From: Citromicrobium bathyomarinum
GTDB lineage: Bacteria; Pseudomonadota; Alphaproteobacteria; Sphingomonadales; Sphingomonadaceae
Length of the DNA: 64,000 nt
Reading direction: 5' to 3'
Assembly: GCA_001306305.2 (NCBI GenBank)
Contig: CP155577.1
Span: 806,001 to 870,000 of the forward strand
The notes beneath the pieces are model-generated. The model made no database searches. It saw only the letters and a list, made by a program, of their open reading frames with translations, and was not told the DNA's origin. The position numbers were made by a program, and so were the translations under genes. Positions 1-64,000 of the stretch are shown piece by piece (the stretch's first letter is position 1; each line of letters begins with the position of its first letter).

Positions 1-2
1 GC

Positions 3-125
3 GCCAAGATCCTCGACTGGCTTGCTGCGAGCGAACATGGGGGCTCGATCGCTGCCGTGCGCTCCGCACACCGCCGCCACGGGGGCGAGGGCGCGCTGTA
101 TATTGTTCTGAGGAGAGGTCGCTGA
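3..125 (+). CDS. 3' end of an unidentified gene (partial)
   Basis: This is an open frame that enters from the left edge and stops at TGA 123-125. It gives the last 40 residues of a protein ending in LYIVLRRGR. The stop overlaps the ATG of the next gene (TGATG), so the two are probably translationally coupled and co-transcribed. The tail is too short to assign to a family. It does not look like the end of MsrP, the usual partner of MsrQ. The overlap is the main support that this frame is real. Confidence 0.5.
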   Translation, partial: AKILDWLAASEHGGSIAAVRSAHRRHGGEGALYIVLRRGR

Positions 126-715
126 TGGCGCTGCTGCGCTCTCGGCCGTTTCTATGGCTGATCCTCGCTCTGCCCGGCGTGTGGATGCTTGGGCGCTGGT
201 GGTTCACGCCGGACCTTTACGGCTACGGCCACATCATCGGCGATAGCGGGGACTGGGCGGCGTGGCTGCTGATGGTCACGCTCGCGGTGACGCCGCTGCG
301 GCTGGCACTGCGCCGCAACCGGTTCGTGCAGTATCTGATGCGCAAGCGGCGCGATCTCGGCGTGGCGAGCTTCGCCTATGCCGCCGGGCACACGATCATC
401 TACCTGTGGCGCAAGAGCGATCCGGCGATTATCTGGGATGAGGCATCGACGCCTTACGTCCTCGCCGGGTGGGCGGCTCTCGCGCTGTTCATACCGCTGG
501 CGATCACGTCCAACGATGTGTCGATGCGGATGCTCAAGCGCTCATGGAAGACGCTGCACCGGCTGGTCTATCCCGCTGCGGTGCTGGTGTTCGTGCACTG
601 GGCGCTGTCCGCCTTCGATCCGACCACCGCCTATATCAACATCGCGATATTGGCGGCGATCGAGATCGTCAGGGTGGCGCTGCAATGGCGCCAGCGCAGG
701 CGGGTTAAAGCGTGA
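125..715 (+). CDS. MsrQ/YedZ-like ferric-reductase-type haem membrane protein
   Basis: This 196-residue integral membrane protein has about five to six hydrophobic segments and resembles the ferric reductase-like transmembrane domain family (MsrQ/YedZ). Histidines at about 89 (AAGHTIIYLW), 145 (LHRLVYP) and 158 (VFVHW) fit the haem-ligand pattern. Known MsrQ proteins pass electrons to the periplasmic methionine sulfoxide reductase MsrP. The visible upstream residues do not resemble MsrP, so the partner is not shown here. The start overlaps the upstream stop. The 3' end overlaps the convergent lipoprotein gene by 11 bp. Confidence 0.75.
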   Translation: MALLRSRPFLWLILALPGVWMLGRWWFTPDLYGYGHIIGDSGDWAAWLLMVTLAVTPLRLALRRNRFVQYLMRKRRDLGVASFAYAAGHTIIYLWRKSDPAIIWDEASTPYVLAGWAALALFIPLAITSNDVSMRMLKRSWKTLHRLVYPAAVLVFVHWALSAFDPTTAYINIAILAAIEIVRVALQWRQRRRVKA

Positions 716-1223
716 CGTACTGGCGGAAGCGCGCGACTTCCGATTCGTCGACATATTTGCCGATTTCGCGATCGAACACGCCCATGTCGGCATAGGGGCG
801 GTATTCCTCGAACTCGTGGACCATCTTGTCGGTCATGCCGGGAACGAGGCGGATTTCCTCTTCGCTCGCGGAGTTGAGGTTGATCGGCACGAACACGTTG
901 ACCAGCACGGCCTTGGCTTCGTCCTCGCTCAGCGTTTCCTTCAGCTTGGCGTCGAGATCGGTGACGCTGGCATAGGGCTGGCCGGCGACGATCGCGGCGG
1001 CGAGTTCGGGCGAAACGCCGTCGACGGCGGCGAGTTCGCTCTCGGTCGCGTCGTTGGCGTTGAGCACGGTGGAGGCGGCGTCGGGCGACTCGACCGCATC
1101 TGCGTCGGGCGTCGCGGTATCGGTCGCGGCGGTTTCATCGGTGGTCGCTTCGGGAGCTTCCGAGCAGGCGGCGAGCGCCAGTGCGGATGCGGCGACGGGG
1201 GCGAGGAACTTCAGTGTGCGCAT
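705..1223 (-). CDS. Lipoprotein with two ComEA-type helix-hairpin-helix repeats
   Basis: The predicted protein has 172 residues. The start at 1223 gives a signal peptide ending in a lipobox-like ALALAAC, so it should be an exported lipoprotein. After a Thr/Asp/Ala-rich linker there are two related segments. LNANDATESELAAVDGV at about residues 53-69 and INLNSASEEEIRLVPGM at about 114-130 both have the ComEA-like pattern of Asn-x-Ala, Glu-Leu and PG-type turns. ComEA proteins bind DNA at the cell surface, but a DNA-uptake role is inference because no com genes are nearby. An in-frame extension to 1352 is rejected because it would precede the signal peptide. Confidence 0.7.
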   Translation of the reverse strand: MRTLKFLAPVAASALALAACSEAPEATTDETAATDTATPDADAVESPDAASTVLNANDATESELAAVDGVSPELAAAIVAGQPYASVTDLDAKLKETLSEDEAKAVLVNVFVPINLNSASEEEIRLVPGMTDKMVHEFEEYRPYADMGVFDREIGKYVDESEVARFRQYVTL

Positions 1224-1321
1224 GATATGCCTTCCTTTTTGCGAAGGGCTCGCATTAACAGGCTTGGCAGCCATGTCGATGGGCGATTTTGCGCTCGCCC
1301 ACCGACATCGACCATCAGGGG

Positions 1322-2854
1322 CTATTGTGCACCCTGACGCTGTTTGATCCATTCCGCGCTCGCCATTCCGGGCGCGGTGGACTTGCCGCCGATCATTTCG
1401 CGCACTGTGTCCTCGATCCGCTGGCCGATCGTCTTGTCGACGTTCTTCCAGTATTCGAAAGCACGCACGAGCACCTTCTCGCTGACGCCGTCGGCGAGGT
1501 GGCCGGAGACATTGGAGACGAAGCGATCGCGCTGTTCGTCGTCCATCACATCGTTCACCAATGCGCGGGCCTGCGACCAGTCGTCGTCATCCTCGCGCAA
1601 GGTATAGGCCTGCCGCACCATGTCGCCGTCGGAATACCAGGTCGCCTCGCCGCCGACCTGCGGCTGCGCGGCGGGGCCGCCGTAGGAGTTCGGCGCGTAG
1701 ACCGGGTCGACCGCGTTCTGCGTCCGCATGTGCCCCGCGCGGCTATAGGAATGCACATCGGCATTCTTCGCCGCGTTGACCGGGATCTGCTTATAGTTGA
1801 CGCCGAGCCGGGCGCGGTGGGCATCCGAATAGGAGAAGCCGCGCGCCAACAGCATCTTGTCGGGCGACAGGCCGATGCCGGGCACCATGTTGTTCGGCTC
1901 GAACGCGAGCTGTTCGATCTGCGTGTCCCAGTCGACCGGGTTTTCGTTGAGCGTTAGCGTGCCGACCTCGATCAGCGGATAATCGGCGTGCGGCCAGGTC
2001 TTGGTCAGGTCGAACGGGTTGATGCGGTAGGTCTTGGCATCCTCGAACGGCATGATCTGCCATTTGAGCGTCCAGCTCGGGAAATTGCCCTCGGCAATCG
2101 CGTCGAACAGGTCGCGGCGGTGGTAGTCGCTATCCTCGCCCGCCTTCTTGACCGCCTCGTCCTGCGTCAGGTGGGCGTTGCCGCTCTCGTCGCCGACATT
2201 GGTGTGGAAGTGGAACTTGACCCAGAACTTCTCGCCGCCCTCGTTGATCAGCATGTAGGTGTGGCTGGAATAGCCGTTCATCTCGCGCCAGTTCTTCGGA
2301 ACGCCGCGGTCGCCCATCAGGTAGGTGACCTGGTGCGCGCTTTCGGGCGACAGCGTCCAGAAATCCCACATCATGTCGTGATCGCGCAGGCCGTTGTCCG
2401 CGCGGCGCTTCTGGCTGCGGATGAAGTGCTGGAATTTCAGCGGGTCGCGGATGAAGAAGATCGGCGTGTTGTTGCCGACCATGTCGAAATTGCCATCCTC
2501 GGTGTAGAATTTGACCGAGAAGCCGCGCGGATCGCGCCAGGTATCCGGGCTGCCGCGCTCGCCCGCCACGGTCGAGAAGCGCATCGCGACCTCGCACTCG
2601 GCGCCCGGCTGGAAGATCTTGGCCTTGGTGTATTTCGAGACGTCGGCCGTCGTCTTCCACGTGCCGAACGCGCCCGATCCCTTCGCGTGCGGCTGGCGCT
2701 CAGGGATCCGCTCGCGATTGAAGTTGGCCATCTGCTCGATCAGGTAGTGATCGTTGAGCACGATCGGGCCATCGGGGCTGATCGTCAGCGAATGCTCGTC
2801 GCTCTGGACGGGGATACCGGCATCGGTGGTGGTGGGGGGAACGGTCTTGGCCAT
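1322..2854 (-). CDS. katA: Monofunctional haem catalase
   Basis: This 510-residue small-subunit catalase converts hydrogen peroxide to water and oxygen. Visible active-site features are the distal His56 in [12 protein letters not shown], the catalytic Asn129 in [11 protein letters not shown], and the proximal haem ligand Tyr342 in [12 protein letters not shown]. Length and motif order fit the typical small-subunit class without the extra C-terminal flavodoxin-like domain. The ATG at 2854 follows an AAGGAAAG ribosome-binding site. It lies downstream of katG on the same strand, but the katG terminator separates the two, so it probably has its own promoter. No GGAAC-N16-CGTT promoter was found upstream. 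Confidence 0.95.
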
Positions 2855-2966
2855 GGCGCGCAGCTTTCCTTTTGGAGTAACAGGTAGATAGCGCGCGGCG
2901 CGCGGTCCTGTTCCGCTATTGCTGCGGCAAAGAAACGATCACCGTTTTCGCTTTTCCCTCACACGC

Positions 2967-2998
2967 AAAAGGCCCCCGGCGTTGCTGCCGGGGGCCTT
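2967..2998 (-). terminator. Rho-independent terminator after katG
   Basis: A perfect 12-bp stem (AAGGCCCCCGGC at 2969-2980 with GCCGGGGGCCTT at 2987-2998) encloses a 6-nt loop. On the minus strand it is followed by TTTTGCGT. It lies about 43 bp past the katG stop. Confidence 0.85.
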
Positions 2999-3040
2999 CC
3001 TTGTCTGCGGCGCTATGCCGTGCCGGTCAGTGGTACGCCA

Positions 3041-5355
<2,315 letters not shown>

Positions 5356-5387
5356 ACCCTGAGCGATGGTGCGACTCGTGCAAGCCC

Positions 5388-5428
5388 AAATGCAAAGCGC
5401 CGCCATCCGGCTTGCGAATGGCGGCGCT
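5388..5428 (-). terminator. Terminator of the 5452-6120 gene
   Basis: An 11-bp perfect stem (AGCGCCGCCAT at 5396-5406, ATGGCGGCGCT at 5418-5428) has an 11-nt loop. On the minus strand it is followed by TTTGCATTTGGG. It sits 24 bp past the stop of the upstream minus-strand gene. Confidence 0.7.
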
Positions 5429-5451
5429 CATGCGTTCGGTGTGGTCTGGAC

Positions 5452-6120
5452 TCAGCTCGCGGGTGCGACGTCCTGCGGCTCATCAAGCACATCGGACTGC
5501 GCAGGGTCGCCTGCCGCGGGATCGACCGAGTCCACCGTCGCGCCCGCTGCCAGCACCCGGTCGATCACGCCCGCCTGCTGCACCTTGTTGAGCGCATCGA
5601 CGAAGGCGGCATCCCACATCTCCTCGAATCCGCTGTTCGAGAATTTCGCCAGAGTGCCCGAGCCCTCTGTCGTCAGCGTTTCCACCACCTTTGCGCTCTC
5701 GCGATCATAGAACTGCCATTCGACCTTGATATCGATCGTGCCTTTGAAGCCGTTGACCGAGGAGCAGATGTTGATCGCGGTCGGCGCCATCACCGCGCCC
5801 AGCAGGATGTCGCCCTTGTCGTCCGATTCCGCGGCAAACAGATCGTCCGAGTCGGAGACTACCGCGACTTCGCTGGTGCCCAGCGTGTCGGAAACCAGCC
5901 GGTCGTAACGCTCGAAATCCTGCGTCTTCTTTTCCTTGGGCAGCTCGATATTGCTCGGAAAGACGCACAGCGTGCCGCCCTTCACGCGCGCTTCGATCGG
6001 TGCGGTCTCGGTGTCGAGCACGACCTTGGCGAGTTGCAGCGATTTGCCTTCGGCGTGAGCCGAGGCGGGCACGGCCAATGCCACCAGCGCGCCCGCGAGC
6101 GCGCACTGACTGAACTTCAT
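5452..6120 (-). CDS. Exported protein of unknown function
   Basis: I do not recognise this 222-residue protein. It begins with a clear Sec signal peptide (residues 1-23, cleavage after ASAHA). The mature part is acidic with a predicted mixed alpha/beta composition and two cysteines in the mature part (TLCVFPSN and INICSSV), which could form a disulfide. The last 25 residues are Asp/Ala/Pro-rich. It has its own terminator and lies between ahpF and katG on the same strand, so a role in envelope oxidative stress is possible, but only location supports that. Confidence 0.7.
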   Translation of the reverse strand: MKFSQCALAGALVALAVPASAHAEGKSLQLAKVVLDTETAPIEARVKGGTLCVFPSNIELPKEKKTQDFERYDRLVSDTLGTSEVAVVSDSDDLFAAESDDKGDILLGAVMAPTAINICSSVNGFKGTIDIKVEWQFYDRESAKVVETLTTEGSGTLAKFSNSGFEEMWDAAFVDALNKVQQAGVIDRVLAAGATVDSVDPAAGDPAQSDVLDEPQDVAPAS

Positions 6121-6227
6121 ATTCGGATTTTCCCCCTGAACGATCCCGTCCGCGCCGAAGCCGGACGGGATCGAAAATACATCTGCCCGGAAAATCCGAC
6201 AAGCAAAATGCGTTGCAGGGGAGGGAC

Positions 6228-7817
6228 TTACGCCGCTTGCGCGATCTCGTCCGCCGGTTCGGTGCGGATCAGGTAGTCGAACGCGGTCAGGCCCGCCTTC
6301 GCGCCCTGGCCCATCGCGACCACGATCTGCTTGTAAGGCACGGTCGTCGCATCGCCCGCGCCGAAGATACCGGCCAGGTTTGTCGCGCCGCGTTCGTCGG
6401 TCACGATCTCGCCGTGCTTCGACAGTTCGAGCCCGGAGTCATTGAGCCATTCGGTGTTGGGGACGAGGCCGATCTGCACGAACACGCCGGCGAGGTCGAT
6501 CGTGCGTTCTTCGCCGCTGTCGCGGTCCTTCACGATCAGGCCGTTCACGCGGGCACCGTCGCCGGTGATCTCGGTCGTCTGGCCGTTGGTGACGATCTCG
6601 ACATTGTCGAGGCTCTCGAGCTTGCTCACCAGCACCGCATCGGCGCGCAGCTGGGTGTCGAATTCGATCAGGGTCACATGGTCGACGATCTTGGCGAGGT
6701 CGATCGCGGCTTCGACTCCCGAATTGCCGCCGCCGATCACCGCGATCCGCTTGCCCTTAAACAGTGGGCCGTCGCAGTGCGGGCAATAGGCCACGCCCTT
6801 GTTGCGGTATTCCTGCTCGCCCGGCACGCCGAGGTTGCGCCAGCGGGCGCCGGTGGCGAGGATGATCGCACGCGCGGTCAGCTCACCGCCATTGGCGAAG
6901 CGCACCTTGTGCATGCCGCCCTCCTGCGTGGCCGGGATCAACTCTTCGGCCTGCACCAGGTCGATCTTGTCGATCTCGTTTTCCTTCACCTGCTCGTCGA
7001 GGTCGGCGGAAAGCTTGGGCCCTTCGGTATAGGCGGTGCCGGGCAGGTTCTCGATTCCGAGCGTGTCCTGCAGCTGCCCGCCGAAGCGTTCGGCAGCTAT
7101 ACCGGTGCGGAAACCCTTGCGCGCTGTGTAGACCGAGGTCGCGACCCCGGCAGGCCCGCCGCCGATCACCAGCACTTCGTAGGGCTCGCGCTCGTTGAGC
7201 TTGGCCGCCGCCTTCGCGCCCGCACCGGTATCGAGCCGTTCGAGGATCTGCGGCAGTTCGATCTTGCCGTTGTAGAAGCTTTCGCCGTTGAGGAAGGTCG
7301 CGGGCACGGCCATGATGTCGCGCGCCTCGACCTCATCCTTGTACGCGCCGCCTTCGATCAGCGTGGCGGTGATGCGGCTGTTCTCCAGCGCCATCAGCGT
7401 GAGCGCCTGCACCACGTCGGGGCAGTTGTGGCACGAGAGCGAGAAGAACATCTCGAACTCCAGATCGGTCTCGATCCGGCGGATATCCTCCAGCACATCG
7501 GCATCGACCTTGGGCGGATGGCCACCGGCCCACAGCAGTGCGAGCACCAGGGAGGTGAACTCGTGGCCCATCGGCAACCCGGCAAAGCGTACCCACTTTT
7601 CGGCGTCGTTGCCGCGGCGGATGATGAAGCTGGGACGGCGTTCGTGATCGCCGTCGAAATCCACGCTGACCAGATCGTGCAGCGCGGCGATCTCTTCGAG
7701 CAGCTCGCGCGTTTTGGCCGACGTTTCGTCGTCACCCAGCGATGCGACAAGCTCCACCGGCTCGCGCAGGTTTTGCAGGTACTGCTTCAGCTGGTCGGTC
7801 ATCTGGGCGTCGAGCAT
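6228..7817 (-). CDS. ahpF: Alkyl hydroperoxide reductase subunit F
   Basis: This 529-residue flavoprotein disulfide reductase passes electrons from NAD(P)H to AhpC. The N-terminal thioredoxin-like half carries the redox pair Cys129-His-Asn-Cys132. The C-terminal half has FAD (VIGGGPAGVA) and NAD(P) (VIGGGNSGVEAA) Rossmann motifs and the second pair in AYCPHCDG. The start at 7817 follows GGAG and gives the family length. An ATG 15 bp further upstream (MESFP-) is also possible, and the open frame reaching 8144 is an artefact. It lies downstream of ahpC, separated by a 193-bp gap with a long palindromic repeat. Confidence 0.95.
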   Translation of the reverse strand: MLDAQMTDQLKQYLQNLREPVELVASLGDDETSAKTRELLEEIAALHDLVSVDFDGDHERRPSFIIRRGNDAEKWVRFAGLPMGHEFTSLVLALLWAGGHPPKVDADVLEDIRRIETDLEFEMFFSLSCHNCPDVVQALTLMALENSRITATLIEGGAYKDEVEARDIMAVPATFLNGESFYNGKIELPQILERLDTGAGAKAAAKLNEREPYEVLVIGGGPAGVATSVYTARKGFRTGIAAERFGGQLQDTLGIENLPGTAYTEGPKLSADLDEQVKENEIDKIDLVQAEELIPATQEGGMHKVRFANGGELTARAIILATGARWRNLGVPGEQEYRNKGVAYCPHCDGPLFKGKRIAVIGGGNSGVEAAIDLAKIVDHVTLIEFDTQLRADAVLVSKLESLDNVEIVTNGQTTEITGDGARVNGLIVKDRDSGEERTIDLAGVFVQIGLVPNTEWLNDSGLELSKHGEIVTDERGATNLAGIFGAGDATTVPYKQIVVAMGQGAKAGLTAFDYLIRTEPADEIAQAA

Positions 7818-7841
7818 GGGAAAGGACTCCATCCAAAAATG

Positions 7842-7950
7842 CGTCATTGCAAGCCGCTGGTAGCGGCGTGGCAATCCATCATCGAACGGGTCCATTTGCG
7901 GACCGGTTCGAACATGGATCGCTTTGTCGTTATCACCCCTCGCGATGACG
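7842..7950. repeat. REPIN-like composite palindrome between ahpC and ahpF
   Basis: Two related units of about 37 bp face each other. The left unit (7842-7879) begins CGTCATTGCAAGCCGC and ends GCAATCCAT. The right unit (7914-7950), read on the other strand, begins CGTCATCGCGAGG and ends GCGATCCAT. The spacer is itself an inverted repeat (TCGAACGGGTCC with GGACCGGTTCGA). The whole 109 bp could fold into one long hairpin in the ahpC-ahpF transcript. Confidence 0.65.
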
Positions 7951-7973
7951 AGGAGGGTTGGGGGAGGGGAAGT

Positions 7974-7999
7974 GGAGGCCCGGCGCGTGCCGAGCCTCC
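7974..7999 (-). terminator. GC-rich hairpin just after ahpC
   Basis: An 11-bp stem with one mismatch (GGAGGCCCGGC at 7974-7984, GCCGAGCCTCC at 7989-7999) has a 4-nt loop, 11 bp past the ahpC stop. It lacks a U-run, so it may be an attenuator or mRNA 3' stabiliser rather than a full terminator. Confidence 0.4.
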
Positions 8000-8010
8000 G
8001 ATAGTATCGC

Positions 8011-8577
8011 TTAGATCTTGCCGACAAGGTCGAGCGAGGGGGCCAGCGTTTCGCTGCCTTCTTCCCACGCCGCCGGGCAGACCTGGCCGGGGTTTTCGCG
8101 CACGTACTGCGCCGCCTTGATCTTGCGGGCGAGTTCGTTGGCATTGCGGCCCACGCCTTCGCAGGTCTGTTCCATGATCTGGATCACACCGTCGGGATCG
8201 ACCACGAAGGTCGCACGGTCGGCTAGGCCCATTTCCTCACGCAGCACGTCGAAGTTCTTCGACAGCGTGTGCAGCTGGTCGCCGAGGAACGGGAACTTCA
8301 GCTTGCCGATCTTGTCGGAGGTGTCGTGCCATGCCTTGTGGCTGAAATGCGTGTCGGTGCTGACGGCATAGACTTCCACGCCCATCTTCTGGAGCATGTC
8401 GTACTGTTCGCCGAGGTTTTCCAGCTCGGTCGGGCACACGAAGGTGAAGTCCGCCGGGTAGAAGAAGAAGATCGCCCACTTGCCCTTCACGTCCTCGTCG
8501 GTGACTTCGAAGAAGTCCTTGCCGGCCTGGAATGCGGTGGCTTTGAACGGTTTGATCTGGCTTCCGATGATACCCAT
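8011..8577 (-). CDS. ahpC: Alkyl hydroperoxide reductase peroxiredoxin AhpC
   Basis: This typical 2-Cys peroxiredoxin of 188 residues reduces peroxides in the cytosol. The peroxidatic Cys48 lies in DFTFVCPTE and the resolving Cys167 in [15 protein letters not shown] ribosome-binding site precedes the ATG at 8577. It is the first gene of an ahpC-ahpF unit. The hairpin after its stop and the REPIN-like element before ahpF would favour more AhpC than AhpF, as the enzyme stoichiometry usually requires. Confidence 0.97.
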
Positions 8578-8761
8578 GAATGTCTCCTCTGGGGGGTTGA
8601 AACTCGACGCCTAGATAGGGACTGCTGCAACGCACAAAAGCGATTTGTGGCGATGGCCGCAATCGGAATTATCGATCAAATTTGCGGAACTTTTCGAGGG
8701 TCCCGATAAGCAGCGGGTCGGACGCATCGTGCCGCGATTTTCCCTCCCCGCGCGGCCAGCG

Positions 8762-9367
8762 TTACGCCAGAGCTTTCAACAGGATGCGCGACAACAGCAT
8801 CTCCCGATCCGGTCCCGAAATCTCTTTCAGCGCCAGCGGCCCGTCGAGCCGCCCCGAAATGATGAGGTCGGCCAGCCCGTGGACCATCGCCCAGGATGCG
8901 GCGACCTGCGTCATGGCAGACGGGTGGGCCGAAGGATCGCGGCCCAATACCTCGCACACACCATCGAGCAGTTTTCCGAAGGCGGCTTTCGCTGCGGTGT
9001 CGAAATGGGCATCGCCCCTGTCGGGCTTCTCGGACGAGAACATCAGCCTAAAAAGGTCCGGATTGGCCTCGGCAAAATCGAGATAGCCCAGGCCGATCGC
9101 AATAAGCTGCTCCTTCGGGGCGCTCCCGGCGTCGGACTGGCGCGCTTTCTGCGCCTCCACCAGCCGCTCGTATCCGGTCGCGGCGAGCGCGGTCAGCAAT
9201 CCTCTGGCGCTTTTGAAATGATAGGCGGGGGCACCATGGCTGACACCTGCACGCTTCGCCACCGCCCGTAGGGAAAACGCCTCGATCCCGTTCAGGACCA
9301 GCTCTCGCTCTGCCGCCTGCAACAGCTCGGCAGCCAGATTTCCATGATGATAGGTCTTGTCCGTCAT
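8762..9367 (-). CDS. TetR/AcrR-family transcriptional regulator
   Basis: The protein has 201 residues from the ATG at 9367 (a TTG nine bases upstream also fits). Residues about 10-55 form the TetR helix-turn-helix (FSLRAVAKRAGVSHGAPAYHFKS), with the usual YHF element ending the recognition helix. The C-terminal ligand-binding part resembles the class with WAMVHGLADL. It is divergent from an exported amidohydrolase. The 172-bp gap holds an inverted repeat overlapping a good promoter, so local repression of the hydrolase gene, and possibly of itself, is likely. The ligand is unknown. Confidence 0.88.
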   Translation of the reverse strand: MTDKTYHHGNLAAELLQAAERELVLNGIEAFSLRAVAKRAGVSHGAPAYHFKSARGLLTALAATGYERLVEAQKARQSDAGSAPKEQLIAIGLGYLDFAEANPDLFRLMFSSEKPDRGDAHFDTAAKAAFGKLLDGVCEVLGRDPSAHPSAMTQVAASWAMVHGLADLIISGRLDGPLALKEISGPDREMLLSRILLKALA

Positions 9368-9416
9368 CTCGCCCAACCAGCAATGTCTGCCGTTCGACCC
9401 CCACTAGCGAAGCAAC

Positions 9417-9455
9417 TTGACAGCGTCTAGATAGGTCGCGATAAGCAATCTAGAC
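9417..9455 (+). promoter_or_regulatory. Sigma-70-type promoter overlapped by a TetR-type dyad
   Basis: TTGACA (9417-9422) is followed after 17 bp by GATAAG (9440-9445), a plausible plus-strand promoter for the amidohydrolase gene. The dyad GTCTAGAT (9425-9432) and ATCTAGAC (9448-9455) with a 15-bp spacer straddles the -10 region. It is a good operator candidate for the divergent TetR protein. Confidence 0.6.
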
Positions 9456-9538
9456 AGTGACAAGACGGATTTTCAAAACCGCTGTCAGGACCGGCCCAGC
9501 TCGAACCGCCGAACCTGCAGCCAAGGAGGACTTCGACG

Positions 9539-10939
9539 ATGTTGAGATGCCTGGCCTTCCTCGCGATGATCGCGCTCGCGACCGCCCCGCTGGCCGCGTC
9601 GCCGCCCGCCCCGGCAGCCGCCGGCGAGACGCTCGTGATCGAAAATGTCACCGTGATCCCGATGACCAAGGAGGGCGGCGTGCTGCCCAACCGCACCGTG
9701 GTTATCGAAGGAGGCCGGATCGTCTCCATCGCAGATGCTGCAGACGCAGGCGATCCCCCGGATGCGAACCGGATCGACGGGACGGGAAAATGGCTGGTCC
9801 CGGGTTTCAGCGACATGCATGTGCATATCGGGAACGAGCGCATGCTGCGCCTGCTGGCGCGCAGTCCGGTGCCCGAAGACGGCGCAGCCAACATGCAGGA
9901 CGCCTTCACGCCTTACATCGTCAACGGCGTGCTTCAGGTGTTCGACCTGGCCGCCATGCCCGAGACCGTGGGGCAGCGGATCGCGATCGAGAGCGGCCGT
10001 GTCCTTGGCCCGCACGTGGCCATGGCGACCATGATCGACAGCAACGATCCGGTCCTGCCCTTCGGAATTACGCATAGTGCCGGCTCGCCCGCGCAGGGTC
10101 GGCAGGCGGTCAAAGACGCAGCAGCAGACGGGTTCGACTTCGTGAAGGTGTATGGCCATCTCGACCTGCCGACCTTTACCGCCATCGTGGAGGAGGCACG
10201 CGCGCGGAACATCCGGGTCGTCGGCCATATCCCGCAGCGGGGCGAGGGGATCACCGAGGCCTTCTTCCAGCCCGGTTACGACCTGGTCGTCCATGCAGAG
10301 GAATTCGCGCAGCAAACCCGCTCGCCCGACGTCGCGGTAATTCCATCCTACGTGGAGATGGCCCGCAAAAACGGCACCGCGCTCGTCACAACGCTCACCG
10401 CCAACGACCGGATCGCGCAAATCGCGCGCGACCCGGGCTCGCTCGCATCGCGCGAAGACCTGTATGTGCTGCCGCCGCAGTTCTACGATCTTTCCGTCAA
10501 TTCCAATCCCTACGCTGCCCAGTCGAGCGAGGGATATATCGCCTACGCGCAGAGCATCGTGGACTTCAACGGCTCGCTGGTCCGCGCCTTCGCACAGGCT
10601 GGTATCCCCGTGCTGACGGGAACCGATGCCGGAATCCCCGGCGTGGCGCCCGGCTTCTCGCTGCACGACGAGTTCGAGGCGCTGGCGCAGGCGGGGCTGG
10701 ACAATCGTCTGATCCTGGAAGGCTCCACCAGGCTTGCTGCGGAGTTTCTGGGTGTCGAGGGTGACCGCGGCACGGTTGCCGTGGGCAAACGGGCCGATCT
10801 GGTGCTGCTCGATGCCGATCCGCTCGAGGATATCGCGAACACGCGGGAGATCGCAGCGGTGATCCGCGATGGCCGCTATCTGGATCGCGAAGACCTCGAC
10901 GCCCTTTTGGCCGACCTGATTGCGCGAAACCGGAAATAG
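9539..10939 (+). CDS. Exported metal-dependent amidohydrolase
   Basis: This 466-residue amidohydrolase-superfamily enzyme is related to imidazolonepropionase/prolidase-like hydrolases. A signal peptide covers about residues 1-20, so it is probably periplasmic. Metal-site motifs appear in order: His94 and His96 in GFSDMHVHIG, Lys in KVYGHLD, His in VVGHIPQ and VVHAEEF, and Asp in LTGTDAGIPG. The C-terminal KRADLVLLDADPLEDI is typical of the family. A strong AAGGAGG site precedes the ATG. The substrate (a cyclic amide or dipeptide) cannot be told from sequence. Regulation by the divergent TetR protein is likely. Confidence 0.88.
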   Translation: MLRCLAFLAMIALATAPLAASPPAPAAAGETLVIENVTVIPMTKEGGVLPNRTVVIEGGRIVSIADAADAGDPPDANRIDGTGKWLVPGFSDMHVHIGNERMLRLLARSPVPEDGAANMQDAFTPYIVNGVLQVFDLAAMPETVGQRIAIESGRVLGPHVAMATMIDSNDPVLPFGITHSAGSPAQGRQAVKDAAADGFDFVKVYGHLDLPTFTAIVEEARARNIRVVGHIPQRGEGITEAFFQPGYDLVVHAEEFAQQTRSPDVAVIPSYVEMARKNGTALVTTLTANDRIAQIARDPGSLASREDLYVLPPQFYDLSVNSNPYAAQSSEGYIAYAQSIVDFNGSLVRAFAQAGIPVLTGTDAGIPGVAPGFSLHDEFEALAQAGLDNRLILEGSTRLAAEFLGVEGDRGTVAVGKRADLVLLDADPLEDIANTREIAAVIRDGRYLDREDLDALLADLIARNRK

Positions 10940-10961
10940 CGACCCTGCGGCAGCGCGCGCC

Positions 10962-11486
10962 CTATCCCGCAGCCAGATCGTCCCGCCGCATCCAGCGCGC
11001 GTCCGCGCCGTAGGATGCAAGCTTCGCCGCGATTGCGGGCGAGTGGCCTTCGCGAAAGCCGAGCCGGTGCCAGAAGCTGTGTGCGCCTTCCACGGCGACC
11101 AGCTCCGCCTCGCAAAGCCCGCTGGCCCGCGCAGCGTCGAAAGCGCAGCCGACCAGTCGCTCGCCCAGCCGAAGACCGCGCGCACCCGGCGCTACGGCGA
11201 GGTCGTGGATATAGAGCACGTCGCCTGCCCCCGCAGGGCTGTTGAGAGTGCCGATCGCGGGTGGGTTCGCCCGCTCCCACCCATGGGCGATCAGATACCC
11301 GGCCATCGCGCCCGCCCGGCGAGCGGTGAAGCAAAAGGACGGCGAGAGAGCCAGACGCGCGGCGAACACCGCGGCATCTTCCTGAAGCGACGCGGGATAG
11401 GCCTGCGCCTGGATCGCGAGCGCTTCGGCAATGTCGCCGGGCTCCATCGGCGCGATCTGCACCTGCGCCCCATCGCCGCCGCTCAC
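10962..11486 (-). CDS. GNAT-family N-acetyltransferase
   Basis: This 174-residue protein starts at GTG 11486, 10 bp after the aroC stop, so it is the last gene of that operon. The GNAT acetyl-CoA site is visible as LYIHDLAVAPGARGLRLGERLV (the Q/RxxGxG/A element appears as RGLRLGERL), and HSFWHRLGFREG is the usual C-terminal strand. Substrate is unknown. It converges with the amidohydrolase gene with a 22-bp gap. Confidence 0.8.
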   Translation of the reverse strand: MSGGDGAQVQIAPMEPGDIAEALAIQAQAYPASLQEDAAVFAARLALSPSFCFTARRAGAMAGYLIAHGWERANPPAIGTLNSPAGAGDVLYIHDLAVAPGARGLRLGERLVGCAFDAARASGLCEAELVAVEGAHSFWHRLGFREGHSPAIAAKLASYGADARWMRRDDLAAG

Positions 11487-11496
11487 CGAGCGATCC

Positions 11497-12600
11497 CTAC
11501 CCGCACTGCGCCCGGTGCAGCATCGCCTGGTCCGCCAGCACGCAGGCCATCATCGCCTCGACCACGGGCACGCCGCGGATGCCGACGCAGGGGTCGTGGC
11601 GGCCCTTGGTGCTGATCTGGGTCGCCTCGGATTTGCCTGACGCATCGGGGCGGGTGATCGTGTCGACCGGGGTGAGAATCGAGCTGGTTGGCTTGAACGC
11701 TACCCTGCAGGTGACCGGCTGGCCGGTGGCGATGCCGCCTGCGATGCCGCCTGCATGGTTGGCGGTGAACTCGGGCGCGTCTCCGCTTGCCGAAGGCCGC
11801 ATCGGGTCGGCGTTCTGTTCGCCCGAGAGGCGCGCGGCGTCGAAGCCGTCGCCGATCTCCACGCCCTTGACCGCGTTGATGCTCATCATCGCCGCCGCCA
11901 GCTCGCTGTCGAGCTTGGCGTAGAGCGGCGCGCCCCAGCCTGCGGGCACGCCGGTGGCCACGCACTCGACCACCGCGCCGAGCGAGGAGCCTGCCTTGCG
12001 CGCGTCATAGACCAGTTTTTCCCAGCGCGTCGCGGCGTCGGCGTCGGGGCACCAGAAGGGGTTTTGCCCGATCTGGTCGGCGTCGAATTTGGCCGGGTCG
12101 ATCCGGTCGCCACCGATCTCTGCCACGTAAGCGAGGATGCTCACCTGCGGCACGACCAGCCGCGCGACCGCACCCGCCGCCACGCGCATCGCGGTCTCCC
12201 GCGCGCTCGAGCGCCCGCCGCCGCGATAGTCGCGGAAGCCGTACTTGGCATCATAGGTGTAGTCGGCGTGGCCGGGGCGATAGGCCTGCGCGACGTTGGA
12301 ATAGTCCTTCGAGCGCTGATCGACATTCTCGATCATCAGCGAAATCGGCGTGCCGGTCGTGCGCTGTTTTCCGTCTTGGCCCTCAAACACGCCCGAGAGG
12401 ATGCGCACCGCATCGGGCTCGCGCCGCTGGGTGGTGAACTTGCTCTGCCCCGGCTTGCGCCTGTCGAGCCACGGCTGGATGTCGTCCTCGGTGAGCGCGA
12501 TGCCCGGCGGGCACCCGTCGACCACCGCGCCGATCGCCGGGCCGTGGCTTTCTCCCCAGGTGGTGAAGCGGAAGACCCGCCCGAATGTGTTCCAGCTCAT
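11497..12600 (-). CDS. aroC: Chorismate synthase
   Basis: This enzyme converts 5-enolpyruvylshikimate 3-phosphate to chorismate, the last common step of aromatic biosynthesis, using reduced FMN. The 367-residue protein has the family N terminus ([21 protein letters not shown]), the [13 protein letters not shown] segment, and [29 protein letters not shown]. Its ATG overlaps the stop of a 65-aa membrane peptide gene (ATGA), and a GNAT gene follows after 10 bp, so the three form one operon. Confidence 0.97.
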
Positions 12601-12794
12601 TTCGGAATGTCTTGCCCACGTTGTCGACCGTTGGATTTGGTGACTACCATTGCAAGAATGCCCCCAACACTAAGCAAGCTTCCAACCGTCCCCCACGAAT
12701 GCGGCAGCCCAGCGAACGCTTCTGCGGTCCACAACGCGACCGCGGCGCCCATCAAGAAGCCCGCAATCAAATACCCAAGCTGACTGCCCGTCAT
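12597..12794 (-). CDS. Small membrane protein coupled to aroC
   Basis: This 65-residue protein starts at the ATG at 12794 behind a strong AGGAGG. Two hydrophobic segments are visible, at about residues 6-22 ([17 protein letters not shown]) and 37-50 ([13 protein letters not shown]), followed by a basic tail. The stop overlaps the aroC start as ATGA. The longer in-frame reading to 12935 has no ribosome-binding site and an unlikely composition. I do not recognise a family. Coupling to aroC is seen, but a functional link is not. Confidence 0.7.
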
Positions 12795-13090
12795 CGAAAT
12801 CGCCTCCTGCCTTTCATCCGTGCCGAATGTGCAGGCCCCTGTCCACGTTCGACAGGTGCTCGCAGATTTTCCTACTTCGAAAGTCTGGGATAGGGTTAAG
12901 GTCGCTCTTTGCCATCGTCGGTTCAGCGGTATCATTCGCGAGTGATCGCCTCATGCGATTAAACGTCACTTACTGATCGAGAGGATTTCCTCCCCTGGAC
13001 ACTGTGTCAGGTGTGTCAGGCCCACCTCCGGATCGGCAAAACCTGCGCACTGCGCTGGCAATGCGGGTCGGAGTCGGGCAAGAACAAACC
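12795..13090. other. Intergenic region upstream of the aroC unit and ruvA
   Basis: These 296 bp separate divergent transcription units and must hold both promoters. A direct repeat GTGTCAG occurs twice near 13002-13018. I see no convincing gene, terminator or conserved RNA. Confidence 0.4.
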
Positions 13091-13690
13091 ATGATTGCCA
13101 AGCTCACAGGAACGCTCGACGCGACCGGCCCCGACTGGGCGGTGATCGATGTGGGCGGGGTGGGCTACCTCGTCCACTGCTCGACCCGCACGCTCGACGC
13201 GCTGGGATCGGAAGGCGGCGAGGCGCGGCTGTTCACCGATCTGCAGGTGAGCGAGAACGACATGCGCCTGCTCGGTTTCGCCGAAGCGGCGGAGCGCGAC
13301 TGGTTCCGCCTGCTCACATCGGTGCAGGGCGTGGGCAGCAAGGTCGCGCTGGCGATCCTCTCCGTGTTGTCGGCGGGCGAGGTGCAGGCGGCGTGCGCGA
13401 GCGGCGACGCGGCGATGGTCGCGCGGGCGAACGGCGTGGGGCCAAAGCTGGCGGGCCGGATCGTCAACGAGTTGCAGGACAAGGCAGGCGCGCTGCCCGT
13501 GGCCCCGGGCGGGGTGGCGGTGGCCGCTCCCAAGGGCGGGGCGAGCGCGGACGCGGTCTCCGCGCTGGAGAACCTGGGCTTCAAGCCCGCGATTGCGGCG
13601 AAGGCAGTGGCCGAGGCGATGGGCGAACTGGGCGAAGGCGCGAGCGAAGGCGAGCTGATCCGCGTGGCGCTGAAGAAGGCGGCGGGGTGA
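13091..13690 (+). CDS. ruvA: Holliday junction branch migration protein RuvA
   Basis: This 199-residue protein binds Holliday junctions and loads RuvB. Visible features are the N-terminal OB-fold ([30 protein letters not shown]), two helix-hairpin-helix elements ([33 protein letters not shown]), and the C-terminal RuvB-binding domain ([19 protein letters not shown]). The start at 13091 gives family length; the frame open to 13004 is too long. ruvC is not adjacent. ruvB lies 980 bp downstream, after a DsrE-like gene and a repeat-flanked cassette. Confidence 0.96.
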
Positions 13691-13701
13691 TGGAGGTGGG
13701 T

Positions 13702-14238
13702 ATGAGAGTGACACTGATGGCGGTTGTGGCGCTGGCGGTCGGCACCCCTGCGGCGGCGCAGGAGGTGTCTTACGGGCCGGTGTTCACCGAGTTCGGCCCT
13801 GTGGCGGAGGTGCCCGATGCCGACTTCGTCATTCCCGAGGACGCGAGCTTCCACGTCGCGTTCGACGTGTCGCGCGCAGCCGAGGAGGGCAAGCTCAACC
13901 GCGGGTTCGAAAGCGCTGCGCGGCTCATCAACATGAACGCGCGCGCCGGGGTCGAGCCGATGGAGAACCGCGCGGCGGTGGTCGTCCACGGCGCTGCGGT
14001 GCTCGACCTGCTGACCGACGCCGCTTGGGTAGCCCGCCATCGCGGCGAGGCGAACCCCTCGGGCGCGATGGTCCGCGCAATGATCGACCAGGGCGTGCGC
14101 TTCATCGTCTGCGGCCAGAGCGCGGCCGGGCAGGGCGTGGCGAAGTCCGAACTGATCCCCGGCGTGGAACTCGCCCTCTCCGCCATGACCGCCCACGCGC
14201 TGCTCCAGCAGCAGGGCTACACGGTGAACCCGTTTTGA
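13702..14238 (+). CDS. Exported DsrE/DsrF-like protein
   Basis: This 178-residue protein has a signal peptide (residues 1-20, TPAAAQ). The mature part resembles the DsrE/DsrF-like sulfur-relay fold: GAAVLDLL, a Cys in FIVCGQSAAGQG, and the typical end VELALSAMTAHALLQQQGYTVNPF. GGAGGT precedes the ATG at 13702; an ATG at 13690 overlaps the ruvA stop (TGATG) and is the alternative start. The family includes sulfurtransferases, but many exported members are uncharacterised. It sits between ruvA and ruvB with no obvious functional tie. Confidence 0.75.
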   Translation: MRVTLMAVVALAVGTPAAAQEVSYGPVFTEFGPVAEVPDADFVIPEDASFHVAFDVSRAAEEGKLNRGFESAARLINMNARAGVEPMENRAAVVVHGAAVLDLLTDAAWVARHRGEANPSGAMVRAMIDQGVRFIVCGQSAAGQGVAKSELIPGVELALSAMTAHALLQQQGYTVNPF

Positions 14239-14255
14239 GCTTCACTAACTCTCCT

Positions 14256-14285
14256 GTCACCCTGAACTTGTTTCAGGGTCCAGCC
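14256..14285. repeat. Hairpin repeat, left copy flanking the GIY-YIG gene
   Basis: This 30-bp element has stem CCCTGAA / TTCAGGG around loop CTTGT and ends in TCCAGCC. It overlaps the 3' end of the GIY-YIG reading frame (codons PQAGP-stop). It is an inverted copy of 14627-14656, with paired changes that keep the stem intact. Dispersed elements of this kind are common in sphingomonad genomes. Confidence 0.75.
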
Positions 14286-14608
14286 TGCGGCTCGTCCGGA
14301 AGAATCGGCTCGAAACCCAAGCCAACCGCGAGATCGCGCCAGTCCGGGTTCTCGCGGGTTATCAGGTTGAGCTTCCAGTCGCGGTGCCAGTTCTTCAGCT
14401 GCTTCTCGCGCTTGATCGCCGACTCCATCGTACCGAACAGTTCGAAGTGGACCAGCCGATGCACGGCGTAGCGTTTGGTGAACCCCTCTCCCGTGTCCTC
14501 GCGGTGCTGCCAGAGCCGGGCAATCAGATCCGAGGTGACGCCGATGTAGAGCGTGCCGAAGGGCTTGCTCGCGAGGATGTAGACGCAGGGTTGCTTCTCG
14601 GTCGGCAT
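14273..14608 (-). CDS. Stand-alone GIY-YIG (URI-type) nuclease-like protein
   Basis: This 111-residue single-domain protein belongs to the small UvrC-like GIY-YIG group. The core is visible at residues 9-23 (VYILASKPFGTLYIG), with the catalytic Arg in DLIARLWQH and the metal-binding Glu in FGTMESAIKREKQLKNW. The ATG at 14608 is chosen because codons upstream (MLNLFQHPA from 14653) are simply a translation of the flanking repeat. The gene lies on the opposite strand to ruvA and ruvB. It is bracketed by inverted hairpin repeats, so it looks like an inserted cassette. DNA cleavage activity is inferred from the family; its target is unknown. Confidence 0.85.
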   Translation of the reverse strand: MPTEKQPCVYILASKPFGTLYIGVTSDLIARLWQHREDTGEGFTKRYAVHRLVHFELFGTMESAIKREKQLKNWHRDWKLNLITRENPDWRDLAVGLGFEPILPDEPQAGP

Positions 14609-14626
14609 AAGGCGGAGATTGCCGCT

Positions 14627-14656
14627 GGCTGGATGCTGAAACAAGTTCAGCATGAC
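14627..14656. repeat. Hairpin repeat, right copy flanking the GIY-YIG gene
   Basis: This is the inverted partner of 14256-14285. Read on the minus strand, its stem is TGCTGAA / TTCAGCA around the same CTTGT loop, again ending TCCAGCC. The CCC/GGG to TGC/GCA changes occur on both arms together. It ends 14 bp before the ruvB start codon. Confidence 0.75.
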
Positions 14657-14670
14657 GTTATGGGGGCGGT

Positions 14671-15699
14671 GTGATCGACCAACCCCTCCACACCCCCGAA
14701 CGCCTGCCGGACGACCCAGACGCGGCGCTGCGGCCCAAGACGCTCACCGAGTTCATCGGGCAGGAGGCTGCGCGCGAGAACCTCGGCGTGTTCATCGCCG
14801 CCGCTAAACGCCGCGGCGAGGCGATGGATCATACGCTGTTCTTCGGGCCGCCGGGACTGGGTAAGACCACGCTGGCGCAGATCGTCGCGCGCGAGCTGGG
14901 GGCGGGGTTCCGCTCCACCAGCGGGCCGGTGATCGCCAAGGCGGGCGACCTCGCCGCGCTGCTGACCAATCTCGAACCGCACGATGTGCTGTTCATCGAC
15001 GAGATCCACCGGCTCAATCCGGTGGTCGAGGAGGTGCTCTACCCCGCAATGGAGGACCGTGCGCTCGACCTGATGATCGGCGAGGGGCCCTCGGCGCGTT
15101 CTGTGCGGATCGACCTGCCGCCCTTCACGCTGATCGGCGCGACCACGCGGCAGGGCCTGCTGACCACTCCCTTGCGCGATCGCTTCGGCATTCCGGTGCG
15201 ATTGAACTTCTACACGCACGAGGAACTGGAGCGGGTGGTAACGCGCGGCGCGAACAAGCTGGGCCTCAAGATCGAGCCCGATGGCGCGCGCGAGATCGCG
15301 CGGCGCTCTCGCGGGACGCCGCGCGTGGCGGGCCGCCTGCTCCGCCGCGTGCGCGACTTCGCCAGTGTCGACAACGCGCCGAGCATCACCGCGCAGGTTG
15401 CGGACAGCGCGCTGACCAAGCTGGAGGTCGATTCGCTGGGGCTGGACGCGATGGATCGCCGCTACCTCACCATGATTGCGGAGACCTATGGCGGCGGGCC
15501 AGTGGGGATCGAGACGCTGGCGGCGGGCCTCGCCGAACCGCGCGATACGCTGGAGGATGTGGTCGAGCCGTTCCTGATCCAGCTGGGGCTGGTGGCCCGC
15601 ACCGCGCGCGGGCGCTGCCTCAACGCAGGCGGCTGGCAGCATCTGGGCCTGGCTGTGCCCACAAGTGATTCGCCCGACCTGTTCGCGGGGAAATCGTGA
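14671..15699 (+). CDS. ruvB: Holliday junction branch migration ATPase RuvB
   Basis: This 342-residue AAA+ motor drives branch migration with RuvA. Walker A is [14 protein letters not shown] (about residues 56-69), Walker B is [12 protein letters not shown], sensor 1 is [20 protein letters not shown], and the C-terminal winged-helix domain ends at the [13 protein letters not shown] region. The start is GTG 14671, preceded by a G-rich site that follows the hairpin repeat directly. Its leader has therefore probably been rebuilt by the cassette insertion. Confidence 0.97.
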
Positions 15700-15927
15700 G
15701 TCGCACGTAACCACTCTTCATACTGCGGTGCCAGCATGGGACAGGTGGGTGCGCCGATCGGCGATGCCTTTGATATTGGACCGGTAAAACCGCATTTTCG
15801 TGGTTAATTGCATTGCGGTCAGCATGCCCGGTAAGGCCTATTGCATACAGGCGCACTTTCACTCCGCCCGTCGGAACCGCCGATGGCAACGGTTTATAAA
15901 GCGCTCCAATTTAAAGAGCCTGGCATT

Positions 15928-17241
15928 ATGTCGATGAAGATCGCCCTCGCAAAACTCTCCGCAGCCGCTGCGGGCACCGCCGTTATTGCCGGCGGCGCGC
16001 TCCATGTGGCCGAGGAGCAGGTCGCCACGACCGATTACAAGTCGGTCAAGGACACTCCGGCGCTTCGCTACGTCAAGGAAGACCGGGTCGTCGAACGGCA
16101 GGTGCCGCGCACCACGTTGCGCAAGCGGCGGGTCGTGCGGCGCACCGTCGAGTGCGTGCCGGCGAGCATGGCAGGCGGCACGGGCGTCGGCGCGGGCGAG
16201 CAGATCATCTATGATGCGCGCGGCGGCTCTTCCTATGACGACCCGGATCTTGCCGCTGCGGCGGATGCCTGCGCGGAATATGGCGATGGTGCCTCGCGCA
16301 CGGTGGTAGCGGTTGCGCCTGCGGCGCTGCCGGTCGGCGGCGGCTTCGTCGGTGGCGGCGGTGGCCAGGGCGGCGGTGTCGCGGTCGCCGGTGGCGGCGG
16401 CGGTGGCGGTTTCGGGGGCGGCTTCTTCGGCGGTTTCTTCGGGGGCGGCGGTAGCGGCGGCGGCACTATTTCCGTCAGCACGACCACTGGCGGATCGACC
16501 TCGACTTCGGGCGGATCGACCTCGACCTCGGGCGGGTCGACTTCGACCTCCGGTGGATCGACCTCGACCTCCACGGGTGGGCTGACGTCCACCACGAGCA
16601 GCTCCTCGACCACTGGCGGCGTTTCCACCTCGACCGGAGGTGTCTCGACGTCGACTGGCGGCGTTAGTACCTCGAGCGGTGTCAGTACCTCGACCGGCGG
16701 TGTCAGCACCTCCTCGTCGACCTCGTCGTCCACGTCCGGGAATCCCTCCAGTTCGACCAGCTCGAGCTCTTCAGGTGACGTCTCCAGTTCGTCGTCTGGT
16801 GACGTCTCCAGTTCGTCGTCTGGTGATGTGTCGAGCTCGTCCTCGGGCGATGTTTCCAGTTCATCCTCGGGTGACGTTTCCAGCTCGTCGTCGACATCCG
16901 GCGACGTTTCGAGTTCGTCTTCCACCTCGGGCGACGTCAGCAGTTCGTCCTCCACTTCGGGTGACGTTTCGAGCTCATCCTCGACTTCGGGTGACGTCTC
17001 TAGCTCCTCGTCGACCTCTGGCGACGTCTCCAGTTCGTCCTCGTCCTCGGGCGATGTCAGCACAAGTTCGGGTAATTCGAGCAGCGGTCACCCGCCCAGC
17101 TCCTCTGGCTGGAGCAGCACCAGCGGTACCAGCGGCAGCAGCGGCCATCCCGTTCCGGCGCCGCCTGTCGGCCTGCTGTTCGGTGCGGCCGCGCTGGCGG
17201 TCATCACCCGCCGCAAGTGGGCTTCCAAGAATAACGACTGA
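15928..17241 (+). CDS. Low-complexity Ser/Thr/Gly surface protein with a PEP-CTERM-like tail
   Basis: The predicted protein has 437 residues. An N-terminal hydrophobic signal-like segment (about residues 3-24) is followed by a charged region with RKRRVVRRTVECVP. A Gly-rich stretch (about 130-185) comes next, then a long Ser/Thr tract made of STSGGST, STGGV and GDVSSSSS repeats. The C terminus, VPAPPVGLLFGAAALAVITRRK, has the VPAP box, a transmembrane segment and an Arg/Lys cluster. This is the pattern of PEP-CTERM proteins sorted by exosortase. No exosortase is seen here. An extracellular matrix or mucin-like role is inference. Confidence 0.75.
   Translation: MSMKIALAKLSAAAAGTAVIAGGALHVAEEQVATTDYKSVKDTPALRYVKEDRVVERQVPRTTLRKRRVVRRTVECVPASMAGGTGVGAGEQIIYDARGGSSYDDPDLAAAADACAEYGDGASRTVVAVAPAALPVGGGFVGGGGGQGGGVAVAGGGGGGGFGGGFFGGFFGGGGSGGGTISVSTTTGGSTSTSGGSTSTSGGSTSTSGGSTSTSTGGLTSTTSSSSTTGGVSTSTGGVSTSTGGVSTSSGVSTSTGGVSTSSSTSSSTSGNPSSSTSSSSSGDVSSSSSGDVSSSSSGDVSSSSSGDVSSSSSGDVSSSSSTSGDVSSSSSTSGDVSSSSSTSGDVSSSSSTSGDVSSSSSTSGDVSSSSSSSGDVSTSSGNSSSGHPPSSSGWSSTSGTSGSSGHPVPAPPVGLLFGAAALAVITRRKWASKNND
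16774..17060 (+). repeat. In-frame tandem repeats encoding GDVSSSSS(TS)
   Basis: Units of 24 nt (GDVSSSSS) are repeated about four times and then change to 30-nt units (GDVSSSSSTS) repeated about six times. Codons differ between units (TCC, TCG, AGC, AGT), so the array is old or under protein-level selection. Unit-number variation between strains would be expected. Confidence 0.85.
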
Positions 17242-17356
17242 CCGGCGCCGCGGCGTCTTGTCGGCAAACGAACGGGGCGGCGCAGTCTTGCGCCGTGACC
17301 TGGGCGGGGGCAGCTTGCCAGGAGCGGCCTCCGCCCTTTGATTTGCGCAGCACATG

Positions 17357-17392
17357 CGAAAAGGCCCGACCAAATTTGGCCGGGCCTTTCGT
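17357..17392 (-). terminator. Terminator between the surface-protein gene and acnA
   Basis: A stem of AAAGGCCCG (17360-17368) and CGGGCCTTT (17381-17389) encloses an AT-rich loop that is itself partly self-complementary (CCAAATTTGG). Short T-runs occur on both sides, so it may act in both directions. It lies 20 bp past the acnA stop. Confidence 0.75.
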
Positions 17393-17411
17393 TTGCCGTT
17401 GAGCCTGATGC

Positions 17412-20087
<2,676 letters not shown>

Positions 20088-20235
20088 AGCGTGGGCGGTC
20101 CTTTCATGTTGCTTCTGGTGGCGGCCTGTCTTGCGACTAACGGGCGGGACGCCGGTATGTGCCGGGAATATGTGCCGCGCGCTTGGCCCGTACGGGTGCG
20201 AAAATCAAGCGTCCCCGCGAAAGAGGGCTGCCGGC

Positions 20236-21144
20236 TCAGGGTGCCGTAGTCTCCGCTCCGCCCGCCGGACGGGCAGGCGCGCGGCCCCTGGTGACGGCGA
20301 TATAGGTGCCGATCACGATCATCACCACGCCAGCGAGCGTGCCTGCACTTACTCTTTCGCCGAAAAACAGCCAGCCGAACAGCGCGGCCCAGCAGAAGCC
20401 GGAATATTCGACCGGCAACAATGCCTGCGCCTCTGCCCGGGCGTAGGCCCAGGCGATCGTCATCGCCCCACCCACGGTGAGCAGTCCGGCGGCGAGCAGG
20501 CTCGGCTGGACGGATACGGGCGGGGCAAGCAGCAGCCAAGGGGCGGCAAGACCCAGCACCAACGTCGATACGCCCCCATGAAACGCGGCGACTTCCAGCG
20601 GCCCGGCGCGCTGCGATTGCTGGCGGATGATGATGAAGTTGAGCGCGTAGAGCACCGTCGAGATCAGGATCGCGCCAAGGCCGACCAGCGCTTCCTCATC
20701 CAGCCTGCCGCGCCCGAACTGCCCGCCCACGATCACCAGCGCGCCGGCAAAACTGATCAGCGAGGCCAGCACCGCCCGGCGGGTGACTTTCTCGCCGAGC
20801 AGGATTGCCGCAAGGTACAGCGCGATCAGCGGGGCGATGAAGGAAATCGCGATGGTCTCGGCGATCGGCAGCCTGGTCAGTGCGAAGAAGAAGGTCAGCC
20901 CCATGAAGGCGGAACAGACCCCGCGCAGCACGTGCAGCCGCACGGTGCCTGCGTCCGGCCAGTTTGTGCGTCGGGCGAGCCATAAGGGCATCGCGATGGC
21001 GGTGGACAGGCCTGCGCGTATCAGCGCGGCGGAATAGGCCCCGATCGCGAGCGATGCGTCCTTCATGAACGCATCCATCAGCGAAAGCATCGCCACACCT
21101 GCAAGCGCGACCGCGAATGGGGCAAGGGTGGCGGACCGGGACAT
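20236..21144 (-). CDS. DMT-superfamily EamA-type transporter
   Basis: This 302-residue membrane protein starts at the ATG at 21144 and has ten predicted hydrophobic segments in two homologous EamA halves (about residues 8-140 and 150-285). The second half contains VEYSGFCWAALFGWLFFGERVSAGT, the typical pattern before the last helices. Such proteins export small metabolites or amino acids; the substrate here is unknown. A GTG 36 bp upstream is in frame but adds an unlikely basic extension. Confidence 0.8.
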   Translation of the reverse strand: MSRSATLAPFAVALAGVAMLSLMDAFMKDASLAIGAYSAALIRAGLSTAIAMPLWLARRTNWPDAGTVRLHVLRGVCSAFMGLTFFFALTRLPIAETIAISFIAPLIALYLAAILLGEKVTRRAVLASLISFAGALVIVGGQFGRGRLDEEALVGLGAILISTVLYALNFIIIRQQSQRAGPLEVAAFHGGVSTLVLGLAAPWLLLAPPVSVQPSLLAAGLLTVGGAMTIAWAYARAEAQALLPVEYSGFCWAALFGWLFFGERVSAGTLAGVVMIVIGTYIAVTRGRAPARPAGGAETTAP

Positions 21145-21275
21145 TGCTCTTGCCCTATCCCAAGCTCTGCCAAGCGTCACCGATGTGCCGCAGATCGTGC
21201 GTAAATTCAGGTTGGATAAATGCTGGCAGCTTGATGATTGCGCATAAATTCGCGAGGCTTCTGCCCGAAAAGATC

Positions 21276-21295
21276 CGTCGCTATATAAGGCGACG
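21276..21295 (+). promoter_or_regulatory. TATATAAG inside a CGTCGC/GCGACG dyad
   Basis: TATATAAG (21282-21289) is flanked exactly by CGTCGC and GCGACG. It lies about 30 bp before the ATG of the L,D-transpeptidase gene. It could be a -10 region enclosed by an operator, or a leader hairpin. No experimental analogue is known to me. Confidence 0.3.
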
Positions 21296-21323
21296 CGCTC
21301 GATAACAGGGTCTATCCTACGAC

Positions 21324-22730
21324 ATGAAAACGCTTGCCACTTCGCTGTTTGTCCTTGCCACCGCCACGCTTGCCGGGCCGACCGCGCTGGCCGCGCAAAA
21401 CGCGCCGACCAACCTGTTGCCCGGCGCGCAGGATGAGGATGACAAGGCTGACGCGGATGCCGACGACGCGGTGACCTCCAGCCCCGTGGCCCCTTCTACC
21501 GCAACCGGTCCGGTCGAGATGACCAGCGAGCCGGTGGTCCAGAAATTCGACCCGGTGGTGCAGCAGTGGAATGTGGCGCAGGCAGAGGCGCTTGTCGCCG
21601 CGATCGAGGGGATCGGCACGCATGGCCTGATCCCGTCGGATTACGATCTTCCCGGCCTGCGTGCGGCGATCGCCGCCGGCCCGGGCGCGATGCTGGATGA
21701 AGAGGCCAGCCGCCGGTTCGTGTGGCTGGTGGAGGACATGCGCGACGGGCGTACGCCAATGGACCACCGCACCCAGTGGTTCGTGATGGACCCGGATGCG
21801 GACCGCTATCGCAGCGGCGCGGTGCTCAAGCAGGCGCTTGAGTCCGGCGATATCATGGGCGCGATCGAGGGCGTGGCTCCGCTGCACCCCGATTATGAAG
21901 CCCTGCTCGGCGAGCTGGCCAAGGCCAAGCCCGGCAGCAAGCGGTACAAGCTGATCCAGGCCAACATGGATCGCTGGCGCTGGCTGCCGCGCGATCTGGG
22001 CCATCAATACCTGATTACCAACGTGCCCGAATATCAGCTGCGCCTGACGGTGAACGACAAGATCATGCGCACCTATCGCACGATTGTGGGCAAGCCGGGG
22101 CGCACCGCGACCCCGCAGCTGGCCGAGAGCGTCGAGGGCGTGATCCTCAACCCGAACTGGACCGTACCGCAGTCGATCGTGAAGGGCGAAGGCCTGGGTG
22201 AGCGTGTGCTCGGCAATCCTTCCTGGGCCGCCTCGAAAGGCTACAAGGCGACGCGCGGCGCAAACGGCTATATCAGCGTGGTGCAGGGCCCCGGGCCGGG
22301 CAATGCGCTGGGCCGGATGAAGCTCGACATGCCCAACCGGCACGCGATCTTCTTCCACGATACGCCTTCGCGCGGGCTGTTCAGCCAGGCCGACCGTGCG
22401 CTCAGCCACGGCTGCATCCGAACCGAACGGGCGACCGAACTGGCGCTGACGCTGGCCATCCTGCAAGCGGGCCTGACCGCGGACGAGGGTGTCGAGAAGC
22501 TGGCCTCTGGCGAGTACACCCGGGTCGAATTCAACAGCAAGATGCCCGCATACATCACCTATTTCACGATGGGCACGACGATCGACGGCGAGATGGCGAC
22601 CTTCAAGGATATCTACGACCGCGACGCGCCAGTGCTTGCCGCGTTCGAGGCTCCGCGCAAGGCGAACCGCAGCCGCGTGACCGACGAGGAAATCATCGAG
22701 ATCGTCAACGATCCGCGCGATATTGCGTGA
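21324..22730 (+). CDS. YcbB-type L,D-transpeptidase
   Basis: This exported 468-residue protein has signal peptide residues 1-24 and an acidic linker at 36-49. A peptidoglycan-binding-like region at about 80-130 precedes the YkuD catalytic domain, whose active site is H345-D-T-P-S ... S361-H362-G-C364-I-R. It resembles the long LdtD/YcbB class that forms 3-3 crosslinks between peptidoglycan stems. A second, short YkuD_2 protein gene converges on it downstream, leaving two L,D-transpeptidase-fold genes end to end. Confidence 0.92.
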   Translation: MKTLATSLFVLATATLAGPTALAAQNAPTNLLPGAQDEDDKADADADDAVTSSPVAPSTATGPVEMTSEPVVQKFDPVVQQWNVAQAEALVAAIEGIGTHGLIPSDYDLPGLRAAIAAGPGAMLDEEASRRFVWLVEDMRDGRTPMDHRTQWFVMDPDADRYRSGAVLKQALESGDIMGAIEGVAPLHPDYEALLGELAKAKPGSKRYKLIQANMDRWRWLPRDLGHQYLITNVPEYQLRLTVNDKIMRTYRTIVGKPGRTATPQLAESVEGVILNPNWTVPQSIVKGEGLGERVLGNPSWAASKGYKATRGANGYISVVQGPGPGNALGRMKLDMPNRHAIFFHDTPSRGLFSQADRALSHGCIRTERATELALTLAILQAGLTADEGVEKLASGEYTRVEFNSKMPAYITYFTMGTTIDGEMATFKDIYDRDAPVLAAFEAPRKANRSRVTDEEIIEIVNDPRDIA

Positions 22731-22790
22731 TACTTGAGAGGGGCGGTCAGCCGCCCCTCGACACCTTCGGACCGGCGAGCGGGCTAGCCG

Positions 22791-23531
22791 CTAGTAAACG
22801 CCCGGGTTGGTCTGCTCGAACGTCTCCTGCCGCGGCTGGCGCAGGATGTGATAGCCGTTTTCGGGCTCGCCAACGATAGCCTGCGGCGGATAGGCCTGCG
22901 TGCCGTCCTCCTGCAGACCCAGCGCCTCGGCGTAGAGCAGCCGCCCGCCGGACAGGTTGAGCAGGGCGATCTTAAACTGCTCTTCGCCCAGCGCGAAGCA
23001 GCCGTTGGAGCGGCCCAGCCGCCCCCAGCGCTCGACATGCTCGGGCTCGGCATAGCTGGCCCGGTGCATCACGATATAGCGCTGCAGCGCGTGGTTGTTG
23101 GTCGGATCGAGCCCGCCCAGCCGCACCGACGTGCCGAACTTGCCGGTGTACCATTCCCACGTGACATAGGCCCCGCGACTGGTCGCGTTGGAGCCTTCGA
23201 CATTGGAGAATGTGTTGAGCCAGCCGTCATGCTCCGGGTCGGAGCCGGTGCCGTGGCTGACATGGAAGCTCTTCACTTCCTGCCGGTCCAGATTGACGAA
23301 GTGGAAGCGGCGATGGGCCGAATGGAGCCCGAAATCGGCGATGCCTACGATATCCTTGCGCCAGATCACGTCGCCTGCCTTGTCCAGCTCGCGCTTGGCG
23401 ATCTCGAAAAGCTGGCGGTCGCGCGCATTTCCGGCCATTGGTTGGGCGAACACACGGCTCGGCAGGGTCACACCAGCGCCCAGCGCGATGCCGGCGCCAA
23501 GCCCGGTCTTGATCAGATCGCGACGTTGCAT
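22791..23531 (-). CDS. YkuD_2-type murein L,D-transpeptidase catalytic-domain protein
   Basis: This 246-residue exported protein begins MQRRDLIKTG, a short twin-arginine-like leader with cleavage near residue 30 (VFAQ). The catalytic motif is GRLGRSNGCFALG with Cys178, and His156 lies in YIVMHRASY. It belongs to the group with the SxGC(F/I) variant rather than classical SHGC(I/V)R. It converges with the YcbB-type gene across a 60-bp gap. Crosslinking activity is inferred from the fold. Confidence 0.85.
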   Translation of the reverse strand: MQRRDLIKTGLGAGIALGAGVTLPSRVFAQPMAGNARDRQLFEIAKRELDKAGDVIWRKDIVGIADFGLHSAHRRFHFVNLDRQEVKSFHVSHGTGSDPEHDGWLNTFSNVEGSNATSRGAYVTWEWYTGKFGTSVRLGGLDPTNNHALQRYIVMHRASYAEPEHVERWGRLGRSNGCFALGEEQFKIALLNLSGGRLLYAEALGLQEDGTQAYPPQAIVGEPENGYHILRQPRQETFEQTNPGVY

Positions 23532-23607
23532 ATCGACTATGTGCTATAACCGAGCTTAATGCTTGCTTGAAGCCGTTTCGCGGTTTCGCCCTTGAGGAGG
23601 TGCCAGG

Positions 23608-24090
23608 ATGCGACAAGTCGCGCTGTGGGGGACGATTGCTGCGGCAATCTGGGCCGCGATGCCAGTGGGGCTGGAGGCGCAGTCGAGTGTATCGGACCCC
23701 GCCTTCCTGGAGGATCCGACCGAGATCCTGAGCCAGCGCGATGCGGATCGTCTGCTTTCGCCGGGTGGGATCACGCTGCAATGGATCGGATGGGACGATC
23801 GCGGGCCGGTTTCCATCGCCCCGGACGAGCGCGGGGTGTGGCACGTCTCGGGCCACCAGACTGGTAGCGACGGTGGCGAACTCGAGGTCGATGGCACCAT
23901 CCTCGAGATCGGCGAAGGATACTTCACCTTACGCGGAACGATTGCGATCACCGACACTCCCGATACGGGGCGCGAATGCCGCGCGGACAAGACCTGGCAT
24001 TTCGCGATCACGCAAAACCGCCGCTATTACCGGCTACGCGAATTCGAGTGGTGTGATCGCCTGACCGACTACGTCGATATCTATTTCTGA
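23608..24090 (+). CDS. Exported protein of unknown function
   Basis: I do not recognise this 160-residue protein. A signal peptide covers residues 1-24 (GLEAQ). The mature domain looks beta-rich, with alternating patterns such as WHVSGHQTGSDGGELEVDGTILEIGEGYFTLRGTIAI. Two cysteines (ECRADK and EWCDRL) could pair. The composition suggests a lipocalin- or beta-sandwich-like small periplasmic protein. It is divergent from the YkuD_2 gene and convergent with a CX3C miniprotein gene. Confidence 0.7.
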   Translation: MRQVALWGTIAAAIWAAMPVGLEAQSSVSDPAFLEDPTEILSQRDADRLLSPGGITLQWIGWDDRGPVSIAPDERGVWHVSGHQTGSDGGELEVDGTILEIGEGYFTLRGTIAITDTPDTGRECRADKTWHFAITQNRRYYRLREFEWCDRLTDYVDIYF

Positions 24091-24107
24091 AGTGAGATGG
24101 TGTGCGG

Positions 24108-24136
24108 GTGTGGGCCCGGCGGTGCCCGGCCCACAC
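24108..24136. terminator. Hairpin between convergent small genes
   Basis: A perfect 9-bp stem, GTGTGGGCC (24108-24116) and GGCCCACAC (24128-24136), lies in the 56-bp gap between two convergent genes. No U-run follows on either strand, so termination is only presumed. Confidence 0.4.
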
Positions 24137-24146
24137 CGTCAGAATG

Positions 24147-24341
24147 TCAGTACTCGGGGCTATAGGTGCGGAAGCAATAGTTGATGCACTGATTGAGGAC
24201 CGTCTGGTTACCGTCCGCATATTCGATGCAGTTTGCCACGCACTCTTCGAACTCGGGCGACTCTGCCATTGCCGGAACGCTCGCGCTCGACATGCCAAGG
24301 ATCAGCCCGACTGCCGCGATCCTGAAGGTGAGGTTGCGCAT
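24147..24341 (-). CDS. Exported twin-CX3C miniprotein
   Basis: This 64-residue protein has a good AAAGGAG site 8 bp before the ATG and a signal peptide ending at Ala26 (SVPAMA). The mature part is about 38 residues and carries two CX3C motifs, C34-VAN-C38 and C52-INY-C56, separated by 13 residues. This spacing fits a disulfide-stapled helical hairpin. I do not know a named family. A periplasmic or secreted location is inferred from the leader. Confidence 0.75.
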   Translation of the reverse strand: MRNLTFRIAAVGLILGMSSASVPAMAESPEFEECVANCIEYADGNQTVLNQCINYCFRTYSPEY

Positions 24342-24583
24342 GCTTTCACTCCTTTCGATGTGATGCCCCCCTGATGGAGCGAGGGCATGCTATCGCGCCA
24401 TCGGCGTTCAGCGTAATCCGTAAGGCCCCCTAGAGGCTGAACCGTTGCGTCAGTGCGGTGCATCGAAAGTATTGAAAAATATGCTGAACCTCGGGCCGCG
24501 TCGATCGCGGCAATGCGTCGACGCGCTTAACCAAGTCTTCCGGAAAGCAGAAGGCGGTGCCGCAACTCGCGCGGCTTGATCTG

Positions 24584-25498
24584 TCAGGAAGCGCGCGTGA
24601 ACGCCGCATTCTCCCGCGCCATTGCGATCATCGAACGCGCATGTCTCTCCGCCACCACGCGCGGATCCGTACCATAGCCACCGCCCAGCGCGCTCGCGAT
24701 CGGCAGATCGCGCCCGCGCACGGTTTCGACCACGTAGCGATCGCGGCGCTCAAGCCCCTCGTCGGTCAGCGCGAGCCGGCCCAGCTTGTCGTTCTCGTGC
24801 GGGTCGACCCCTGCCTGGTAGAGCACGATATCGGGCGCGAATTCATCCAGTACGTGCGGCAGGTGCGTATCCAGAACATCGAGATAGTCCGCATCGCTCG
24901 TCCCATCGGGCAGCGCGACATCGAGGCTGGAGCGGGCCTTGCGAACCGGGAAGTTCTTCTCCGCATGGAGCGAGAGAGTGAACACATCCTCGCGCCCCGC
25001 AGTCAGCGCGGCGGTGCCGTCGCCCTGATGGACATCGCAATCGACGATCAGCACGCGGCGCGCGTCGCCTTGCGCGATGAGACGGTTGGCGCACACCGCC
25101 AGATCGTTGAACACGCAAAAACCCGCACCGGTATCGTAGAGCGCGTGGTGGCTCCCCGCCGCGCTGTTGGCGGCGTAGCCATGCCGCATCGCGAGCCGCG
25201 CGGCGAGCCAGGTGCCGCCATTGGTATGCGCCACCCGCTGCGCGATATGCGGCGTGACCGGAAAGCCGATCCGCCGTTCCTTCTCGTACGGAACCTGCGC
25301 GGTGAACACCTGCTCGACATAGTCGGGGCAGTGGACCGCCTCCAGCCATTCGCGCGGGCACGGATCGGGCGCGTGCTCGGTAATCGGATGGCCGCTCTCG
25401 CGCAGCGCGACCATTACCAGCTGATACTTGTCGAACCGGAAGCTGCCGCGCGTCAGCGCGGGCGCCATGTAGTCGACGTGATGAACGACGTGGAGCAA
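24584..25498 (-). CDS. Histone deacetylase-family (class IV-like) amidohydrolase
   Basis: This 304-residue zinc amidohydrolase belongs to the HDAC/acetoin-utilisation family. Motifs are VVHHVDY at the N terminus, the catalytic pair in [22 protein letters not shown], metal-site [10 protein letters not shown], and [14 protein letters not shown]. The start is TTG 25498, four bases after the ispG stop and behind GGAG; it keeps the conserved VVHH element, which the first ATG (25468) would lose. Bacterial members deacetylate small amides such as acetylpolyamines, or proteins; the substrate here is not known. Co-transcription with ispG is likely. Confidence 0.88.
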
Positions 25499-25499
25499 G

Positions 25500-26669
25500 C
25501 TACTCCGCGGCTTCTACCGCCGGGGCGGCATGCGGGTCGAAGGCGACATCCTCGCCCGCCTCGATCCGGGCGGCTTTCTCTTCCACCAGCCGCACGATGT
25601 GGTCGAGCATGCTCTCGTCTTCCACATGGTGGTCGGTCACGCCCGACAGATAGACCATGTGCTTGCCCTTGCCGCCGCCGGTGATCCCGATGTCGGTCTC
25701 GCGCGCCTCACCCGGGCCGTTGACCACGCAGCCGAGGACCGAGAGGCTCATCGGCGTTTTGATGTGTTCGAGCCGCTTCTCCAGCGCCTCGACCGTGCGG
25801 ATCACGTCGAAACCCTGCCGCGAGCAGCTGGGGCAGGAGACCACGCGCACACCGCGGGTGCGCAGGCCGAGGGCCTTGAGCATCTCGTAGCCGACGCGCA
25901 CTTCCTGCTCGGGCTCGGCCGAGAGGCTCACGCGGATCGTGTCGCCGATGCCGGCCCAGAGCAGGCTACCCATGCCGATCGAGGATTTCACCGTTCCACC
26001 GATCAGTCCTCCCGCCTCGGTAATGCCGAGGTGCAGCGGGCAGTCCACCGCTTCTGCCAGCCCATGATAGGCGGCAACCGCGAGGAACACGTCGGAGGCC
26101 TTAACCGCCACTTTGTATTCGTGGAAATCGTGATCCTGGAGCAGCTTGATATGGTCGAGCGCGCTTTCGATCAGCGCTTCGGGGCAGGGCTCGCCATACT
26201 TCTCGAGCAGGTCCTTCTCGAGCGATCCTGCGTTCACGCCGATGCGGATCGCGCAGCCATTGGCCTTGGCGGCGCGAACGACCTCGGCCACCCGCTCGCT
26301 GCTACCGATATTGCCCGGGTTGATCCGCAGGCACGCCGCGCCCTTGTCCGCCGCTTCGAGCGCGCGCTTGTAGTGGAAGTGGATGTCCGCGACGATCGGG
26401 ACATTCGCGGCGCGGGTGATCTTGTCGAAATGCCGTGTCGCCTCTTCGGTCGGGCAGGACACGCGGATAATGTCCGCTCCCGCGTCCTCGCACCGGCGAA
26501 TCTGGTCGAGCGTCGCGCCGACATCTTCGGTCGGCGTGTTGGTCATGGTCTGCACGCTGATCGGCGCATCGCCGCCAACCGGCACATTGCCGACCATGAT
26601 CTGCCGCGACTGGCGGCGTTCGATATCTCTCCAGGGGCGAACGGACATGAGGCCTGTATAGGCACTCAT
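25500..26669 (-). CDS. ispG: 4-hydroxy-3-methylbut-2-en-1-yl diphosphate synthase IspG
   Basis: This [4Fe-4S] enzyme of the MEP isoprenoid pathway is 389 residues long. The N-terminal TIM-barrel part has [22 protein letters not shown] and RINPGNIG, and the C-terminal cluster domain has [13 protein letters not shown] and [11 protein letters not shown]. The second ATG at 26648 (MSVRPWRDI) is an equally good start and closer to typical homologues. An HDAC-family gene follows immediately, probably in the same transcript. Confidence 0.96.
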
Positions 26670-26713
26670 GTCCGCCGGGAAAAGCCGAATGGCCCCTTTG
26701 ATGCGTCAGCGCG

Positions 26714-28024
26714 TCAGAAACGCGCGCCGAGCGATACCGCGAGGATATCCGCGTTCCCCGAGCTGTCGGAGCGGATCGTGGTCGCGATTTCCGCCGGAGT
26801 GCCTTCGAAAAAGGCGTCCGTCCGGTCGAGCGGCGCGTCGTTCACGAACACGTGCGAATAGCCGAGGTTCGCGGAGAACCGGTCGCTCATATCATAGGTC
26901 AGGCCAACCGAAGCCCACACCCGGTCGGCATCCGGCACGCGGGCGGAGCGGTACGCGTCGGTGATCGGCGATTCGTCGAAGGCCGTACCGGCGCGCAGCG
27001 TCAGCTTGTCGGAGACGTCATATTCGCCGCCGAGCGACATCGACCAGCTGTCCTTGTAGTTCTGTTCGGAAATCTGCGGCGGCACGCCGCCTTCGGGATA
27101 GATCGCGATCTCCTTGAAATCACTCCAGTCGTAATAGCGCCAGGTGCCGAAGACGCGCCACGGCGTATCCGTGCCGAGCTGGATGCTGAGGGTGGCGATG
27201 TCGGGCAGGGTCAGCGGCGCGGTCGCGTCGACCGTCGCATTATTGCCCGCCAGCGGGCCGAGCAGGCCGGAAAGCTCGAACGTGCCTTCCAGATTCTGCT
27301 TCACCTGCGAGCGATAGTGCGCGCCGATCCTGACGGGGGCGAGATCGACCATGATGCCCGCATTCCAGCCGATCGATATGTCGTCACCCTTCACCCGGGC
27401 GAAACCGTCCGGTGCGGTGGGGGACAGATTGGGCACCGCATTGGTCAGCTCGACGTCGATATACTGCACGTCGATGCCCGCGCCGACGGAGACATTGTCG
27501 CCGATCTTTACCGCGAGGCTGGGCTGCACATTCAGCGTGAAGACGTCGGCGCGCAGCGTGTCGTAGCGACCGAAGAAATCGTCGTCATACTCGGCGATCA
27601 GACCGAACGGCGCGTTGACCGCAAGGCCGGCCCACACGTTGTCGCTCAGCTGCGCGCTGATCGCGCCCGAGGGAACCAGGAGTGGCTGGGGGAAGGGGTT
27701 GCCGCCATTGCTACCGCCGGTCGGAACCGAGACGGGCAGGCCGGGCACGCCGCGCGTGCTGCCCTGATCTTCCTGCGAGGCGGTGAGGAACAGGAACTGC
27801 GAGGCTGCTTCGACCTGCACGCCGTCCAGCTTGGTCATCGATGCGGGGTTGAAATAGATCGAGGCGGGGCCGTCGGCGGCCACAGCCGCGCCGGACAGCG
27901 CGCGCCCGGTTTCCTTGGCGGACTGTTCCTGAATGAGAAATGCGCCTGCGAATGCCGGATTGGCGGAGCACAGGATGGCGAGGGCGGGGAGGGCGCGAAG
28001 GCCGTAAGTGAGGGGTTTTGTCAT
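26714..28024 (-). CDS. FadL/OmpP1-type outer membrane transport protein
   Basis: This 436-residue outer membrane beta-barrel starts at the ATG at 28024 with a signal peptide (ANPAFAG). The mature N terminus, GAFLIQEQSAKETGRALSGAAVAADGPASIYFNPASMTKLDG, is the FadL hatch-like signature. The protein ends in ILAVSLGARF with a terminal Phe, as expected for BamA-assembled barrels. The family moves hydrophobic compounds such as fatty acids across the outer membrane. The frame open to 28204 is rejected because it precedes the signal peptide. It is divergent from the zntB-like gene. Confidence 0.9.
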   Translation of the reverse strand: MTKPLTYGLRALPALAILCSANPAFAGAFLIQEQSAKETGRALSGAAVAADGPASIYFNPASMTKLDGVQVEAASQFLFLTASQEDQGSTRGVPGLPVSVPTGGSNGGNPFPQPLLVPSGAISAQLSDNVWAGLAVNAPFGLIAEYDDDFFGRYDTLRADVFTLNVQPSLAVKIGDNVSVGAGIDVQYIDVELTNAVPNLSPTAPDGFARVKGDDISIGWNAGIMVDLAPVRIGAHYRSQVKQNLEGTFELSGLLGPLAGNNATVDATAPLTLPDIATLSIQLGTDTPWRVFGTWRYYDWSDFKEIAIYPEGGVPPQISEQNYKDSWSMSLGGEYDVSDKLTLRAGTAFDESPITDAYRSARVPDADRVWASVGLTYDMSDRFSANLGYSHVFVNDAPLDRTDAFFEGTPAEIATTIRSDSSGNADILAVSLGARF

Positions 28025-28167
28025 GCCGCGCCTGTTGCCCCGTTTGGAATGCGGATCAAGGGAATTGGCGCAGTTATCGATAAAATTGAACGTTTTGGCA
28101 TTGGGCTGTGCCCGCGCGATCCTGCCGGGCGTAGGAATCGGGTCGGATCTGGGGCACAGGATGCAGC

Positions 28168-29181
28168 ATGAGTGAAGCGACAGACACCGAACCCGGCACG
28201 CCATTGCTGTTCGCGCGGGTGCTGGACGGTACGGGCGGCGGCCGCGCGATCGACTGGGCGGGCATCCAGGAGTGGGAGCCGGCGCGGCAGGATGCAGGGC
28301 CGGGCGATCAGGTGCTGTGGATGCACCTGTGCCGCAACACGCCGGGCGTCTACGAATGGTTGCAGGAGCGGATCGGCATTCCCGAGCCGACCGCCGAACT
28401 CCTCACCAGCGACGACACCCGGCCGCGCGCTTTTCGCGAAGGGAACACGCTGGTCGCCACGCTGCGGGGCATCAACTTCAATCCCGGGGCAGAGCCTGAG
28501 GACATGATTTCCATGCAGGTGTGGAGCGACGGGGTCAGGTTGATCACGCTGCGCCGCCATCCCTTACAGACTCCCCGCGAAATTCTCGCGCAGATCGATC
28601 GCGGGGCGGGACCCGGCGATGTCGGCGCGATCGTGACCGCGCTGACCGAGTCGATGGTCACCCGGATGAACGCCTCGATCGTCGACATGAACGAGCAGAT
28701 CGATGCGCTCGAAGACATGGATATGGACGACGATCCGGAGGCCATGCTGGGCCGGATCGCGACCATCAGGCGCAATTGCCTGGGGCTGAAAAGGCACATG
28801 GGGCCCCAGCACGTTGCCTTCGAACTTATCAGTCGCGAAGCGCCGCCGTGGTTCGAGGAGCACGACCGGCGCGAGATTGCCGAGACGATCGACCGGCTGC
28901 GCCGCTATCTCGACGATATCGACGTCAGCAAGGAAAGCGCGGTGGTGCTGATGGACGAGCTGCGCACCCGCGCGCTCGCCAGCAATGAACGCGCAACCTA
29001 CATGCTCACGATCGTGGCGGGCATCTTCCTTCCGCTCGGTTTTCTTACCGGGCTGCTCGGCATCAATGTCGGCGGGATGCCGGGCGTGAACGACGGCCAT
29101 GCCTTCTGGTGGGTGACCGGCATTTGCCTGGCGATCATCGCGGTGCTGATGGCGATCTTCAAACGATTGAAGTGGCTGTGA
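28168..29181 (+). CDS. CorA-family zinc transporter ZntB-like
   Basis: This 337-residue 2-TM-GxN cation transporter has a large cytosolic N-terminal funnel domain with a long helix (about 140-270). Two C-terminal membrane helices flank the signature TGLLGINVGGMPG, where GIN replaces the GMN of CorA, as in the ZntB branch. ZntB mediates zinc (and related divalent cation) transport. It is divergent from the FadL-type gene and convergent with the DUF885 gene. Confidence 0.88.
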   Translation: MSEATDTEPGTPLLFARVLDGTGGGRAIDWAGIQEWEPARQDAGPGDQVLWMHLCRNTPGVYEWLQERIGIPEPTAELLTSDDTRPRAFREGNTLVATLRGINFNPGAEPEDMISMQVWSDGVRLITLRRHPLQTPREILAQIDRGAGPGDVGAIVTALTESMVTRMNASIVDMNEQIDALEDMDMDDDPEAMLGRIATIRRNCLGLKRHMGPQHVAFELISREAPPWFEEHDRREIAETIDRLRRYLDDIDVSKESAVVLMDELRTRALASNERATYMLTIVAGIFLPLGFLTGLLGINVGGMPGVNDGHAFWWVTGICLAIIAVLMAIFKRLKWL

Positions 29182-29197
29182 AGATCGCCCTCCAGCC

Positions 29198-30979
29198 CTA
29201 GGAGGCCTGCTTGTGCGCGGGGATGAATTCCTCGCGCACCGCCTTGGCGATCAGTTCCAGCGGAATGATCCCTTGGGCGAGCAGGAAGTCGTTGAATTCC
29301 TTCTCGTCGAACGCCTCGCCCAGCGCCAGCTCGGTCTCGACGCGCAGGTCGATCAGCTTGCGGTAGCCGTAGTAGTAGGCGCCCGCCTGCCCGGGCATGC
29401 GGAACTGGTAGCGATCGAGCTCCTGTTTGGTCATGCCGGGCGAGAACAGCGCTTCCTCGCGCAGCACGTATTCGGCTTCGTCGCGGCTCATCAGGCCGAG
29501 GTTGAGCGCGGGGTCGAGGAAGGCGCGCGCCGCGCGCAGCAGGCGGAACTGCTGGGCGATGAACTGGCCTTCGATCGGCTCGTGCGGCATCATCTCGGCT
29601 TCGGCATAAAGCGCCCAGCCTTCCACGTTCACGCTGTTGAAGGCGTAAAGCATCCGGGCAAGCGACACGCCCTGTTCGACCAGCGCGGCGAACTGCATCT
29701 CGTGCCCGGGCCGGGCTTCGTGCGCGCTCAACGTCCAGGCGGCGGCGGGGAAGTTGAAATCGTCGTATGCGTCGTCCGCGCTGGCGGTCGGATTTCCGAC
29801 GGTGAGCACGAAGGTGCCCTGTTCGCCGGTGTTCCCGATCAGGCGCGGCGGGCGCATGTGCGGGGCGGGCTGGGCGGCACTTTCCGCCTCGCTCGCGACG
29901 CGCATCTGCAACTCGGTGTTCGGAATGCTGACGATGTCGTTCTCGCGCGCCTTGGCTTCGAGTTCGCGGTTCACGCCGCGATAGAAGTCCTCGATCTCGT
30001 CGTTGGGGATGGTCTGCTGCTTCAGGCGCTTCATCACCCCGGCCATGTCCGTCTCGGGCCAGCCGTTCTTCTCCGCGATCTGCGGCGCGAGCGCCTCCAT
30101 CTGCGCGCGGATCTCGTAGAAGCCGCGGCGCGCCTGGCTCATCGCCTCGCGCGGGTCCATGTCGATCCCGACATCGCGCAGGTTCAGCGCGTAGAGTTCC
30201 TCGGGCAGGCGGGCGGTGTCGCGCGCTTGCGGCAGCACGGTTTCGCGGGTCCACTCGCCGTAATCGGTGAACTGCGTTTCCATCGCATCGAGCGCTTTGT
30301 CCGCCCCGTCGATGTCATACTTGTCGAACAGCTCGCGGATCCCGGCGACGAAGGTCGGGATCTTGGCGATCGATTCTTCGACCTCGACCCGGTACGGCCC
30401 GATCTTTCCATCGCCCCGGCTCGCTTCGAAGTGGGCCTTGGCCTGCTCGGTATAGGGCTCGTAGCCATCCTCAACGCCGGTATACTTGCGCAGCAGTTCG
30501 AGGGCGGAGTCGTGGCGGCTCTCGGCCGTCTGGTCGGACAGGATCGAACCGATCGCATAGAAGATGCCCTGCGGCAGCTCGGCCCATTCGAGCATGTATT
30601 TGTCGTTCAGCTCGCTCTCGGTGATCTCGAGGTCGAGATTGTCGATCAGGATCGCGAGGTCCTGCTTGACGAAGGGATTGCTTTCCCGCGCCATTGCGGC
30701 GGTGAATTCGGCCTTCAGTTTCTTCGCTCCGGCGACGTAGCGCTCGTCCGCGTCGAGCGAATAGTCGAAGGTCTGCCCGTCGTACTGATCGTACCCGGCG
30801 GACGAGGCGCCTTCGGGAGAGAACTGCGCTTCGAAGTCGATCAGTTTCTGCGTGTAGGCATTGCTGGTCTCGACCCAGTCGGGCTGGGCGGGCGCGCTCT
30901 GCGTGGTTTCGGCCTGGGCGAAAGCGGGTGCGGCGGGCAGCAGCGCGACGAGCGCGATGGCGGCGGCGAAGGTCTTCAT
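29198..30979 (-). CDS. DUF885 exported hydrolase (putative metallopeptidase)
   Basis: This 593-residue protein starts at the ATG at 30979 with a signal peptide (residues 1-22, PAFAQ). The conserved C-terminal part has LSAHEARPGHEMQ and SVNVEGWALYAEAEM. The His-Glu...His and downstream Glu layout resembles gluzincin metallopeptidases. The family is still labelled DUF885, and substrate and metal are not established from sequence. It is probably periplasmic and monocistronic. Confidence 0.85.
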   Translation of the reverse strand: MKTFAAAIALVALLPAAPAFAQAETTQSAPAQPDWVETSNAYTQKLIDFEAQFSPEGASSAGYDQYDGQTFDYSLDADERYVAGAKKLKAEFTAAMARESNPFVKQDLAILIDNLDLEITESELNDKYMLEWAELPQGIFYAIGSILSDQTAESRHDSALELLRKYTGVEDGYEPYTEQAKAHFEASRGDGKIGPYRVEVEESIAKIPTFVAGIRELFDKYDIDGADKALDAMETQFTDYGEWTRETVLPQARDTARLPEELYALNLRDVGIDMDPREAMSQARRGFYEIRAQMEALAPQIAEKNGWPETDMAGVMKRLKQQTIPNDEIEDFYRGVNRELEAKARENDIVSIPNTELQMRVASEAESAAQPAPHMRPPRLIGNTGEQGTFVLTVGNPTASADDAYDDFNFPAAAWTLSAHEARPGHEMQFAALVEQGVSLARMLYAFNSVNVEGWALYAEAEMMPHEPIEGQFIAQQFRLLRAARAFLDPALNLGLMSRDEAEYVLREEALFSPGMTKQELDRYQFRMPGQAGAYYYGYRKLIDLRVETELALGEAFDEKEFNDFLLAQGIIPLELIAKAVREEFIPAHKQAS

Positions 30980-31090
30980 GGTCAGGTATTCCCCCTGGAT
31001 ATTCTGCGGGCGAGGCGTGCGCCTGCGGGCCGGGATTGGCAAGGGTGGGCTCGACGAACGACAGGCCGGGGCGGACAGCCGAACGGGCCG

Positions 31091-31603
31091 CTAAAGCCTG
31101 AGTTCGTAGAGAAATTCATCATCGCGGTGATTGCCGACCCAGAAGTCTATGTCCGCGATCTTGGCGAAGCCATACCGCTGGTAGAACCGCTGAGCGCCGA
31201 AATTCTCGCTCCACACCGATAGCTGGACCGCATCGTGGCCGCGCTCCCGCGCCTCGGCCATCGCCCAGTCCATCAGCGCGGCACCGATGCCCTGCCCGGT
31301 CAGCTTCGGCTGGGTGTAGAGCTGGCCGAGCGCGATCGGGTTCGCCGCGTCCGAATACCCCGCATACCCGCTGGGCGCGCGCAGCTTGACGTAACCCAGC
31401 AGCCGTTCGCCATCATCGGCGAGGCGGTGGATATGGCAATCATCGGCGATCTCGCCGGCAACGGCGTTTTCCGCATAGGCCTGCTCTAGGAAGGCGGCGA
31501 GATCTTCGGGCTTGTAGAGATGCTCGAAAGCCGCGCAGAAACTCTCCCGCCCCAGCGTGGCGAGTGCGGGTGCATCTTTGGGCATGGCGGGGCGCAGGAT
31601 CAT
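31091..31603 (-). CDS. GNAT-family N-acetyltransferase
   Basis: This 170-residue acetyltransferase begins MILRPAMPKDAPALATLGRESF, a common GNAT opening. The acetyl-CoA site is LGQLYTQPKLTGQGIGAALMDWAMAEA (the QGIGA loop), and NFGAQRFYQRYGFAKIADIDFWVG is the C-terminal strand. Substrate is unknown. It stands alone and is divergent from the asparaginase-like gene. Confidence 0.88.
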   Translation of the reverse strand: MILRPAMPKDAPALATLGRESFCAAFEHLYKPEDLAAFLEQAYAENAVAGEIADDCHIHRLADDGERLLGYVKLRAPSGYAGYSDAANPIALGQLYTQPKLTGQGIGAALMDWAMAEARERGHDAVQLSVWSENFGAQRFYQRYGFAKIADIDFWVGNHRDDEFLYELRL

Positions 31604-31694
31604 GGCACCGGCCTAGCGCGCGCCACCACGCAGGGGAAGCTGGACCGGGCGGGGCAAGCGCGGCATTGTCTCGCCCGCATCAGGAGAGATTTTC

Positions 31695-32792
31695 ATGCGC
31701 GCCATCATCGCACTCGCACTCGCAAGCTTTCTGACCGCTCCGGCGCTGGCGCAGGAGGACTACGAGCCGGGCGAGCCGCGCTGGTCCTTCGCGATCCACG
31801 GCGGCGCGGGCACGATCGAGCGGGTCAATATGACCCCGGAGCAGGAGGCGCAGTATCGCGCCGCGCTGGATGCCGCGCTCGAAGCAGGTTCGGCGATCCT
31901 GCGCGATGGCGGCAGCGCGATGGATGCGGTGACCGCCGCGATCACCCTCATGGAAGACGACCCCAAGTTCAACGCCGGACGCGGTGCGGTGTTCACGTGG
32001 GATGGCACGATCGAGCACGACGCCGCGCTGATGGACGGGCGCGACCGCTCCGCTGGCGCGGTCACCGGCATCGGCACGGTGCGCCACCCGATCCTGCTCG
32101 CGCAGGAAGTAATGCGCGACGGGCGGCATGTCTTCCTGAGCGGTGCCGGGGCGGAGACCTTCGCCGACGGCACCGATCTGGTACGGGTGCCCAATGAATG
32201 GTTCCGGACCGAGAGCCGGCTGCGGTCGCTCGAACGGCTGAAAGCTGAAAAGCTTTCCGCAATCGATGTCGATTACAAATATGGCACGGTCGGCGCGGTC
32301 GCGCTCGACCTCGAAGGCAACATGGCGGCGGGCACCTCAACCGGCGGGCTGACCGGGAAGCGCTGGGGCCGGATCGGCGATGCGCCGGTGATCGGCGCGG
32401 GCACCTATGCCGACAACCGCAGCTGCGCGGTCTCCGCCACCGGCGCGGGCGAGTACTTCATCCGGGTGGGCGTGGCGCAGGAAATCTGCACGCGGCTGCG
32501 GCTTGCCTGGAACGACCTGCTCGAAGAAGCGGAAGAGAGCGTGCCGCGCGACGAACTCGGCTTTCCCGAATATGCCGTGCACGCGAGCGAGCTGTGGCTG
32601 GACGAAGACGATGTCCGGCAGGTGGCGGACGAGGTGCTGGCCGAGGTGAAAGACCTGGGCGGCAACGGCGGGGTGATCGTGGTGTCGCCTTTCGGCCCCG
32701 CCGTCTTCAGCTTCAACACGCCGGGCATGTATCGCGCCCGCGAAACCAGCAAGGGCGTCAAGGAAGTCGCGATCTTCGGCGAGGGCGAGTGA
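31695..32792 (+). CDS. Isoaspartyl peptidase / type III L-asparaginase
   Basis: This 365-residue plant-type asparaginase is an Ntn hydrolase. It is made as a precursor and cleaved before the nucleophile Thr198 in DYKYGTVGAVALD. Other signatures are FAIHGGAGTIE, FNAGRGAVFTWDG, and the substrate loop AGTSTGGLTGKRWGRIGDAPVIGAGTYA. A signal peptide (residues 1-20) suggests a periplasmic enzyme. The residue two before Thr is Tyr, where His is common. The reaction removes isoaspartyl or asparagine side-chain amides. Confidence 0.93.
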   Translation: MRAIIALALASFLTAPALAQEDYEPGEPRWSFAIHGGAGTIERVNMTPEQEAQYRAALDAALEAGSAILRDGGSAMDAVTAAITLMEDDPKFNAGRGAVFTWDGTIEHDAALMDGRDRSAGAVTGIGTVRHPILLAQEVMRDGRHVFLSGAGAETFADGTDLVRVPNEWFRTESRLRSLERLKAEKLSAIDVDYKYGTVGAVALDLEGNMAAGTSTGGLTGKRWGRIGDAPVIGAGTYADNRSCAVSATGAGEYFIRVGVAQEICTRLRLAWNDLLEEAEESVPRDELGFPEYAVHASELWLDEDDVRQVADEVLAEVKDLGGNGGVIVVSPFGPAVFSFNTPGMYRARETSKGVKEVAIFGEGE

Positions 32793-32810
32793 TCGCAGCC
32801 GCATGACGCA

Positions 32811-32828
32811 GGGTGACACGTGTCACCC
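32811..32828. promoter_or_regulatory. Perfect 18-bp palindrome
   Basis: GGGTGACACGTGTCACCC is fully self-complementary, 18 bp past the asparaginase stop. A further half site, GTGTCACCCTGA, follows within 14 bp, and GGGTGACGC recurs near 32878. It may be an operator, a recombination target or a degenerate hairpin repeat; the 254-bp region holds no gene. Confidence 0.35.
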
Positions 32829-32988
32829 ATGTGTCACCCTGAGAAAGTTCATATCTCTCAAGATCTTGGGGTACTCCGGGTGACGCTTTGCGGATTCTGG
32901 GCCGCGCGGGTGAGAGAGAGGACGACAACGGGAAAGAGCCGTCGGCATGCTAGCTCGAGCGGCGCGTGTAGGACAGTCCGGCGGTCCC

Positions 32989-33023
32989 CCTCCCCACTTG
33001 TCCCTGTGGGAAAAGCGGGGAGG
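32989..33023 (-). terminator. Hairpin after the desaturase gene
   Basis: The arms CCTCCCCACTT (32989-32999) and AAGCGGGGAGG (33013-33023) form a stem with one mismatch. It lies 24 bp past the desaturase stop on the minus strand. No strong U-run follows, so termination is presumed. Confidence 0.4.
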
Positions 33024-33046
33024 TTCTGCGTTGTCGGGGAGAGAGT

Positions 33047-33940
33047 TCAGGCCGCCCGCGTCGCGCGGCGCAACACGTCGCCGAAGCCGTAGGCGATGCA
33101 GTCGTGCTCGCGGTAATAGCCGCGCTCCTTGAGCAGGTGGTGCAACCGCGCGAGGCGATATGGCGGCACGCCCGCGAAAATGTGATGCTCCAGATGGTAG
33201 TTCACATTGCACGGGCTGAGCAGCAGCGCCTCCCACCAGCGCGGGATCGTGGTGCCCGTGTTGATCCGCGCATCTATCGCATCGCGGTCCTTCGCGACGC
33301 CATGCTCGGAAATCTGCCGCAGCCTCATGGTCAGCGGGTAGACGAAGATCCGCGCCGCCCACCACATCAGGTACGCCCACGGCGCACCCACCGCGAGCAG
33401 CGCCATGAACAGCAGCGTGTGGAACAGCACCGACGGACCGGTCTGGCTCCACTTGAAGTTTTTGATCTCGCCAAGAAGGTCGCGAAACCCGGTCTGGCCG
33501 GTGATGTCGCGGATCAGCTTGCGCTTCAGCGAGGCGCGCGTGACCGGGTAGGATTTGACCATCCACTTGTCCGGATCGTCGGGCGTGCCGGCGAACTTGT
33601 GATGGTCGAGGTGGTAGCGGCGATAGAGATCGAGCGGGACATGCGCCGCCGCACCGCTGATCCACTTGCCTACAAGGACATTCAGCTTCGGCGTGCGGAA
33701 GAACGCGCCGTGCGCGCAGTCGTGGGTGATGATCCCGAAGGCCTGTATGCGTCCGCCCAGAATGATGATCGCGGCAAGGATCGTCAGCGGGTTGGGCCAG
33801 AGGATCGCGACCGCGAAGGCGGCCACGGCGAGGCCCGCCTGAAACAGCACGGTCGCCGCCGCGCGCGCATCCGATTTGGCGCTGAGCGCGGCGACTTCAT
33901 CGCGTGTGATGTAATCGTTGATCGCGGGGGCGTGTCGCAT
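33047..33940 (-). CDS. Membrane fatty acid desaturase-family protein
   Basis: This 297-residue integral membrane di-iron enzyme has histidine boxes in order: HDCAHGAFF (about residues 74-82), HLDHHK (about 110-115) and YHLEHH (about 252-257). Hydrophobic segments flank boxes one and two, at about 30-70 and 165-195. This matches the FA_desaturase superfamily (acyl-lipid or related desaturases/hydroxylases). The exact substrate is not determined. Monocistronic. Confidence 0.88.
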   Translation of the reverse strand: MRHAPAINDYITRDEVAALSAKSDARAAATVLFQAGLAVAAFAVAILWPNPLTILAAIIILGGRIQAFGIITHDCAHGAFFRTPKLNVLVGKWISGAAAHVPLDLYRRYHLDHHKFAGTPDDPDKWMVKSYPVTRASLKRKLIRDITGQTGFRDLLGEIKNFKWSQTGPSVLFHTLLFMALLAVGAPWAYLMWWAARIFVYPLTMRLRQISEHGVAKDRDAIDARINTGTTIPRWWEALLLSPCNVNYHLEHHIFAGVPPYRLARLHHLLKERGYYREHDCIAYGFGDVLRRATRAA

Positions 33941-34016
33941 AAGTCTCTCCGATCACAGACAATACCGGATCGGCGCGAGTCGGGCAATCAGCCGGGGGAG
34001 ATCAGCGAAGGGCCTA

Positions 34017-34946
34017 TCAGCGCAGGGGTGGCCCGCCCCGGTCGACCTCGGCGTGCTTGTCCGCCTTGCGCTTGCCGAAGCGCATGTCGGCCTCCAGCTT
34101 GGCGCGCAGCGCGGTGTAGAAGGATTCGAGGAAGGCACGCTCGTCCCCCGATCCTGCCTGCCAGCCGATCTTGCGCACGATCGCGGCGTGCACCGCGGCC
34201 AGCGTCTCGTCATCGCCATCGCGCAGCACGCGTTCGAGCGATTGCAGCTCGTACTCGCCGTAGACCTCCAGCTCTTCCGGGCCGAAGCGATAGGCCGCCT
34301 CGGCCGCAGGCTCGCTCTCCTGCCGCAGCGACAGCGCCTCGACCAGCTTGCGGCGCGGTGCCTCGACCACCCAGGTCCCCGCGACCACGTCGCCCGCGCG
34401 CAGCGCGTCGCGGTTGAAGAAGGGGAACAGCATGAACACCGCGAACCACAGCGACCCGACCAGCCATGCGGGGCCGGAGCCTGCCTCGCCCGCGGTGCTG
34501 AAGAAGGTCAGCGGCAGGAAGATCTCGATCTGGCGCAGCAGGTTGCGCGCGATGATCGCTTCGGCAGTCAGCCGCTCGCCCGACTGGCCCTGCGGCCGCG
34601 CGGCGACCCTGATGCCCACCGCCCGCTTGCCCAGCGTGGCACCGCGCGGGCCCATCTCGAAGAAGATGAAATAGCCGTTGAACGCCAGGAACAGCACGAT
34701 GAAGAACACGACCACCAGGAACTCGCCCGCGCCCGTGCCCAGCGCGTCCAGCTGGTCGAGATTGATCCCGACCAGCAGCAGCGCCAGCGCGATCAGGAAC
34801 AGGCTGACGAACATGATCACATAGTCGAGGATCAGCGCGATCAGGCGCGAGCCGCGCGTGGCGAGTGTCACGCTCAGCGGCACGCCTTCGGGCGTGACGA
34901 TCTGCCGCTGCCGCTTGGCATCGAGGGATTTGCTAGCGGTACTCAT
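34017..34946 (-). CDS. RDD-family membrane protein
   Basis: This 309-residue protein is the last gene of the six-gene MoxR operon. The RDD pattern is visible as Arg-rich GSRLIALILDYVIM, then hydrophobic segments at about 35-60 and 70-95, and RGATLGKRAVGIRVAA. A soluble C-terminal part of about 130 residues follows. Its ATG overlaps the SpoIIM-like stop (ATGA). The longer open frame to 35540 is out of context. RDD proteins are poorly characterised; transport of small ions or solutes has been proposed for some. Confidence 0.85.
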   Translation of the reverse strand: MSTASKSLDAKRQRQIVTPEGVPLSVTLATRGSRLIALILDYVIMFVSLFLIALALLLVGINLDQLDALGTGAGEFLVVVFFIVLFLAFNGYFIFFEMGPRGATLGKRAVGIRVAARPQGQSGERLTAEAIIARNLLRQIEIFLPLTFFSTAGEAGSGPAWLVGSLWFAVFMLFPFFNRDALRAGDVVAGTWVVEAPRRKLVEALSLRQESEPAAEAAYRFGPEELEVYGEYELQSLERVLRDGDDETLAAVHAAIVRKIGWQAGSGDERAFLESFYTALRAKLEADMRFGKRKADKHAEVDRGGPPLR

Positions 34947-36007
34947 GGCGCGCTCGCTCCCTTGCGCTCGCGGCCGACCAGCACGAACAGCGCTGTCCAC
35001 GCGATCGCCATGAACGCGCCGATGATCGCGCGCGCCTCCGGCCCGGCGAGCTGGCGCGGGAAGGCTTCGAGGATCGCGGCGAAGATCAGCATGAACACGC
35101 AGCCCAGCATCACCAGCGCTGCGCGGCGGCCTGCCTCCGCCGTCGCGGAGAGGATGCTGGCATCGCCGGGAAAGGCCATCCGCCGCCCGACATGCACGCC
35201 CGCCGCGCCCGCCAGAAGGATCGCGGTCAGCTCGGTGGTGCCATGCACGCTCAGCCAGGCAAGGAAGTCGGGCAGCAGGCCGACCGAGTTGTACAGCCAC
35301 GCCATCGCGCCCAGCAGCGCCATGTTGTAGATCAGCAGCAGCAGCGTGGGCACGCCGAAGGCGAAGCCCAGCGCGAAGGCGAGGATGCACACGCTCGCAT
35401 TGTTGTAGAACAGCTGCGCGGCGAAGGCGGAGAGGCCGCCCGCGCCATCGGCAATCGCCAGCGTTTCGGCCAGCTGCGCGCGGCTGGCACCGGGAACGCG
35501 GGCGTCCGCCATCGAGCCGGGGACCAGCGCGAAATACCATTCGACATTGCGCGCAACCAGCAGCCAGCCTGCCGCAACCCCGGCGGCCATGGCTGCGAAG
35601 GCGAGCAGGATGTCGAGCCAGATCGCCCGCACCGCGCGGCTCCAGCCACCCCGGAAGAATCCGCCGAGCCAGCGCAGCAGGCCGCTGCGCGGGCCATAGA
35701 CCTGATACCAGGCGCGCTGGACCAGATCCTCCAGGAAGCGCAGCGTCGCCGCGTCGAGCGAGGTTTCGCGCGCGACAGCCAGGCTCGATGCGGCCTGCCG
35801 GTAGAGTACAGGCAGGTCCATGATATCCTCGTCCGACAGGCGGAAGGCGAAGCCGCGTTCCAGCCGCCGGACGATCTGTTCGAGCCGCCGCCAGTCGCCC
35901 TCCCGCTCCAGCCTGAAACGGTCGGAACGGAGCGCTGCCGCCTCGATATCGGGCTGTTCGGGCAGGGGCTGCGCGGCGAAGGGGTTGCGGATGGTGGGGG
36001 CCTTCAT
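34943..36007 (-). CDS. SpoIIM-like (stage II sporulation M family) membrane protein
   Basis: This 354-residue protein has a soluble N-terminal half (about 1-110, Arg/Leu-rich helices) and then five to six membrane segments. One of these carries FLAWLSVHGTTELTAILLAGAAG, the conserved HGxxE element of SpoIIM-like proteins. The organism is not a spore former; this family is widespread next to MoxR and RDD genes. Start and stop overlap its neighbours by ATGA, showing tight coupling. Confidence 0.85.
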   Translation of the reverse strand: MKAPTIRNPFAAQPLPEQPDIEAAALRSDRFRLEREGDWRRLEQIVRRLERGFAFRLSDEDIMDLPVLYRQAASSLAVARETSLDAATLRFLEDLVQRAWYQVYGPRSGLLRWLGGFFRGGWSRAVRAIWLDILLAFAAMAAGVAAGWLLVARNVEWYFALVPGSMADARVPGASRAQLAETLAIADGAGGLSAFAAQLFYNNASVCILAFALGFAFGVPTLLLLIYNMALLGAMAWLYNSVGLLPDFLAWLSVHGTTELTAILLAGAAGVHVGRRMAFPGDASILSATAEAGRRAALVMLGCVFMLIFAAILEAFPRQLAGPEARAIIGAFMAIAWTALFVLVGRERKGASAP

Positions 36008-37326
36008 CCTGCGATCGCCTCCTGCGTGCGCAGCGACAGATAGCGGTCGATCACCGCGAAGCCGAGCTTGTCGTAAGGTGCCTCGATCACGTCCACGCCC
36101 ATCCGCCGTAGCCGGGTGAGCACCAGCTGGCGCTGGCGCGAAAGCGCGTCGGCGGTGACCGCGCGTGCGACGTCGTCGACGCTGTCGGGCGCGGCATTGG
36201 TGAACTGCGCAAGCTCGCGATCTTCCAGCGTGACGAACACCACCGCGTGGCGCTGGCTCAGCCGCCCGAGGCTCTCGATCATCAGCTCCGCCGCAGTGGT
36301 GTCGCTGAAGTCGGAGAACAGCACGACCAGCGACCGGCGCTTGAGCCGGGCGGAAAGGGTGGCGAGCGCGAGGGTGTAGTTCGCCTCCTCCCCCTGGCGA
36401 TAGTCGAGCCCCGCCGCCGCCTGCTGCAACCGCGCAAAGGCGCGCGTCTCGCCAACGAAGGGGCTGGCGAGCACGGGGCGCCGGGCAAAGCCGAACAGCA
36501 TCGCGCGATCGCCGCCCTTGAGCGCGACATAGGCGGCGGTCAGCCCCGCGCTGATCGCCCGGTCGAGCCGGGGAACGCCGTCGATCGGCTCGCACATCGC
36601 CTGCCCGCAATCGAAGGCGAACACGATCTGGTTGTTGCGCTCGGTCTCGTTCTCGCGCGCATAGAGCGCGGCGTGGCGGGCGCTCGCGTTCCAGTCGATC
36701 CGGCGCTTGTCCATCCCCGCCTCGTATTCGGTCAGCGCTTCGAACTGGGTGCCTTCGCCGCGCCGCCGCCGGGCGATCAGGCCCAGCTCCGCATCGCGCA
36801 GCAGCGCCTGCAATGGGCGCGAGCGGATCGGCGAGAGGTCGGGCCACACACGGATTTCCCGTTCCAGCGCGATCCGCTGCTGGCGGCTGCCGAGGCCCCA
36901 GGGGCCATCCCATGCGAACCACAGGGTGTCGACCGGCGCGGTGCCGCGACGCTGCGGCACCAGCTGCGTCTGCGCGGTCCACACATCCTGTTTACGTCGC
37001 AGAGCCAGATCGGCGCGCCCGCCCGGCGCGAGTCGCGGGTCGAGCGACACGGCGGCGCGCACCGCTCCCGGAGTGCCGCCGATGTCCGCCGACACGCTCA
37101 GCGGGGCAGGCTGGCCGATCTCGACATCGCCGTCATGCGCGATTGTCCATTCCCCGAGCGTGCCTGCCCGCGCGGCGTCGATCAGCACCAGCACCAGCAG
37201 CACCCCCGCCGCGACCGGCACCGCCAGCCACGCCTGTGGCGCGAGCAACGCGACCGCCAGCGCCAGCGGCGCGGCCAGCGCGACGATCCGCGCGGTGCGG
37301 ATGGTGGGGAGCAGGGCGGCGGCCAT
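36004..37326 (-). CDS. DUF58 / vWA-like protein
   Basis: This 440-residue protein has two N-terminal membrane segments (about 12-50), a beta-rich middle, and a C-terminal DUF58 domain containing RRIDWNASARHAALYARE. A von Willebrand-like fold follows with a degenerate MIDAS start, FAFDCGQAM, and VVLFSDFSD. Such proteins are the usual partner of MoxR ATPases. The stop overlaps the SpoIIM-like start. Confidence 0.85.
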   Translation of the reverse strand: MAAALLPTIRTARIVALAAPLALAVALLAPQAWLAVPVAAGVLLVLVLIDAARAGTLGEWTIAHDGDVEIGQPAPLSVSADIGGTPGAVRAAVSLDPRLAPGGRADLALRRKQDVWTAQTQLVPQRRGTAPVDTLWFAWDGPWGLGSRQQRIALEREIRVWPDLSPIRSRPLQALLRDAELGLIARRRRGEGTQFEALTEYEAGMDKRRIDWNASARHAALYARENETERNNQIVFAFDCGQAMCEPIDGVPRLDRAISAGLTAAYVALKGGDRAMLFGFARRPVLASPFVGETRAFARLQQAAAGLDYRQGEEANYTLALATLSARLKRRSLVVLFSDFSDTTAAELMIESLGRLSQRHAVVFVTLEDRELAQFTNAAPDSVDDVARAVTADALSRQRQLVLTRLRRMGVDVIEAPYDKLGFAVIDRYLSLRTQEAIAG

Positions 37327-37330
37327 GGTG

Positions 37331-38293
37331 CTAGCGCGGCGCCTCGGTGCTTTCGATCAGGTCGTCGACGATTCCCTCGACCTCGCGCCCCTCGATCTCG
37401 GCGGCGGCGGAGAGGATCAGGCGGTGCCGCAGCACGGCCGTGGCGAGAGCCTTGATATCGTCGGGCACCACATAGTCGCGCCCGTCGAGCGCGGCGCGCA
37501 CGCGCGCGGCATTGCCCAGCAGCACGGCGGCACGCGGGCTTGCGCCCGTGGCGAGGTCGGCATGGCTGCGCGTCGCGCGGACCAGCCGGACCACGTAATC
37601 GACATTCTCCGGCGCGAGCGTGACCGCCTTCACCGCGGCAATGGCCTGCTGCAGCGCGTCACGCCCCGTCACCGGCTCGATCCCGAAGGCCTCGGGCCGG
37701 GGCGGGCCCTGTTCTGCGCCGAATCGCGAAACGATCCGCGCCTCTTCCTCCTCGCTGGGATATTCGGCGAGCAGCTTGAACAGGAAGCGATCGAGCTGCG
37801 CCTCGGGCAACGGGTAGACGCCCTGGCTCTCGATCGGGTTCTGCGTCGCGACGACCATGAAGCGGTCGGGCAGCAGGTGGGTCTCCCCATCCAGCGTCAC
37901 GCGCCGTTCCTGCATCGCCTCCAGCAGCGCGGCCTGCGTCTTGGGCGGGGTGCGGTTGATCTCGTCCGCCAGCAGCAGCTCGGTAAAGATCGCGCCGCGC
38001 GTCAGGATGAACTGGCTGGTCTGGAAGTTGAACAGGTTGGAGCCCAGGATATCGCCCGGCAGCAGGTCGGGCGTGAACTGGATGCGCCCGTAATCGAGGC
38101 CCGTGGCCCGCGCGAAGCACTGCGCGAGGAAGGTCTTCGCGGTCCCCGGCGGGCCTTCCATCAGCACGTGGCCCTGCGCGATCAGAGCGATCAGCAGGTG
38201 ATCGACCATCGCCTCCTGCCCGATGATCGCCTTGCCGACCTCTGCCTTCACATCGGCGGCCAGCGTGCGGAGCGGTTCGAGTTCCTGGGTCAT
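37331..38293 (-). CDS. MoxR-type AAA+ ATPase
   Basis: This 320-residue AAA+ protein has Walker A GPPGTAKT (residues 47-54), Walker B ELLLADEINRTPPKTQAALL, sensor 1 VVATQNPIESQG and the C-terminal lid domain. MoxR ATPases act as chaperones that activate or assemble partner proteins, typically with a vWA-type adaptor, here DUF58. The start overlaps the DUF4350 stop by ATGA; the gap to DUF58 is 4 bp. Confidence 0.93.
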   Translation of the reverse strand: MTQELEPLRTLAADVKAEVGKAIIGQEAMVDHLLIALIAQGHVLMEGPPGTAKTFLAQCFARATGLDYGRIQFTPDLLPGDILGSNLFNFQTSQFILTRGAIFTELLLADEINRTPPKTQAALLEAMQERRVTLDGETHLLPDRFMVVATQNPIESQGVYPLPEAQLDRFLFKLLAEYPSEEEEARIVSRFGAEQGPPRPEAFGIEPVTGRDALQQAIAAVKAVTLAPENVDYVVRLVRATRSHADLATGASPRAAVLLGNAARVRAALDGRDYVVPDDIKALATAVLRHRLILSAAAEIEGREVEGIVDDLIESTEAPR

Positions 38294-39585
38294 AGGGTCC
38301 TTTCGAGATCGCGGAGCGCGCGGGCGGCGCGCAGCAGGTCTTTGCGGTTGCTGGCCGAGGCGAGCGCCTCCAGCGCAGGGTCGAGCGCGGGGGCACCGCG
38401 CGCGGCGAGTGCGCGCTCGATCCCCTCGTCATCACCCGGTTGCAGGCCGAGCCGCTGGGCAATCCGCGCGCGCATCAGCGATGCGTAAGGATCGCGCAGC
38501 AGGCGCATGCGGCCGCTGCGGGCGATCACCTGCGCGCCATTGGCGACCAGCTGGCTCTTGCCCGGGGCGATCGCGGGGGCGGGGCGCAGCGCGGGGCCGA
38601 AGCGGGCGAAGGCGCGCCACATCGCGATGGCCAGCGCCAGCAGCAGGGTCAGCGTGGCGGCGAGGAAGGGCGGCTCGAACGCGAGGGTCAGCAGATTGCG
38701 CGATCCGCCCATGCCGTTGAGCGTCAGGTCGAAGCGGACCGGCCCGTCGGTCCCCTGCCGGGCAATGTCGATCAGGTCGAGCGCCAGCAGCGCGCGCTTT
38801 TCCTCGGCCATGCCCCAGTTGTTCATGAGATCGGGTTCGGCGACCAGCATCACGCCATAGACCGGCGCGCTGTCGCCACTTTCGGGATCGAGATAGAGAT
38901 CGCCATCGAGATAGCTGCCGTCGTCGGCGAGGTAGGCGGCGAGCATGCGACCGTCGCCATCCTCCACCAGCGGGGCGAGGAAACCGCTCTCGCTGCCCGC
39001 GCTGTTCTCGGCGTCATCCGCTTCGATTTCGACCGCCGCCAGCGCATCCTTGCTGGGCAGGGTTCCGCTCAGGCCGAGGCCGCGCCAGCGCGCGGCGCGG
39101 TCCTTCAGCTCGATATGCGGGAAGGAGAGCGTGCGGCCATCGATCGTCATCGCCCAGTCTTCGCTCGCGCCCAGCAGATGGACCCAGCCGGGCTTGCTGT
39201 TCCTGTCCCCCTGCGCGGGCATCGCGAACCACTTGGGCGCGATGATCATTGTCGGGCCGATGGTCCGGCGGCGCTCGATGATCTCGGCGAATTCCTCCTC
39301 GTCGATATTCGCCGGGGGGGTGAGGACCAGCAGGCCGGGATCGTTCAGCGCACCGCGATCGCGCGACCGCTCGACCCACACGCCGTCTTCTTCGAGCAGG
39401 CGCGTGAGCCCGGCAAATCCGGCGAGCCCGGTGCCCGCCGCGTGCGCCTGGCCATTATTGCCGCTGCCTTCCAGCCCGCCCCGCCCGATCAGGAACAGGA
39501 AGGCGACGAAGGCGAGCGCCGCGAACAGCACCAGCGCGAAGGTGCCGCGCTTGCCGAAGGCGCCGGATGGCTGTGCATCGGCCAT
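38290..39585 (-). CDS. DUF4350-type membrane protein
   Basis: This 431-residue protein from the ATG at 39585 has a single N-terminal membrane segment (about 15-33) and an extracytoplasmic region. A second membrane segment (about 315-340) precedes a cytoplasmic helical tail with LLRDPYASLMRARIAQRLGLQPGDDEGIE. Its position between the DUF4129-like and MoxR genes matches the known order of such clusters. An ATG at 39615 would overlap the upstream gene and is the alternative. Confidence 0.75.
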   Translation of the reverse strand: MADAQPSGAFGKRGTFALVLFAALAFVAFLFLIGRGGLEGSGNNGQAHAAGTGLAGFAGLTRLLEEDGVWVERSRDRGALNDPGLLVLTPPANIDEEEFAEIIERRRTIGPTMIIAPKWFAMPAQGDRNSKPGWVHLLGASEDWAMTIDGRTLSFPHIELKDRAARWRGLGLSGTLPSKDALAAVEIEADDAENSAGSESGFLAPLVEDGDGRMLAAYLADDGSYLDGDLYLDPESGDSAPVYGVMLVAEPDLMNNWGMAEEKRALLALDLIDIARQGTDGPVRFDLTLNGMGGSRNLLTLAFEPPFLAATLTLLLALAIAMWRAFARFGPALRPAPAIAPGKSQLVANGAQVIARSGRMRLLRDPYASLMRARIAQRLGLQPGDDEGIERALAARGAPALDPALEALASASNRKDLLRAARALRDLERTL

Positions 39586-39586
39586 C

Positions 39587-40219
39587 TCAGCCACGCTCCA
39601 GCGCGAAGTCGGCATAGGCGGCGCGCGCTTCGTTCCAGTCGCGCTCGGTCAGGTCTTCCAGCGCGAACAGTGCGCGTTCCACACTGCGCGCGATCGCGGC
39701 GAAGGCGCGCCGACCGGCGTCGGGCAGGGCGTCGAGCCGGGACAATTCGCGCGCGGTGCTGGACGGATGGACCAGATCGGGGCGGCGATTGGCGATCTGC
39801 CCGATGCTGCGCGCCAGCAGCAGGCGCACCGCCTCGCCATAGCGGCCCTGCGCGGCGAGCGCGTCGGCATCGCTCAGCAGCGCCTCGGCCTCGGCGCGAT
39901 CGGGCAGGGTATCCTCGGACTGGTCGGACGCCTTGCTGCGCCGCTTGAGCACCGGAATGTCGAAGATCCGCACGATCAGGAGCACCAGCAGGGCGACGCC
40001 GATCGCGATCAGCACCCACATCAGAACCGGCCACGCGGCAACGAACAGTCGCGCTACCGGGGCAAGCAGGTCGACCAGGAATTCGCCGAGCGCGCGCAGC
40101 CATTCGGGCGTCTGGGGCGGATCGGGCTGTGCGATGGGCGCGAACTGGATGTCCGAATCGCTGCGCACCGCGCGCCAGGCGTCCACTGCCCCCTCACTGG
40201 TCGCTGCCCCTGTCGTCAC
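39587..40219 (-). CDS. DUF4129-type membrane protein, first gene of the MoxR operon
   Basis: This protein has about 210 residues from GTG 40219 (240 from ATG 40309, where the extra residues look non-coding). A membrane segment lies at about 65-90 (WPVLMWVLIAIGVALLVLLIVRIF). The C-terminal helical part (AEALLSDADALAAQGRYGEAVRLLLARSIGQI) matches the DUF4129 pattern. It is divergent from the cytochrome c gene, so the operon promoter must lie upstream of 40219, probably in 40220-40384. Start choice is uncertain. Confidence 0.7.
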   Translation of the reverse strand: MTTGAATSEGAVDAWRAVRSDSDIQFAPIAQPDPPQTPEWLRALGEFLVDLLAPVARLFVAAWPVLMWVLIAIGVALLVLLIVRIFDIPVLKRRSKASDQSEDTLPDRAEAEALLSDADALAAQGRYGEAVRLLLARSIGQIANRRPDLVHPSSTARELSRLDALPDAGRRAFAAIARSVERALFALEDLTERDWNEARAAYADFALERG

Positions 40220-40384
40220 GCGGGCGGGCTTGGCATGGCCTACACGGGGCCGCAAGCCGTCGCGTTCGCGAATGGTTCGTTTCGCAACGCCAGCGTGGCA
40301 CTTGCGCATATCGGGCGCTCTGGCTAGATCGCGCGCGCACCCTTCCTGCAGTCTCCCATTCCAGAAACGGCCAGGCACATTTCG

Positions 40385-41080
40385 ATGAAAGACAATCGCA
40401 ACACCGCATTCGGGTGGATCCTGTTTTCCGGCGTCATCGCGCTTGGCGCGTCGAGCATCAGCTCGATGTACTTCCATGCCGACGATAACGAGCTGCCCGA
40501 AGGCGCAGAACCTGGCTTCTTCATCCAGGCGGACGAGGAAGAAGGCGCCGCCGATGCTGGCCCGCCGTTTGCCAACCTGCTCGCCGCGGGCAGCGCGTCT
40601 GCGGGCGAAGCGGTCTTCGCCAAGTGCACCGCATGCCACACGATCGCCCAGGGTGGCGCGGACGGCATCGGTCCGAATCTGTGGGGCGTTCTGGGCAAGC
40701 CGATCGGCAAGCACGCCGCCGGTTTCGCCTACAGCTCGGCTCTGTCGGGCCACGGCGGCGACTGGACTTATGAGAACATGGACGCCTGGCTGACCAGCCC
40801 GAAGGCCTTCGCCAACGGCACCAAGATGAGCTTCGCCGGGCTTTCCAAGGCGGAAGATCGCGCCAACGTGATCCTCTATCTGCTCGAAAATGGTGGCGGC
40901 CCGCCGCTGCCCGCACCGGTAGCCGAAGAGCCTGCAGAGGGTGAAGAAGACGCCGATTCGCCGGGCGAAGGCCCCGGCGCGGTGGAAGGCGCGGAAACCG
41001 GCGAAGCCGAAGCGGCGAGCGCGATGGGCGCCGATCAGCCGGTGCCCGAAAGCGCGCCCGCGACCAATCCCGAAGGCTGA
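40385..41080 (+). CDS. Membrane-anchored class I cytochrome c
   Basis: This 231-residue protein has an N-terminal uncleaved anchor (about 9-28), an acidic linker, and a cytochrome c fold with haem attachment C81-T-A-C84-H85 and axial Met148 in NGTKMSF. It resembles the c552/CycM type that links the bc1 complex to cytochrome oxidase in alphaproteobacteria. An unusual tail of about 50 residues (175-231) is rich in Glu, Pro, Ala and Gly. Confidence 0.9.
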   Translation: MKDNRNTAFGWILFSGVIALGASSISSMYFHADDNELPEGAEPGFFIQADEEEGAADAGPPFANLLAAGSASAGEAVFAKCTACHTIAQGGADGIGPNLWGVLGKPIGKHAAGFAYSSALSGHGGDWTYENMDAWLTSPKAFANGTKMSFAGLSKAEDRANVILYLLENGGGPPLPAPVAEEPAEGEEDADSPGEGPGAVEGAETGEAEAASAMGADQPVPESAPATNPEG

Positions 41081-41137
41081 GGGCTGACGGGGCGGCGCTC
41101 TGTCGCCCCGGAGCAACCCGCCCCCGGATGAGGGCCG

Positions 41138-41818
41138 CTAGTCGCGGCCCCCCGAATCCGACCCTTTGAATCCCTGAGCGACGACATACCATTCCGACGA
41201 GCCCTTGCGGCTCGCCGGCGGTTTGGCGTGCTTGACCGTCTTGAAATTCTTCTTGAGCAGCGCGAGCAGCTGCGCGTCGGTGCCGCCTGCGAGCACCTTG
41301 GCGAGGAATTGCCCGCCGGGCGCCAGCGTCTGGATCGCGAAGTCGGCCGCGGTTTCGACCAGCCCCATCGTGCGCAGGTGATCGGTCTGCTTGTGGCCCA
41401 CGGTGTTGGCCGCCATGTCCGACATCACCAGATCGGGCGGCCCGCCCAGGTGGCCCATGATCGTCTCGGGCGCTTCGTCGGCCATGAAGTCCATTTCCAG
41501 GATCGTCACCCCGTCCAGCGGCTCGGTCGGCAGCAGGTCGATCCCCACGATGGTCGCCTGCGGGCGCTTCTTCTGCGCGATCTGCGACCAGCCGCCCGGC
41601 GCGATGCCCAGATCGACGATCCGCTCCGCCCCGCGCAGGATGCCGAACTTCTCGTCCAGCTCGATCAGCTTGAACGCGGCGCGGCTGCGATAGCCGGCTG
41701 CCTTCGCCTCGCGCACGTAGGGGTCGTTCAGCTGCCGCTCCAGCCAGCGGTTGGAGGATGCGGTGCGCCCGCGGGCGGTCTTTACGCGCTTTTGCGGGTC
41801 GCCCCGGCTACGGCTCAT
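41138..41818 (-). CDS. rlmE: 23S rRNA 2'-O-methyltransferase RlmE
   Basis: This 226-residue FtsJ/RrmJ methyltransferase modifies U2552 of 23S rRNA in E. coli. The SAM motif is IVDLGIAPGGWSQIA, the catalytic Lys/Asp are in SRAAFKLIELDEKFGIL and PDLVMSDMAANTVG, and FLAKVLAGG carries the second Lys. The ATG at 41818 shares one base with the upstream ppx stop (TAATG), so translation is coupled. The extension to 41986 is only the overlapping ppx region. Confidence 0.93.
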   Translation of the reverse strand: MSRSRGDPQKRVKTARGRTASSNRWLERQLNDPYVREAKAAGYRSRAAFKLIELDEKFGILRGAERIVDLGIAPGGWSQIAQKKRPQATIVGIDLLPTEPLDGVTILEMDFMADEAPETIMGHLGGPPDLVMSDMAANTVGHKQTDHLRTMGLVETAADFAIQTLAPGGQFLAKVLAGGTDAQLLALLKKNFKTVKHAKPPASRKGSSEWYVVAQGFKGSDSGGRD

Positions 41819-42957
41819 TATGTTCGTGTCCCACGGTCCAGGTCGCCCGACATGAGGCTGCGCAGAATGCCTTCGCGAATGCCGCGATCGGCAACGCCCA
41901 GACGTTCGGCTGGCCACAGGTCGAGGATTGATTCGAGAATTGCACAACCCGCCACGACCAGTTCGGCGCGGTCGGTGCCGATGCACGGCACCTTGGCCCG
42001 GTCTGCCAGGCTGAGGCCGGAGAGATGCGCGGAAATGTCGCGCATGGAGCGCGACGGCACGATCAGGCCGTCGACTGCGCGGCGATCGTAATGCGGCAGT
42101 TGCAGATGCAGGCTGGCGAGCGTGGTCACCGTGCCGCTGGTGCCCAGCAGGCGGATATCCTCGGCCGACGGAGCGTCGCCGATTCGCCGGGCAAAAGGCG
42201 CGAAGCTTTCGTCCACCGTCCGGCGCATCGCGGCGTAGAGGTCCAGCCGGCCCTGCTCGTCATCGGCCTGGCCCGGAGTCATGCCGCCCATCACCGTGTC
42301 GGTCAGCGAGACGACACCCCACGGCACGCTCTGCCAGTCGAGAATGCGCGGGATCGCGCCTTCGCCCGGGCCGACCAGAATCAGCTCGGTCGAGCCGCCG
42401 CCGATATCGAAGATCAGCGCGGGGCCGTCCCCCTGTTCGAGCAGGACGTGGCATCCCAGAACCGCCAGCCGTGCCTCTTCCTGCGCGGAGATGATGTCGA
42501 GCACGATGCCCGTTTCCTCGCGCACGCGATCGATGAACTGCGCGCCGTTGACCGCCCTGCGGCAGGCTTCGGTGGCGACCGACCGGGCGAGGAAGACGTT
42601 GCGGCGGCGCAGCTTTTCCGCGCAGACATGCAGCGCGCCCAGCGCGCGGTCCATCGCCTCGTCGGACAGCCTTCCCGACAGGGCAAGGCCTTCGCCAAGG
42701 CGTACCACCCGGCTGAACGCGTCGATCACGGTGAAATCCTGCCCCGATGGCCGCGCGATCAGCAGGCGGCAATTATTGGTCCCCAGATCGAGCGCGGCAT
42801 AGGCCTGTCGCCCGCCGCGCGGGCCCTTCTGGCCCGGTGCCGGAGTGCGCTTGGCAGCGCTATTGCGTCGCCTGCCATCGGACTTGCGGTGGCGTTTGGG
42901 AGAATTCGTGGGCTTCGGAGGTTGGTGGTAGCGTTTCTCTGCTACCTCGCCGGACAT
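41818..42957 (-). CDS. Ppx/GppA-family exopolyphosphatase
   Basis: The protein has 379 residues from the ATG at 42957, which follows a strong GGAGGG (ATG 43014 is the alternative). After a very basic Pro/Lys/Arg-rich leader of about 50 residues comes the ASKHA fold: YAALDLGTNNCRLLIARP (phosphate 1), LARSVATEACRRAVNG, and ALIFDIGGGSTELILV (phosphate 2). The family hydrolyses polyphosphate or pppGpp. It is co-transcribed with rlmE. Confidence 0.9.
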   Translation of the reverse strand: MSGEVAEKRYHQPPKPTNSPKRHRKSDGRRRNSAAKRTPAPGQKGPRGGRQAYAALDLGTNNCRLLIARPSGQDFTVIDAFSRVVRLGEGLALSGRLSDEAMDRALGALHVCAEKLRRRNVFLARSVATEACRRAVNGAQFIDRVREETGIVLDIISAQEEARLAVLGCHVLLEQGDGPALIFDIGGGSTELILVGPGEGAIPRILDWQSVPWGVVSLTDTVMGGMTPGQADDEQGRLDLYAAMRRTVDESFAPFARRIGDAPSAEDIRLLGTSGTVTTLASLHLQLPHYDRRAVDGLIVPSRSMRDISAHLSGLSLADRAKVPCIGTDRAELVVAGCAILESILDLWPAERLGVADRGIREGILRSLMSGDLDRGTRT

Positions 42958-43198
42958 TTTGCCCTCCGTCGGGTAAGCCCCTTTGCTGTCGTCCGGCGGC
43001 GCGAAGTCCGCCATAAGTACTTTTCCAATCCACCCGCAGCGAGATCCCGCGGGCACCTGACCCGGACGCTAAACGCCTGGGCGCATTTGAGCAAGGCTGG
43101 CCTGAGCGGATGAGTGCTTGACGCTGCGGCCTCGGCTTTCTAGATGCGCCGCTTCGCGAACGTGTTCCGCCCGCTCTGCGGGCCCGTCGCAATGCTAT

Positions 43199-43272
43199 TG
43201 CCCCGTCGTCTAATGGTAAGACTACGGACTCTGACTCCGTCAATTGAGGTTCGAATCCTCACGGGGCATCCA
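43199..43272 (+). tRNA. tRNA-Gln (anticodon CTG)
   Basis: The acceptor arms TGCCCCG (43199-43205) and CGGGGCA (43262-43268) pair. The anticodon stem ACGGA/TCCGT holds loop CTCTGAC with anticodon CTG, and the T arm TGAGG-TTCGAAT-CCTCA is canonical. The discriminator T and the 3' CCA (43270-43272) are encoded. A short T-run follows at 43276-43280. Confidence 0.95.
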
Positions 43273-43343
43273 GCTTTTTCCAAATTCGCCCAACACGTTC
43301 TCGGTCCTTGCCGGGCGCGCGATTGCCGCCTATCGCCGCTTCA

Positions 43344-44231
43344 ATGAGCAAAGATGGTGGTGTGCGCGATCTCTACGATCGCCGGTTTTATGGGGCGCAG
43401 GAAGAGGCGGGTTTCGCCGAGGGCGCCAGCAGCTTCGATACGCCGCAGACGCGGCACCCGGCCTACAAGCTGGCGTTCAGCGACGAGGAGTTCCTCCTCA
43501 AGCCAGAGCTGCGCCCGGTTCGTTTCCAGCTTGAGCTGCTCAAGCCGGAAATGCTGCTGGATCAGGCGGGCGTGGGCAGCACGCTGGTGATGTACGGCTC
43601 TGCGCGAATCCCCTCGACCGAGGATGTCGAGGCGATGGAAAAGCGCGCCGAAAGCGAGCCCGAGGATGAAGCAAAGGTCACCCGGAGCCTGATCGGCAAG
43701 GCCAAGTATTATCAGGAAGCCTACAACCTCGCCCGGATGGTCACCGAAAAGGCGATCATTGAGAATGGCGAGCGGCAGTTCGTCGTCACCACCGGTGGCG
43801 GCCCGTCGATCATGGAAGCGGGCAATCGCGGCGCAAGCGACGCAGGTGGCGAGAGCATCGGCCTCAACATCGTGCTGCCGCACGAGCAGGCGCCCAATAC
43901 CTACGTCACGCCCTATCTCAGCTTCCAGTTCCACTACTTCGCGCTGCGCAAGATGCACTTCCTGCTGCGCGCGAAGGCGGTTGCGGTGTTCCCCGGCGGG
44001 TTCGGCACGTTCGACGAGTTCTTCGAACTGCTGACGCTGATCCAGACCGGCAAGATGAAGCCCATGCCGATCCTGCTGTTCGGCGAGGATTTCTGGAGCC
44101 GGGTGATCAATTTCGAGGCACTGGCCGAGGAAGGGACCATTTCGGCGCGCGATCTCGACCTGATCACCTGGTGCGAGACCGCGGACGAGGCGTGGGCGGC
44201 GATCGCCAAGTTCTACGACCTGAAGGTATAG
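43344..44231 (+). CDS. LOG-family protein (TIGR00730-like, lysine decarboxylase-like fold)
   Basis: This 295-residue protein has the Rossmann-like LOG fold. Visible motifs are VMYGSARIP, VVTTGGGPSIMEAGNRGA and the nucleotide-binding FPGGFGTFDEFFELLTLIQ. Related proteins are cytokinin riboside 5'-monophosphate phosphoribohydrolases or nucleotide-5'-monophosphate nucleosidases. This longer type has an N-terminal extension of about 90 residues. The start is placed at the ATG at 43344. It follows the tRNA gene and may share its upstream promoter region. Confidence 0.85.
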   Translation: MSKDGGVRDLYDRRFYGAQEEAGFAEGASSFDTPQTRHPAYKLAFSDEEFLLKPELRPVRFQLELLKPEMLLDQAGVGSTLVMYGSARIPSTEDVEAMEKRAESEPEDEAKVTRSLIGKAKYYQEAYNLARMVTEKAIIENGERQFVVTTGGGPSIMEAGNRGASDAGGESIGLNIVLPHEQAPNTYVTPYLSFQFHYFALRKMHFLLRAKAVAVFPGGFGTFDEFFELLTLIQTGKMKPMPILLFGEDFWSRVINFEALAEEGTISARDLDLITWCETADEAWAAIAKFYDLKV

Positions 44232-44275
44232 CGGGCGCGGGCGGCTCTCGTCGCTAGGACGCCCGGCCCACAGCT

Positions 44276-45091
44276 CTACAGTTTGCGCACCGCCTGATGG
44301 CCCATCGGGCCGTGGCCGTCGCCGAAGCCCGGCGCGTTCTCGATCGCCGCGCGGGTGAACTGGCGGGCGAGGCGGATCGCGTGATGCAGCGGTTGCCCGT
44401 GGCCGACCAGCGTGGCGATGGCGGCGGACAGAGTGCAGCCCGTGCCGTGCGTGTGGCGCGAATCAATCTTCGCATCGTCGAACTGCATCAGGAAACCTTC
44501 GGGCGAACACAGGATGTCGATCACCCGCGCATCGTCCGTGTGCCCGCCCTTCGCGAGCACGTGGCAGTCATTCGCCTCGGCCAGCGCGATCGACGCCTCC
44601 ACGATCTGCCCGGTATCGGTCAGCGATCGTCCGGCGAGAATTTCGAGTTCGGGAAGGTTGGGCGTGAGCAGCGTCGCTAGCGGGAACAGCTGCTCGCGCA
44701 TGATCTCCACCGCATCTTCGCGCAGCAGCCGCGCGCCCGAGGTGGCGACCATCACCGGGTCGAGGATCAGTGGCACCCCCTGCGCCTCGGGCAGGGTGGC
44801 GAGGCCCTTGGCGACCTCGGCGATGATCCCGGCATCGTGGAGCATCCCGATCTTGATCGCGTCCGCGCCGAAATCGGTCAGGCAGGAATCGATCTGTTCG
44901 ACCACGAAGTCGCCGCTCAGCGGAGTGATTCCCTGCACCCCGCGCGAATTCTGCGCGGTGATCGCGGTAATCGCGGTCATCGCATAGCCCCCCAGCATCG
45001 TGATCGTCTTGATGTCGGCCTGAATCCCTGCACCGCCGCCCGAATCGGACCCGGCGATGGAAAGAATGCGGGGAGGGGGCTTGTCGCTCAT
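44276..45091 (-). CDS. thiD: Hydroxymethylpyrimidine/phosphomethylpyrimidine kinase ThiD
   Basis: This 271-residue ribokinase-fold kinase phosphorylates HMP and HMP-P for thiamine synthesis. Motifs are ILSIAGSDSGGGAGIQADIKT at the N terminus, MTAITAITAQN, and the C-terminal anion hole HTHGTGCTLSAAIAT. The ATG at 45091 overlaps the DUF1272 stop (ATGA), so thiD is the third gene of a glmM-DUF1272-thiD operon. Confidence 0.95.
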   Translation of the reverse strand: MSDKPPPRILSIAGSDSGGGAGIQADIKTITMLGGYAMTAITAITAQNSRGVQGITPLSGDFVVEQIDSCLTDFGADAIKIGMLHDAGIIAEVAKGLATLPEAQGVPLILDPVMVATSGARLLREDAVEIMREQLFPLATLLTPNLPELEILAGRSLTDTGQIVEASIALAEANDCHVLAKGGHTDDARVIDILCSPEGFLMQFDDAKIDSRHTHGTGCTLSAAIATLVGHGQPLHHAIRLARQFTRAAIENAPGFGDGHGPMGHQAVRKL

Positions 45092-45312
45092 CCCTTGAAC
45101 TTGCGCTCGGTGCTGGCGGGATATTTCTCGAGGAGGTCGCCCGTTCGTGTCGGGCGGTCCATCAGCTCGCCTCCGCAATTGGGGCATAGGTCGTCCAGCC
45201 TCTCCGCGCACTGCGCGCAGTAGGTGCATTCGAAGCTGCAGATGAAGGCGCCCGGCCGGGGCGCGGGCAGATCCGCACCGCAGCGTTCGCAATCGGGCCG
45301 CATGTCCAGCAT
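45088..45312 (-). CDS. DUF1272 small zinc-ribbon-like protein
   Basis: This 74-residue cysteine-rich protein has CxxC pairs in DCERCGADLP, CSFECTYCAQCAE and LCPNCGGEL and the C-terminal KYPASTERKFKG typical of DUF1272. It probably binds two zinc ions; its function is unknown. The ATG overlaps the glmM stop (TGATG) and its stop overlaps the thiD start, so it is coupled on both sides. Confidence 0.85.
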   Translation of the reverse strand: MLDMRPDCERCGADLPAPRPGAFICSFECTYCAQCAERLDDLCPNCGGELMDRPTRTGDLLEKYPASTERKFKG

Positions 45313-46649
45313 CAGCTGGCCGCCCTGACCGCGTCGCACACCGCGTCGACCACCTGTTCCACCTCGCCCGCATCGTCGCCCTCGGCCATCACGCGGATCA
45401 GGGGCTCGGTGCCCGAAGCGCGGATCACCAGCCGCCCCTTGCCCGCCAGCGCCCGCTCCGCATCCTTGATCGCGGCCTTGACCGTTTCCGCGTCGAGCGG
45501 GCTCGCCCCGTCGTAGCGCACGTTCTTGAGCAGCTGGGGCACGGGCTCGAACATCCGCAGCTCTTCCGACGCGGGGCGGTTGGAGCGGACCAGGCTGGCG
45601 AGCACGCGCATCGCCGCGACCGTTCCGTCGCCGGTGGTCGCATGGTCGAGCAGGATCATGTGGCCCGACTGTTCGCCGCCGACATTGAACCCGCCGCTGC
45701 GCATCCGGCCCAGAACATAGCGATCGCCGACCTTGGTCCGCTCCAGCGTCAGACCCTTGCCTTCCAGATAGCGTTCGAGGCCGAGGTTGCTCATCACCGT
45801 GGCGACCACGCCGCCACCGCGCAGCTGGCCCTTTTCCGCCATGCGGGTCGCGATCGAGGCCATGATCTGGTCGCCGTCGATCGCCTCGCCCTTCTCGTCG
45901 ATCACGATCAGCCGATCCGCATCGCCATCCAGCGCAATGCCGATATCGGCGCCGGTCTCCACGACCTTGGCCTTGACCGCGTCGAGAGAGGTCGAGCCGA
46001 CCCCGTCGTTGATATTGGTGCCGTTGGGATCGACGCCCAGCGTGATGACCTCCGCGCCCAGTTCCCAGATCGCGCTGGGGGCGACCTGATAGGCGGCGCC
46101 ATTGGCGCAATCGACTACGACCTTCAGATCGTCGAACCGGGTCTTGTCGCTGACCGACTGCTTGACCGCGTGGATATAGCGCCCGCGCGAATCCTCGATC
46201 CGGCGCGCGCGGCCGATCTCGCTGGCGGGCACCAGTTCGGGCTCCTGATCGATCAGCGCCTCGATCGCGGCCTCGTCCTCGTCCGACAGTTTGAAGCCAT
46301 CGGGGCCGAACAGTTTGATGCCGTTGTCCTGATAGGGATTGTGGCTGGCCGAGATCATCACCCCCAGATCCGCGCGCATCTCACGCGTCAGCATCGCGAT
46401 CGCGGGGGTGGGCAGCGGCCCGGTCTGGATCACGTTCACGCCCATGCTGGTGAAGCCCGCGACCAGCGCGTTCTCGACCATGTAGCCCGACAGGCGCGTG
46501 TCCTTGCCGATCACCACCCGGTGGCGATGGTCGCCCCGGCGAAAATGTGCGCCCGCCGCCTGCGCGACGCGCATCGCCATGGTCGCGGTCATCGCGCCCT
46601 TGTTTGTCTCTCCGCGAATTCCGTCGGTGCCGAAGTATTTGCGTGCCAT
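45312..46649 (-). CDS. glmM: Phosphoglucosamine mutase GlmM
   Basis: This 445-residue mutase converts glucosamine-6-phosphate to glucosamine-1-phosphate for UDP-GlcNAc synthesis. Signatures are the N-terminal [13 protein letters not shown], the phosphoserine loop [15 protein letters not shown] with Ser102, the metal loop ALDGDADRL, and the C-terminal [17 protein letters not shown]. The ATG at 46649 gives family length; the frame to 46781 is too long. First gene of the operon. Confidence 0.96.
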
Positions 46650-46750
46650 GATCGAGCTCTTCACACCCTTGCTTGTCGTCTGTACCGAGGCGAACCTGCG
46701 CCGCGCGCTTGTGGACGCGTGCGCACGGCGATGGAAGGGGGCAATCGCGC

Positions 46751-48046
46751 TTGTCGGCACCTGAGACAACCCGTCCCGCACGGCTGGTGACTTTGCGCCT
46801 GCCGGTCTGGTGGACCTTCGGCGGGCTCGTCGCGGGGCTGATCGCCGGATCGCTGATCGCCGGGCGGCCGGTTGCGGACAGCATTCTGCCGGTCACCGCA
46901 CCGGCCGGCGCGCTGTGGCTGCGCGCCTTGCAGATGACGATCATTCCGCTGGTCGCCGCGCTGCTGGTTCTGGGCATCACCCAGCTCGCCAGTGCCGCGC
47001 GCGCCGGGGCGACCGCGCGACGGATGCTGGTGTTCGTCGCGGCGGCGCTGGTCTTCGGCGGGGTTGCGACATTGATCGCGATGCCGTTGTTGCTCGATGC
47101 GGTGCCCGCGCCCGCGGGCGCGCAAAGCCTGCTGGCCGCGAATGTCGAGCCGCAAGAGGTGCCTGGCCTGAGCGAATTCATCCTCTCGCTGATCGCGCCC
47201 AACATCATTGCCGCCGCGGCCGAGACCGCGATGCTGCCGCTGACGATCTTCTTCGCGCTGTTCGCGGTTGCGATCACCCGCCTGCCCGATTCCCAGTCGG
47301 CTATTTTGCGCAGCTTCTTCGAGGCTGTGGCGAACGCGATGCTGATGCTGATCGGCTGGGTGCTGTGGGTTGCGCCGGTCGGGGTCTTCGCGCTGGCGCT
47401 CGGGGTCGCAGTGCGAGCCGGCGGAGACGCGGCGTTCCTGACTCTGATCCACTATATCGCCACCGTCGCGGCGATGGGCGGGATCGTGCTGGTCGCCGCC
47501 TTCGTGGTCGGTGCCGTGCGGCACGGGCCGCTTCCTTTCGCGCGCGCGCTGCTGCCTGCGCAGGCGGTTGCCATCTCCACCCAGAGCTCGCTCGCGAGCC
47601 TGCCCGCGATGCTGGCGAGCGCACGGCGGCTCGACATCAGCGAGAATGTCGCGGATTTCGTGCTACCGCTCTCGGTCGCGATCTTCCGCGCGACCAGCCC
47701 GGCGATGAACCTCGCGGTGGCAATCTACGTCGCGCATCTGTTCGGTATCGAGCTGGGCCTTACCGCCATGCTTGCCGGGCTGGCGGTCGCCTTCGTGATC
47801 TCGATCGGGTCGGTCAGCCTGCCCGGCACGATCAGCTTCGTCGTCTCGATCGGGCCGATCGCGCTGGCGATGGGCGTGCCGGTCGAGCCGCTTGCGCTGC
47901 TGGTCGCGGTGGAGATGATCCCCGATATCATGCGCACGCTGGCCAACGTCACCGCAGACGTCGCGCTCGCCAGTGCGACCGACGGTGAAAAGGGCGAAAA
48001 TCTTGCAACGGATGCCGCGCCCGCGCGTTCACTTACCGACAGCTGA
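46751..48046 (+). CDS. Dicarboxylate/amino acid:cation symporter (DAACS family)
   Basis: This membrane protein of about 431 residues has eight hydrophobic segments and the re-entrant-loop motifs of the GltP/DctA family: [17 protein letters not shown] (the STQSSxAxLP element), [16 protein letters not shown], and a substrate-site [16 protein letters not shown]. The start is taken as TTG 46751 behind GGAAGGGGG, because no ATG lies in frame before the first helix; GTG further in is possible. It is divergent from glmM. The substrate is an acidic amino acid or dicarboxylate. Confidence 0.85.
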
Positions 48047-48078
48047 ACCACAAACCCAAAGAATGGGAGACAACACAC

Positions 48079-48693
48079 ATGGCTTTCGAAGTTACCCCGC
48101 TGCCCTATCCCGACACCGTGCTGGCCCCGGCGGTCTCCGCCGAGACGCTGAGCTATCACCACGGCAAGCACCACAAGGCCTATATCGACAAGACCAACGC
48201 GGCGATCGAAGGCACCGATCACGCGGACAAGTCGCTCGAAGAGATCATCGCTGCCGCGCGCGGCAGCGACCAAGGCCTGTTCAACAATTCGGCGCAGAGC
48301 TGGAACCACGGGTTCTATTGGAACTCGATGGCGGGCGAAGAAACCGCCGCCTCGGACGAGCTCAAGAGCATGATCGAAAGCGCCTTCGGCTCGGTCGATG
48401 CGCTCAAGGAAAAGCTGCAGGAACGCGGTGCCGGTCACTTCGCCAGCGGCTGGGTGTGGCTCGCCGAAAAGGGCGGCAAGCTCTCGATCGAGGAAACCCA
48501 TGACGGCGACACGCTGGCCGACCAGGCCGGGGTGAACCCGCTGCTCGTGATCGACCTGTGGGAGCACGCCTACTACCTCGACCACCAGAATGCGCGTCCG
48601 GCCTATCTCAAGGCGCTGACGACCGAGAAGCTGAACTGGGGCTTCGCGAGCGAGAACCTCGCGCGCGGCGAGACCTGGAAATATTCCAGCTGA
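48079..48693 (+). CDS. sodB: Superoxide dismutase (Fe type)
   Basis: This 204-residue Fe/Mn-family enzyme has metal ligands His27 (YHHGKHHKAY), His77 (WNHGFYW), Asp159 and His163 (LLVIDLWEHAYYLD). Features such as the FNNSAQSWNHGFYWNSM segment favour the iron form. It follows the symporter by 32 bp but has a GGGAGA site and its own strong terminator. It complements the catalase, KatG and AhpC genes elsewhere in the window. Confidence 0.96.
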   Translation: MAFEVTPLPYPDTVLAPAVSAETLSYHHGKHHKAYIDKTNAAIEGTDHADKSLEEIIAAARGSDQGLFNNSAQSWNHGFYWNSMAGEETAASDELKSMIESAFGSVDALKEKLQERGAGHFASGWVWLAEKGGKLSIEETHDGDTLADQAGVNPLLVIDLWEHAYYLDHQNARPAYLKALTTEKLNWGFASENLARGETWKYSS

Positions 48694-48718
48694 TCGGACG
48701 AGATATCGTCAATGATTG

Positions 48719-48757
48719 AAAAGGGGTCGGGCCGCGCTGCGGTCCGGCCCCTTTTTT
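48719..48757. terminator. Bidirectional terminator between sodB and the AI-2E-type gene
   Basis: AAAAGGGG (48719-48726) pairs with CCCCTTTT across a GC-rich stem (CGGGCCGC with GCGGTCCGG), followed by a T6 run on the plus strand. The A4 on the left gives a T-run on the minus strand too. It serves both convergent genes. Confidence 0.9.
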
Positions 48758-48769
48758 GTGAAGTTGGTA

Positions 48770-49966
48770 TTACCCGTTGGGCGGAGGCGTGAGGGTCTCG
48801 TCCGCCTCTTCGATCAGCGGGGTTTGGAACAGCGGTTCGCCGAAGATGAAGCCGAGCAGGTTGGGCCGCCCGACATGGTCGAAGAAGGCGGTCAGCATCA
48901 GCAGCAGCGGGACCGACAGCAGTGCGCCGATCGCGCCCCAGATCCAGGTGAAATAGGAAAAGGCGAGCAGGATCATGACCGGGTTCATGGTGAACCGGCG
49001 GCCGAGGATCGCGGGCGTGATCGCATTCGCCTCGAACACGTGCAGCGTGATGTAGGCGACCGCAGGGATCATGCCGAGAAACACCGAATCCGCCGTGCCC
49101 AGCCCGAACAGCACCAGCAGCCCGGTCATCGCCAGCGGGCCGACATAGGGGATGAAGTTGAGCAGGGTTGCAAGGCCGCCCCACATGATCGGCGCGGGCA
49201 GCCCCATGGCCCACGCGCCCAGCGCGACGACGATGCCGACGCCCAGATTGATCCACGCCACGGTCAGGATGTAGGCAGCAACCCGATCCTGAACCTCGCG
49301 CAGCACGCGCGCAGCCTTGACGCTGGTGCCGAAGCTGGTCCGCCCGAACAGGATGTTGCGCCGCAGCCGACCGCGCGCCTCGACCATGAAGAACGCCATC
49401 AGGAAGGTCAGCATCACTTCGAGCAGCAGCACCGGCGCGCTGATCGCGACCTGCTGGAACACCGAAGGGCCCGCCAGCGTCACTTCGGTCGCGCCCGATC
49501 CGCCGACCAGATCCGCCAGCCGCTCGTTGGCATTGGCGAGCCAGGCGAACTCCTCCTGCATCTCGCGGTAGCGCGATCCGATCTGCTCGATCAGTTCGGG
49601 CAGCCGGTCGAACAGAGAGAAAGCGGGCTGCAGGATCGCGCTGAAGGCAAGCACCACGATCGCGACGAAAATGACCAGCGCGAGCACCGAGGCAAGCGTG
49701 TTGGGCACGCCCCATGACGACAGGCGATCGGCCAGCGGGGCGAGCAATACGGTCAGGAGAACGGCGGCGGTGACCGGCAGGAAAACCACCGAGCCTATCG
49801 ACAGGACGAAGGGCAGGGCGAGGAACAGCCCCACGCCCAGCAGCAGCACCAGCGTGCTCAGCAGGCGCAGTTCCTGTTCGGCCAGCAGTGTGCGTTTCTT
49901 GGAACCGCCGGTAGCACGTGGCGGCTTGTCAGGCCGACGTTCCGCTTCGCCCCCCGGCTCGCTCAT
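48770..49966 (-). CDS. AI-2E family transporter (PerM/YdiK type)
   Basis: This 398-residue membrane protein has the family's eight-segment layout: paired helices at about 33-75, one near 95-110, then MLTFLMAFFMVEARGRLRR and NFIPYVGPLAMTGLLVLFGLG. It ends with the proline-rich tail TLTPPPNG. Members export varied solutes despite the AI-2 name. It lies 60 bp after ecfG on the same strand and could be read from the nepR-ecfG promoter. Confidence 0.87.
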   Translation of the reverse strand: MSEPGGEAERRPDKPPRATGGSKKRTLLAEQELRLLSTLVLLLGVGLFLALPFVLSIGSVVFLPVTAAVLLTVLLAPLADRLSSWGVPNTLASVLALVIFVAIVVLAFSAILQPAFSLFDRLPELIEQIGSRYREMQEEFAWLANANERLADLVGGSGATEVTLAGPSVFQQVAISAPVLLLEVMLTFLMAFFMVEARGRLRRNILFGRTSFGTSVKAARVLREVQDRVAAYILTVAWINLGVGIVVALGAWAMGLPAPIMWGGLATLLNFIPYVGPLAMTGLLVLFGLGTADSVFLGMIPAVAYITLHVFEANAITPAILGRRFTMNPVMILLAFSYFTWIWGAIGALLSVPLLLMLTAFFDHVGRPNLLGFIFGEPLFQTPLIEEADETLTPPPNG

Positions 49967-50026
49967 CGTGGCGATCCGACGATGCAGTGTGCGGTCAGGG
50001 CGCGCCCGGGCAGGGCGCGGATGCCA

Positions 50027-50647
50027 TCAGCTGCGCCCATTGGTCGGTTCGGCCAGACCATTGCCCGCTGCGACATCGTCCAGCTCTTCCAGAATCGCGC
50101 GGTGGGCGGTGTCGTCGTCGATCGACCGGCGCGGGATATCGCCATCGGCAAGCATCGCGTTGAGCGCGGCGCGGGCGCGGCCCACGCGGCTCTTGATCGT
50201 GCCGACCGCGCAGCCGCAGATATTGGCCGCTTCTTCGTAGGAGAAGCCACCCGCGCCCACCAGCAGCAGCGCCTCGCGCCGCTCGGGCGGCAGGGTCAGC
50301 AGCGCACGGTGCATGTCGGACAGGTGGATCGGCTCTTCCTGGCCCGCCGGGGCAGTCAGGATGCGTTCGGCAACGTTCTCGTCGTATTCGCCGCGAAAGC
50401 GGTTGCGGCGCATGTCGGTGAGGTAGGCATTGCGCAGGATCACGAAGGTCCACGCGCGCATGCTGGTGCCCGGCTCGAACCGCTCCTGCGCGGCCCACGC
50501 CTTCATCAGCGTTTCCTGCACGAGGTCGTCGGCCATGTCGGGCCTGCCGCACAGCCCGCGCGCAAAGGCGCGCAGGTGCGGAACCACGCCCGTCAGCTCA
50601 CGCTTGAACTCGACCGGATCGGCGGCGGGTGCGGGGTGCCCGCTCAT
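50027..50647 (-). CDS. ecfG: General stress ECF sigma factor EcfG
   Basis: This 206-residue ECF sigma factor has sigma2 at about 20-85 (RGLCGRPDMADDLVQETLMKAW, TSMRAWTFVILRNAYLTDMRR) and sigma4 at about 115-170 (LPPERREALLLVGAGGFSYEEAANICGCAVGTIKSRVGRAR). Its start overlaps the nepR stop (ATGA) and the pair sits divergent from a sensor kinase near phyR. That arrangement defines the alphaproteobacterial EcfG. It should recognise GGAAC-N16/17-CGTT promoters, four good matches to which lie in this locus. Confidence 0.93.
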   Translation of the reverse strand: MSGHPAPAADPVEFKRELTGVVPHLRAFARGLCGRPDMADDLVQETLMKAWAAQERFEPGTSMRAWTFVILRNAYLTDMRRNRFRGEYDENVAERILTAPAGQEEPIHLSDMHRALLTLPPERREALLLVGAGGFSYEEAANICGCAVGTIKSRVGRARAALNAMLADGDIPRRSIDDDTAHRAILEELDDVAAGNGLAEPTNGRS

Positions 50648-50856
50648 GACTTGCCACCGCCCTTGTCGGCGTCTTTTTCAGGATCGTCGAACTGAGCGAG
50701 CAAATCCTTGAAGCTGTCGGGAATCGGTTCGTCGACCACGGAGTCGTAAAGGCTTCGCAGGCTGTCCGCCCAGCGAGGCTCTTCCATGCTCGCGCCATCC
50801 TTGCCAGCGCCCTTGAGGTGCTGGCCCTGCGTATCCGGAGTGTGTTTTTCGTTCAT
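50644..50856 (-). CDS. nepR: Anti-sigma factor NepR
   Basis: This 70-residue protein starts at the ATG at 50856 and carries the NepR core LRSLYDSVVDEPIPDSFKDLLAQFD (two helices) with charged disordered ends. It sequesters EcfG until phosphorylated PhyR binds it. The upstream EcfG-type promoter (GGAAC at 50956-50952, CGTT at 50935-50932) predicts a leader of about 70 nt. A longer frame to 50973 would start above the promoter and is rejected. Confidence 0.9.
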   Translation of the reverse strand: MNEKHTPDTQGQHLKGAGKDGASMEEPRWADSLRSLYDSVVDEPIPDSFKDLLAQFDDPEKDADKGGGKS

Positions 50857-50929
50857 GCCTGTCGGCTTACATGGGGTATCGGTAGCCGAAACCCAAGCCT
50901 GCCCTTCCCATAATCGATCCAAGACAACA

Positions 50930-50956
50930 GGAACGTTGCTGCCCGCGCGTGGTTCC
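50930..50956. promoter_or_regulatory. Overlapping divergent EcfG-type promoters
   Basis: Minus strand: GGAAC (50956-50952), 16 bp, CGTT (50935-50932), driving nepR-ecfG. Plus strand: GGAAC (50930-50934), 16 bp, GGTT (50951-50954), driving the kinase gene. The two promoters share the same 27 bp, each -10 lying beside the other's -35. Confidence 0.85.
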
Positions 50957-51023
50957 CTTGCTAAATCCAGCATTCACCAGGCCGCCGGACGCGCGGCCCG
51001 AACGATATTCAAGCGGAGCAGTA

Positions 51024-52706
51024 GTGGCGTCCGATCCGACACTTCCGACACGGCGATTCAGGCGATGGCTGGTCCATTACCCCCGTGCCGTGCCGGTGGT
51101 AATCTTCCTGCTGATCACCGCGATCACTGCGCTGAGCGTCTATGCGATCGAACGCGGCGAGCGGCGGCGCGAGCAGGCGCAGCTCAACGAAACCGCGCAG
51201 GTGATTGCGTCCTCGCTGGACCGGCGGGTCAATACCAGCGGATCGTATCTGATCGCTGGCGCTGCTCTGATCAGCACGCTTGACCGGGTACCCGCCGATC
51301 TGTTCCGCCGCTTCGCCACCGAACTGCGCCTGGATGCCGATTATCGCGGGGCGGAGGGGATCGGCTGGGCGCCGATCGTGCCGAGCGGGCAGGTCGGCAG
51401 CTTCGAACGCATGGTGCAGGCCGATACCGGCGAGCCGTTCCGGATCACGCCGCGGCCCGAGGCAGGCAGCAACTTCGCGGTGCCGGTGACCTTTCTGGAG
51501 CCAATGAGCGAACGCAATGCGCGCGCGCTTGGCTTCGACATGTATTCCGAGGCCGTCCGCCGCAGCGCGATGCAGAAGGCGATCGAGACCGGTCGCCCGA
51601 CCGCGAGCGGCAGGATCGTCTTGGTGCAGGAAGGCGAAGGGCGCGATTCGGGCTTCATCATCTACATGCCCGTGTTCGAGCCGGGCACGCGCGACGAGTT
51701 GATCCGCGGCTTCGTCTATGGCCCGTTCAATTCGCAGGTGTTCCTCGATTCGGTGCTGACGCGCGAACTTGTCGGCCAGCGGGGCGTGCGGCTGTATGAT
51801 GGCGAGCCGGTTGCCGCCAATCTGGTCGCGGCGCACGCGCCTGGACGGCGGACCGGGCGGGTGATGCGGATCGAGGTCGATCTGGCCGATCGGCCGATGA
51901 CGGTGGAGGTGGAATCGGCACGCGGCGATGCGCTTTCGCTGCTGTCGATGATCACGCTGCTGTTCGGGATCGCGGTCGCCAGCCTTTCGATGCTGGTCGC
52001 ACGCCTGCTGACCCAGCAGGCGCATGAGGACCAGGCGGCGCTCGATTTCTATGCCGAGCAGAACTCGATCCGCAATTCCCTGACCCGCGAGCTTAACCAC
52101 CGGGTCAAGAACACGCTCGCCAATGTGCTGTCGATTGTCGCGCTCACCCGGCGACGGGCGCATTCTCTGGAGGATTTCGCCAGCGGGCTCGACGGGCGGA
52201 TTCGCGCCCTGTCCGCGACGCACGATCTGCTGACCCAGTCCGAATGGGGCACCACGCCGCTTCGCGCGGTGCTGGAGGCGGAGTTGGCGCCCTATGCCAA
52301 TTCCGCCGAATCGATCCTCAAACTCGAAGGGCCCGAGGTCGATCTTGCGCCCAATGACGCTCTGTCGTTCGGCCTCGCGATTCACGAACTGGCGACCAAT
52401 GCGTCCAAATATGGCTCCCTCTCGGTCGAAGGCGGGCAGCTCGATGTCACCTGGCACCAGTTGCGCGACAATCTGGTCGAGGTGCTGTGGCAGGAGCGCG
52501 GCGGGCCGACGGTACCGAGCGAGCGCCCGCGTGGGTTCGGCACCGAACTGATCGAGAAGATCGTCGCGCACGAGCTCAAGCACCCGGTCGAGCTCGACTT
52601 TGCGCCGCAGGGCGTGCGCTGCGTGCTGCGGGTGCCGGTGCGCAAGCCGACCGAGTTCAGGATGCGGGCGCGCAATCGCCCCGCCGGTGTGCAGGCGAGC
52701 GATTGA
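51024..52706 (+). CDS. CHASE-domain HWE/HisKA_2 sensor histidine kinase (PhyK-like)
   Basis: This 560-residue membrane kinase starts at GTG 51024, five bases after GGAG. An earlier GTG (50949) lies inside the promoter and is excluded. TM1 is at about 22-41, a periplasmic CHASE-like sensor at about 75-290 and TM2 at about 306-329. The HWE/HisKA_2 dimerisation helix has His359 in ELNHRVKNTLANV, and the ATPase N box is HELATNASKYG with Asn459. Its place opposite nepR-ecfG and close to phyR suggests it phosphorylates PhyR. Confidence 0.9.
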   Translation: MASDPTLPTRRFRRWLVHYPRAVPVVIFLLITAITALSVYAIERGERRREQAQLNETAQVIASSLDRRVNTSGSYLIAGAALISTLDRVPADLFRRFATELRLDADYRGAEGIGWAPIVPSGQVGSFERMVQADTGEPFRITPRPEAGSNFAVPVTFLEPMSERNARALGFDMYSEAVRRSAMQKAIETGRPTASGRIVLVQEGEGRDSGFIIYMPVFEPGTRDELIRGFVYGPFNSQVFLDSVLTRELVGQRGVRLYDGEPVAANLVAAHAPGRRTGRVMRIEVDLADRPMTVEVESARGDALSLLSMITLLFGIAVASLSMLVARLLTQQAHEDQAALDFYAEQNSIRNSLTRELNHRVKNTLANVLSIVALTRRRAHSLEDFASGLDGRIRALSATHDLLTQSEWGTTPLRAVLEAELAPYANSAESILKLEGPEVDLAPNDALSFGLAIHELATNASKYGSLSVEGGQLDVTWHQLRDNLVEVLWQERGGPTVPSERPRGFGTELIEKIVAHELKHPVELDFAPQGVRCVLRVPVRKPTEFRMRARNRPAGVQASD

Positions 52707-52781
52707 GTGGCTGCGAGCGGGCGCTAGGCCGCTCGCCGCTGCTCCAGTCAGCGGGAAGCCTTGTCAGAGGTCAGAGGAGAC

Positions 52782-52818
52782 AAAAAAAGGGCGCCGCAAT
52801 CGCGACGCCCTTTTCTTT
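52782..52818. terminator. Bidirectional terminator between kinase gene and phyR
   Basis: AAAAGGGCG (52785-52793) and CGCCCTTTT (52806-52814) form a 9-bp stem. A-runs on the left and T-runs on the right allow termination of both convergent genes. Confidence 0.85.
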
Positions 52819-52837
52819 TGTTCGATGAGACGTTCCC

Positions 52838-53641
52838 TCAGGCGGAGGCGTTCTCGTGGCTGGCGTTGAAGAACAGCGCTTGGCTGATCGCCGCGCGCAC
52901 GGTGGCTTCCTGGAACGGCTTGGTGACCAGATAGGTCGGCTCAGGCCGGTCGCCGGTCAGCAGCCGCTCTGGATAGGCGGTGATGAAGATCACCGGCACG
53001 CTGCCGATGCTGAGAATATCGTCCACCGCATCGAGGCCCGAGGAGCCATCGGCGAGCTGGATATCCGCCAGCACCAGACCCGGGGTCTTCTCCGCGACCA
53101 CCTGCTGCGCCTGCGTGCGCGTGGCGGCGGTGCCGCAGATGTCGTGGCCGAGGCCGCGCACGAGGTCTTCCAGCTGCATCGAGATCAGCGGCTCGTCTTC
53201 GATGATGAGCACGCTGGTTGCCGATTCGCGATCGATCTCGGCGATCGCATCCTGGACCATCTTTTCGACGTCCTGCGGCGCGATCTCCATTATTTCGGCC
53301 GATTGCTCGATCGTGAAATCTTCCAGCGTGGTCAGCAGCAGCGCCTGCCGGTTGAGCGGCGTGACGGTTTGCAGTCTATCGGCGCTGATCTGGTCGGGCA
53401 GGTCGGCATTGTCCGCCCCACGGTCTGACACTTCGAGATAGGCGCTCGACCACACCTTGTTGAACGCCCGGTACAGCGGCACGCGGCCACCTTCGAGCGA
53501 GGACTTGAGCTCGTCGTCGGCCAGCGCCGCTTCGAGCGTGGCGCGCACGAAGGCGTCACCGGTCTGCTGCGATCCCGTCAGCGCGCGCGCGTAGCGACGC
53601 AGATAGGGCAGGTTTGCAGCGACATTTTCTCCAATGGACAT
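52838..53641 (-). CDS. phyR: Anti-anti-sigma response regulator PhyR
   Basis: This 267-residue protein has an N-terminal sigma-like domain (about 1-137) that mimics EcfG and binds NepR. The receiver domain (about 143-262) has acidic residues in LIIEDEP, phospho-acceptor Asp193 in LVLADIQLADGSSG, Thr221 in FITAYPERL and Lys241 in LVTKPF. The ATG at 53641 is chosen because a perfect EcfG-type promoter lies 31-55 bp upstream and inside the longer frame to 53731. Phosphorylation releases EcfG from NepR. Confidence 0.95.
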   Translation of the reverse strand: MSIGENVAANLPYLRRYARALTGSQQTGDAFVRATLEAALADDELKSSLEGGRVPLYRAFNKVWSSAYLEVSDRGADNADLPDQISADRLQTVTPLNRQALLLTTLEDFTIEQSAEIMEIAPQDVEKMVQDAIAEIDRESATSVLIIEDEPLISMQLEDLVRGLGHDICGTAATRTQAQQVVAEKTPGLVLADIQLADGSSGLDAVDDILSIGSVPVIFITAYPERLLTGDRPEPTYLVTKPFQEATVRAAISQALFFNASHENASA

Positions 53642-53671
53642 GTAGTATCTTTCCCGTCTGAACCTCTCGCC

Positions 53672-53696
53672 AACGTCCGGCGTCGAGGCAGGTTCC
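53672..53696 (-). promoter_or_regulatory. EcfG-type promoter of phyR
   Basis: On the minus strand GGAAC (53696-53692) is separated by 16 bp from CGTT (53675-53672), an exact match to the EcfG consensus. The phyR ATG is about 30 bp downstream. Confidence 0.88.
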
Positions 53697-53783
53697 AAGC
53701 CTGCGCAAGTTCGCTTGTAAAGCGCCAGCAAGGTGGTTTCGATGACGTGCTGGTGAAAGGGGCGAAAAAAATTTGCGGGGCGA

Positions 53784-53808
53784 GGAACCGGCTTCGGGCC
53801 GGGGCATT
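53784..53808 (+). promoter_or_regulatory. EcfG-like promoter for the candidate small RNA
   Basis: On the plus strand GGAAC (53784-53788), 16 bp, then CATT (53805-53808), one mismatch from CGTT. A start near 53815 is predicted. A weak sigma-70-like alternative (TTGTAA at 53715-53720 with TTCGAT 17 bp later) would give a longer RNA. Confidence 0.5.
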
Positions 53809-53814
53809 CTCCCT

Positions 53815-53908
53815 ATGTCACCGCCGAGACCCCCCTCCCGTCCAAGCGGCCGGTGATACGATCCCGAAGGCCTTCGTTCCGCACCATGCGGATCGAAGGC
53901 CTTTTTTT
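53815..53908 (+). ncRNA. Candidate general-stress small RNA (GsrN-like)
   Basis: No plus-strand gene exists here, yet a strong plus-strand terminator is present. The predicted transcript of about 94 nt has a 5' hairpin closed by TCACCG (53818-53823) and CGGTGA (53851-53856). The large loop contains CCCCCCTCCC (53830-53839), a C-rich anti-Shine-Dalgarno-type seed. A 3' terminator hairpin ends in T7. Caulobacter GsrN, an EcfG-class (sigmaT)-dependent RNA with a C-rich loop acting on katG mRNA, has this architecture. Identity with GsrN is inference from position, promoter type and structure. Confidence 0.6.
53867..53908 (+). terminator. Strong rho-independent terminator with no upstream CDS
   Basis: AAGGCCTTCGTTCCGCA (53867-53883) pairs with TGCGGATCGAAGGCCTT (53887-53903) with one mismatch and a 3-nt loop. 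T continues to 53908, making seven T in all. No T-run exists on the minus strand, so it does not serve the neighbouring minus-strand regulator gene. Confidence 0.88.
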
Positions 53909-53971
53909 GTGCCTGAGGGTGGTGTGCGAAAGGCGCAGTCCGGGCGTGCCGGGCGGCGCCCGGAAGAACGC

Positions 53972-54397
53972 TCAGTCGCGCTTGAGGCGGGAGAGGAAGG
54001 AGGGCCGCTCGGGCTTGCCGACATGCGCCAGCAGGTCGTCGAAATCGTACGGTTTACCCAGCACCGGGCCCAAGTCTGCGACGTGGGCGGGTATCTCGTC
54101 AGGCGATCCGGTCGCGAAGATGACCTTGGGCGCATTGGGGCCGAGCGCCCGCAGCACTTCCGCAATTGCCCAACCATCGCCGCGGTCGGCCAGATGGACA
54201 TCGAGGATCACGGTCTCGACGTCGCCATCGCGCAGCCGCTCGATCGCCTGCGATGTCGTCGCGGCGATCGCGATGTCGCGCGCGCCCGCCTCGATCAGCG
54301 CGTCTTCCACCGCGAGGGCAAGGACGGCATCGTCTTCGACAATCAGGACAGGCCCGTAATTGCGGGTCTTTCGGGGGCTGGCGCCGTCCGGCGGCAT
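53972..54397 (-). CDS. FATG-motif single-domain response regulator (SdrG/MrrA-like)
   Basis: This 141-residue protein is only a receiver domain: acidic pocket in VLIVEDDAVL, phospho-acceptor Asp66 in VILDVHLADRG, Thr96 in VIFATGSPDEIP, and Lys115 in VLGKPYDFDD. The FATG element is the mark of the FAT-GUY receivers, which include SdrG of Sphingomonas and MrrA of Caulobacter, known to promote the general stress phosphorelay. Its own EcfG-type promoter and its position beside phyR support the same role here. Confidence 0.85.
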   Translation of the reverse strand: MPPDGASPRKTRNYGPVLIVEDDAVLALAVEDALIEAGARDIAIAATTSQAIERLRDGDVETVILDVHLADRGDGWAIAEVLRALGPNAPKVIFATGSPDEIPAHVADLGPVLGKPYDFDDLLAHVGKPERPSFLSRLKRD

Positions 54398-54448
54398 TCG
54401 TACGTATCCTTCGCGAGGCCGGGGGTCGGCAAGTGGGGATATGCAGCA

Positions 54449-54474
54449 AACGCCGCGGGTGTCCCTCGCGTTCC
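54449..54474 (-). promoter_or_regulatory. EcfG-type promoter of the single-domain regulator
   Basis: On the minus strand GGAAC (54474-54470) is followed after 17 bp by CGTT (54452-54449). The predicted start lies about 45 bp before the ATG at 54397. Confidence 0.8.
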
Positions 54475-54491
54475 GGAGCGAATGCGCGCGC

Positions 54492-55649
54492 TTACAGATC
54501 CTTCTCGTAGATCACGTATTCGCGGTTGATGCTGCTGTCGATCGCGTCTGCGATGGCGACCATTCCCTGATTGTCTTCGAGGATCCAGCCGACCTCGCCA
54601 CGATCCGAATGAAACACGCTGCTCGCCGACTGCCTGATCTGGCTGATCATCATGAAAGCGAGCTGGCTGGCGAGGCGGGAGTTATGCAGCCGCTTGCGCA
54701 CACCCATCAGCGGCACCCGCATCCCTGCGTGCATGGGTTTGCGCAGCCAGCGCAGGGTCGCAAGCCAGCCGAACGGGAACAGCTTGCCGCGCGTGCGCGC
54801 GAACAGATCGTTGACGTTGGGCAGCGTCATCATGAAGGCGACCGGTTCGCCGTCCAACTCAGCGATGCGGTTGATTTCCGGGTGGATCAGCGGGCGCAGC
54901 TTCTTGCCGGTATAGGCAACTTCCGCCTCGGTCAGCGGCACGAAGCCCCAGTTCTGCGACCATGCATCGTTGAGGATTTCGAGAACGATTTCGATCTCGC
55001 TCTCGTAATTGTCGAGGTCGATCGGGCGCACGCGGATCCGGTTATTGCGCTCTCCCGACTTGACGATCCGTTGCACCAGTGGGGGGAATTCCCGAGCGAC
55101 GGGCAGGTCGTAGGTATAAAGGCGCTTGGCCGGTGCATAGCCCGCCCCCGCGATGTAGCCGGCATAGGGTTCGGGATGGTGGCCCATCATGATCATCGGC
55201 GAATGATCCTGCCCGCGCACCAGCAGGCCGGGTTCTTCCCAGATGGACATGGAGATTGGGCCGAGGACCCGGTTCATCCCCTGCGTGCGCAGCCAGTCCT
55301 CCGCCGCTGCGAGCAGCGCGCTGGCAACCGCTTCATCCTCGGCATCGAAATAGCCGAACATGCCGGTGCCGGGGCCCATGCCCTGTTCGGCGGGCACCTC
55401 CAGCGCCAGCCGGTCGATATGCGCGCTGATCCGGCCGACCGGCTTGCCGCCGCGATGGGCGAGGAACAGTTGCGCTTCGGCATGGCCGAAGAACGGGTTC
55501 TTGCCCGGATGGATGAGTTCGAGCTGTTCGGCCCGCATTTGCGGAACCGAGTGCGGCAGCTGCGCGGCGAAGCGGCGGCCCAAGTCGACGAAGGCCGCAC
55601 GGTCGCGGCTTTTCGTCGCATCGAGCGGCGAGACGGTGATGTCGGTCAT
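54492..55649 (-). CDS. Conserved GNAT-like protein of unknown function
   Basis: This 385-residue soluble protein has an N-terminal GNAT-like part (LFLAHRGGKPVGRISAHID, then MGPGTGMFGYFDAEDEAVASALL) and a second related half (ELDGEPVAFMMTLPNVND). The two halves suggest a tandem acetyltransferase fold, as in the YghO-like family. Substrate and pathway are unknown to me. The upstream 334 bp is gene-free and must hold its promoter. It ends about 95 bp before the ATG of the stress-regulator gene. Confidence 0.65.
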   Translation of the reverse strand: MTDITVSPLDATKSRDRAAFVDLGRRFAAQLPHSVPQMRAEQLELIHPGKNPFFGHAEAQLFLAHRGGKPVGRISAHIDRLALEVPAEQGMGPGTGMFGYFDAEDEAVASALLAAAEDWLRTQGMNRVLGPISMSIWEEPGLLVRGQDHSPMIMMGHHPEPYAGYIAGAGYAPAKRLYTYDLPVAREFPPLVQRIVKSGERNNRIRVRPIDLDNYESEIEIVLEILNDAWSQNWGFVPLTEAEVAYTGKKLRPLIHPEINRIAELDGEPVAFMMTLPNVNDLFARTRGKLFPFGWLATLRWLRKPMHAGMRVPLMGVRKRLHNSRLASQLAFMMISQIRQSASSVFHSDRGEVGWILEDNQGMVAIADAIDSSINREYVIYEKDL

Positions 55650-55983
55650 AAATCTCTGGGCATTTCAGCCGGCCGGCCTGCTGGTGAGCGCAAGATGGGC
55701 CATGATGGTGTGGTGCTGGAAAGCGCTGACGATCGGCTCACGCAAGGTTGTGCGATCGAGATCGTGGCTGCGTTTGCGGAACGGCAGATCGGCTTGGGCC
55801 TTCGCGGTGTGCGGTCCCGACACGGGCAAATTCCTGTTTTGCGTCCCCTTGGGTGTTTCTACGCTTTTGCGAGAAGGTTGCAACACCAACACAAACGGCC
55901 CGAACCTCGCGTTTAGCGCGACAGATGGCCGTTGGGGGCAACCTTCTGAATGCGCGGTGCATTTAGGGATTGTTGCAAACCAG
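55650..55983. other. Gene-free 334-bp region
   Basis: The region lies between the end of the lptF-lptG-GNAT operon and the start of the 54492-55649 gene, both on the minus strand. It contains the palindrome GTTGCAAC (55877-55884) and a small dyad TCGCG/CGCGA (55907-55921). Open frames on both strands look non-coding (Cys/Arg-rich with no ribosome-binding site). No clear terminator or EcfG promoter was seen. Confidence 0.5.
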
Positions 55984-56514
55984 TCAACCAAGCACGCAGA
56001 CCATTGCGATGCGCGCTACGGCCGGCATGCCCCGCTCCGCCTCGGCCGCGAGTTCGCCTGCGAGACGCGGGTTGTCGGCTGCGGCGAGCTCGACGAAGCC
56101 CATCCGGCGATAGAACGGCGCGTTCCATGGGACGTCGGCGAATGTCGTAAGCGTGATCGCGGTGAAGCCCGAATTGCGCGCGTCGATCATGCATCCGCGC
56201 AGCAGCGCGGATCCGATCCCGCGCCCTTGCCAATCGGGATGCACACTGAATTCGTATGCATGCAACTCGCGCCCGAAGGGTTCGGTCGCCAGAAAGCCAA
56301 CAATCTGCTCGCTGGCCTGCGCCACAAGGCAATGGCCGCGCACGATATAGCGCTCCAGTCGATCGACCGGCACGGTTGCCTGCCCGGCGACCCACGCCAG
56401 CCCATCGAAGCGTTCGAACATCCTGCCCGCCGCGCGCTCGATCGCGGGCATCGCTGCCGCATCGTCGCGCTGCGCGAGGCGGATGTGCCAGTCGTCGGTC
56501 TTTGCGCCGCTCAC
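55984..56514 (-). CDS. GNAT-family N-acetyltransferase
   Basis: This 176-residue protein starts at GTG 56514, overlapping the lptG stop (GTGA), so it is coupled to lptG. The acetyl-CoA loop is seen in YEFSVHPDWQGRGIGSALLRGCM (QGRGIG), with WNAPFYRRMGFVEL near the end. Substrate is unknown. The very long open frame in this phase (to 57744) is a shadow across lptG. Confidence 0.85.
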   Translation of the reverse strand: MSGAKTDDWHIRLAQRDDAAAMPAIERAAGRMFERFDGLAWVAGQATVPVDRLERYIVRGHCLVAQASEQIVGFLATEPFGRELHAYEFSVHPDWQGRGIGSALLRGCMIDARNSGFTAITLTTFADVPWNAPFYRRMGFVELAAADNPRLAGELAAEAERGMPAVARIAMVCVLG

Positions 56515-57608
56515 TCTTCGGTGCGAACGAGCACGGTCTCGCCGATCATCAGGAACAGCAGGAAGGGTGCCCATGCGGCGAGGAAGGGCGGATAGCCCCC
56601 GAAATCGCCCATTGCGAGCGCGGCGTTGTCGATCACGAAATAAGCAAAGCCGAGCGCCATGCCGATCAGCGCGCGCATGAACAGCTGACCCGAACGGGCG
56701 AGGCCGAAGCCTGCGACCGCGCCCAGAATGGGCATCAGCACCGCGGCGAGGGGGCCCGAAATCTTGTGCCAGTAATTCGCTTCCAGCTCTTCCGTGTCGC
56801 GGCCGGCCTGCCGATAGGCCTCGATAGAGCTGCCCAGCTGCCAGAACGGCTGTGTGGTGGGGTCGATCTCCTGCAGCTCGATCGTGGCGGGGGTGATGCC
56901 GGGGGCAACGGTCAGCTGGCTCGGCTGCGCCAGGCTCGCCGTGCCGACGGTGAATACGCTCGGGTTCTGCATAGCCCAGCCATCGGGCCCGTGAACCGCC
57001 ATCGGCGCATCGACCTTCTGGGTAATCTCGGCCGTCGGACTGCGCCTGTAATAGGTCACATCGCGCAGGGTCGGGGCGGGGCCGCCACCTGAATAGCTGC
57101 GCGCGGTCAGGATGTTCTGCCCGTCCTCGAGATAGATGCTGCCCTTGCTTTTGGGCTTGTCGGGCAGCGCGCCGAATTCGGTCGCCTCCCACGCGGTCAG
57201 CTGTGCGGTCGCGCGAGTCACCACGCGTTCGTTGAAGGCGAAGCTGATCCCCGCCACCAGCAGTGCGGTGACGATCAGCGGGGCGAGCACCTGATGCGCA
57301 GACAGGCCCGCCGCCTTCATCGCGATCACTTCGCTGTTCTGATTGAGCGTGACCAGCGTGATGATCGTCGCCAGCAGCACCGAATAGGGCAGAAACCGCT
57401 GGATAAGCATCGGTACGCGCAGCGAGGCATAGAGCCACAGATCCGCCTCGGTATTGCCCGGGACCTCCAGGATCTGGCCGCTGTTGGACAGCAGGTCGAG
57501 CATCATCAGCACCAGTACCAGCATCACCAGCACCGCGAAGATGCGCAGTGAGAACATCTTGGCAAGGTACAGCGTCAGCGTGCGCGACGGGAAGAAGTCG
57601 AACGTCAT
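56511..57608 (-). CDS. lptG: LPS export permease LptG
   Basis: This 365-residue inner membrane protein has three N-terminal helices (about 20-125), a periplasmic jellyroll domain (about 130-270) and three C-terminal helices (about 280-360). The N-terminal region SEVIAMKAAGLSAHQVLAPLI is the coupling-helix element for the LptB ATPase. With LptF it forms the permease that extracts LPS. It follows lptF by 11 bp. Confidence 0.93.
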   Translation of the reverse strand: MTFDFFPSRTLTLYLAKMFSLRIFAVLVMLVLVLMMLDLLSNSGQILEVPGNTEADLWLYASLRVPMLIQRFLPYSVLLATIITLVTLNQNSEVIAMKAAGLSAHQVLAPLIVTALLVAGISFAFNERVVTRATAQLTAWEATEFGALPDKPKSKGSIYLEDGQNILTARSYSGGGPAPTLRDVTYYRRSPTAEITQKVDAPMAVHGPDGWAMQNPSVFTVGTASLAQPSQLTVAPGITPATIELQEIDPTTQPFWQLGSSIEAYRQAGRDTEELEANYWHKISGPLAAVLMPILGAVAGFGLARSGQLFMRALIGMALGFAYFVIDNAALAMGDFGGYPPFLAAWAPFLLFLMIGETVLVRTEE

Positions 57609-57619
57609 ATCCTGGCCGC

Positions 57620-58843
57620 TCAGCTCGCCTGTTCGACGCGGAAGGCGTCGGCCCGGCGCTTGGGACGCAGCAGCTTGCCGATCCGTTTGACGATCTTGGC
57701 GAAGGCGCTTTCCAGCGCGCCGATTGGCTGGCCGCCGGGGACATGGGCGATCTGCCAGTACCACCACAGGATCAGCCCGGCGAAGATCGCGAACGGGCCC
57801 CACAGGCCCAGCGTCGGATCGACCCGGCCAAGCGCGGCGAAATCCTGCATGTACTGATTGACCTTGTGATAGGCGACCACGAGGATCACCGCGACGAACA
57901 CACCCAGCGCGCTGGTCGACCGCTTGGGCGGAATCGCCAGCGCCACCGCCAGTAGCGGCATGAACAGCATCATCGCCAGCTCCACCATCCGGTAGTTGAA
58001 GCTTGCCTGGCTGCCCAGGCGCTGGGCCTCGGTGGTCGTATCGCTCCACCCCATGCGGAGCAGTTCGGGCAGGATATACTCGCGCTCCGCCTCGCCCCGG
58101 GCGCGGAACTGCTCGATCGCGGGCAGGTCGATCGGCAGGTCGTGTTCGGTAAAGCTGAGCACGCGCGGGGTCTCGCCCGGCGGGTCCTGCACGATCGTGC
58201 CGTCGGACAGGCGCAGGATGATCGTGTCGGGATTGTCGCTGGTCGACAGGAACCTGCCCTCGCGCGCGCTGATCGAGAGGGTCTGTCCGTCCTCGGCGTT
58301 GATCCGTGCGAAAATGCCCTTGAGCTTGCGGCCGGAATCCTCGCTCTCTTCGATCCGCAAAGCCATACGGTCGGCCAAAGTGGTGAACTCGCCGACCTTG
58401 ATCGACGCGCCCAGCGCGCCTGAGCGCAGATCGAACTGCAACTCCTCGTAATAATATTTGGAGACGGGCTGGACGTAGAACACGATCGCCGCGTTGACCG
58501 CCATCAGCGCCAGCGTGATCGCGAAGGGCACCCTCAGCAGGCGCCCGTAGCCAAGGCCGACCGCGCGCATCACGTCCAGTTCGCTCGACAGGGCAAGCTG
58601 GCGGAACGCGAACAGGGTGCCCAGCAGCAGGCCGAGGGGGATCGCCAGCACAGCATAATCGGGCAGCAGCGTGCCGAGCATCTGGAACACCACGCCGACC
58701 GGCCCCCCCTCGGTCGACACGAACCGGAACAGCTTGAGCATCTGTTCCAGCATCAACAGCGTCGCGGCGAGCGCGAACACGCCGATCATCGGGACGATGG
58801 TCAGGCGAAAGATGTATCTGTCGAGACGCGAAGAGAAGGGCAA
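57620..58843 (-). CDS. lptF: LPS export permease LptF
   Basis: This 407-residue partner of LptG has the same three-plus-three helix layout, with LDRYIFRLTIVPMIGVF at the start and the coupling element SSELDVMRAVGLGYGRLLRVPF. The start is TTG 58843 behind GGGA; the next Met (residue 19) would cut the first helix. A cytosolic C-terminal tail (LLRPKRRADAFRVEQAS) is basic. lptB and lptC are not in the window. Confidence 0.92.
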   Translation of the reverse strand: MPFSSRLDRYIFRLTIVPMIGVFALAATLLMLEQMLKLFRFVSTEGGPVGVVFQMLGTLLPDYAVLAIPLGLLLGTLFAFRQLALSSELDVMRAVGLGYGRLLRVPFAITLALMAVNAAIVFYVQPVSKYYYEELQFDLRSGALGASIKVGEFTTLADRMALRIEESEDSGRKLKGIFARINAEDGQTLSISAREGRFLSTSDNPDTIILRLSDGTIVQDPPGETPRVLSFTEHDLPIDLPAIEQFRARGEAEREYILPELLRMGWSDTTTEAQRLGSQASFNYRMVELAMMLFMPLLAVALAIPPKRSTSALGVFVAVILVVAYHKVNQYMQDFAALGRVDPTLGLWGPFAIFAGLILWWYWQIAHVPGGQPIGALESAFAKIVKRIGKLLRPKRRADAFRVEQAS

Positions 58844-58935
58844 GCGTGGTCCCGCGGCTAAATGGACGGTCGTGGTCGCGATGCCCTAGCGGCAATGCGC
58901 GCAAACGTCATGTGGCTTGTCGCACGTCGCCCGGT

Positions 58936-59358
58936 TCAGGCCTTTTCAAGCGTGCACTGGAGCGGGTGCTGGTTCTGCCGGGCGAAATCCATCACCTGGT
59001 TCACCTTGGTTTCGGCGACCTCGTAAGGGAAGATTCCGCACACCCCCACGCCGCGCTGGTGCACCTGCAGCATCACCCGCGTCGCCTCTTCCATATCCAT
59101 CCTGAAGAACCGCTTGAGCACGATGACCACGAATTCCATCGGGGTGTAATCGTCGTTGAGCATCAGCACCTTGTACTGGCTCGGCTTCTTGGGCTTGGCG
59201 CGGGTCTTGGTCGCGACCCCGACATTGGGGTCGGCCGGGCGACCATCCTCGCCATGGTCGTCGTTTCCTGCTGCGGTCGGTGCGCGCGAAGGAAGGGGCG
59301 CAGCATCGCGCGGGCGAAGGCTGGCGTCGGGCGCGCGGGGTGTGGCGGGATCGTGCAT
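58936..59358 (-). CDS. clpS: ATP-dependent Clp protease adaptor ClpS
   Basis: This 140-residue adaptor delivers N-degron substrates to ClpAP. The folded domain begins at about residue 60 with [58 protein letters not shown], containing the [10 protein letters not shown] binding loop. The N-terminal extension of about 55 residues (Pro/Ala/Asp-rich) is longer than usual. clpA is not adjacent. The ATG at 59358 is taken as start; the frame to 59424 is weaker. Confidence 0.93.
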
Positions 59359-59422
59359 GGCCAAACAATATCGTAACGCCGGGCAGATCTGCAAGGGACC
59401 GGCGGTGGCGAGGGGGGAATGC

Positions 59423-59455
59423 AAAAGGGGCCGGGCGACATCTGCGCCCGACCCC
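59423..59455 (-). terminator. Terminator of the phasin gene
   Basis: The minus-strand stem GGGGTCGGGCG / CGCCCGGCCCC (one G-U pair, 7-nt loop) is followed by TTTTGC. It lies 67 bp past the phasin stop. Confidence 0.8.
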
Positions 59456-59521
59456 TCGTGACTTGGTCCGTTACCGGACTGGCGGATCGTTGCCGAAGCC
59501 CGGCCCGCTATGATCGCAAGC

Positions 59522-60325
59522 TCAGGCGGCGAGCTTGTTCATCTTGTCGACCGCTTCGCTCACGCGGCTGGTCAGCGGCGCGAAGGCGTCGTTGGTCAGC
59601 TTGATCCACGCTTCGGTGTTCTTCGAACCGGTGGCGACTGCGTGGTCGAACGAGCGGCGCATGATGTCGCCCTGCAGCTTGACCAGTTCGGTCGGCGACT
59701 TGGCGGCGGCCATCAGGCGCGCATCTTCGCTCATCTGGTCGGCAGCCTTGCGGGTTTCTTCCACGGCACCGCGGGTGAGGTCCTGCATGCCGGTGAAGAG
59801 GATCTTGCCCGCTTCGGCCATCGCTTCGGCGTTGGCGCGCTGGAAGGTGACCATCTCGCCGGTCATTTCGGTACCCTTTTCATACATGCCCGCGAGGCGG
59901 GTCTGCATTTCGGCGGCCATGTCGTTCGCAAAATTGGGGGCGAAATTGGGGGTCTTGGTTTCAGTCTTGGTAGCCATGGTGGTGTCCTTCGTCTTGGGGG
60001 AGGCAGCGGTCTTGGGGGCCGCCTTCGATTTGGTGGGGGTGGCCTGCTTGCGCTTGGCGGGGCCGGCCTTCTTCTTCGCGACGGGAGCCTTCACGGCAGG
60101 CTTCGCCGGCGCGGTCTTCTTGGCCGGCGCCGCTGTCTTGGCGGTCGCAGGCTTGGTGATTGCCTTTTTCGCAGGTTCCTTCGCCGTCACGGTCGGGGCA
60201 GGCGCCTCAGGCGCCTTAGCCGATTCGGTCACGGGCTTGCGCTCGCTGTCGGACTTCGCGGCAACGGCGGACTCGTAAGCCTTCTGCGCCGCGGCGTCGC
60301 CCTTGTCGGTGGTCTGGTCAGCCAT
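59522..60325 (-). CDS. Phasin-family PHA granule protein with a Lys/Ala/Pro-rich N-terminal extension
   Basis: In this 267-residue protein residues about 125-267 form a helical phasin domain ([52 protein letters not shown]). Residues about 30-115 are a histone H1-like tail of [13 protein letters not shown]-type repeats. Phasins coat polyhydroxyalkanoate granules. The basic tail could bind DNA or polyphosphate, as proposed for other basic granule proteins, but that is inference. It lies downstream of phaC on the same strand with its own upstream TTGTGCA palindromes. Confidence 0.87.
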
Positions 60326-60352
60326 TTGAACGGTAACCTCTTACTACTTGCT

Positions 60353-60412
60353 GCATTGCACAAATAGCAATTGTGCAATGCGAATTCAAGCAGTTTTTGT
60401 GCAGTGCACAAA
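60353..60412 (-). promoter_or_regulatory. Twin TTGTGCA palindromes upstream of the phasin gene (PhaR-like operator)
   Basis: GCATTGCACAA (60353-60363) and TTGTGCAATGC (60371-60381) form an 11-bp inverted repeat. A second, 17-bp palindrome TTTGTGCAGTGCACAAA (60396-60412) follows. Both lie 28-87 bp before the phasin ATG. PhaR repressors of PHA genes bind TGC-rich sites of this kind. No phaR gene is in the window. Confidence 0.6.
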
Positions 60413-60441
60413 TTGCGGTTTACCGAGGGGAAATGGGCCCT

Positions 60442-62358
60442 CTACCGGGTTTTTACGTAGCGCCCCGGGGCAGGTTCGATGACCGTGTCGGTCTTGCCGC
60501 TGCCCGGCTTGCGCTTGCCCCGCGCGGGAATTTCCCTGTCGTCATGGCTGCGGATCCACTCGATCCAGTCGGGCCACCAGCTGCCCGGATGCTCCGTGGC
60601 ACCCTTGCGAAACTCCTCGAGGCTGCCGACGCTTTCGTCCTCGTTGATCCAGTACTGGTACTTGCCCGAGGAAGGCGGATTGACGACCCCGGCGATGTGG
60701 CCCGATCCTGCCAGCACAAAGCGGGTGGGGCCGGTGAAATGCTCGGTCAGCTTCCAGACGCTGGTCACGGGCGCGATATGGTCGTCCTTGCCTGCCTGGA
60801 TATAGGTCGGCACCTCGACCCTGGTCAGGTCGATCGCCTCGCCCAAGGCCTCCAGCTTGCCCGGCTTCACCAGCAGGTTGTCGCGGTAGAGATCCTGCAG
60901 ATAATTGCGGTGCCACTTGGCGGGCAGGTTGGTGACGTCGCCGTTCCAGTGGAGCAGATCGAACGCGGTGTGATCCTCGCCCAGCAGGTAATTGCGCACG
61001 ACATAGTTCCAGATCAGGTCGTTGCCGCGCAGCAGGTTGAAGGTCGCCGCCATGTAGCGCCCGTCGAGATAGCCGTCGCGCTCCAGCCCCTTGATCGTGG
61101 TCAGCTGCTGGTCGTCGATGAAGTGGAGCAGATCGCCCGCATCGTCGAAATCGACCTGCGCGGTGAAGAATGTCGCGCTCTTGACCTTGTCGGCCTCGCC
61201 CTTCGCTTCCATCACCGCGAGCGTCGCGGCCAGCGTGGTCCCCGCTACGCAATAGCCGATCGTGTGGACGGCGGGCTGCCGCAGGCGCTTGCGGACATGG
61301 TCGATCGCCTCGATCTGGGCGGCGATATAGTCGTCCCACACCACGTCCTTCATCGATGCGTCGGCCGATTTCCAGCTGACCATGAACACGGTCAGCCCCT
61401 GGTCGACCGCCCATCTCACGAAGCTCTTCTTCTCATTGAGATCGAGGATGTAGAACCGGTTGATCCACGGCGGAAAAATCACCAGCGGAACCGACAGCAC
61501 CTTCTCCGTGCTCGGGTCGTATTGGATCAGCTGGAACAGCTCGGTCTCGTAGATCACCTTGCCCGGCGTGGTCGCGATATTCTCGCCCACCACGAAAGCT
61601 TGCGGGTCGGAATGGGTCAGCTGGCCCTTCTGCAGATCCTGCAGCAGGTTCTGCATACCCTTGACCAAGCTGTCGCCGCGGGTCTCCAAGATCCGGTCGA
61701 GCACGATCGGATTGGTCGCGGGGAAGTTCGCTGGGCTGAGCGCTTCGGCCATCGCCTGGGTCGCGAATTTGAGCTGTTCGCGCTTGGCCGGATCGATGTT
61801 GTCCATCTGCTCGACCATCGCCTCCACCCGCTCGCTCAGCAGCAGATAGGTCTGGTGGATCAGCGCATAGACCGGCTGTTCGCGCCACCGCGGATCGGCG
61901 AAGCGGCGGTCTTCGCGGGGCAGCTTCGGGCTGGTCGCCTCGGCCTCGCCGCCCTGATCTTCTGGCGGGAGCATCAGCGCCTGCCACAGCTGCGCGCTTT
62001 CCGCCCACCAGCGCTGCTGTTCGGCAGGGTCCGCGAAGGGCAGCTGCTGGGTCCAGCTTTCGAACATCGCGAACCACTTGGCGGGCCACTGGGCGGGATC
62101 ACCCGCCATCATATCGCTGGTCGTCTCGATCGCGTGGGTCTGGCAGAATTCGAGCCACATCGTCTGCAGACGGGTCGCGTTCTCCGCCCATTTCTGAAGG
62201 TCGGCGAGCGCGGGCGGCGTGTCATCCGCATCCTTATCCGCATCGCTCTGGCCCGGGGTGGTGAGTGGCGCGAGCATCATCTGTGTCCAGCGCGCCTGCG
62301 CCTCCAGCATCGCGGAGAACATGTTCCCCTCGGCTGGATCGGATGAATCCTTGGCCAT
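60442..62358 (-). CDS. phaC: Class I poly(3-hydroxyalkanoate) synthase
   Basis: This 638-residue synthase polymerises hydroxyacyl-CoA. The lipase-like box is GYCVAG with nucleophile Cys370; the Asp lies in AGKDDHIAP and the His in GSGHIAGVVNPPSSGKYQYW. The N-terminal domain, WAENATRLQTMWLEFCQ, and length fit class I. The ATG at 62358 is chosen; the frame to 62436 is longer than the family. A phasin gene follows. phaA, phaB and phaR are not seen. The 147-bp divergent region to the aminotransferase gene holds TTGCA and GCATGC elements. Confidence 0.95.
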   Translation of the reverse strand: MAKDSSDPAEGNMFSAMLEAQARWTQMMLAPLTTPGQSDADKDADDTPPALADLQKWAENATRLQTMWLEFCQTHAIETTSDMMAGDPAQWPAKWFAMFESWTQQLPFADPAEQQRWWAESAQLWQALMLPPEDQGGEAEATSPKLPREDRRFADPRWREQPVYALIHQTYLLLSERVEAMVEQMDNIDPAKREQLKFATQAMAEALSPANFPATNPIVLDRILETRGDSLVKGMQNLLQDLQKGQLTHSDPQAFVVGENIATTPGKVIYETELFQLIQYDPSTEKVLSVPLVIFPPWINRFYILDLNEKKSFVRWAVDQGLTVFMVSWKSADASMKDVVWDDYIAAQIEAIDHVRKRLRQPAVHTIGYCVAGTTLAATLAVMEAKGEADKVKSATFFTAQVDFDDAGDLLHFIDDQQLTTIKGLERDGYLDGRYMAATFNLLRGNDLIWNYVVRNYLLGEDHTAFDLLHWNGDVTNLPAKWHRNYLQDLYRDNLLVKPGKLEALGEAIDLTRVEVPTYIQAGKDDHIAPVTSVWKLTEHFTGPTRFVLAGSGHIAGVVNPPSSGKYQYWINEDESVGSLEEFRKGATEHPGSWWPDWIEWIRSHDDREIPARGKRKPGSGKTDTVIEPAPGRYVKTR

Positions 62359-62505
62359 CGCATCGGTCCTTTCAGTCGATTTCCCCGCAACCGCATGCTT
62401 GGGCGTGCAAAGAAATTTCTGGGCGTCCTCTCTCAAGCTTCAATTGCACAGAAGCGCGCGGCGTTCCAGAAAGGACGAAACGAACCGAGCGAGCGGGAGC
62501 ACAGC

Positions 62506-63693
62506 TTGAGCGACGAGCAATTTTACCGGATGCGGCGCCTGCCGCCCTACGTGATCGCCGAGGTCAACGCGATGCGCCATGCGGCGCGCGCGGCGGGCCG
62601 CGACATCATCGACCTGGGCATGGGCAATCCCGATCATCCCCCGCCGCAGCATGTGATCGACAAGTTGTGTGAGGTCGCAGGCAAGGCATCCGCGCATGGA
62701 TACAGCCAGTCACGCGGCATTCCCGGGCTGCGCAAGGCGCAGGCGAACTACTACGCACGGCGATTCGGGGTCGAGCTCGACCCCGAGCGCGAGGTGGTGG
62801 TGACGATGGGCTCGAAGGAAGGCCTCTCGTCGATGGCGACCGCGATCGTCGCACCGGGCGATGTGGTGCTGGCGCCGAGCCCGTCCTACCCGATCCACAC
62901 CTATGGCTTCATCATCGCGGGTGCGACGATCCGCTCGGTTCCGACCACGCCGAACGAGGAATATTGGGACGCGCTCGATCAGGCGATGGCCTACACCTCG
63001 CCCCGGCCGAGCGTGCTGGTGGTCAATTACCCCAGTAACCCGACCGCCGAGACGGTCGATCTGGCGTTCTACGAGCGGCTGGTGAAGTGGGCGCGGGAGA
63101 ACGAGGTTTGGGTCCTGTCCGACCTCGCCTATTCCGAGCTCTATTACGACGGCAAGCCCACCCGCTCGATCCTCGAAGTGCCCGGCGCGAAGGAGGTCGC
63201 GGTCGAGTTCACCTCGATGTCCAAGACCTATTCGATGGCCGGGTGGCGGATGGGTTTCGCGGTCGGCAACCCGACGCTGATCGCGGCGCTGACGCGGGTG
63301 AAATCCTATCTCGACTACGGCGCGTTCACACCGATCCAGGCGGCGGCCTGCGCCGCGCTCAACGGCCCGCAGGACATCGTCGAGGAAAACCGCCTGCGCT
63401 ACCAGCGGCGGCGCGACGTCATGGTCGAGAGCTTCACCCGCGCCGGGTGGGAGATACCCTCTCCGCCCGCGAGCATGTTCGCGTGGGCTCCGCTGCCGCC
63501 GGGCTTCGAGCATATGGGCAGCCTCGACTTCTCCAAGCAGCTCCTGGAACAGGCCGGCGTCGCGGTTGCAGCAGGCATCGGCTACGGCGAGGAGGGCGAG
63601 GGCTACGTCCGTATCGCGATGGTCGAGAACGAGCAGCGCATCCGGCAGGCCGCGCGCAATATCAAGCGCTTCCTGCAGCGATCGAACGCCTAG
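62506..63693 (+). CDS. Class I/II aminotransferase (AlaC-like)
   Basis: This PLP enzyme has 395 residues from TTG 62506, preceded by GGGAG; the ATG at 62395 would add 37 residues with poor coding character. Typical elements are LPPYVIAEVNAMRHAARAAGRDIIDLGMGNPDHPPP, VVNYPSNPT, DLAYSELYYDG and the Schiff-base lysine in SMSKTYSMAGWRMGF, plus a C-terminal YVRIAMVENEQRIRQA. It most resembles the glutamate-pyruvate aminotransferase AlaC group. It is divergent from phaC. Confidence 0.87.
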   Translation: MSDEQFYRMRRLPPYVIAEVNAMRHAARAAGRDIIDLGMGNPDHPPPQHVIDKLCEVAGKASAHGYSQSRGIPGLRKAQANYYARRFGVELDPEREVVVTMGSKEGLSSMATAIVAPGDVVLAPSPSYPIHTYGFIIAGATIRSVPTTPNEEYWDALDQAMAYTSPRPSVLVVNYPSNPTAETVDLAFYERLVKWARENEVWVLSDLAYSELYYDGKPTRSILEVPGAKEVAVEFTSMSKTYSMAGWRMGFAVGNPTLIAALTRVKSYLDYGAFTPIQAAACAALNGPQDIVEENRLRYQRRRDVMVESFTRAGWEIPSPPASMFAWAPLPPGFEHMGSLDFSKQLLEQAGVAVAAGIGYGEEGEGYVRIAMVENEQRIRQAARNIKRFLQRSNA

Positions 63694-63811
63694 GAAATAT
63701 CGGCCAAGCCTGAACCGGTATACATCCGTTCCGGATTGTTCGTGTTTTCCAATAAGGTAAACTACGTGCCACGGTGCATGTCCTTGTGGAGGCAGCGGGC
63801 GGCGGGGGCGC

Positions 63812-64000
63812 GTGCACGCAGCGCAGCAATTCATTGCGAGGTGGATGGAGGCGGGTCCGCTGTGGCTCGACCTGTTCCATCGTGACGCCGCGCTGGAGGG
63901 CCGCTGGCTCGCGCTGCACCCGCGCGAGTTTGCGCTGCTCTGGCGGTTGGCGGAGACACCGGACGCCACGGTCAGCCAGCGCGCGCTGCTGCAGGACGTC
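63812..64000 (+). CDS. 5' end of a winged-helix (OmpR-type) regulator (partial)
   Basis: The frame is open from GTG 63812 (or ATG 63845, which follows GAGG) to the right edge. It gives LDLFHRDAALEGRWLALHPREFALLWRLAETPDATVSQRALLQDV, which fits the start of the trans_reg_C winged helix (strand, Lx-xEF-LLxxLA, then Sxxx-Lxxx). No receiver domain precedes it, so this looks like a stand-alone DNA-binding protein. A stop at 63758 bounds it upstream. Confidence 0.6.
   Translation, partial: MHAAQQFIARWMEAGPLWLDLFHRDAALEGRWLALHPREFALLWRLAETPDATVSQRALLQDV

Follow-up and report, generated by a model that had tools for sequence, protein, structure and literature searches.

Does the short interval between phyR and a single-domain response regulator gene of Citromicrobium bathyomarinum harbor an RNA gene of its own and, if so, how does that RNA relate to GsrN of Caulobacter? 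The EcfG sigma factor is freed when PhyR captures NepR, and the general stress response of Alphaproteobacteria has been studied mostly as transcription, GsrN being the best-worked RNA arm that we encountered. Having analyzed a 64,000-nt stretch of contig CP155577.1 (hereafter, the window) along with related genomes, we consider it likely that the interval holds a free-standing EcfG-controlled small RNA gene of the general stress response, acting most likely by loop pairing. Judged from sequence comparison, the RNA family is real and very likely functional.

An earlier sequence-only reading of the window had named the flanking genes as phyR and a single-domain receiver gene, both on the minus strand, and Pfam matches bear this out (Table 1). 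The response regulator is probably a member of the general stress regulon, since it has a GGAAC-N17-CGTT promoter of its own, and the true start of nepR probably lies downstream of the listed one.

Table 1. Features of the general stress locus in the window, with the basis of each assignment.
Feature	Position	Strand	Basis or remark
A/T tract, possible UP-like element	53765..53774	+	upstream of -35 box; sequence; function inferred
EcfG-type promoter of the RNA, GGAAC-N16-CATT (reads GGAACC)	53784..53808	+	sequence and motif scan
Predicted small RNA, ~94 nt	53815..53908	+	5' end inferred from promoter spacing; fold, alignment
5' hairpin with C-rich loop	53817..53857	+	fold and covariation
Proposed pairing site (seed) CTCCCGTCC within loop	53835..53843	+	conservation
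Linker, contains GATCCC (53860-53865)	53858..53865	+	conservation
Intrinsic terminator, 17-pair stem with one mismatch, then T run	53866..53908	+	sequence, fold, covariation
phyR, divergent from the RNA	52838..53641	-	Pfam PF22029, PF22233, PF00072
phyR promoter, EcfG-type, GGAAC-N16-CGTT	53672..53696	-	motif scan
Single-domain response regulator, convergent with the RNA	53972..54397	-	Pfam PF00072
EcfG-type promoter of response regulator, GGAAC-N17-CGTT	54449..54474	-	motif scan
EcfG-type promoter before nepR-ecfG	50932..50956	-	motif scan; overlaps plus-strand match 50930-50954
nepR and ecfG	50027..50973 (nepR 50644-50973; ecfG 50027-50647)	-	Pfam NepR, Sigma70_r2, Sigma70_r4_2
CHASE-HWE histidine kinase of stress locus	50949..52706	+	Pfam PF03924, PF07536

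Direct reading confirms the plus-strand GGAAC-N16-CATT element noted in the sequence-only reading. Within the 64 kb, GGAAC-N16-SRTT occurs four times (shuffles have a mean of 1.3 and reach at least four in 5 out of 100) and GGAAC-N17-SRTT once (shuffle mean 1.2). All five matches fall inside 50930-54474, that is, within 3.5 kb of the general stress locus, where they precede nepR (an overlapping pair, one per strand), phyR, the response regulator and the RNA.

The promoter is retained across relatives. GGAAC is found before the RNA in all 94 aligned copies, 60 of which are loci that came from queries containing the promoter or the phyR neighbourhood and 34 from a promoterless model (three of the latter repeat other sequences in the set). 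It sits 32-33 nt before the first helix of the model in 93 copies and 42 nt before it in L136, where the model match is shifted. The -10 box reads CATT in 73 copies, CGTT in 13, CGTA in 5, GGTT in 2 and TGTT in 1. Over 86 distinct copies with 16-nt spacing, the information per column amounts to 2.00 bits at -35 and 1.72 at -10, against 0.36 in the spacer; T is modestly preferred (59-72%) 11-13 nt before the -35 box in 86 distinct copies. For Sphingopyxis granuli, the sections cited here of PMC7083833 describe up to 14 EcfG -10 boxes, of which CGTT is the commonest and TGTT, CATT and GGTT come next; both EcfG proteins transcribed a CATT promoter in vitro, EcfG2 doing so 38.5-fold better, and CATT was weaker than CGTT in both in vitro promoter backgrounds. 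These four boxes account for 89 of our 94 copies, and the CGTA of the other five is absent from those named in the same sections. Short of experiment, the match to the Sphingopyxis boxes is the best evidence for the predicted control by EcfG. The conserved unit, its covariation, the invariant GGAAC and the EcfG-type -10 boxes make the earlier proposal of an EcfG-controlled small RNA well supported at the level of sequence.

In the mechanism that we propose, EcfG would start transcription at the predicted GGAAC-N16-CATT promoter under stress, and RNA polymerase would stop at the terminator. The product, roughly 94 nt long, would expose CCCCCCUCCCGUCC on its 5' hairpin. Through its core CUCCCGUCC, the loop would most likely act by pairing in trans with purine-rich stretches (complement GGACGGGAG) within the 5' leaders or ribosome-binding sites of stress mRNAs, and so alter their translation or stability. 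From the conserved elements we infer transcription, EcfG dependence and trans pairing of the loop.

On the DNA itself, the 5' hairpin TCACCG...CGGTGA can be read directly, 53818-53823 pairing with 53851-53856; its full loop in the window copy is AGACCCCCCTCCCGTCCAAG, which contains CCCCCCTCCC at 53830-53839. The 6-bp hairpin with a C-rich loop described earlier is thus present in the window, but the consensus helix is longer, at 10 pairs. The description of the terminator holds: a 17-bp stem (53866-53904) interrupted by one U-U mismatch and followed by T7 at 53902-53908, three of these T pairing within the predicted stem. A simple terminator scan listed none in 50000-58000, the terminator of the RNA included, presumably owing to the stem mismatch. 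The fold of the whole RNA is far more stable than those of shuffled sequences (z -5.8, 0 of 200 equal or better). Taken alone, the first hairpin is moderately stable (z -1.8, 7 of 200 shuffles equal or better), so that covariation supports it better than stability does.

Sequence, structure, covariation, promoter conservation and locus could all be established computationally. In the alignment of 94 copies (A2; 91 distinct rows), which was fitted to the model and is therefore biased in its favor, standard pairs make up 97.2% of cells. Double-sided changes affect 15 of the 21 pairs and 152 cells, compared with 36 cells expected by shuffling; none of 500 shuffles is as high on any covariation measure, and slid controls drop to 30-56% paired cells. 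Five of the ten pairs of the 5' helix change on both sides, with 97.4% of cells paired, as do 10 of the 11 consensus pairs of the terminator helix. A smaller alignment (A1, 56 rows) left out copies at least 95% alike and four with an ill-defined T run (L015, L017, L063 and L096), which were restored in A2. Ten of the 21 pairs keep pairing through double changes in an unfitted MAFFT alignment of 56 rows.

The loop is conserved better than the terminator stem. Its core CTCCCGTCC is identical in 86 of the 94 copies and survives the loss of the long C-run in L143 and L144; it is truncated in L135, and seven probable Novosphingobium copies carry another C-rich loop. The GATCCC linker is present in 84 copies. 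With a core so widely identical and retained even where the C-run is lost, the loop is held by selection, while the terminator stem drifts with compensation. Termination is less clear in 15 of the 94 copies, as they have no run of four T after the stem (L063, L096, L130, L131, L133 and L136 among them, and four of the seven loop variants); such copies may end the RNA in another way or possess a processed end.

Searching 40 genomes with a 146-base query gave matches in 17; these include the window's own genome and 9 of 9 of its genus. With nhmmer, the RNA unit was found in 96 of 98 loci (80 found by PhyR and 18 by the 146-base query); no match was obtained for L018 and L042, one of them a 31-nt chance match, the other a contig starting 107 bases before phyR. 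A covariance model (R1), built on 56 sequences of the RNA alone with the promoter left out, matches 148 of 396 Sphingomonadales genomes at E <= 1e-3, and 38 of its match places (18 + 20) were opened. Of these genomes, 135 match at E <= 3.7e-10, all in the window's family. Among the 13 weaker ones, seven (L129-L134, L136) show an EcfG-type promoter with neighbouring phyR and ecfG and are taken as real, and four (L137-L140, 29.7-30.7 bits), which have no such promoter, were discarded. Although ecfG and phyR are neighbours of L137, the match there is a plain terminator directly after a stop codon. The total is 142 of 396 genomes (135 + 7), a count that leaves out the weak G307 and G049. Some genomes with a strong copy present a second, weaker match of 29.6-37.9 bits (G316:C35:2474-2549, G381:C1:210837-210905, G324:C1:921641-921758 and G180:C10:127866-127952), possibly a paralogue or a chance hit.

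Across the class, R1 matches 6 of 385 alphaproteobacterial genomes. Four belong to the window's family and the other two, which are weak (L151 and L152, 33.9 and 33.4 bits), show no GGAAC promoter and no phyR nearby and were discarded as well, so that nothing convincing was found outside the family in this set. The distribution is narrower than the term sphingomonad of the earlier reading: in 30 phyR loci of a Sphingomonas-like genus no such RNA turned up, a strongly C-rich stretch behind a GGAAC-type promoter being absent from all of them (a test that also failed to flag the GsrN-type locus L157 described below); a looser test of the same 30 loci returned only two GCAAC sites, both in L174 and with no clear structure. 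In the covariance comparison across Sphingomonadales that had been put forward as a check, hairpins, C-rich loop and promoter are conserved. Given the family matches of R1 and none in the Sphingomonas-like loci, the RNA seems to belong to Erythrobacter-type genera plus one genus that is probably Novosphingobium. If our reading is true, the Erythrobacter-Novosphingobium group has its own RNA arm of the general stress response.

How this RNA relates to GsrN was judged from the published description of the latter. According to the sections cited here of PMC5869019, Caulobacter crescentus GsrN (CCNA_R0081) measures ~106 nt and depends on sigma-T; a C-rich loop in its 5' part base-pairs with the first seven nucleotides of the katG mRNA, and KatG translation is increased; endonucleolytic processing gives a stable 5' isoform, and Hfq stabilises the full-length RNA. 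Its relatives typically lie beside general stress genes (ecfG, nepR, phyR), C. crescentus being an exception. The present RNA is alike in promoter type (GGAAC-N16/17-CGTT, CATT in the window copy), in its position near ecfG, nepR and phyR, in its length of ~100 nt, in its 5' hairpin with an exposed C-rich loop and in its intrinsic terminator (15 of 94 copies without four T). It differs in the loop core, CUCCCGUCC here against a GsrN loop CCCCCGAC that is inferred from the target motifs in that paper, and katG targeting is not supported for it. Calling it a GsrN counterpart would be fair as a functional analogy.

Descent is another matter. Diverged in sequence, the RNA could be a true homologue (orthologue) of GsrN, as the shared promoter type, locus, length, C-rich loop and terminator would suggest, but the near confinement of R1 matches to the window's family, GsrN BLASTn matches that the cited sections of PMC5869019 give as limited to Caulobacteraceae, and a loop not of the CCCCCGAC type make orthology rather unlikely. 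A loop of that type is found instead in an RNA of different build. Two genomes of another alphaproteobacterial family carry, next to phyR, this GsrN-type RNA (L220, 2310, plus strand; L157, 1558, minus strand) with EcfG-type promoters (CATT and CGTT), a long branched stem, the loop GACGCCCCCCCGAC and a terminator-like hairpin. It resembles the present RNA in its promoter, its proximity to phyR and a run of C, which in L220 and L157 is a C7 run in an internal loop; it differs in lying on the phyR strand, downstream of phyR, and in its long branched stem and GACGCCCCCCCGAC. A GsrN-type loop pattern, itself a guess from the target motifs in the same paper, gave nine matches in 8 of 385 alphaproteobacterial genomes, only L157 being by phyR.

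Tentatively, the RNA may not descend from GsrN at all: different alphaproteobacterial lineages may each have brought an RNA with a C-rich loop under EcfG control next to phyR on their own, with a pairing core particular to the lineage (CUCCCGUCC here, CCCCCGAC in the GsrN type). If such independent origins were true, the general stress response would repeatedly evolve a post-transcriptional arm directed at G-rich leaders of mRNAs. The defined loop core, promoter and ends allow direct tests of convergence versus descent. According to a figure legend in PMC5869019, a gsrN-like gene is not apparent in Erythrobacter litoralis; the copy with its promoter that we find in the genome labelled E. litoralis SNB-035 (L061) qualifies this statement, although the strain behind the legend may be a different one.

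Resemblance to other described RNAs is looser. CcsR or 'cuckoo' RNAs of Rhodobacter and other Alphaproteobacteria have C- and CCUCC-rich loops resembling anti-Shine-Dalgarno sequences, with RpoH-type control and a DUF1127 context, whereas the promoter and neighbours of the present RNA are of another kind. At gathering thresholds, Rfam returned only a tRNA for the window. Below them, CC1840 (RF01521; 23.4 and 30.8 bits against 50), ar14 (RF02344; 24.5 and 22.9 against 58.8) and 6C RNA (RF01066; 31 against 47) have in common with it two hairpins, a C-rich loop and a terminator-like end, and appear to share this architecture only. Caulobacter CC1840 was rejected as a counterpart on its scores of 23-31 bits versus a threshold of 50, and its model matched none of 289 genomes, only the named Caulobacter control. 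The best Rfam E-values concern the terminator stem alone (mir-8186, 0.021; ctRNA_p42d, 0.0011, at 30.3 of 50 bits). The family is absent from Rfam 15, and its kind, an EcfG-controlled RNA with a C-rich loop, is already known; among the matches listed in the open-access literature, no paper on an EcfG-controlled RNA in this group was found.

Which mRNAs the loop might reach was explored by predicted pairing. The sequence-only reading had suggested the ribosome-binding sites of katG (AAGGAG) and ahpC (GAGGAG), an idea that the energies do not favor: at -11.0 and -10.9 kcal/mol they rank 27 and 28 beside 44 window genes (median -11.95), slightly below the middle, in a ranking that ignores accessibility and takes its starts from a rough codon-usage picker. 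For katG, 80 nt around the start codon were considered, against the pairing of GsrN with the first 7 nt of the mRNA. Both genes were rejected as ribosome-site targets, with pairing energies unremarkable and the katG mRNA 5' end being what GsrN uses in the cited sections of the GsrN paper. The strongest pairing among the 44 leaders is that of an asparaginase-family gene (31695, -26.4), followed by a secreted protein gene (6120, -26.3) whose predicted site lies inside an inverted repeat. In three genomes, ACGGGAG-N3-10-ATG matched 23, 18 and 33 times, control patterns 14, 13 and 23 times, in what is a weak test requiring an exact 7-mer next to ATG. Among products of at least 30 residues behind the 74 ACGGGAG sites (73 stretches), a single protein recurred between genomes; it is 99% identical in the two that have it, and we take it for a recently shared gene.

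Alternatively, the main role of the RNA could be feedback on the stress circuit through pairing with the leaders of phyR, nepR or ecfG. Of six locus genes, phyR does have the leader with the strongest pairing on average (-18.0 kcal/mol; mean z -0.72 in 79 loci), and GACGGGA in the window's phyR leader can pair with the loop; the z value is small, however, and the element is unconserved, reading for instance CACGGAAGGGG in Qipengyuania. For nepR, the stretch before the gene in the window reaches -24.9 kcal/mol and would rank third beside the 44 genes, with its start coordinate off, and L019, a Citromicrobium bathyomarinum contig whose PhyR shares 99% identity with that of the window, has a z of -3.2, against a mean z of -0.26 for nepR (76 loci) and -0.14 for ecfG (77 loci). 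The kinase, response regulator and GNAT-like genes have mean z values of 0.52, 0.15 and 0.50 (73-79 loci per gene, mononucleotide shuffles throughout). With at most a slight phyR signal, and a nepR signal that is strong in the window and L019 but unconserved, autoregulation of the six locus genes was set aside, and feedback as the main role is improbable.

The conserved layout of the locus counts in favor of a free-standing RNA gene. In all 79 phyR loci, which were chosen by phyR, the RNA is encoded on the opposite strand, upstream of phyR, and reads away from it; independently of any phyR query, phyR is near the RNA in 14 of 14 promoterless-model loci (L129-L136, L141-L146), a count that leaves out the 451-base loci L194-L213. 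The response regulator lies on the far side of the RNA, convergent with it, in 73 of the 79 (every locus in which it was detected). The order GNAT-like gene, response regulator, RNA, phyR, kinase, nepR, ecfG holds in 70, and in the other nine at least one protein is undetected or off the stretch. The probable Novosphingobium copies with a variant loop, seven in number, all have the RNA between phyR and an ecfG gene; their -10 box is CGTT in six and TGTT in one.

The distance between phyR and the RNA is 949-1094 nt in 49 of the 79 loci, room enough to ask whether the RNA is chiefly a 3'-UTR product or the terminator of a neighbouring gene and no independent RNA gene. A Crp/Fnr-type gene does lie between the two, just upstream of the RNA and on its strand, in L027 (2612-3358), the only one of the 49 wide-gap loci tested for an intervening gene, and in L141 (2084-2905), which is of another genus. 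Against this, the RNA is present in the remaining 30 loci, where, as in the window, only 136-453 nt separate it from the divergent phyR; GGAAC in 94 of 94 copies would be unneeded, and conservation is higher in the loop than in the terminator stem, which drifts with compensating changes. We regard this origin as very improbable. That the region encodes a 13-residue peptide (frame ATG TCA CCG CCG AGA ... in the window copy) is scarcely credible, for the start codon is ATG in 32 of 94 copies, TTG in 14 and GTG in 1, these 47 frames give 34 different peptides, C-runs of 3 to 8 among copies with the loop core shift the frame between them, and the stem covariation fits RNA and not codons; the frame being unconserved, the earlier remark that no plus-strand gene explains the terminator is upheld. 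A free-standing RNA gene under predicted EcfG control remains the reading we prefer.

Elsewhere in the window there is a peroxide-defence cluster of a katG-like peroxidase, a catalase and ahpC-like and ahpF-like genes, the last two named from sequence and domains. It includes gene 5452-6120, for which Pfam gave no match. Between this gene and the ahpF-like gene, at 6120-6180, lies an inverted repeat, GATCCCGTCC..GGACGGGATC.
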